Positions 1 to 27,217 of a stretch of DNA of 27,217 bases are shown here, one piece after another. The translations under genes were made by a program, and so were the position numbers. The notes beneath the pieces were generated by a model. It did not search any database, was not told the DNA's origin, and saw only the letters and a list, made by a program, of their open reading frames with translations. Within the stretch, counting starts at the first letter, position 1. The number at the start of each line of letters is the position of its first letter. This DNA comes from Fervidobacterium sp. (GTDB taxonomy: Bacteria; Thermotogota; Thermotogae; Thermotogales; Fervidobacteriaceae): contig DPIB01000016.1 in assembly GCA_003522805.1 (NCBI GenBank), positions 1 to 27,217 of the forward strand, given 5' to 3'.

Positions 1-430
1 CTTCATCATATTTTTTTCTAATGTATGTGAGCTCTATGTATCTCTTTGCAATCTCTTTTGTCCAGGTCTGGTTGAAGTCTTCGTCACACTTTATCTGAGT
101 ACTAATTGTACGTAGTACATCGTAAAGTACAAGATTCTTTTCAGGGTGTTTTAGTAGTTCTTTCACCTGTTGTCTATTCTTGATGTCTATCCCCGCATCT
201 TGTAGATGAGCGATTATCCTGGAGTTCATGTATACGATCTTCTCTTCACTCCATACAGTCAGTCCAAGGTTTTCTGTCTCAACAATACTTCCAAGCATAC
301 TCAAGAATTTATCTTTTTCAGCAAGTTCTTTCCTTCTTTTTTTGACTAGATATACATGTATATACACAAGGACAGTGATAAGCAGAATTAAAGCAATAAC
401 CCCACAATAAATCGAAATATGCCCATCCAT
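1..430 (-). CDS. Membrane-anchored signalling protein with PAS-like region (3' end outside window)
   Basis: The reading frame stays open from an ATG at 430 to the window edge, giving about 143 residues with the C-terminus missing. The SD is AGGTGAG, three bases before the ATG. Residues about 8-28 form one hydrophobic segment (YCGVIALILLITVLVYIHVY), followed by a basic KKRRK stop-transfer stretch and a short charged linker. After this comes a segment (LGLTVWSEEKIVYMNSR) of the kind seen at the start of PAS sensor domains. The topology is a short outside N-terminus, one membrane helix and a cytoplasmic sensory region. In known families this arrangement leads into histidine kinase, GGDEF or HD-GYP output, but no output domain is visible here, so the function is undecided. 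An own promoter lies at 486-516. Confidence 0.7.
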   Translation of the reverse strand, partial: MDGHISIYCGVIALILLITVLVYIHVYLVKKRRKELAEKDKFLSMLGSIVETENLGLTVWSEEKIVYMNSRIIAHLQDAGIDIKNRQQVKELLKHPEKNLVLYDVLRTISTQIKCDEDFNQTWTKEIAKRYIELTYIRKKYDE

Positions 431-485
431 AGTCTCACCTACCGGCATAAATAAAATCTTCGGTATCTTTCAACCGATTTTCTAT

Positions 486-516
486 ATTTTACCACAAAAA
501 CAATAGGAAGTTTCAA
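486..516 (-). promoter_or_regulatory. Promoter for the PAS-like membrane protein gene
   Basis: Reading the minus strand there is TTGAAA, a 19-base spacer, and an extended -10 element TGG-TAAAAT, about 55 bases before the ATG at 430. The spacer is longer than ideal, and the TG extension may compensate. This suggests the gene is transcribed separately from the upstream ABC exporter gene. Confidence 0.45.
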
Positions 517-546
517 CGGCAAGAAATGATTTTGAGATTATCGAAG

Positions 547-2277
547 TTATCGAACTTCGTTTTCGACAACTAACTGTTTTCTGTACATTCTTGCGTATAG
601 TCCCTCGTTTTCCAGTAGTTCGTAGTGACTGCCCTTTTCAAGTATTCTTCCCTGATCAAGTACGTATATAACATCGGCGTTGTGGAGTACTTTAAGTCTG
701 TGTGTGATTATGATCATCGTTGAACCTTTCATCTCTTCGCGCAATGTCTTTATTATCTCCTGCTCTGTTTCAGGGTCAACTGCAGATAGGCAGTCATCGA
801 AGATATAAACAGAAGCATTTCTCATGAGTGCGCGTGCTATGGTAAGTCTTTGTTTCTGACCACCAGATAGCATGACACCACGTTGTCCAACCATTGTTTC
901 ATATTTTTCCGGGAATCTTTCAATGTCTTCATCTACAGCTGCAAGTTTTGCCATCTCTTTTACTTTTTCTATATCGTACTTTTCCATACCGAATGCAACG
1001 TTTTGGCTCACGGAATCTGAAAATAAGAAGGTTTCTTGCGGTACGTAAGATATGAGTCGTCTTATGTCTCTAGAATGCAGCTGGTTTATATCTATTCCGT
1101 TTATGAACACCTTTCCCGATTCAACTGGATACAATTTGCTTATTACCTTAACTAGCGTAGATTTACCGCTTCCAACTGTTCCAACAATGCCTATGAATTG
1201 TCCATTCTTTACTTCGAAATCGACGTTTCTAAGTACCTCGCGTTGCGTACCAGGGTAGCTGAATGTTAGGTTCTTAACTTCTATCGTTTCTATCTCGTCC
1301 AAAGGAACTGGCTCTTCTGGTTCCACTACTAACGGTTTTACGCTAAACATCTCTTCTATCCTCTGCATAGCTGCTCTACCTTGTTGGATGGTATTCATGA
1401 CCATACCGTAGGCTGTGAGAGGCCATATGAGCATACCAACATATGAGTTGAATGCGATAAAATCTCCCAAAGTTACTGTGTTGTTGATGACCATCGGACC
1501 ACCGACTGTAAGTACTACAAAATATGCCAACGAACCAACGAAATGGATGAGCGGCCACATGACTCCCCAGATTTTGATCAATGCTATGTTCGCATTGAAA
1601 TTCTCTCTGGCTCTTTTCTCAAATAACTCTTCCATTTTTGGCAGTATGGAAAAACTTTTTATAACTCTAACCCCATCCATCGTCTCTTCTGTGTAACCAC
1701 TTAATTCAGAATAAACATCTTGCACGCGTCTGGATCTCTTGAATATGATTCTGCCAAATAGTAATGAAATGACTATTATACCTGGCAGTGGTATGAGAGA
1801 GGTCAATGTCAGTTTCCAGTTTGTCGAAGTAGCCATGAAGAATACGGTTGTAAAGGTCATGAATAAAGCATCTGTCAGCTGAACGACACCCATCCCGAGC
1901 ATTCTTTCCACCATAGGAACGTCATTTGTGAAGTATGCCATGATGTCACCTGAACGATGTTTATCAAAAAAGTGCATATCGAGGTTAAGAATCTTTTCAA
2001 ATAGGTATTTTTTTGTGATATAGTCAAAATACCGTGAAGTACCCATGATAAAGTATCGCCACCAAAATCTCCCAGCAAGCATGCCAAATGCAAGGCCAAT
2101 GATCGACCAAACAAATACTTTCACTTCATTCATACTTGTTATCGTCGGTACAGCATCGATCGCTTTTGACAAGACCTTTGGAACAAATAATTGCAGAAGG
2201 TCAATTATGACGAGTATGATTACGCCAAATAAGTAGAAGTACCATCTCTTCTTTATAAATTCCTTGAGCATGAACAA
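547..2277 (-). CDS. ABC exporter half-transporter, degenerate-site type (TM287/YheI/MdlA-like)
   Basis: This 576-residue protein has an N-terminal six-helix exporter membrane domain (about residues 1-310) fused to an ATPase domain (about 335-576). Visible motifs are Walker A GTVGSGKST near residue 366, Q-loop VPQETFLF, signature LSGGQKQRL, Walker B VYIFDDCLSAVD near 493 and H-loop ITHRL. The residue after the Walker B aspartate is Asp instead of the catalytic Glu, which marks the degenerate half of heterodimeric exporters such as TM287/TM288, BmrC/BmrD and MdlA/MdlB. The length matches the TM287 side. The usual partner is not adjacent: gdh lies upstream and a PAS-like gene downstream. The start is either TTG at 2277, five bases after GGAG, or ATG at 2271 (MLKEF), eleven bases after it. 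The product probably exports drugs or lipophilic compounds with an unseen partner. Confidence 0.9.
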   Translation of the reverse strand: MFMLKEFIKKRWYFYLFGVIILVIIDLLQLFVPKVLSKAIDAVPTITSMNEVKVFVWSIIGLAFGMLAGRFWWRYFIMGTSRYFDYITKKYLFEKILNLDMHFFDKHRSGDIMAYFTNDVPMVERMLGMGVVQLTDALFMTFTTVFFMATSTNWKLTLTSLIPLPGIIVISLLFGRIIFKRSRRVQDVYSELSGYTEETMDGVRVIKSFSILPKMEELFEKRARENFNANIALIKIWGVMWPLIHFVGSLAYFVVLTVGGPMVINNTVTLGDFIAFNSYVGMLIWPLTAYGMVMNTIQQGRAAMQRIEEMFSVKPLVVEPEEPVPLDEIETIEVKNLTFSYPGTQREVLRNVDFEVKNGQFIGIVGTVGSGKSTLVKVISKLYPVESGKVFINGIDINQLHSRDIRRLISYVPQETFLFSDSVSQNVAFGMEKYDIEKVKEMAKLAAVDEDIERFPEKYETMVGQRGVMLSGGQKQRLTIARALMRNASVYIFDDCLSAVDPETEQEIIKTLREEMKGSTMIIITHRLKVLHNADVIYVLDQGRILEKGSHYELLENEGLYARMYRKQLVVENEVR

Positions 2278-2352
2278 AGCATCTCCTCTCTCAAGCTATC
2301 AAGTTTATGACATCTGTTAGTGTTAGTTTGCACTGCTAACTTTACAGATTTT

Positions 2353-2361
2353 ATTATATCA
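2353..2361 (-). promoter_or_regulatory. Extended -10 promoter for the ABC exporter gene
   Basis: The minus strand carries TGA-TATAAT, a perfect -10 hexamer with a TG extension, about 75 bases upstream of the exporter start and directly after the gdh terminator. No good -35 hexamer is seen at 17 bases, as is common for extended -10 promoters. Confidence 0.5.
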
Positions 2362-2372
2362 CGCAATTGAAC

Positions 2373-2402
2373 AAAAATGGAGCCCCTATTTTTAGGGACT
2401 CC
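2373..2402 (-). terminator. Rho-independent terminator after gdh
   Basis: Reading the minus strand, GGAGTCCCTA and TAGGGGCTCC form a 10-base stem with one mismatch and a short A-rich loop. ATTTTTG follows at once. It lies about 95 bases after the gdh stop codon and before the exporter promoter, separating the two transcripts. Confidence 0.75.
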
Positions 2403-2495
2403 AAAAACTTTTTGCGAATTTATCAGTTCTTGAAAATTTATCATTTTCCTGCAAGAAGAATTCCACCTCTATAGGCCGTGGGTAGTTGACTTCTA

Positions 2496-3779
2496 TTACA
2501 TTGGGTAGTATCCTCTTTGTTTCACTGCGCTTGCTACTCTGCTTATCGAAAGGATGTATGCTGCAGTTCTCATGTCTGTGTTGTATTTCTCTTTGGTCTT
2601 GTAAACTTCATTAAAGGCTTTAACCATCATCTTCGTCAATCTGCTTCTAATTTCATCGATGTCCCAGAAGAATACTTGGAGATCTTGTACCCATTCGAAG
2701 TAAGAGACTGTAACTCCGCCAACGTTGGCAAGTATGTCTGGAACAATGAGAACGCCTTTATTTAAGAGTATATCTTCTGCCTCTGGTGTTGTTGGACCAT
2801 TTGCAGCTTCTACGATGACCTTCGCCTTGATGTTTTTCGCATTCTTTTCGGTGATTGCATTTTCGAGCGCTGCTGGAATGAGTATATCAACGTCAAGTTC
2901 GAGGACTTCTTCAGCTGGAATCGATTTTGCCTTTGGATAGCCTTTTATGAGTCCTTTGTTTGAATCTCTGTATGCAATCAGGTCTTTGATATCTATTCCA
3001 TCTTCGTTATATATGCCACCACTGATGTCAGCAATCGCAACGATTTTTGCGCCATAATCTTCATTCAGTATCTTGGCCGTGTAAGAACCAACGTTTCCGA
3101 ATCCTTGTATTGCGATTCTTGTCTTCTTTATGTCCTTATCAATTACTTTACATACTTCGTTTGTTATTATCGAAACACCACGACCTGTTGCTTCTGTTCT
3201 GCCTTCGGAACCACCAAGATCGACTGGTTTGCCAGTTACAACCCCGAGTGCTGTGTATCCAACGTTCATGCTATAGGTATCCATGTACCATGCCATTATC
3301 TTTGCGTTCGTGTTTACGTCTGGAGCTGGAATGTCCTTTTGTGGGCCAACCATCATTTGAATTTCTGAGAAGAACCTTCTGCTGAGCCTCTCCAGTTCCT
3401 TTTCAGAGAGCTTTGTAACGTCAACTCTTACACCACCTTTACCTCCCCCGTATGGAAGATTCAGAATAGCACATTTCCAAGTCATCCAAAATGCAAGTGA
3501 AGCAACTTCATCAAGGTTTGTATCGGGGTGATATCTGATTCCACCCTTTGCTGGACCTTTTGCTGTATTATGATGGACTCTGTAGCCCTTGAAAATCTCG
3601 ACTCTTCCGTCGTCCATTACTACTGGGAAATGTACTTCGAGGACTCTTTGTGGCCATAGTAACAAATTACCAATATTCGGATCAAGCTCCATGATATCAG
3701 CTGCTTTTAAGAACTGTTTCTGAGCATTTTCATATGTTGGACCAAATGGCTCAAGGTTACCTGCTGTACTTAGTTTCAT
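2496..3779 (-). CDS. gdhA: Glutamate dehydrogenase (Glu/Leu/Phe/Val dehydrogenase family)
   Basis: This 427-residue enzyme interconverts glutamate with 2-oxoglutarate and ammonia in the cytoplasm, linking nitrogen assimilation and amino-acid catabolism. The N-terminal substrate domain contains the lysine-rich region (HHNTAKGPAKGGIRYHP, about 69-85) and the active-site loop PYGGGKGGVRVD with Lys114. The Rossmann-fold glycine motif GFGNVGS at 226-232 begins the nucleotide-binding domain. The length is typical of hexameric bacterial and archaeal GDHs. NAD versus NADP preference cannot be read from the motif. The ATG at 3779 follows an AGGAGG SD, and the gene has its own promoter (3893-3921), a hairpin in the leader and a terminator, so it is probably monocistronic. 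Confidence 0.96.
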   Translation of the reverse strand: MKLSTAGNLEPFGPTYENAQKQFLKAADIMELDPNIGNLLLWPQRVLEVHFPVVMDDGRVEIFKGYRVHHNTAKGPAKGGIRYHPDTNLDEVASLAFWMTWKCAILNLPYGGGKGGVRVDVTKLSEKELERLSRRFFSEIQMMVGPQKDIPAPDVNTNAKIMAWYMDTYSMNVGYTALGVVTGKPVDLGGSEGRTEATGRGVSIITNEVCKVIDKDIKKTRIAIQGFGNVGSYTAKILNEDYGAKIVAIADISGGIYNEDGIDIKDLIAYRDSNKGLIKGYPKAKSIPAEEVLELDVDILIPAALENAITEKNAKNIKAKVIVEAANGPTTPEAEDILLNKGVLIVPDILANVGGVTVSYFEWVQDLQVFFWDIDEIRSRLTKMMVKAFNEVYKTKEKYNTDMRTAAYILSISRVASAVKQRGYYPM

Positions 3780-3804
3780 TTTAACACCCTCCTCGATTTT
3801 TAGT

Positions 3805-3824
3805 GGCTGGTAACGATTCCAGCC
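3805..3824 (-). other. Hairpin in the gdh 5' leader
   Basis: GGCTGG and CCAGCC form a perfect 6-base stem with an 8-base loop, lying between the gdh promoter and its SD, about 25 bases upstream of the ATG. On the plus strand it is followed by TTTTATTT and would look like a terminator, but no plus-strand gene precedes it. A leader role is therefore more likely than termination. The function is unknown. Confidence 0.35.
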
Positions 3825-3892
3825 TTTTATTTCCTCGCACGATCTTTTTCTTTCTTCTTTGAAAACAATAATCTTAAGTGTGGCTCATATTT

Positions 3893-3921
3893 ATTATCTA
3901 TTAGTCACCATCATTAATCAA
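3893..3921 (-). promoter_or_regulatory. Promoter for gdh
   Basis: The minus strand shows TTGATT, exactly 17 bases, then GATAAT, about 115 bases before the gdh ATG. It resembles sigma-A consensus at most positions. No other good promoter is seen in the 251-base gap between fhs and gdh. Confidence 0.6.
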
Positions 3922-4030
3922 CTTTAGATTTTGTGAACAGAATCACTTTTTTGGTGAAAAATAATGAATTTCGCTCTTTTTCTTTAATATATTTAAGTAT
4001 GCAGATATTCGTTTTCACTATCCAGAAAAC

Positions 4031-5692
4031 TTAGAATAAACCTGTTATTTCACCATGTTCATCGATGTCGATGTTCATAGCAGCAGGAACTTTCGGTAAC
4101 CCCGGCATGAGCATGATTTCTCCGGCAAGTGCAACAACGAAGCCAGCACCTGCACTGATTTGGAAGTCTCTGATGGTGAATTCGTATCCTGAGGGTGCAT
4201 TGAGTTTCTTGGGATCATCACTAAGGCTGTTTTGCGTCTTGGCGATGATAACCGGATAGTTGCCGAAACCGTTTTGCCTCAGCATGGACAATTTAGATTT
4301 CGCAACATCGGTGTAAATGACCTTCCCTGCCCTGTAAATTTCTTTTGCTATGATGTTTATCTTTTGTTCAACTGGTAGTTCCATAGGCAGAATTGGTTGG
4401 TAGTTGCTCGGCACATTGTCTATTATTTCAACAACTGCTTGCGCTAAATCCATCGCACCTTCAGAGCCTTTCGCAAATGAGTCGTTCAGCACACATCTAG
4501 CAGGACAGTTTTTCATGACAGCGTCTACTTCTGCCTCTGTGTCGCTTGCAAATCGATTGAGCGCAACGACGACTGGTACTCCATATTTCTGTAGGTTTTC
4601 TATGTGAACCCTCAGGTTATCCATACCCTTGAGTACAGCCTCAACGTTTTCCTGAGACAGATTTCCTTTTGTGACTCCTCCGTGGTATTTCAATGCCCTG
4701 ATCGATGCAACAAGTACTACCGCATCAACGAATAGTCCACCAGTTGGTGCAACGAAATCGAGGAACTTCTCCGCTCCCAGATCTGCGGCAAATCCTGCTT
4801 CTGTGACAACATAGTCTGATAACTTTAGTGCCAGTTTTGTGGCAACGAGTGTGTTTGTACCGTGCGCTATGTTTGCAAATGGTCCACCATGTACAAATGC
4901 CGGTGTGTTTTCTGTTGTCTGAACCAAATTCGGATCCATAGCGTGTTTAAGTAGTGCGGCAACTGAACCTTCTGCCTTCAGATCTTTTACTCTGATAAGC
5001 CCCTTGTTCTCACTTTGTGCAATCACTATCTCACCGATCCTGTGTTTTAGGTCAAGTATGTCTTTCGAAAGGCAGAGAGCGGCCATAACTTCGGAAGCAG
5101 CAGTAATCAAGAAACCATCTTCCCTAGGATAACCATTTGCACTACCGCCAAGCCCTACAATGATCTGCCTGAGCGCCCTGTCGTTCATATCCATTGCACG
5201 TTTCCAATATACTTTCCTGATATCTATTCCAAGCTCATTCCCGTGGTTTATATGTGCATCGATCATCGCAGAAATCAGGTTATGCGCAGTAGTCACTGCG
5301 TGGATATCACCTGTGAAATGCAGGTTTATATCTTCCATCGGTAGAACTTGTGAGTATCCACCGCCTGCCGCACCACCTTTTACTCCAAACACAGGCCCCA
5401 ATGATGGCTCACGCAATGTAACTATGGATTTTTTGCCTATCTTATTTAATCCCATCGATAAGCCTATACTCGTTGTTGTCTTGCCCTCGCCTGCAGGGGT
5501 TGGGGTAATTGCTGTAACCAAGATCAATTTTCCATTAGGCTTGTCCTCGTATTTGTTGATGGTTCTGTAATCTACTTTCGCTATATATTTTCCATAGAGT
5601 TTCAGCTCATCATCTTCTATTCCTAAGTCCTTGGCAATTTCACGTATGTCTTTCAGTCTCGTTTGTTTTGCGATTTCAATGTCCGATAACAT
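4031..5692 (-). CDS. fhs: Formate--tetrahydrofolate ligase
   Basis: This 553-residue enzyme, of the usual length for the family, makes 10-formyl-THF from formate, THF and ATP in the cytoplasm. It feeds formyl groups to purine synthesis and initiator-tRNA formylation. Visible motifs are the P-loop-like [14 protein letters not shown] (from residue 65) and the family block [19 protein letters not shown]. The ATG at 5692 is preceded by GGAGGTGG at good spacing. The gene is divergent from the PP-loop gene, and the 206 bases between them carry a promoter candidate for each direction. No convincing hairpin terminator is visible after its stop. Confidence 0.97.
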
Positions 5693-5713
5693 GGTTAACC
5701 ACCTCCAAATATA

Positions 5714-5722
5714 ATTCTATCA
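5714..5722 (-). promoter_or_regulatory. Possible extended -10 promoter for fhs
   Basis: The minus strand has TGA-TAGAAT about 22 bases before the fhs ATG, giving a very short leader that just contains the SD. No clear -35 is visible, so the call rests on the TG extension and position. Confidence 0.35.
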
Positions 5723-5832
5723 CACATAATTTGAATTGCGAAATCTGTCATTTGTATCAATTCATAAAGACTTGTTGAAAGATGGAAAAAGGCGAGAATA
5801 TTTAATCTCATTTTCACGAAATAAGTTCACAA

Positions 5833-5861
5833 TTCAAAAATGGCTAGATTTATGGTAAAAT
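5833..5861 (+). promoter_or_regulatory. Promoter for the PP-loop/rnc/rel gene run
   Basis: TTCAAA, 17 bases, then TGG-TAAAAT (extended -10), about 60 bases upstream of the first gene of the plus-strand run. It is followed by the inverted repeat at 5888-5907. Confidence 0.5.
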
Positions 5862-5887
5862 ATTGGAAAATGGGATAATGTTAGATA

Positions 5888-5907
5888 TTTGAAATTAACA
5901 TTTCAAA
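5888..5907 (+). repeat. Inverted repeat in the leader before the PP-loop gene
   Basis: TTTGAAAT and ATTTCAAA are perfect 8-base arms around TAAC. The element lies between the promoter candidate and the first start codon. It could be an operator or an RNA hairpin; being AT-only except one pair, it is a weak RNA stem, which makes a DNA-binding site somewhat more likely. Confidence 0.5.
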
Positions 5908-5919
5908 ATGGGGTATGTT

Positions 5920-6990
5920 ATGGAAATCATGGATAGGATTAAAGCATTGATTGAGGAAATAAGGACAACCGCCTACGATTTTGGAAGTAATTTGCTTGTA
6001 GCATTTTCCGGTGGGATGGATAGCACAGCAGTTGCTTTGTTGTGCGGTGAAGCTATTGGGAAGGAAAATGTGGAACTCGTGAATGTCGTGTATGGACCGT
6101 ACACGTATTCAAATAGTTTGGAGATCGTCTCTGATTTTGCAGAGGAATTTGGGTTTAGACTTGCTTTTGTCCATAATCATCAGCAAGAACAGATATGGAA
6201 GTACGGTCCATCTTGTAATATGTGTACAAGGCAAGTGAAGATGGGCAGCGTTCTGGAGTATGCCAACGGCAAACTTGTGGTCACAGGTTCGAATTCGTCG
6301 GATACCTGGGGTCAGACTGGGTTGAAACTGTTTAATGGCATGTACGCCCCACTTGGTGATATTGGAAAGGAAGAAGTCCAGGCTATTCTTGATTTCTATG
6401 AAGTGCGGATAAGACGCATCGGTGAGCACGCACTGAGAGAGGGCTGTAAATTGAAACACTTGCTCAAACCGATGACGAATCCAAATTACCACGGCAGGGC
6501 AACTGCAATTGCAAACGAGATGGTACTTGACTATTTTCCATCGGGGAACGAGATCGCAAATGTCAAGATAACAGGTCCTTTGTCTAGGAATGTCGCGATA
6601 ATAAATGTTAAGCCGTTTAAAGAAAAAGTCTATGCACTGGCGGAAGAGTTGAAGAGGATCGATGTAATCGATGAAGTCATCGTTGCAGATAAGCCTCTGA
6701 TTTTGGATATTGTGGCAAATCCTTCGATATACAGAGTGAAGAATTCAAGGTTCTGGATCGAGGAAGGAAGGTTAAAGCCTGAATTTGCAGTACCAATAAA
6801 GGTAGAATGGCACGAATCAAGGAACAACAAACTGAGAACTTTTCACGTGGTGGAGGTGCGTGAATGGACGACATACGAGATAGAGAGAGACAAATACTCG
6901 GAGAATTGCAAGAAAGACTTGGATACAAATTCAAAGACAATATGCTCTTGTTCAATGCCCTCTGTCATTCCTCTTATGCATATGAGTTAA
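5920..6990 (+). CDS. PP-loop (N-type ATP pyrophosphatase) family protein
   Basis: This is a cytoplasmic protein of up to 356 residues. It carries the ATP-pyrophosphatase P-loop SGGMDS at residues 30-35, a Cys-x-x-Cys pair near residue 98 (SCNMCTRQVK) and a second conserved-looking loop (TGSNSSDTWGQTG). Members of this superfamily adenylate a substrate for amidation or thiolation; the substrate here is not recognisable. An ATG at 5908 is also in frame but has no SD. The ATG at 5920 has GGGG seven bases upstream and is preferred. The last 42 codons (6864-6990) overlap rnc out of frame and end in a Cys/Ser-rich tail unlike the rest. A TGA sits in another frame directly before the rnc ATG, so the true end may lie near 6861 if a frameshift occurred. 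The family call is firm and the function unknown. Confidence 0.75.
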   Translation: MEIMDRIKALIEEIRTTAYDFGSNLLVAFSGGMDSTAVALLCGEAIGKENVELVNVVYGPYTYSNSLEIVSDFAEEFGFRLAFVHNHQQEQIWKYGPSCNMCTRQVKMGSVLEYANGKLVVTGSNSSDTWGQTGLKLFNGMYAPLGDIGKEEVQAILDFYEVRIRRIGEHALREGCKLKHLLKPMTNPNYHGRATAIANEMVLDYFPSGNEIANVKITGPLSRNVAIINVKPFKEKVYALAEELKRIDVIDEVIVADKPLILDIVANPSIYRVKNSRFWIEEGRLKPEFAVPIKVEWHESRNNKLRTFHVVEVREWTTYEIERDKYSENCKKDLDTNSKTICSCSMPSVIPLMHMS

Positions 6991-7640
6991 ATCAGCTCGG
7001 GAGGGATGTTAAGAATAACGAACGATTAGAGTTTTTAGGTGACGCTGTCGTTGAATTACTGGTCTGTGATATACTGTATAGGAACTATCCAGAGGCAAGT
7101 GAAGGTGTTATGGCAAAGGTAAAAGGTGCCGTTGCTAGCGAAGAAGTGCTTACTGAATTAGCAAAACAGTATAACTTGGGTAAGTACGTCTTCCTTGGTA
7201 AGGGTGAAGAGAAAACAGGTGGTAGGACGAGGAGCAGTATATTAGCCGATACGTTTGAAGCACTCTGTGCAGCAATCTATCTGGATGGAGGGCTTGATAC
7301 TGTAGTACGTGTTTTTGGAGAGAGATTTGCGCAACAAATCAAGGTCTTTTTGTCTGGACAAAGGATATTCGATTACAAAACTGCACTACAGGAAATTACG
7401 CAGGAGAGGTATCGAGAATTGCCTGAGTATAGATTAGTAAGACTAGATGATAATGGGAAGTTTATCGTTGAATTGTACGTTCATGGTAAGAAGTTTGCGA
7501 CAGGCGTTGGAAATTCGAAGAAAGACGCGGAAAAAAGAGCTGCAAAAAAAGCCTACGATACCCTTTTAGATTCCACTAGCTCTCCCAATTCTCTTGATTC
7601 TCTTGATTCTCTTGACTCTTCTAGCTCAAGTAATGATTGA
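6864..7640 (+). CDS. rnc: Ribonuclease III
   Basis: This 258-residue dsRNA endonuclease matures rRNA and processes mRNA. The RNase III domain carries the signature NERLEFLGDAVVELL (about 52-66) and the second metal-binding helix ADTFEALCAAIYLDGG. The C-terminal dsRNA-binding domain (about 170-238) ends in KKDAEKRAAKKAYDTLL. A low-complexity Ser/Asp/Leu tail encoded by a 9-base tandem repeat follows and is not part of the family fold. The ATG at 6864 has GGAGGTG five bases upstream, and the N-terminus (RLGYKFKDNMLLFNALCHSS) aligns with known RNase III starts, so the start is secure even though the upstream ORF runs through it. Confidence 0.97.
   Translation: MDDIRDRERQILGELQERLGYKFKDNMLLFNALCHSSYAYELNQLGRDVKNNERLEFLGDAVVELLVCDILYRNYPEASEGVMAKVKGAVASEEVLTELAKQYNLGKYVFLGKGEEKTGGRTRSSILADTFEALCAAIYLDGGLDTVVRVFGERFAQQIKVFLSGQRIFDYKTALQEITQERYRELPEYRLVRLDDNGKFIVELYVHGKKFATGVGNSKKDAEKRAAKKAYDTLLDSTSSPNSLDSLDSLDSSSSSND
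7589..7615 (+). repeat. 9-base tandem repeat at the 3' end of rnc
   Basis: TTCTCTTGA occurs three times in perfect tandem and encodes SLD repeats in the RNase III tail. A second 9-base duplication (AATGATTGA twice, 7632-7649) spans the stop codon. Both look like replication-slippage products. Confidence 0.85.
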
Positions 7641-7678
7641 AATGATTGAATAGGCTGCAAAAATGAGAAGTTTAAGAG

Positions 7679-8551
7679 GTGATAGATATCCAAATAACTA
7701 GAATTCTTCGAACTTTTGAAGATTATCTTGTACATGTACGACGAAGTTCTGATAATACAGTGAAGGCATACATGAAAGATATAAGAAGGTTTTTCGAGTA
7801 TGTGCAGAAGAATCCAAATGATATCACTCGCGACGATGTGGAAGGGTTTCTAAAAGCACTTTCGAAGGGCGAAATTACACATGGGAGTGTTACGGAAACA
7901 ACGATATCTAGATATATATCGTCGCTAAGAGTCTTTTTTGATTACATGACGCTAATAGGTGCTGTGAAGGAAAATCCAGTGGATCGTATAAGGCACCCAA
8001 GGTTGCGTAAGAAGATCCCTAGTTTTTTGACCATAGAGGAAGTAAGGGAGATCATAAATGCATACAACGAGGAGAAGGAACTGAAGTACAGAACAATCGT
8101 GGCAACACTGTATTTTTGCGGTTTGCGTGTGAGTGAACTGTGCAATTTGAAGGTGGAAGATGTCTCCTTTTATCCTGCGTATGTGAAGGTAGTGATGGGG
8201 AAAGGAAACAAAGATAGGCTGGTTCCAATAAGCGATAATATCGTCCCACTACTTGAGAAATATGAGAAAGAATACAAGCCAAAGGTGTATTTCTTCGAGA
8301 ATACAGGTAGGTCACTTGCACCGTCTACTGTTTTTAGAATCGTGAAGAGGGCGGCAAAGAAGGCGGGAATTACTAAAGATATACATCCACATACATTGAG
8401 GCACAGTTTTGCAACCCATTTAATCATGAACAATGTGAACGTAAAAATAGTTCAAGAATTGTTGGGGCATTCCAATCTCAGTACTACGAGTATCTATCTT
8501 CACGTTGCAGATAAGGAAAAGTTCGATGCAGTGAAGAGGTTGGTTATATGA
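7679..8551 (+). CDS. xer: Tyrosine recombinase, XerC/XerD type
   Basis: This 290-residue site-specific recombinase probably resolves chromosome dimers at a dif-like site. The N-terminal SAM-like core-binding domain covers about residues 1-95 and the catalytic domain follows. Visible catalytic residues are Arg in YFCGLRVSELCNL, the HTLRHSFATH box (His-x-x-Arg) and GHSNLSTTSIYLHV, with the second His and the Tyr nucleophile. The start is unclear. The GTG at 7679 overlaps the best SD (GAGGTGAT at 7676-7683), and no ATG, GTG or TTG lies at normal distance after it. The N-terminal residues are therefore uncertain by a few positions. It lies 38 bases after rnc and 33 before rel. Confidence 0.93.
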   Translation: MIDIQITRILRTFEDYLVHVRRSSDNTVKAYMKDIRRFFEYVQKNPNDITRDDVEGFLKALSKGEITHGSVTETTISRYISSLRVFFDYMTLIGAVKENPVDRIRHPRLRKKIPSFLTIEEVREIINAYNEEKELKYRTIVATLYFCGLRVSELCNLKVEDVSFYPAYVKVVMGKGNKDRLVPISDNIVPLLEKYEKEYKPKVYFFENTGRSLAPSTVFRIVKRAAKKAGITKDIHPHTLRHSFATHLIMNNVNVKIVQELLGHSNLSTTSIYLHVADKEKFDAVKRLVI

Positions 8552-8584
8552 TTGTCTAGAAATTGACAAGAGAAAGGAGTCTGA

Positions 8585-10726
8585 ATGGTAACGACTGAGA
8601 CTACAAAGATGGAAATAATCCAGGAATTTGAGAGGTTGCTTGGGAGAAAATTGGAAGAACCCGCAATCCAAAAGCTGGAAAAGGCAATCCAGTTAGCAGA
8701 AATTGCATATGAAGGGCTTTATAGGAAGTCCGGAGAGCCTTTTATCAGCCATCCCATAGAGGTGGCAAAGATAGTTGCGGATTTAAAACTGGATGTGGAT
8801 AGCCTCGTCGCTGCAATTTTGCACGATGCAATAGAAGATAGTAGTGGAAGAGTAACCTATGAGATGATCGAAAAAGAGTTTGGCAAAGATATTGCACTGA
8901 TCGTAGATGGCGTTACGAAGGTGAGTAGGATAAATGCACCTGTTGGAAATATCGAGCAGAAGAAAAAAGTAGAAACGATACAGAAGATGCTCTTTGCTAT
9001 GGCGGAAGATGTGCGGGTGATATTTGTAAAACTCGCAGATAGGCTGCACAATATGCGCACGATAGATTTTGTGGAAGACGAGGAAAAACGCAGATACAAG
9101 GCTATGGAAACATTAGAGGTATACGCACCGATTGCTCATAAGCTGGGAATCAATGTCATACGATCTGAATTGGAAGATCTCAGCTTTAAGGTACTGCACT
9201 ATGATGAGTATCAGAGAATAAAGAATCTGGTAGCTCAAAAGAAGGTAGAGAGGGAAGAGAGGCTTACAAATTATATCCAGCAACTGCAATCTGCTTTGCA
9301 AGAGCATGATATAGATGCATTCGTAGAAGGTAGGTACAAACACTACTATAGTATTTGGAATAAAATGATCCGAAAGGGTAGGGATTTCAACGAATTATAC
9401 GACCTGTTGGGAATGAGAATTATCGTAACCGATGTGACTACATGTTATACAGTTGTAGGAATAATCCACAGCTTGTGGGTACCACTTCCGGGTAGGTTCA
9501 AAGATTATATAGCTACTCCCAAATCTAACGGTTATAGGTCTATACATACAACAGTGGTAACTCAATTTGGTGAGCCTCTGGAAATCCAGATTAGGGATCA
9601 GCAGATGCATGAAGAAGCCGAATATGGACTCATCGCTCACTGGGCCTATAAAGAAGGGCATGGAACGATCGATATGAAACAAGAATGGTTGGTCAGGCTT
9701 GCAGAATGGCGAAAAGAACTTTCTCAGGGTTATGCAAGTTTGGACGACCTGAAAAGGGAACTGCAGATGTCGGAAGTCTTTGTCTTGACACCAAAAGGCG
9801 AGATCATACACTTACCATATGGTGCAACACCTATAGATTTTGCCTATGCAGTTCATACAGAGATAGGACACCATTATGGAGGTGCAAGGGTAAATGGTAA
9901 GATAGTACCTATAGATCATCAACTTAGCAATGGCGACGTCGTTGAGATAATAGTCAACAAAGTGTCCCCAGGTCCAAGCCTCGATTGGCTCAGATATGCA
10001 AAGAGCCCGCGCACAAAGGCTAAAATAAAGCGATTCTTCAAAGAAAAGGAAAAAGAGCAGTTGCTTGAACGCGGAAAGGATGTACTGCGAAGAGTCGCAA
10101 AGAAAATCAATATCTCTATCGATGAATTGCTTCAAAGTCAGGAGATTCAAAAATATCAGTCTATGCACCAGATAGATGAAGAGGAATTTACAACAAGGCT
10201 CGGAGATAAATCGATAACACAGGAAGAGCTATTGATCATGTTGGGTTATAAGGAGCAACAGAAGAAGAAGGTTGAACAGAAGAAGAAGAGGTCACCAACT
10301 TCTATGGTCCTCGTCGACGGATTGGAGACCTTGGATATTCTGTTTGCAAAGTGTTGTAATCCAATACCAGGCGATAGCATAGTCGGGGTTTCCAGCAAAC
10401 GTGGATTGGTCATCCACCGTTCGAATTGTAGGAACGTTATCGGCGTAGGGAATGATAGGAAGTTTCCCGCACTCTGGAGAAGCGATATCACATCACAATT
10501 CGGTGTGGTTTTGAAGATGGAAATTGATAGGAAAGAGCGCGTACCAGACATACTTTCAAGGGCAATAGAACAGAAAATAGAGGTCAGGAATTTCAAATTC
10601 GAAACGATAGACTATGATTTTGTTATCATATCGATGAACGTTGCAGTAAGATCATTGGAAGAGTTCAAGGAGGTAATCTATTTCTTTTCGTCGATTCCAG
10701 GTGTTAGAAAGGTGGTGCGAAGCTAA
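8585..10726 (+). CDS. rel: Bifunctional (p)ppGpp synthetase/hydrolase
   Basis: This 713-residue long RelA/SpoT homologue controls the stringent response. The N-terminal HD hydrolase domain keeps HD and ED (LHDAIEDS, residues 79-86), so hydrolysis is expected. The synthetase domain shows RFKDYIATPKSNGYRSIHTTV features near 303. RxKD is the charge signature of bifunctional Rel enzymes, in contrast to ExDD in RelA. TGS (about 393-455: VFVLTPKGEIIHLPYGATPIDFAYAVHT), the Cys-containing zinc-finger-like region (KCCNPIPGDSIVG, HRSNCRNV) and a C-terminal ACT domain complete the architecture. The ATG at 8585 follows AAAGGAG. The stop TAA is followed at once by TAG and the GTG start of dtd, so the two are likely co-translated. 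Confidence 0.97.
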   Translation: MVTTETTKMEIIQEFERLLGRKLEEPAIQKLEKAIQLAEIAYEGLYRKSGEPFISHPIEVAKIVADLKLDVDSLVAAILHDAIEDSSGRVTYEMIEKEFGKDIALIVDGVTKVSRINAPVGNIEQKKKVETIQKMLFAMAEDVRVIFVKLADRLHNMRTIDFVEDEEKRRYKAMETLEVYAPIAHKLGINVIRSELEDLSFKVLHYDEYQRIKNLVAQKKVEREERLTNYIQQLQSALQEHDIDAFVEGRYKHYYSIWNKMIRKGRDFNELYDLLGMRIIVTDVTTCYTVVGIIHSLWVPLPGRFKDYIATPKSNGYRSIHTTVVTQFGEPLEIQIRDQQMHEEAEYGLIAHWAYKEGHGTIDMKQEWLVRLAEWRKELSQGYASLDDLKRELQMSEVFVLTPKGEIIHLPYGATPIDFAYAVHTEIGHHYGGARVNGKIVPIDHQLSNGDVVEIIVNKVSPGPSLDWLRYAKSPRTKAKIKRFFKEKEKEQLLERGKDVLRRVAKKINISIDELLQSQEIQKYQSMHQIDEEEFTTRLGDKSITQEELLIMLGYKEQQKKKVEQKKKRSPTSMVLVDGLETLDILFAKCCNPIPGDSIVGVSSKRGLVIHRSNCRNVIGVGNDRKFPALWRSDITSQFGVVLKMEIDRKERVPDILSRAIEQKIEVRNFKFETIDYDFVIISMNVAVRSLEEFKEVIYFFSSIPGVRKVVRS

Positions 10727-10729
10727 TAG

Positions 10730-11179
10730 GTGCGCGCAGTTGTCCAGCGAGTTAGCAAGGGTGCTGTTTTAGTTGATAATCAAACTGTTGGTAAGATAGA
10801 CAAAGGTATCGTCATATTGTTGGGTGTTGGTAATGGCGATGATTTGGAAGATGCAAAGTACCTTGCTGAGAAGATCGTCAATTTGCGTATATTTGACGAT
10901 GACAAAGGAAAAATGAATTTATCACTGCTTGATGTGAATGGTGAAGCATTGGTGATATCCCAGTTCACGTTGTATGGAGACTGTAGAAGGGGTAGAAGGC
11001 CCTCATATTCCGATAGTGCCTTGCCAGATGTTGCTAAAGAACTATATGAAAGGTTCGTTGAATTGGTTAAAGGATATGGAATACACGTAGAGACGGGGAT
11101 ATTTGCAGCTCATATGCTCGTTGAAATACACAACGATGGCCCTGTGACTCTGCTTGTAGATTCTAAGAAGCTCTTTTAA
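10730..11179 (+). CDS. dtd: D-aminoacyl-tRNA deacylase
   Basis: This 149-residue enzyme removes D-amino acids mischarged on tRNA. The N-terminus [11 protein letters not shown], the SQFTLYGD block, the RRPSY segment and the cross-subunit motif [10 protein letters not shown] with its catalytic Thr are all visible. Length and ends match the family. The start is GTG, three bases after the rel stop. The nearest SD-like sequence (AAAGGTGG) lies inside the rel end at longer spacing, consistent with translational coupling. Confidence 0.96.
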
Positions 11180-11187
11180 ATTTTCGT

Positions 11188-11225
11188 TTCCTCTAGTCTG
11201 TGGGATTAAAGGAAGACTGAAGGAA
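11188..11225 (+). other. Hairpin overlapping the queH ribosome-binding region
   Basis: TTCCTCTAGTCT can pair with AGACTGAAGGAA as a 12-position stem with one mismatch and one wobble, around a 14-base loop. The 3' arm contains the upstream half of the AAGGAAGGA SD region of queH. There is no U-tract, so this is not a terminator. It may reduce or regulate queH initiation. Confidence 0.4.
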
Positions 11226-11235
11226 GGAATGCGGC

Positions 11236-11793
11236 ATGTCGAATATAGTCAGGAAATGTCATTTACTCCATGTATGTTGCGCACCTGATCTAGTCATATC
11301 GTACCTTGCTGGTGCAAGGGGAGACCTTTTTTTCTACAATCCAAACATCCATCCACAGCAAGAGTATGAAAAGAGATTAAACGAAGTTTTGAGATTAGCA
11401 AAATTGTGGGATTTGGATATCATATCAGTAGAATATGAGCCAAGTGATTTCTTCGAGCGATTAGCTGGCTCAGAGGCTGGAATAGAAGCAGAACCCGAGG
11501 GTGGAAAGAGATGCGAGATATGTTTTAGATTGCGCTTAGAAAAATGTGCAGAGGTTGTAAAAAAGTCAGGTTATGCTTCTTTTTCAACAACTTTGACTGC
11601 ATCGCCAAAGAAAAATGTACAGCTTATCAATAACTTTGGAATAGAAGTTTCGGAGGATACTGGTACAATGTATCTACCGAATATTTATCGTAAGTCTATC
11701 TTGTATAACGATGCACAGAAATTGATAAATCAGCTTGGAATATACAGGCAAGGTTATTGTGGATGCGCATTTTCCATATCAACTCCCTACTAG
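11236..11793 (+). CDS. queH: Epoxyqueuosine reductase QueH
   Basis: This 185-residue protein of the former DUF208 family catalyses the last step of queuosine synthesis, reducing epoxyqueuosine in tRNA. Metal-binding cysteines typical of QueH are visible: the CC pair at residues 14-15 (LLHVCCAPD), CEICF with Cys93 and Cys96, and YCGC near the C-terminus (Cys175, Cys177). The YNPNIHPQQEYEKRL segment is also family-like. An Fe-S cluster and a second metal site are expected from the family, which has been characterised in Thermotoga maritima. The ATG at 11236 has AAGGA eight bases upstream. It follows dtd by 56 bases, grouping two tRNA-directed enzymes behind rel. Confidence 0.95.
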   Translation: MSNIVRKCHLLHVCCAPDLVISYLAGARGDLFFYNPNIHPQQEYEKRLNEVLRLAKLWDLDIISVEYEPSDFFERLAGSEAGIEAEPEGGKRCEICFRLRLEKCAEVVKKSGYASFSTTLTASPKKNVQLINNFGIEVSEDTGTMYLPNIYRKSILYNDAQKLINQLGIYRQGYCGCAFSISTPY

Positions 11794-11853
11794 TATGATC
11801 TAGCTAGTCCAACTAGTTTAAGAGAAATAACTATAGGTAGATGGGAGGTAATT

Positions 11854-12654
11854 ATGAGAATATATACAGATCTCAATGATGTTGAGGCTGAAAAGAAGGT
11901 GTACGCGGATATTGCATCATCCTCAAATGTTCGTGTGAATTTTGTGTTCGACGGCACGGAATATACGTTCATACCTTATAAACTAGGAGATATAACCGTA
12001 CTGGTTGAGATAAGGGATGAAAAGGAGATCATAGATAATCTGTTGGAGAATTATATAATCGAACATGTAGTTAAGCAAAATAATTATCCAGAAGAAATCA
12101 AAGATTTAGCAAGACATTTTAAAACTGAAATGAAAAGATTCAAGATTTTAGTGGTAAAATATACTACAGTCGAGGAAAAAGAGTTCTCAAGATATTCCCT
12201 TTCAAACGTGACGTTCGGTATCGTAGCATGTGAAAACATGGATGTCCATCTGATACCAGCAAATATGAAGGTGAAGACAAAAAAAGGGTATAGTGTTTCA
12301 TCCGAGGTTAAGTTGCCGGAAGAAGGTATAAGACAAGCCCTCTTGATCGCAAAGTGGTTTGTCGGCGGAGCATATGAAGAACTGCCTAGTCTCGCTTTCT
12401 CAAAGAGCATAGAGCAAAATCTCTTGAGAAGTTTTTTGAACACTTGGTCCAGATTTATTAAATATTTGATCTCTTCAACTGCCGAATCTGTCGAAAAGTC
12501 TTATCTTCCAATGATAGTGAAGAAACTCAATGAGTTCCGAACGGAGACTTATTTTGACCCCGTGAAGGATATCGAGAGGGTAGCACTAGGTATAATCATC
12601 GCAAGGTCTGAAGGGGGAGGAGCTTTTGAATCAGACAGTTACGATATCTTTTAG
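11854..12654 (+). CDS. Protein of unknown function, coupled to an anti-sigma-like kinase
   Basis: This 266-residue protein matches no family I recognise. It is soluble, with no signal peptide or membrane helix, and mixed alpha/beta. The first half is rich in short beta-like stretches (FVFDGTEYTFIPYKLGDITVLVEI). Residues about 160-225 are helical, including an AKWFVGGAYEELPSLAFSKS stretch and a helix with WSRFIKYLISSTAESVEKS. The ATG at 11854 follows GGGAGGTAA. Its last 29 bases overlap the TTG start of the RsbW-like gene, whose SD (GGGGGAGGAG) lies inside this gene, so the two are translationally coupled. A partner role with that kinase, such as antagonist or client, is inference only. Confidence 0.8.
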   Translation: MRIYTDLNDVEAEKKVYADIASSSNVRVNFVFDGTEYTFIPYKLGDITVLVEIRDEKEIIDNLLENYIIEHVVKQNNYPEEIKDLARHFKTEMKRFKILVVKYTTVEEKEFSRYSLSNVTFGIVACENMDVHLIPANMKVKTKKGYSVSSEVKLPEEGIRQALLIAKWFVGGAYEELPSLAFSKSIEQNLLRSFLNTWSRFIKYLISSTAESVEKSYLPMIVKKLNEFRTETYFDPVKDIERVALGIIIARSEGGGAFESDSYDIF

Positions 12655-13069
12655 CGGTCTGACAGAAAATGTAAAGTTGGCGAGGGTCGTTTTACATACA
12701 TTTCTAAGTTTTCGTGGCGTGTTTGATAAAGATATATTCGATACAGAGTTAGCTGTAAGTGAAGCTTTAGCCAATATAATTCAACATACCTATAGAGGAG
12801 AACCAAAATGCATAACCATGACCATAAATTGGATCGATCCAGATATTCTAGAAGTGCTCCTCAGAGATTTTGGACCAAAGGTCGACGTTAGCAAGGTAAA
12901 GCCCAGAAAGTTGGATGATATAAGGCCTGGAGGTCTTGGTGTCTACATAATAAAGAAGATATTTGATGTTATGGAATTTCGTGATGTCAAGGGAGGTAAT
13001 TTGCTTTATTTAAGGAGGAGTTTTTTGATTCCTCCAAAAAAACAAGACTTAGATGTAGGTGAGATCTGA
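12626..13069 (+). CDS. RsbW/SpoIIAB-like anti-sigma factor (GHKL serine kinase)
   Basis: This 147-residue protein has the HATPase_c_2 fold. The N-box is ELAVSEALANIIQHTYRG (Glu46, Asn50), the G1-like motif is RDFGPKVD (Asp81, Gly83) and the G2 motif is PGGLGVYIIKKIFD (101-114). Such proteins bind a sigma factor or phosphorylate a STAS-domain antagonist. Neither a sigma factor nor a STAS protein is encoded in this window, so the target is unknown. The start is TTG at 12626, with GGAGG five bases before it, overlapping the previous gene by 29 bases. The C-terminus ends just before the SD and start of the PAP2-type gene. Confidence 0.88.
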   Translation: MNQTVTISFSGLTENVKLARVVLHTFLSFRGVFDKDIFDTELAVSEALANIIQHTYRGEPKCITMTINWIDPDILEVLLRDFGPKVDVSKVKPRKLDDIRPGGLGVYIIKKIFDVMEFRDVKGGNLLYLRRSFLIPPKKQDLDVGEI

Positions 13070-13070
13070 T

Positions 13071-13433
13071 ATGAGTTGGATAGTGGGACTGCTTCATAAT
13101 TTGGCTTTTATTTCTGCTGTAATTGGTTTTCTGTCTGCACAAGTGATAAAAGTGATCATTTACAAAGACCTTCGTGTATTTGGCAGGTACGGTGGGATGC
13201 CAAGTGCACACGTTGCAACTACTTCGGCGTTGGCATGGAGCATCGGCTATGTTTCAGGCTTCGAATCACCGATGACAGCGTTAGCTGCCATACTTTTAGC
13301 AATCACGACATCGGATGCCGTGGGGTTAAGAAGGAATATAGATCCAAACAAGGGGCACACTTTGATGGAAGTTATTTACGGCTTCCTACTTGGTTGGCTG
13401 GTTGCTTTTCTTGTGGTAAAATTTGTAGGATAA
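13071..13433 (+). CDS. Divergent PAP2 family membrane protein (DUF212/YuiD-like)
   Basis: This 120-residue protein has three to four hydrophobic segments. The family blocks are visible: QVIKVIIYK, GRYGGMPSAHVATTSALAW (the PSAH element of the PAP2 active site), ITTSDAVGLRRNID and GHTLMEVIYGFLLGWL. The family is related to acid phosphatases and vanadium haloperoxidases and is thought to act on a membrane phospho-substrate; the actual substrate is unknown. A GTG at 13059 is in frame, but the ATG at 13071 has AGGTGAG at proper spacing and gives the usual N-terminus. The SD lies within the end of the kinase gene. Confidence 0.9.
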   Translation: MSWIVGLLHNLAFISAVIGFLSAQVIKVIIYKDLRVFGRYGGMPSAHVATTSALAWSIGYVSGFESPMTALAAILLAITTSDAVGLRRNIDPNKGHTLMEVIYGFLLGWLVAFLVVKFVG

Positions 13434-13450
13434 TTCTGTAGGATGATTCT
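13425..13450 (+). repeat. 13-base tandem duplication at the PAP2 gene stop codon
   Basis: GTAGGATAATTCT is followed directly by GTAGGATGATTCT (one change) and then GTGGGA. It covers the last codons and the stop of the PAP2-type gene. Confidence 0.8.
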
Positions 13451-13524
13451 GTGGGAGAGTTTCTATTTTTATTTCCCCTATTTTACTTACTTTGAGCAAG
13501 ATTTGAACAAGAGAGGTGTTTGCT

Positions 13525-14226
13525 TTGAGAAGAATTGTTATTGTTTTGTACCTGTTTTTCGTTGCACTTCTGCTGTTTTCGAATACTATGGAAACACCGA
13601 AATGGTTTTGTGAGGTGGTAACTGCCAAACGTGTACGGATGAACGAGAAAACTACCCAGGAATTCATCGATGAATTGTGGGAAACGATAAGCAGTATTTG
13701 TGAGAAATATGAGATGGATCCGGTTTTCATCGCTGCTGTGATTTCGGTGGAAAGCAATTTCACCAACGTTAAGGGAGCTGGCGGTGTACTAGGGATGATG
13801 CAGATTCTACCATCAACTGCACAGATAATCTCAAGGTTACTAAGTTTGGAGAAGCCAGCTGATTGGAATCAACTTCTTACCGATTATAAGCTTAACATCA
13901 CTTATGGCACGGCTTATTTGTCGTACCTCTTCAAAAAAACTGGAAGTTTGGCGTCTGCTTTGGAAAGTTATAATAACGGTAAGAATAAGAAGACATATTC
14001 CCTGACGATCATGACTCAGTATGAAGCATATAAATCAAAGCATGAAACTGAGTTGGCATCAATGAAAACCGCAAGTAATTCAGTTGCAACTGCCACTACG
14101 CCAGAAAGCACAAGTACAGGCGTGCTTGCTTCCGCAAACACTGGTCAGACAAAGATTTACAATATCTCACCGCTATTTGCAGTTGAAACAACTGTTGAAC
14201 CTTCGTGCACTTCGATAGATCCGTAG
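13525..14226 (+). CDS. Lytic transglycosylase (SLT domain), secreted or membrane-anchored
   Basis: This 233-residue protein has a signal or anchor segment at residues 2-20 (RRIVIVLYLFFVALLLF) and an SLT domain at about 55-160. Visible motifs are the catalytic Glu76 in ISVESNF, GMMQILPST, ITYGTAYLSYLF and ALESYNNG. It would cleave peptidoglycan glycan strands in the periplasm, forming 1,6-anhydro ends. The C-terminal 60 residues are Thr/Ser/Ala-rich and low in complexity. The frame also opens at GTG 13516, but that codon is part of the SD GAGAGGTG; TTG at 13525, six bases later, is the better start. There are 82 bases after the PAP2 gene, possibly in the same transcript. Confidence 0.92.
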   Translation: MRRIVIVLYLFFVALLLFSNTMETPKWFCEVVTAKRVRMNEKTTQEFIDELWETISSICEKYEMDPVFIAAVISVESNFTNVKGAGGVLGMMQILPSTAQIISRLLSLEKPADWNQLLTDYKLNITYGTAYLSYLFKKTGSLASALESYNNGKNKKTYSLTIMTQYEAYKSKHETELASMKTASNSVATATTPESTSTGVLASANTGQTKIYNISPLFAVETTVEPSCTSIDP

Positions 14227-14229
14227 AGG

Positions 14230-14254
14230 ATAGAGCTATAATAGAGCTATAATA
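14230..14254 (+). repeat. 11-base tandem duplication with TATAAT boxes
   Basis: ATAGAGCTATA occurs twice in perfect tandem, followed by ATA, just after the transglycosylase stop. Each copy creates TATAAT, but no -35 hexamer stands at 16-18 bases from either, so a promoter is not claimed. Confidence 0.8.
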
Positions 14255-14324
14255 ACTTGAATAGCTTGGCATAGTGGTATAGTGCAAATCAGCAAAATGG
14301 TGCACAAATGGAGATGACTGTAGA

Positions 14325-15089
14325 ATGGATATCGTATCGGTAAGGGATTTGAAGTTTTCTTATGGTGGAGGTTTTTCAATCGACAATTTAAACCTATCAG
14401 TTGAAGAAGGCGAGTTTTTTGGGATAATAGGCCCCAACGGTTCCGGAAAGACTACGTTGCTGTCACTGATAATGAAGTTCATGAAGCCGAATTTTGGCAA
14501 GATAGTACTGAACGGTAAGGATATAGGCACACTTTCTCACAAGGAACTGGCACAGATAATCGCCTACATTGCTCAAGATTTTAATTCCACATATGATTTC
14601 ACAGTTGAAGAGATTGTGGAAATGGGTGGTATAGCAAGATCACGTGGCTTCTTTGACACAAAAGTGTATGAAGATGATTTGGAAGATGCGTTAAGAACTG
14701 TCAATTTGCTCGACTACAGGAAAAGAATCTTCTCAACGCTTAGTGGTGGTCAACAGAGGCGTGTGTTGATAGCTAGAGCAATATACCAAAAAACTCCCAT
14801 CATTTTAGCCGATGAACTAGTAAATCATCTGGATCTCGGTCAGTCCTTAAAGGTAATGGACTATCTCAAATCCCTGACCAATATGGGAAAAACAGTTATC
14901 GGGACATTCCATGACATAATGATAGCTGGAAAGTATTGTGATAGAATCGCACTCATGAATAACGGAAAGATCATGAAAATCGGTATACCTAGCGAAGTCT
15001 TGACAAAAGAGATCATTACCGAGATTTACGGTGTGGAGGTAGATATAATACCACATCCGAAGAAAAAGTACCCAATAGTCTTGATTTAG
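14325..15089 (+). CDS. ABC transporter ATP-binding protein, FecE/BtuD type, without neighbours
   Basis: This 254-residue ATPase has Walker A GPNGSGKTT (36-44), Q-loop IAQDF, signature LSGGQQRRVLIA (near 139), Walker B IILADELVNHLD with the catalytic Glu kept, and H-loop GTFHD. The layout (EEIVEMGG, YDFTVEEIV, GIPSEVLTKEIITEIYGV) is that of import ATPases for iron-siderophore, heme or cobalamin. The usual EPT is ELV here. No permease or binding protein lies beside it: the transglycosylase is upstream and a long non-coding leader downstream. Partners must be elsewhere. A GGAG lies eleven bases before the ATG, which is longer than ideal. Confidence 0.93.
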   Translation: MDIVSVRDLKFSYGGGFSIDNLNLSVEEGEFFGIIGPNGSGKTTLLSLIMKFMKPNFGKIVLNGKDIGTLSHKELAQIIAYIAQDFNSTYDFTVEEIVEMGGIARSRGFFDTKVYEDDLEDALRTVNLLDYRKRIFSTLSGGQQRRVLIARAIYQKTPIILADELVNHLDLGQSLKVMDYLKSLTNMGKTVIGTFHDIMIAGKYCDRIALMNNGKIMKIGIPSEVLTKEIITEIYGVEVDIIPHPKKKYPIVLI

Positions 15090-15173
15090 CTTATTTACAA
15101 AAGAACGCTTGCTGATTCTGTAAATGGTACTACTTTTAGTGTATTCTGTAACATAATTCACTGATAATTAACG

Positions 15174-15203
15174 TTGACTGATGTTTACTGTTCGTGGTAG
15201 GAT
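15174..15203 (+). promoter_or_regulatory. Promoter for the pur leader
   Basis: TTGACT, an 18-base spacer, and TAGGAT preceded by TGG (extended -10). Transcription would begin near 15210 and run through the PyrR-type hairpin, the short ORF and the attenuator into purE. This is the best promoter in the 653-base gap between the ABC ATPase and purE. Confidence 0.55.
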
Positions 15204-15273
15204 ATGTTTTAGGGTATGCTTATAGATCAGCTATCTAGTTGTTAACCTGTCGTATAGACTACTATGCCAAGTA

Positions 15274-15304
15274 CCTTTAAATTCGTCCAGAGAGGCGAGA
15301 AAGG
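15274..15304 (+). promoter_or_regulatory. PyrR-binding RNA hairpin (pyr-type regulatory element)
   Basis: CCTTT (15274-15278) pairs with AAAGG (15300-15304), with asymmetric internal loops and an upper hairpin CGTCCAGAGAGGCG at 15284-15297. The known PyrR consensus is ARUCCNGNGAGGYU. All 12 inner positions match, and the outer A-U pair is replaced by C-G, which keeps the pairing. The terminal hexaloop CAGAGA fits CNGNGA. PyrR with UMP normally binds such loops in front of pyrimidine genes; here the next operon is purECSQL. The 3' arm contains the SD of the ORF at 15314. Confidence 0.65.
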
Positions 15305-15313
15305 AGAAGAAAA

Positions 15314-15517
15314 GTGAGTAATCCACTCTACTCTCCCACAGATTCATCCATAGCTTATCAATCGAATTTCAGCCAAGAATTTGATATTTTGATATTTCCA
15401 AGATTAGACTGGGTAAGTTCGGTGCGCAATAAACCATTGCGCACCTATTGTGCTTTTTACAATCACACTATCACAACATCACAACAACAGGTGTATTCAC
15501 GTCTAATGCGTCTGTGA
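15314..15517 (+). CDS. Possible leader ORF under the PyrR-type hairpin
   Basis: The ORF has 67 codons starting at GTG, with AAAGGAG seven bases upstream, inside the 3' arm of the PyrR-type hairpin. The product (starting MSNPLYSPTDSSIAYQ) matches nothing I recognise and has no domain, membrane segment or signal. Its codon usage looks no better than a chance frame. The ORF spans the whole attenuator at 15421-15458, so its translation would melt those hairpins. It could be a regulatory leader peptide, the truncated start of a lost pyrimidine gene, or chance. Confidence 0.3.
   Translation: MSNPLYSPTDSSIAYQSNFSQEFDILIFPRLDWVSSVRNKPLRTYCAFYNHTITTSQQQVYSRLMRL
15421..15458 (+). terminator. Attenuator: two overlapping hairpins before a U-tract
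   Basis: Hairpin A is a perfect 10-base stem, GGTGCGCAAT/ATTGCGCACC (15421-15430 with 15436-15445), loop AAACC. Hairpin B is GCGCAATA/TATTGTGC (15424-15431 with 15446-15453), eight pairs including one G-U, and is followed at once by TTTTT (15454-15458). They share the left arm and exclude each other. B has terminator geometry; A is stronger but stands eight bases from the U-tract. Either could terminate the leader transcript before purE. Confidence 0.6.
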
Positions 15518-15622
15518 TATTCTGTAAAATATGGTAATAATACTACAGGTACTGATATAAGTGACATAATTGTAATTGGGTATAACTGATAACTGAGAGA
15601 TTCTTTAAAAGTTTGCAATTTC

Positions 15623-15644
15623 TTAGTACAAAATTAGTACAAAA
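15623..15644 (+). repeat. 11-base tandem repeat upstream of purE
   Basis: TTAGTACAAAA occurs twice in perfect tandem, about 100 bases before purE. It is followed by small stems GTGC-GAAAA-GCAC (15648-15660) and GGC-ATAAA-GCC. It could be a paired binding site or a slippage product. Apart from these elements I see nothing recognisable between 15459 and 15742. Confidence 0.8.
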
Positions 15645-15742
15645 AGAGTGCGAAAAGCACAAGGCATAAAGCCGTGGGGGATTTTGAAAAATATCGAAAA
15701 GTCGGAGACACCTGGGAGACCTGGGAAAGAGGTGGGCAGTTC

Positions 15743-16315
15743 ATGGGTTCATTTACCGATTCAACGAATAGCCATCCAGTTGTATCTGTTGTGCCTGTTG
15801 TTTCGATAGTGATGGGCAGTGATTCGGATTTAAAGGTCATGAAAGATGCAGCAAAGGCACTTGAGGAGTTTGGAGTGCCATACGAAATGACGATCCTTTC
15901 CGCACACAGGACACCCGAAAAAACCTCAGTGTATGCACAAAACGCAGAAAAGCGTGGCATAGAAGTTATCATAGCAGGTGCAGGCGGTGCTGCTCACCTT
16001 CCTGGGGTAATTGCGTCTTTGTGTAATATTCCAGTGATTGGGGTGCCCATAAAGTCAACAGCATTCGATGGTATGGATTCCCTTCTCTCGATTGTGCAAA
16101 TGCCAAAAGGCATACCGGTTGCGACAGTCGGTATAAACAACGCCTACAATGCAGGACTGTTGGCTGTGAAGATGCTATCGCTAAAATATGCTGAATTGAG
16201 GGAAAGGACAACTGAGTACAGGCAAAAGATGGCTCAGGAAGTGGAGAAGAAGGCGAAATTGTTGGAAGAAGTAGGATATGAAAGATATGAACAATGCAAG
16301 GAGGAAGGAAAATGA
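15743..16315 (+). CDS. purE: N5-carboxyaminoimidazole ribonucleotide mutase
   Basis: This 190-residue class I PurE isomerises N5-CAIR to CAIR in purine synthesis. Visible motifs are MGSDSDLKVM, SAHRTPE (active-site His), AGAGGAAHLPGV and GVPI. The frame is open from GTG 15674, but the ATG at 15743 has GAGGTGG seven bases upstream and is chosen. Even so, the protein has about 20 extra N-terminal residues, in which the first strand appears twice (PVVSVV then PVVSIV, an 18-base imperfect duplication), and a longer C-terminal helix than E. coli PurE. The stop overlaps the purC start (ATGA). A PurK-type ATPase to make N5-CAIR is not in the window. Confidence 0.95.
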   Translation: MGSFTDSTNSHPVVSVVPVVSIVMGSDSDLKVMKDAAKALEEFGVPYEMTILSAHRTPEKTSVYAQNAEKRGIEVIIAGAGGAAHLPGVIASLCNIPVIGVPIKSTAFDGMDSLLSIVQMPKGIPVATVGINNAYNAGLLAVKMLSLKYAELRERTTEYRQKMAQEVEKKAKLLEEVGYERYEQCKEEGK

Positions 16316-16998
16316 GAGAGGGTAAGACAAAGATAGTTGAAGAATTCGGTGATGATGTCATTCTGCGTTTCAAAGATGACATAACGGCAGGAGATGGGGC
16401 AAAACATGATGTGATGGAGAACAAGGGTTCTATCTGTTGCGAAGTGACTGCCCGGATGATGAAGTATCTGAATGAAAATGGAATCTATACAATGTTCCTT
16501 GAATACCTCCCACCAAATAAACTGCATGCTCGAAAACTCACCATGATCCCACTCGAAGTAATTGTCAGATTCAAGAAAGCAGGATCTTTTATACGAAGAT
16601 ATGGTGGAACGGATGGAGAAGATTTGCCATCTCCTCTAGTTGAGTTTACTTACAAAAATGACGAACTCCATGACCCACTTATGTGCGTGGAACATTTGGA
16701 GGTTCTTGGTATTACAACGAGGCAGGTTGCGTGTGAAATAATAGAGGAGGCAAGAAGGTCAGCTATCTTGCTCAAGAAGTTTTTCGACCAGAACGGTTTT
16801 GAATTGTGGGATATAAAATTCGAGTACGGATTGGACCAAAACGGACGAGTATGTCTCGGCGATGAGATATCACCGGATACGATGCGATTAAGGCGGTCGG
16901 GACAGATATTCGATAAAGATGTGTATAGAAAGGATTTGGGAAATCCTATAGAAAAATATGAGGTGGTGCTTGAATTATGCCGAAATATCAGTTTGTGA
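16312..16998 (+). CDS. purC: Phosphoribosylaminoimidazole-succinocarboxamide synthase
   Basis: This 228-residue SAICAR synthetase joins CAIR and aspartate using ATP. Visible family blocks are GKTKIV at the N-terminus, ITAGDGAKHD, FVxR-like VIVRFKKAGSF, ELWDIKFEYG and GDEISPDTMRL. An ATG at 16294 is in frame, but the AAGGAGG SD at 16299-16305 sits just before the ATG at 16312, which gives the standard start MREGKTKIVEE. It overlaps purE by four bases and purS by 22. Confidence 0.96.
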   Translation: MREGKTKIVEEFGDDVILRFKDDITAGDGAKHDVMENKGSICCEVTARMMKYLNENGIYTMFLEYLPPNKLHARKLTMIPLEVIVRFKKAGSFIRRYGGTDGEDLPSPLVEFTYKNDELHDPLMCVEHLEVLGITTRQVACEIIEEARRSAILLKKFFDQNGFELWDIKFEYGLDQNGRVCLGDEISPDTMRLRRSGQIFDKDVYRKDLGNPIEKYEVVLELCRNISL

Positions 16999-17225
16999 TA
17001 GATATTCAGTACAAGAGTAATGTAAGAGACCCTCGTGGTGAGATGATAAAGCGAGTGTTGAATGATGAATACAGGATACCAGCTTCAAATCTCAGGCTTG
17101 GAAAGTCTATACACTTGGAAATTGATGCAGAAAGTATGGAGGAGGCACTGAAGTTGGTTGATAAGGCTTGTGAAAAGCTTCTGGTAAATACTGTTACGGA
17201 GACGTATGAGGTGAGAAAGATATGA
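16977..17225 (+). CDS. purS: FGAM synthase subunit PurS
   Basis: This 82-residue small subunit of the three-part formylglycinamidine ribonucleotide synthase has the pattern YKSNVRDPRGEMIKR near the start and a C-terminal VTETYEVRKI strand. It mediates assembly of PurQ with the short PurL. The ATG at 16977 lies inside the purC end with AGGTGG ten bases upstream, and the stop overlaps the purQ ATG (ATGA). Confidence 0.96.
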   Translation: MPKYQFVIDIQYKSNVRDPRGEMIKRVLNDEYRIPASNLRLGKSIHLEIDAESMEEALKLVDKACEKLLVNTVTETYEVRKI

Positions 17226-17920
17226 CCAGGTCGTTCCCAAAGGCGCAGGTCGTTGTTTATCCCGGTAGCAACTGCGATAGGGACGCACTCTGGGCACTGA
17301 AGTATGTTGGTTTTGATGCGGAGTTTATAGGTATACATGATCATATTGATGCAGATCTTGTGATATTACCCGGGGGCTTTTCTTATGGGGATTACTTAAG
17401 GGTAGGGGCGGTTGCTGCAAGAGAGCCTATTGCTTCAGAAATCAAAGACTTTGTCAACCGTGGGGGGCTTGTTATTGGTATTTGTAACGGTTTTCAAATA
17501 CTTATCGAAATGAGGTTACTTTCAGGCGCACTGCTTCAAAATTCAACTGGAAAGTTCATCTGCAAGGTAGTGGAGCTTGAAGTTTCCGATATTACAACAC
17601 CCTTTACAAATTACTTCATCAAAGGAGAACGGATCTTATTACCTATCGCACATGGGTTCGGTAGATATGTCAAAACAGATGAGCTGAAAACTAACGTAGT
17701 TTTCAGATATACCGAAGATGTCAACGGTTCTGATGAATTCATTGCCGGTGTTTCAAATAACGATAAGAATGTAATTGGATTGATGCCTCACCCCGAGCGT
17801 TCTATCGAAAGGTTAATCTGCTCAGATGATGGACTTAGGGTATTTCTTTCAGCATTTAATTACATCAAACTCAAGAAGACACAAGAAGACCAAAAGGCGA
17901 ATGCAAAGGTTGGTGTATAA
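17222..17920 (+). CDS. purQ: FGAM synthase glutaminase subunit PurQ
   Basis: This 232-residue class I glutamine amidotransferase supplies ammonia for FGAM synthesis. The nucleophile is Cys88 in GICNGFQIL; the oxyanion region is PGGFSYGDYLR and the His-Glu pair is in MPHPERS. The N-terminal VVVYPGSNCDRD is typical. The C-terminus has a short Lys/Gln-rich extension beyond the usual end (NYIK). It is translationally coupled to purS by a four-base overlap and followed by purL after one base. Confidence 0.97.
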   Translation: MTRSFPKAQVVVYPGSNCDRDALWALKYVGFDAEFIGIHDHIDADLVILPGGFSYGDYLRVGAVAAREPIASEIKDFVNRGGLVIGICNGFQILIEMRLLSGALLQNSTGKFICKVVELEVSDITTPFTNYFIKGERILLPIAHGFGRYVKTDELKTNVVFRYTEDVNGSDEFIAGVSNNDKNVIGLMPHPERSIERLICSDDGLRVFLSAFNYIKLKKTQEDQKANAKVGV

Positions 17921-17921
17921 C

Positions 17922-19721
17922 ATGAAATATATCGATATCCTTGAGAGAAAACTCGGTAGAAAGGCAACGAAGGCAGAAATTGAGGCATTCACTGTCATGT
18001 GGAGTGAGCACTGTGGTTATTCTCATACGAAAGGATATATAAGGCAGTTACCGAGAGTAGGATTCGGTGGTAATGCAGGGATAGTGCCTCTAGATGATTA
18101 CCATTTTATCGCATTTAAGGTGGAAAGCCACAACCACCCAAGTGCAGTAGAACCGTTTAACGGTGCTGCAACAGGTGTGGGAGGAATCATCCGTGACATA
18201 CTTGCAATGGGTGCAAGACCTACAGCTGTTCTAGATTCGCTTCATATGGACAAGATAACAGAAGGTATCATCGACGGCATATCAGATTATGGTAACTCGA
18301 TAGGTGTACCAACAGTCGGCGGTGAACTTAGGATATCGAATTACTATAAATACAATCCGCTTGTAAATGTCATGGCTGTAGGGATTGGAAAGAATGAGCA
18401 TCTGATACCGTCCATGGCTAAAAGGGCAGGGCAGGTCATAGTAATCTTCGGCGGTGCCACAGGTCGTGATGGTATTCACGGAGCTTCGTTCGCTTCAGAA
18501 GATTTGACAGGTGAGAAGGCAACGAAGCTGTCAATCCAAGTTGGAGACCCGTTTGCAGAGAAGATGTTGATCGAAGCATTCCTTGAGATGGTCGAAGAAG
18601 GGTTAGTGGAAGGTGCACAGGATTTGGGGGCTGGTGGTGTACTTTCCGCAACGAGTGAGTTAGTGGCAAAGGCAGATCTTGGTGCAGTAGTTCATCTGGA
18701 GAGGATAGCACTTAGAGAACCGGACATGAATCCTGTTGAGATACTGATCAGCGAGAGTCAAGAGAGAATGGCGGTCGTGACTTCGCCTGAAAAGGCGGAT
18801 AGAGTAATCGAGATAGCAAGGAAACATCTTCTCTTCGCCGATATAGCTGCCGAAGTAACGAAGACAGGACAGTATGTCGCAAAGTATAATGGCAAAACTG
18901 TAATAGACGTACCAGCAAAATTGCTCGAAGAATCACCTGAAGAATCTATCTACGATTATACGCCATCAAAAATGCCAAAGTTTAGCTGGATAAAATTCAA
19001 AGATATTGATGCACATGAAGTATTTGAGAGATACGACTACATGGTTGGTACAGATACAGTGGTAAAGCCGGGTTACGGACCTGCTGTGATGAGGGTGAAG
19101 GGTTCTTGTGGTTATTCTTTAGTGATACATAGTAGAGCAGACCTTGGATTTCAAGACCCTTATTGGGCTGCATACATTACGTTGCTTGAGAGTGTGAGGA
19201 AAACTCTTGCAGTCGGCGCAAGACCGCTTGCAATTACGGATGGCATAAATTACGCAGATCCAGATGTGGAGCCGGAAGGCTTGGCAGCACAGATGATGGG
19301 ATTGAAAAACGCATGCGAGTTTTCAAATGTTCCAGTCGCTTCGGGAAATGCATCGCTTTACAATACTTACAAAGGTAAAGGTATACCACCAACGCTTGTA
19401 ATCGGGATGATTGGAAAGTTGGAAGACTTGAACGTTCCAAGGCCAAAGAAAGGGCCTGTCTATGCTCTAGGATTCAAGGATTTTGAATTGGAGAGGGAGA
19501 AAATACTTTGGAATGAGATAGAGAGAATTGCAAAGTCAGGGCATTTTGTTGTAAGTATGCACGATTTCTCAACGATGTCCACACTTAAAAGCGAGCTGCA
19601 GAATGTGGGGCTTGAAATGAAGTTAAAAATTCCGAAGTGTGAACCTGCACATCAATTGGTTGTAGTGTTTGGAGATGTTGAGACGAAATTGCCAAAAGAG
19701 TTGATTGGATACGTCCGCTAA
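17922..19721 (+). CDS. purL: FGAM synthase large subunit PurL (short type)
   Basis: This 599-residue ATP-dependent synthetase of the short bacterial type works with PurS and PurQ; the length fits the Thermotoga enzyme. The active-site block MWSEHCGYSHTK lies at about 26-37. Further blocks are VESHNHPSAVEPFNGAATGVGG, DLGAGGVLSATSE and the repeated C-terminal AIRS-like domain with AVGARPLAITDGINY. The frame is open from 17826, inside purQ, but the ATG at 17922, one base after the purQ stop with AAAGG upstream, gives the family N-terminus. It is the last pur gene of the operon; purF, M, N, H and D are not here. Confidence 0.97.
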   Translation: MKYIDILERKLGRKATKAEIEAFTVMWSEHCGYSHTKGYIRQLPRVGFGGNAGIVPLDDYHFIAFKVESHNHPSAVEPFNGAATGVGGIIRDILAMGARPTAVLDSLHMDKITEGIIDGISDYGNSIGVPTVGGELRISNYYKYNPLVNVMAVGIGKNEHLIPSMAKRAGQVIVIFGGATGRDGIHGASFASEDLTGEKATKLSIQVGDPFAEKMLIEAFLEMVEEGLVEGAQDLGAGGVLSATSELVAKADLGAVVHLERIALREPDMNPVEILISESQERMAVVTSPEKADRVIEIARKHLLFADIAAEVTKTGQYVAKYNGKTVIDVPAKLLEESPEESIYDYTPSKMPKFSWIKFKDIDAHEVFERYDYMVGTDTVVKPGYGPAVMRVKGSCGYSLVIHSRADLGFQDPYWAAYITLLESVRKTLAVGARPLAITDGINYADPDVEPEGLAAQMMGLKNACEFSNVPVASGNASLYNTYKGKGIPPTLVIGMIGKLEDLNVPRPKKGPVYALGFKDFELEREKILWNEIERIAKSGHFVVSMHDFSTMSTLKSELQNVGLEMKLKIPKCEPAHQLVVVFGDVETKLPKELIGYVR

Positions 19722-19754
19722 TCAAAAACATGGAACATAGATGTTATTGAGAGA

Positions 19755-19781
19755 AGCGATACCGATATGGTATCGCTTTTT
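19755..19781 (+). terminator. Rho-independent terminator after purL
   Basis: AGCGATACC/GGTATCGCT is a perfect 9-base stem with loop GATAT, ending in TTTTT. It starts 34 bases after the purL stop and closes the pur operon. Confidence 0.92.
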
Positions 19782-19801
19782 GATTGTAAAAATAAATGCT
19801 G

Positions 19802-19839
19802 TTGCATTTTTGAGGTATAATTGTTGTATAATTTATAAT
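19802..19839 (+). promoter_or_regulatory. Promoter region with three TATAAT boxes
   Basis: TATAAT occurs at 19816, 19827 and 19834. TTGAGG at 19810 stands 18 bases from the third box, and TTGCAT at 19802 stands 19 bases from the second. The gene that follows also has an unusually strong SD, so high expression is expected. Confidence 0.65.
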
Positions 19840-19932
19840 GATAAGTTTAAGATATATTTTCAAAGCAACTAGTCGTAAGGAACTGACGTTGGGAGATTGT
19901 AGTCTGTATTACGAAAAGGAGGAGGGGATAGT

Positions 19933-20757
19933 ATGAGGAAGTTCTTAGTATTAACGATGACGGTTGTATGTGTTATTTTCATGTTTGCACAGGATGAAAC
20001 GGACGAGCTTACGCTTCCAGAAGAATGTGCCTGTGAAATCTCTCACTTTGAAGATAGTCTTGTCTTACCTGACAATGAAGAACTCGAGATAAGAATAACA
20101 AATGTAGAAGAATATCTTAATCTAATTTACGAATTAATTTCGGAAAAAGTGGACAGCACAACATTCGAAGCGTTTGTTGAAGAACTCAACGGAAAAATCG
20201 ATGAGATATGCGTCACAGAGAATGAAATGGAGCAAGCCATCGAAGAACTGAAGGTTGTGACTAACATAATAGATAGCGACATACTCAAGATCTATGAAAT
20301 CCTTGGCGAACATGGTGATGCCTTATCCAACCTTTTAGACAACACCTTGGAAATGTTCCTGTCAAAGGAAGAAGCGATTTTTGTTGTGGACGATATCGTG
20401 AGTATGATAGAATCAGTCGAAGCAAAGATTGATACATCATATGTACAACTCTTTGAAGAAGACATAGGTGTATTGGAGTCGGAGAACGAAGAACTTTTCA
20501 CAAGATTGCTTTTGTTAGAAGAGTACGTAAATGTAATTTGCGATATAACTAATTCAAAGGTTTCTTTGGAAGAGCTAGACATGGTCATCTCCTCTGTTAA
20601 CAGCGATATAGAAAAGCTCTACGAAAAAGACTCTGAACAAGATAAAGACATACTTATTCTGTATGATGCAGTAGATAAATTGGCAGAAGAAGTTAGGAGG
20701 CTATCAGGAAAAATTTCACTGCTTGAAACGATACTCAGGGAATCCACAAAGCAGTAA
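19933..20757 (+). CDS. Secreted acidic coiled-coil protein
   Basis: This 274-residue protein has a signal peptide (RKFLVLTMTVVCVIFMFAQ, likely cleaved after about residue 19-20). The rest is very acidic, almost fully helical and heptad-like, with many Glu, Asp, Ile and Leu and few Pro or Gly. Two stretches resemble each other: NVEEYLNLIYELISEKVD (about residue 57) and LLEEYVNVICDITNSKV (about 195), each followed by a similar helix, which suggests internal duplication. There is no SLH domain and no C-terminal membrane anchor, unlike the Thermotoga rod protein Omp-alpha. A periplasmic spacer or sheath (toga)-associated role is possible but not shown. The SD is AGGAGGAGGGG. It is monocistronic, with its own promoter and terminator. 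Confidence 0.85.
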   Translation: MRKFLVLTMTVVCVIFMFAQDETDELTLPEECACEISHFEDSLVLPDNEELEIRITNVEEYLNLIYELISEKVDSTTFEAFVEELNGKIDEICVTENEMEQAIEELKVVTNIIDSDILKIYEILGEHGDALSNLLDNTLEMFLSKEEAIFVVDDIVSMIESVEAKIDTSYVQLFEEDIGVLESENEELFTRLLLLEEYVNVICDITNSKVSLEELDMVISSVNSDIEKLYEKDSEQDKDILILYDAVDKLAEEVRRLSGKISLLETILRESTKQ

Positions 20758-20858
20758 AAGTAAAGGTGAGAGGTAGTATTCTATAGTATTTTGCTAAATA
20801 TTAGGTTCGTAAGCATAGTTTTTTCAAAGACGTTTTTACAAGACAAGTTTACGAGACA

Positions 20859-20899
20859 AGCCGGGGGATTGAAAGTCTATGATTATCCTCCGGCTTTTT
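20859..20899 (+). terminator. Rho-independent terminator of the coiled-coil gene
   Basis: AGCCGGGGGAT pairs with ATCCTCCGGCT as an 11-base stem with one G-U pair, loop of 15 bases, then TTTTTC. It lies about 100 bases after the stop codon. Confidence 0.88.
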
Positions 20900-20921
20900 C
20901 AATCTATATGTCGCATCTTTA

Positions 20922-21298
20922 TCACATTTTCATTGTCTGCTCAGACCTCTGGTTGATTTCTTCCCAAATTTGATTTATTTCTTCCTCTTTTTCCTTGAAA
21001 ATATAAAGTAATCTTGGATCAAAGTGACTTGGACTTGTTCTTCCATCACCTTCAAAGATTATCTTTAGAGCCTCTTCATGTGAGTAAGCCCCTTTGTATG
21101 GTCTTTCAGACCTCAGTGCATCGTATACATCTACGAGTGCAACTATTCTCGCTTCAATCGGTATTTCCTCTCCTTTAGCGCAATATTCTTTGCTAGCCTG
21201 AAATACTCCTTCTCGCCTATGATTTTCCCTCCATATAGGGTGTGCTATTTCATCTGTTCGAACTCTTCATTATTAATCGGCGATTAATGATGAATCCC
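20922..21298 (-). pseudogene. Decayed HD-GYP domain phosphodiesterase gene
   Basis: Reading the minus strand, two frames together resemble an HD-GYP domain. The first (21298 to about 21176) reads KGIHH, stop, SPINNEEFEQMK, stop (TAG at 21247-21245), HTLYGGKIIGEKEYF, RLAKNIAL. The second (about 21178 to 20922) reads KGEEIPIEARIVALVDVYD, ALRSERPYKGAYSHEEALKI, FDPRLLYIFKEK and ends at TGA. The expected HD-x-GK-to-KP segment between IHH and SPINN, and the HHE...GYP segment between NIAL and KGEE, are both missing, and the second loss also shifts frame. The catalytic motifs are therefore gone and the gene is dead. A 17-base palindrome (ATTAATCG-G-CGATTAAT, 21272-21288) sits at the first deletion point. 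Between 21299 and 21502 only an eroded, unassignable stretch is seen. Confidence 0.85.
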
Positions 21299-21502
21299 TT
21301 TCTTATTCTTCTTGCATTTTCTCATATCTTGTTGATTTGTAGGCGGCATCTTCTACATTCTCCTTTCCTGATTCAAATCTTTCCGAGTCTCATATGTTTC
21401 TTATGCAGTTTCTTATGTAAGGAGCATTAGAACAATATATCATCTTCAAGCTGGCGGTTTCTTACCCTTTCTTGTTCATCAAAACTCACTGAGAAGTGTA
21501 AG

Positions 21503-21528
21503 AAAAAGTGGCAATCTAGGATTGCCAC
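21503..21528 (-). terminator. Terminator after tRNA-Pro
   Basis: GTGGCAATC/GATTGCCAC is a perfect 9-base stem with a 3-base loop. On the minus strand it is followed by TTTTTC. It starts about 20 bases after the tRNA 3' end. Confidence 0.88.
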
Positions 21529-21548
21529 AGATGATAGTTTACTAACAT

Positions 21549-21625
21549 TGGTCTGGGCGGTGGGATTTGAACCCACGACCACCAGATCCCGATTCTGGCG
21601 TTCTAGCCATCTGAACTACGCCCAG
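21549..21625 (-). tRNA. tRNA-Pro(CGG)
   Basis: All arms can be drawn on the minus strand. The acceptor is CTGGGCG/CGCCCAG with discriminator A and encoded CCA, and the D-stem is GTTC/GAAC. The anticodon stem is CCAGA/TCTGG with loop ATCGGGA (anticodon CGG, U33, G37), and the T-stem is GTGGG/CCCAC with loop TTCAAAT. The length is 77 bases including CCA. C1-G72 and A73 agree with bacterial proline identity. It reads the codon CCG. Confidence 0.97.
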
Positions 21626-21652
21626 ACAAGGAATAAGTTTGTGACAATAGCT

Positions 21653-21680
21653 ATTTTATCACAGATAATGCCTTTTTCAA
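21653..21680 (-). promoter_or_regulatory. Promoter for tRNA-Pro
   Basis: On the minus strand TTGAAA, 16 bases, then TGA-TAAAAT (extended -10), about 28 bases before the mature tRNA 5' end. Confidence 0.65.
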
Positions 21681-21739
21681 GATAGCCAATCGATTATCTG
21701 GTTAACTATAAAGGATAGTATTATAACAGAGTAGAGTTG

Positions 21740-21765
21740 TGATATAATTAAAACGTAGTCTACGT
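21740..21765 (+). promoter_or_regulatory. Extended -10 promoter with palindrome at the start site
   Basis: TGA-TATAAT lies at 21740-21748. Five bases later comes the perfect palindrome ACGTAG-T-CTACGT (21753-21765), which would cover the transcription start. It has the look of an operator for the response-regulator gene that follows. Confidence 0.5.
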
Positions 21766-21843
21766 AGCATCGTGCCAGTTCTTCTCCTTTTCAGCTTTGT
21801 GAGTCACGAACTTTCAACAACATTCAAAGGAGGTGTCATTATC

Positions 21844-23202
21844 GTGGACAAATTCAAAATTCTAATTGTCGATGATTCTAAGTTGGTCCATGTACAGATA
21901 AAAGATATGCTTTCTAATCTCGATTTTGAAGGAAGACATATAGAATTAGATGATGCGTTTGGGTACGAAGATTTTAGGAAAGCTTACGAACCCGGTAAAT
22001 ATGCACTTATATTGACAGACTTGGTAATGGAAGAAGACATCTCTGGCATAAAAGTGATAAATCACATAAGGCATGAACTCGGTGATACGAAAACTCGAAT
22101 TGTGCTTATGACTGCAAATCCGGAAAAAGTACCTCGCGACCTACTTTTGAGAGATTATGATGTGAATTCGTACATTGAAAAACAATCGATGAATGAATTC
22201 ACACTGAAATTGACCGTCGTGTCTATGCTTAAGACATACAAGGATATTATCGCATTTGAAAAGGCTATAAACTCAATCGACTATGTTATGCACAACTCTA
22301 AGAGTATGGAAGTTGAAGATATGTTAATAGAAACCTATTTCCAGATTCGTTCTTTTATCAAGCTGAGATTGTCAAATGTGGAAATTGAAGGAGAAATATA
22401 TGTCGATAAAGGGAAGATATTTCCTCCATCTTCCCCTGTTGCCAGGACACCGAAAAAGTTGAAAGAAAGGTATTCATTCGAGGTGGAAATCTTAGAGAAA
22501 CAGGTGAATCTAAATCTTTCAACCTCCAAGAAATTGAGCAAAACAGATGTGGAGTACGTCAATGCCTTACTGTCAAATTTGAAATACTCGTATTTCTATA
22601 CGGAGCTTTCAGGTGTTGAGAATGATTTAATTCTTAGATTGTCAAATCTTATAGAGACTCGTTCTGAAGAAACTGGTAATCATGTAAAGAGAGTTGCAGA
22701 GATTTCTTATCTACTTGCAGTTGATTGCGGTTTTGATGCAAAAGAAGCCGAACTACTGAAAAGTGCATCAGGGTTACATGACATCGGAAAGGTGGGCATT
22801 CCCGATCATGTACTCAATAAGCCCGGAAAATTAGACGAAAATGAGTTTGCAATCATGAAAGAGCATTCGGTAATAGGTTTTGAGATACTCAAGAATTCGC
22901 GTTGGAAGGTTTTTGAACTCGGTGCGATGATTTCACTCCAACATCATGAACGATGGGACGGCACAGGTTATCCTTATGGTTTGAAGGATGGAGAAATAGC
23001 ACCTGAAGCAAGAATGGTACAAGTTGCAGATGTTTTTGAAGCACTTACTCATGATAGATGTTATCGCCCAGCTTGGCCTATCGATAAGGCTGTTGAATAT
23101 ATGTGTGAGATGAGGGGAAAGCAGTTCGCTCCAGAGATAATAGATGTTTTTACAAAGAGGCTTTCAGATGTTTTGGATATCCTTAATCAATTCAAGGACT
23201 GA
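21844..23202 (+). CDS. Response regulator with HD-GYP c-di-GMP phosphodiesterase output
   Basis: This 452-residue protein has a receiver domain at about 1-125 with the acidic pair Asp10-Asp11, phospho-acceptor Asp59 (LILTDLVMEED), Thr90 and Lys113. A helical middle region of unknown type covers about 125-280. The C-terminal HD-GYP domain has LHDIGKVGIPDHVLNKPGKL near 313, HHERWDGTGYPYGL near 366 and ARMVQVADVFEALT. All catalytic motifs are present, so degradation of cyclic di-GMP is expected. An upstream frame exists, but the SD AAAGGAGGTG followed eight bases later by GTG at 21844 gives the normal receiver start MDKFKILIVDDS. No histidine kinase is adjacent. The gene is convergent with rluD, 22 bases apart. 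Confidence 0.93.
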   Translation: MDKFKILIVDDSKLVHVQIKDMLSNLDFEGRHIELDDAFGYEDFRKAYEPGKYALILTDLVMEEDISGIKVINHIRHELGDTKTRIVLMTANPEKVPRDLLLRDYDVNSYIEKQSMNEFTLKLTVVSMLKTYKDIIAFEKAINSIDYVMHNSKSMEVEDMLIETYFQIRSFIKLRLSNVEIEGEIYVDKGKIFPPSSPVARTPKKLKERYSFEVEILEKQVNLNLSTSKKLSKTDVEYVNALLSNLKYSYFYTELSGVENDLILRLSNLIETRSEETGNHVKRVAEISYLLAVDCGFDAKEAELLKSASGLHDIGKVGIPDHVLNKPGKLDENEFAIMKEHSVIGFEILKNSRWKVFELGAMISLQHHERWDGTGYPYGLKDGEIAPEARMVQVADVFEALTHDRCYRPAWPIDKAVEYMCEMRGKQFAPEIIDVFTKRLSDVLDILNQFKD

Positions 23203-23224
23203 TAGGCATCTATTGGCAATATTA

Positions 23225-24169
23225 TTAGATTTCTCTTTTACCTTCAATAAAAGCATTGATGCTCTGAATAGCTCTTTTGAAGTCTTCTGGAATCCGTGCA
23301 ATGAACTTGACACGTTCGTTTGTTCTTGGATGGTAGAATGACAGACTCAGTGCGTGCAGCATCTGGCGTTCTATTCCAAAGATGATGTCTTCTTTTGCCC
23401 GCCCGTATACTCCATCCCCCATGAGTGGATGACCTATGTATTTCATGTGCACTCTTATTTGATGTGTCCTACCTGTTTTTGGATATGCAAATACAAGTGT
23501 AGCAATGTCACCAAAATATCTTGCAACTTTATAATAAGTTGTTGCTGGTTTACCTATCTGTGATGTTGTGGTTGTCATTCTCACACGTAAAATGGGATTG
23601 CGCGTGATGTTTATCTCGATGTTGCCTTCTCTCTTTTCAACTGCACCTTTGACTAAGCAGATGTAAGTTTTTTCTGTAATCCTATCTTTAAATTGTTTGG
23701 TGAGTGATTGATGGGCAAGATCGTTTTTGGCGATGACCATAACACCACTCGTGTCTTTATCGAGCCTATGTACAATACCAGGTCTGAGTACACCACCTAT
23801 GCCACCAAGATCTGTACAATGATAAAGTACTGCATTTACGATCGTACCTGATGTGTGTGAAGGAATGGGGTGGGTAATTATTCCAGGTTGTTTGTTTATA
23901 ACGATTATGTCTCTATCTTCGTAAATTATATCAAGTGGGATATTCTCCGGTTCGATTTGAGGTAGTGTCGGTTTGTCCGGCATTTCCAATGTAATTGTAT
24001 CCCCAGACTTCACCTTGTAACTCGGCTTCTTCGAAATTCCATTCACCATTACTTCCCCGTTCTTTATCGCTTTTTGGATGTATGTTCTCGAAATCCATTC
24101 CGGTGTCTTCTCGAGTACGAATTTGTCGAGTCGCCAACCATTTTCCCTGCTCGTTACTTTTATGTCCAC
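23225..24169 (-). CDS. rluD: 23S rRNA pseudouridine synthase, RluD family
   Basis: This 314-residue RluA/RluD family enzyme has an N-terminal S4 RNA-binding domain (WRLDKFVLEKTPEWISRTYI, about 10-60) and a catalytic domain with HRLDKDTSGV, whose Asp near residue 136 is catalytic. YPKTGRTHQIRVH and GHPLMGDGVYG are also typical. The target is probably helix 69 of 23S rRNA, by family analogy. The start is GTG at 24169, seven bases after GGAGG; TTG at 24172 is also possible. The first 239 bases lie inside the lspA reading frame in another frame, yet the complete S4 domain shows that this start region is real coding sequence. Confidence 0.93.
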   Translation of the reverse strand: MDIKVTSRENGWRLDKFVLEKTPEWISRTYIQKAIKNGEVMVNGISKKPSYKVKSGDTITLEMPDKPTLPQIEPENIPLDIIYEDRDIIVINKQPGIITHPIPSHTSGTIVNAVLYHCTDLGGIGGVLRPGIVHRLDKDTSGVMVIAKNDLAHQSLTKQFKDRITEKTYICLVKGAVEKREGNIEINITRNPILRVRMTTTTSQIGKPATTYYKVARYFGDIATLVFAYPKTGRTHQIRVHMKYIGHPLMGDGVYGRAKEDIIFGIERQMLHALSLSFYHPRTNERVKFIARIPEDFKRAIQSINAFIEGKREI

Positions 24170-24635
24170 CAATTTCCCTCCGGTCTAATTCATGACGTTT
24201 CTTCTCTCTTTTTGATCTAGACTCTGCAATGATCATTTCGATGATCAAACCAACACTTCCAAACAAGATAAACATGTCTGCAACGTTGAATATCGTAGGC
24301 CAGTGAATGATCGTGATGAAGTCGATTACATAACCAAAACGGATTCTATCTATCAGGTTACCAAGCGCACCACCAAGAATAAATGCGACAAGCATTTCTG
24401 TACTTCTCTTCAGTTTGAAGAACGTAGGTATAAGTGCCATAACCACGACTATCGTTAAAGAAAGATAGACAACAATTTCTTTGACGCCAGCTAATAAGCC
24501 AAAAGCAACTCCTTTGTTTGTGGTGTAGGTAAGGAAAAAGATGCCAAGAACATTTTTGATTTCTCCTTGCAAGTAGAGAGTTGCTGTATATTTTGTGATT
24601 TGGTCAAGAACAAGGGCTAGAATAAGCCAGAACAT
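23931..24635 (-). CDS. lspA: Lipoprotein signal peptidase with abnormal C-terminal run-on
   Basis: This aspartic membrane peptidase removes signal peptides from prolipoproteins. Four membrane segments are visible, and the family motifs NKGVAFGLL, GGALGNLIDRIRFGYVIDFI (Asp near 97) and FNVADMFILFG (Asp near 118) contain both catalytic aspartates. The start is ATG at 24635 (MFWLILALV) after AAAGG. The normal protein would end near residue 150-160, but the frame continues to 234 residues. The last 80 or so are hydrophilic, rich in Arg, Glu, Gly and Asn, and overlap rluD out of frame. Stops in both other frames occur just before the rluD SD, so a small frameshift near the Lys/Arg-rich end would restore a normal length. 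Confidence 0.93.
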   Translation of the reverse strand: MFWLILALVLDQITKYTATLYLQGEIKNVLGIFFLTYTTNKGVAFGLLAGVKEIVVYLSLTIVVVMALIPTFFKLKRSTEMLVAFILGGALGNLIDRIRFGYVIDFITIIHWPTIFNVADMFILFGSVGLIIEMIIAESRSKREKKRHELDRREIGGHKSNEQGKWLATRQIRTREDTGMDFENIHPKSDKERGSNGEWNFEEAELQGEVWGYNYIGNAGQTDTTSNRTGEYPT

Positions 24636-24720
24636 GCAATCAACCTTTCTGCTTAAATGCAACTAACTTTGTTCTACTAATCTTTTTCAAGAGTTTCTTT
24701 CAAGCTCTATTTATCGCTGA

Positions 24721-25572
24721 TCATAATTTCCTATATATAAATGATGAAGCTACTTCTAATCCTAGATTCCTATAGTTGAAAATCCTCTCAGTGTTACCCA
24801 CAAAGAGTAAACCACCTGGTTTAAGGCTCTCTGCGAAATTTCTATACAGTTGATCTTTTGCTTCCATTTCGAAGTATATGACAACGTTTCTACATACGAT
24901 CAAATCAAAGCCTTTTTCAAATGGATCTTGAAGAAGGTTATGCCTCTTAAACATCACTCTGGCTTTTACATTTGGTTTGACTATGTATTTTCCATCGCGG
25001 ACGATGAAGTACTTTTGTATGTATTCTTGTGACGTACTCACCATAGACCTTTCTTCATATTCCCCTACTTGTGCCCAAGTAAGTACACCGATATCTATAT
25101 CTGTTGCGAGTATTCTTGCTGTTGAAGGTGCCTTTAGTTCTTCGAGTATCATAGCTAGTGTGTAAGGTTCTTCTCCAGAAGAACAACCAGCACTCCATGC
25201 TTTGAATCTTGGCCCACTTTCTTTTAAGAGTTGTGGTAGGAATTTGTCTTTGATCTCTTGCCATTTTTCAGGGTTTCTGAAAAATTCCGTAACGTTTATG
25301 GTCAATTTGTCTAGAAATTCGTCTTTCTTTTTGTTATCTTTTAGGATCATATCGAGGTATTCTTTATATGATTTGCAATTATACTTTCTGATAAGCATTT
25401 CTATACGCCTTTTCATCCTTTCGGGCTTGTATCCAGAAAGGTCCAATCCCATTATTTCATTTATCTTTCCAACGAACCACGTGAATTCCTCCCAAAGAAA
25501 TTCAGGACCTTCACCAGATTGGAAATTCGAGAGCCAAGCGAACTTCTTCCCCTTTGCATCGTCCAGTGACAT
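24721..25572 (-). CDS. cheR: Chemotaxis protein methyltransferase
   Basis: This 283-residue SAM-dependent enzyme methylates glutamates of chemoreceptors. The N-terminal helical domain (to about 95) is followed by the methyltransferase domain with [27 protein letters not shown] near 125, ATDID and [13 protein letters not shown]. The length is normal and there is no C-terminal pentapeptide-binding or TPR addition. The start is ATG at 25572 (MSLDD), placed five bases after AGGTGA; a start nine bases earlier lacks this spacing. Its first 62 bases overlap the end of the beta-rich protein gene, and its SD lies inside that gene. No other che gene is in the window. Confidence 0.95.
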
Positions 25573-26305
25573 ATATATCACCTACCTTCCATGAAGCGCT
25601 CCAGTTAGTTCTGCCTGTCTTCGCATCTTCTATGATGTTCATTTCAAAATTGTCTATCTTAACAGAAAGCCCGAAATTGAAATTGATTGCAGCATTTGAG
25701 TCTGTATAGCTACTAGCATAGACCAAAAAATTGTCCGATGAAAAAACCCCTCCGATGCCTGTTCTTTCTCCAAAAAATACGTATATATTCTTTCCAACTC
25801 CCAAGTTAAACCCTTCATCGATTCGTTCTACAAAGATATCTACCCACTTCGTCTTGAATGAAGTATTGATAGCATCAGCATTGCCCACTATTGATATGAA
25901 ATCATCTTGGTGTATCAAATAATCACCGTAATAACCCGTTCTTAGCCATGTAGAGTGCCATGCCTTTGAGGCTGGATTGATGAATGTTGTAAATGGTATA
26001 TCATCGTTGAAAATAGAATATGTGACTTTGTAGGGAAATTCGACAAATTCAAAATAATCCATCATGTTTACAAAATCTGGACTTATAAAAGGAACACCAC
26101 GCTTTTGTCCAATAGAAACGTCTAAATTGAATTCTACGTTGAATTTCCAAAAGGTAAAATTGTATCTTGCGTTCAAGCCATAAGTAGTATCAAATGGAGA
26201 GACATTAAAATAGAGCGTCTCTCCAAATGATATTGAAGTATATATGATCGTCAATAAGAATATGGCGATATACAAAAATTTTGTTACATGTTTTAAGCTG
26301 CCCAA
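25511..26305 (-). CDS. Secreted beta-rich protein, possible outer-membrane barrel
   Basis: This 264-residue protein of unknown family starts with a signal peptide ([22 protein letters not shown]). The mature part is rich in aromatic residues and alternating hydrophobic/polar strands ([46 protein letters not shown]), and it ends in a strand with a terminal aromatic residue (LALEFPIW). This resembles outer-membrane beta-barrels, where a C-terminal Phe or Trp is the assembly signal. Thermotogales have an outer sheath (toga), so an outer-envelope place is plausible but inferred. The start is TTG at 26305, seven bases after AGGTGA. The 3' end overlaps cheR by 62 bases. Confidence 0.8.
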
Positions 26306-26325
26306 CTTTCTATCACCTATAATCT

Positions 26326-26342
26326 ACTTATAGTCTATAAGT
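26326..26342 (-). repeat. Perfect 17-base palindrome upstream of the beta-rich protein gene
   Basis: ACTTATAG and CTATAAGT are 8-base arms around a single central base, 21 bases before the TTG start. A second small palindrome, TTGAC-ATA-GTCAA, overlaps the yebC stop. With no U-tract, a regulator-binding site is more likely than a terminator. Confidence 0.55.
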
Positions 26343-26370
26343 GTCTACCACACCCAGCTACTTGACTATG

Positions 26371-27129
26371 TCAACCTTCCAATTTTTCCATTATTGCATC
26401 GAGTTCAGCATCATCTATATCAAAGTTTCCAAATACTTCCTGAACATCGTCGTTATCTTCAAGCGCATCGATGAGTTTCAGTACTTTCTCTGCTTCTGAG
26501 CCTGTTACTTTAACACTGTTTTTTGGATTATATGTTATTCTAGCTTCACCATCGAACCCGTTTTTTGCCAGCTCTTCTCTCAGTGCACTTAGCGATTCTG
26601 GAGACGTATAAACGAGTACAGGGTCTCCTTCCTCAATGTCTTCTGCACCAGCATCGATAGCAAGAAGCATGAATTCATCCATATCAGGAATCTTTTCTGC
26701 TGGAATCTCGATGACACCTTTTCTTTCAAAGAGCCACGCAACGGAACCACTTTCAGCAAGTGTTCCTCCATTCTTGCTTAATATATGCCTAAGTTCTTGC
26801 GCAGTCCTGTTTTTATTATCTGTCAGTGCTAGGATGTACAGTGCAACTCCGCCCGGTGCATACGCTTCGTAGGTTATCTCTTCATATCTTTCGCCTTCGA
26901 GTTCTCCTGTACCTTTCTTTATCGATCTTTCTATCGTCTCTCTAGACATATTTGCTTCTCTTGCTTTCTCAAGTACCGTTCTTAATCTCGGGTTTGTATT
27001 CGGATCTCCACCGCCTTCTCTTGCAGCTACGATGATCTCTCTGATCAGTTTCGTGAATACTTGTGATTTTTTCGCATCTTGTGCAGCTTTCCTATGCTTA
27101 ATATTCGCCCACTTATTATGACCAGACAT
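26371..27129 (-). CDS. yebC: YebC/PmpR family protein
   Basis: This 252-residue protein starts with the family signature [21 protein letters not shown] and has the usual three-domain layout and length. Other conserved blocks are [52 protein letters not shown] and [12 protein letters not shown]. The family has been described both as transcriptional regulators and as translation factors that relieve ribosome stalling; the sequence cannot decide. The ATG follows AAGGAGG. It may share a transcript with the beta-rich protein gene and cheR downstream, since no terminator is seen between them. Confidence 0.96.
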
Positions 27130-27204
27130 ACTCTCTTCCTCCTTATACCAAAATTTTGACTCCCAATAGATTATTGCCTTTCTCCTGGCTTTATCACCTT
27201 GTCA

Positions 27205-27213
27205 ATTATACCA
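27205..27213 (-). promoter_or_regulatory. Extended -10 promoter for yebC
   Basis: The minus strand has TGG-TATAAT, giving a leader of about 70 bases before the yebC SD. The -35 region lies at or beyond the window edge. A short GCC/GGC stem and a TTGACA sequence follow within the leader. Confidence 0.5.
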
Positions 27214-27217
27214 TATT

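Follow-up and report, generated by a model that had tools for sequence, protein, structure and literature searches.

PyrR is a textbook pyrimidine regulator. In Bacillus it responds to UMP, and PRPP binds at the same site. In the pyr leader of Thermus ZO5 the PyrR site lies at the ribosome site of a leader peptide, ahead of a terminator, while in Mycobacterium smegmatis PyrR represses translation through overlap with the Shine-Dalgarno (SD) sequence. RsaE and RoxS of Bacillales are C-rich, trans-acting small RNAs. Here we describe a PyrR-type stem-loop that heads a purine operon in Fervidobacterium sp. We lean towards the view that two kinds of RNA-level control, both new for purine genes, act on the pur operon in Fervidobacteriaceae. 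One would be an attenuator that combines PyrR with a leader peptide and responds to pyrimidine status; the other would be a C-rich small RNA, conserved throughout the class Thermotogae, that base-pairs with pur mRNA, each group's site fitting its own small RNA.

The window, the whole 27,217-nucleotide stretch of DNA analysed, carries the stem-loop at 15274..15304 (+), with a lower stem CCTTT/AAAGG, a bulge AAA and an upper stem bearing the core CGUCCAGAGAGGCG. The letters of 15274-15306 are CCTTTAAATTCGTCCAGAGAGGCGAGAAAGGAG, in which the PyrR core UCCNGNGAGG lies within a two-part stem with an internal bulge. An initial annotation, quoting the motif as ARUCCNGNGAGGYU, had described all 12 inner positions as kept and the outermost A-U pair as replaced by C-G, and this description is correct. 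The Rfam PyrR model RF00515 matched 15270-15394 with an E-value of 0.0065 for the whole window and 1.6e-4 for the 661 nt of 15100-15760. Genome-wide, the loop was the best of six matches at E<=10 (E 8.9e-5; runner-up E 0.83); the draft assembly of this genome (G000) comprises 235 contigs with 1,597,621 bases in total and is 82% complete. The RF00515 check suggested in the initial annotation thus gave a significant E-value and a score, 42.9 bits, below the gathering score of 54. We read this shortfall as the missing Bacillus-type antiterminator part of the 115-position model. Taken singly, the window copy would fall short of a listing under Rfam's curated threshold, but four elements with the same layout before purE in genus g5 (presumably Thermosipho) reach it, at 61.3-64.2 bits. 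Upstream of the loop, a scan of 15090-15760 for promoter consensus returned three candidates against 2.2 expected in shuffles, among them a weakly supported sigma-70-like promoter, TTGACT-18-TAGGAT, at 15174..15203 (+).

Five purine genes follow on the same strand: purE (15743..16315; TIGR01162, 221.1 bits, cut-off 149.6), purC (16294..16998; TIGR00081, 166.9 bits, below the cut-off of 189.9), purS (16977..17225; TIGR00302, 47.2 bits, cut-off 39), purQ (17222..17920; NF002957, 261 bits, cut-off 212) and purL (17922..19721; NF010690, 1108 bits, cut-off 1047). The starts of purE (ATG at 15743; GTG at 15674 in the list of open reading frames) and purL (17826 in the list) were chosen by us, and the true purC start is perhaps an internal ATG near 16312.

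Between loop and purE lie features that the initial annotation had not mentioned. An SD sequence, AAAGGAG (15300..15306, +), occupies the 3' arm of the loop and the bases just past it, and serves a leader open reading frame (ORF; 15314..15517, +) of 67 codons plus stop that begins with GTG. Its frame has no stops, while the other two frames have 6 and 3; in 20000 shuffles, openness over the 36 codons to the hairpin arose in 6.3% and over all 67 codons in 0.6%. The ORF crosses an intrinsic terminator at 15421..15458 (+; hairpin 15421-15445), composed of GGTGCGCAAT-AAACC-ATTGCGCACC followed by TATTGTGCTTTTT. A scan of 15090-15760 gave three terminator-like sites, two of them overlapping at 15421..15458, with 0.2 expected. 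Farther on is a small-RNA site, likewise absent from that annotation.

Folding of the whole leader, as minimum-energy and centroid structures, formed the upper stem of the loop and not the lower one, and placed the SD in another hairpin (GGAGA...UCUCC). This alternative hairpin, at 15303-15336, would mask the leader SD and start; none was seen in the sequence of the relative G001. In isolation the loop has a stability of -9.1 kcal/mol at 37 C and -2.3 kcal/mol at 65 C. Given so little stability at 65 C, blocking of the SD would depend on PyrR.

We compared the locus across 61 genomes, the window's own and 60 relatives, of which 45 belong to the order and 20 to the family (f1). The loop heads the pur operon in all 14 family genomes in which both purE and pyrR were found, so the upstream comparison proposed in the initial annotation came out in favour of its claim. 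Two layouts account for the 14. In eight genomes (G002, G003, G005-G009, G013) the order is loop-uraA-purK-purE-purC-purS-purQ-purL, with purE 2.47-2.61 kb from the loop on the same strand. In six (G000, G001, G012, G015, G017, G019) the loop stands directly before purE, with leader ORF and terminator between, and four of these six elements pass the Rfam cut-off. At 20 of 26 aligned loci the SD in the 3' arm of the loop serves a permease gene for about 400 amino acids (uraA), which at one locus is truncated by the contig end. In G003 the product scores above cut-off as an NCS2 nucleobase symporter and matches the uracil permease family NF007995 at 402 bits, below the cut-off of 477; the neighbouring purK was identified as well. 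In g5, uraA lies under a loop of its own, away from loop, leader, terminator and purE.

The uraA and purK genes that stand between loop and purE in eight relatives are missing from the operon in G000 and G001 (window 15089-15743; L117), and no PF00860 match at E<=1e-20 to uraA was found in G000 (82% complete) or G001 (99% complete). In the tree, the position of G000/G001 with respect to g2 and the remaining g1 species has support of 55 and 61, which does not settle whether uraA-purK was lost or inserted. Elsewhere in the set, G011 has a purE match with internal stops and lacks both pyrR and loop. The f2 genomes G022 and G024 have pur genes without a loop in the 13-14 kb read, and no loop was found in the purK-purE regions of G030 and G034 (f2) or G033 (f3).

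All six direct purE leaders share one plan: a loop-borne SD, a start codon 7-9 nt downstream, and then a terminator-like hairpin with a T-rich tail. The leaders have 67 codons in the window, 13 in G001, 21 in G019, 31 in G017, 29 in G015 and 31 in G012, and their stop codons lie, in the same order, at +94, -7, +20, +47, +39 and +47 nt from the first base of the hairpin. Five of the six thus end inside or beyond the hairpin and the G001 leader ends 7 nt short of it, positions from which a translating ribosome would reach the terminator. With its GTG start and 67 codons against 13-31 in the other five, the window's leader is atypical, and control may have weakened in this genome alone. The G001 terminator, GGTGCAATG-TTTTT-TATTGCACC, is at the corresponding place; both arms differ from those of the window with pairing kept. 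(Aligned with MAFFT, the leaders of G000 and G001 fell out of register past the leader start, and that alignment was not used.)

A pyrR gene, which the initial annotation had named as something to look for, is present and intact in the window's genome (G000:C178:3728-4243; NF003549, 225.5 bits against a cut-off of 138; NF003548 also above its cut-off). Its product aligns with solved PyrR proteins, the best at 196 bits, contains ILIDDVLFTGRT and would be expected to bind the loop in a UMP-dependent manner. Across the set, 33 of 61 genomes have pyrR (NF003549, E<=1e-8), 32 of them above cut-off, and within the order the 28 genomes with a loop (E<=0.001) are exactly the 28 with pyrR. G004 (60% complete) has a pyrC loop by eye and no pyrR match. 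Neither pyrR nor loop (E<=0.001) was found in any of the 14 genomes of f3 (presumably Thermotoga and kin), nor in G011 or G016; T. maritima, the named control, has no pyrR and no RF00515 match at E<=0.1. Four genomes of other orders (G046, G048, G052, G054) have pyrR above cut-off and no match to the loop model R1 described below. Together with the RF00515 E-value of 1.6e-4 and the arrangement shared by relatives, the gene bears out the initial annotation's central claim, namely that a PyrR-type element precedes the purine operon.

The loops themselves were compared for pairing. RF00515 matched 29 of the 61 genomes at E<=0.1, four of them above the cut-off. We aligned 26 loops (25 distinct), the window's included, leaving out the weak G000 matches (L002-L006) and second matches without a locus. 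Four further RF00515 matches were dropped as not loop-like (L022 in G025, L029 in G047, L030 in G004, L034 in G046); G025, whose match (E 0.0028) is sub-threshold, has no pyrR. A regular expression detected no core in the regions of further weak RF00515 matches (L216-L223, L226-L228). AAGGAG is invariant in all 26 aligned loops, and every one of 275 paired cells can pair (100% against 91.3% in shuffles, 0/500 as high). Cells changed on both sides numbered 18 against 6.5, and the covariation score was 0.298 against 0.154 (0/500 shuffles as high for each), while pairs with a double change (2) and further pair types (6) were not above shuffles (488/500 as high). At the outer pair highlighted in the initial annotation (columns 15-28), 15 of 25 rows have G-C and 10 have C-G. 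The 26 loops were used to make a 39-nt loop model (R1), which detected a loop in 28 of the 45 order genomes (E<=0.001); since the model mostly re-finds the genomes it was made from, its E-values there are not independent, and the independent test is that with RF00515. In G018, G023, G035, G043 and G060 the R1 matches were weak (E 0.02-0.06), and the G004 match (E 0.0084) is, judged by eye, its pyrC loop.

Loops also occur at pyrimidine genes. In all seven pyrC leaders with a core that were read (six g1, one g2; L115, L120, L121, L122, L125, L224, L225), the core loop lies just past the start codon, inside a leader ORF of 68-97 codons with the motif [MV]VNLV[QL]RGQ[ND]..., and the ORF crosses a terminator-like hairpin with a T-run (by eye). 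By eye, the pyrC leaders of G001 and G004 are arranged in this way too; in G001, GAGAGAC replaces GAGAGGC. In G000, pyrC encodes a dihydroorotase and is followed by pyrK, pyrD, pyrF and pyrE (pyrK and pyrD below cut-offs). Three other pyrC leaders (L322 in G012, L317 in G024, L318 in G020) show, by eye, a short leader ORF and a terminator-like hairpin without the PyrR core, perhaps an attenuator of another kind. Strong g5 loops were found only before purE and uraA, and the single g5 pyrC leader read (G012) has no core loop. In g5, then, purine synthesis and uracil uptake would be the main processes under the 'pyrimidine' regulator.

We consider it likely that the purine operon is governed by a PyrR-controlled attenuator coupled to leader translation. 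Transcription would begin upstream of the loop. With UMP plentiful, PyrR would occupy the loop and block the SD in its 3' arm, so that ribosomes could not load on the leader ORF; untranslated, the leader would let the terminator at 15421-15458 form, leaving purECSQL untranscribed. With UMP low, or PRPP high, the loop would open, a ribosome would translate the leader over the terminator, and RNA polymerase would continue into purE. The loop with its internal SD, the leader ORF, the terminator, the intact pyrR gene and the conservation in relatives, all read from sequence, point to this scheme, in which PyrR binding, the response to ligand and ribosome-dependent read-through are the predicted steps. 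We also infer a role in balancing the two pathways, as the initial annotation had suggested. Its other proposal, a leftover of a lost pyr operon, is unlikely because the loop is kept before the pur operon in all 14 family genomes; what G000 and G001 lack is uraA, not a pyr operon.

A different kind of relic was also considered. The loop could once have governed a uraA ahead of purK-purE, so that with uraA and purK lost from the window's lineage, loop and leader would be decaying remnants. The absence of a uraA match from G000 and G001 and of purK from their operon, set beside eight relatives with loop-uraA-purK-purE, fits this history, as does the stretch CATAAAGCCGTGGGGG, whose place in relatives is ahead of purK or at the 5' end of that gene and which persists upstream of purE here. 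We nevertheless think it unlikely: despite purE proteins that are only 80% identical, G000 and G001 retain the loop, the SD, the start codon and a pairing terminator altered on both arms; g5 shares loop, leader, terminator and purE while its uraA has its own loop elsewhere; and the tree favours neither gene order as the older.

The downstream part of the leader bears on an attenuator of Bacillus type, in which PyrR would stabilise an anti-antiterminator and leader translation would play no part. RF00515 covers the downstream structures of such leaders, and the four g5 purE leaders pass its cut-off (three again on repeat). No antiterminator joining loop and terminator appeared in the minimum-energy or centroid fold, however, where the upper stem and the full terminator coexist; SD and spaced start codon recur in six of six leaders, and at uraA the loop overlaps the SD of uraA itself. 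We regard this design as improbable here. Least credible is the idea that the pur genes are simply passengers of uraA control, even though 8 of the 14 loop-headed pur operons start with uraA under the loop, since in the other six no uraA intervenes and the loop, followed by leader and terminator, stands right before purE. For G000, G001 and g5 the passenger idea is contradicted; for the uraA-purK-purE genomes it could stand. Translation-coupled attenuation by PyrR thus remains our preferred account of the window's operon.

How widely the loop is linked to purine genes was gauged by a loop-plus-SD pattern scan of one genome per species in 84,980 species, from which records very close to the window's genome were possibly excluded. 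It gave 86 stretches, 80 of them examined as loci. Within 3.5 kb downstream of these 80 loops, 59 had only uraA or pyr genes and one had uraA, purK, purE and purC (L179, the record of G009); the remaining 20 had none of the ten query genes, six of them with fewer than 1000 nt readable, including L165 (the record of G001). With purE, purC and purK as the only pur queries, linkage to pur genes was seen, within these limits, only in Thermotogota. Among the top literature matches we found no report of PyrR control of purine genes in Thermotogota, although database or supplementary listings may exist. What is new is the gene set: purine genes under a PyrR-type loop, conserved in a family. Sun et al. 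2013 (PMC3766115) surveyed RF00515 in 255 genomes, 11 Thermotogales included, and Latif et al. 2013 (PMC3636130) tabulated putative T. maritima ncRNAs; the available parts of PMC13157175 and PMC3917532 have no bearing on the question.

Downstream of the terminator, GCATAAAGCCGTGGGGG (15664..15680, +) is a 17-nt perfect complement of a C-rich small RNA and a candidate second regulatory site. The candidate small RNA, about 75 nt with its terminator, lies at G000:C126:4838-4931 (minus) in a gene-like stretch (L267, L283; also L275-L304). Its sense strand reads AGAGAACCCCCTATCCCCCTTGAGATACACCCCCCACGGCTTTATG, followed by a terminator hairpin with a T-run; the G008 copy lacks the terminator. Across the 30 loci read, from f1, f2 and f3 genomes, the core hardly varies. 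A FlhA-like reading frame accompanies 10 of 15 small-RNA loci by motif script, and L248 by eye; its family was checked in L250 only (FHIPEP, 547 bits). A model made from 14 copies (R2) matched 52 of 61 genomes at E<=0.01 and 40 at E<1e-10, f3 included, 26 of these 40 being outside the model; weaker matches (E above about 1e-5), of a kind that individual genomes also give as a second match, may be chance. Five small-RNA loci matched no Rfam family at cut-off, and among the literature matches listed we found no published report of this small RNA.

The position of the site in the operon varies. It precedes purE in the window's clade; sister species have it ahead of purK or at the 5' end of that gene, and in g5 it is at the purE-purC junction. 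Among the eight uraA-purK-purE genomes, the 16-nt core CATAAAGCCGTGGGGG at purK is exact in seven and has one change in G006, and it is exact before purE in G001; the 10 genomes of these two site classes all carry CATAAAGCCGTGGGGG antisense to a short C-rich stretch. The g5 small RNA is CACAGCTTTGAGCGG, or CACAACTTTGAGCGG in G015, and the junction of the four g5 genomes reads CCGCTCAAAGCTTGTGGGGAAGTATCT[TC]TAAGGGGG, a 36-nt, near full-length complement with bulges that spans the purE end and the purC SD (L126, L127, L236, L119). Third codon positions there agree at 10-11 of 11; elsewhere in purE, the four most distant of the six genome pairs agree at 56-61 of 134. This implies that more than protein sequence is kept. 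No complement of at least 13 nt was present in the pur regions read of G022, G024, G030, G034 and G033, and none of the viral contigs scanned held the site.

Predicted duplexes between site and cognate small RNA have energies from -37.6 (G000) to -50.2 kcal/mol in nine g1/g2 genomes (G008 excluded) and from -59.9 to -64.9 kcal/mol in the four g5 genomes. None of 1000 target shuffles was as good in the five genomes tested (G000 and g5), an excess that is partly selection because the sites were picked for complementarity. With the small-RNA terminator included the margin is smaller (G000, -43.8 against -41.2 for the lowest of 100 shuffles). Exchanging partners weakens pairing in both directions: g5 small RNAs lose about 10 kcal/mol on g1/g2 sites (15 for G015), and g1/g2 small RNAs about 7-10 kcal/mol on g5 sites, so that each pur site fits its own genus's variant better by 7-15 kcal/mol. 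The g1/g2 and g5 sites do not occupy the same part of the operon, so what is observed is a fit between site and small RNA and not covariation column by column. These comparisons offer good evidence that the candidate small RNA would pair with pur mRNA in the family. In three further loci (L265 in G003, L246 in G006, L273 in G005) a AAAGCCGTGGGGG motif stands just ahead of a small ORF with a weak sigma-70 region 2 match (20.5 bits in L273, 21.3 in L265; cut-off 24), possibly a second target.

If these readings are right, the pyrimidine pool would act directly, at the RNA level, on purine synthesis, and having a PyrR element conserved before a purine operon would allow a test of PyrR as a general PRPP/UMP gauge. 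The small RNA is a candidate conserved trans-acting regulator for Thermotogota, with a predicted target.

Compared with described systems, the window element shares with RF00515 and the Bacillus-type pyr attenuators a conserved loop core, a two-part stem and a matching PyrR protein in the genome. It differs in scoring below the gathering cut-off, in its C-G outer pair, in the SD inside the loop, in having no antiterminator in the minimum-energy or centroid fold, and in the purine genes downstream. As in M. smegmatis, the 3' arm of the loop overlaps an SD, a layout also present at uraA of relatives, but the window's SD serves a leader ORF and not the controlled gene. The candidate small RNA resembles RsaE/RoxS in its short C-rich stretches able to pair with G-rich ribosome sites and in its intrinsic terminator; unlike them it comes from Thermotogota and, in five loci, matches no Rfam family at cut-off. 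The closest parallel in proposed logic is the Thermus ZO5 pyr leader, where PyrR blocks leader translation and the terminator forms. Its hallmark, a leader SD within the PyrR loop, recurs in six of six direct purE leaders, from which read-through into purE would likewise depend on leader translation. The Thermus leader controls a pyrimidine operon in another phylum, whereas the one described here stands before purECSQL.
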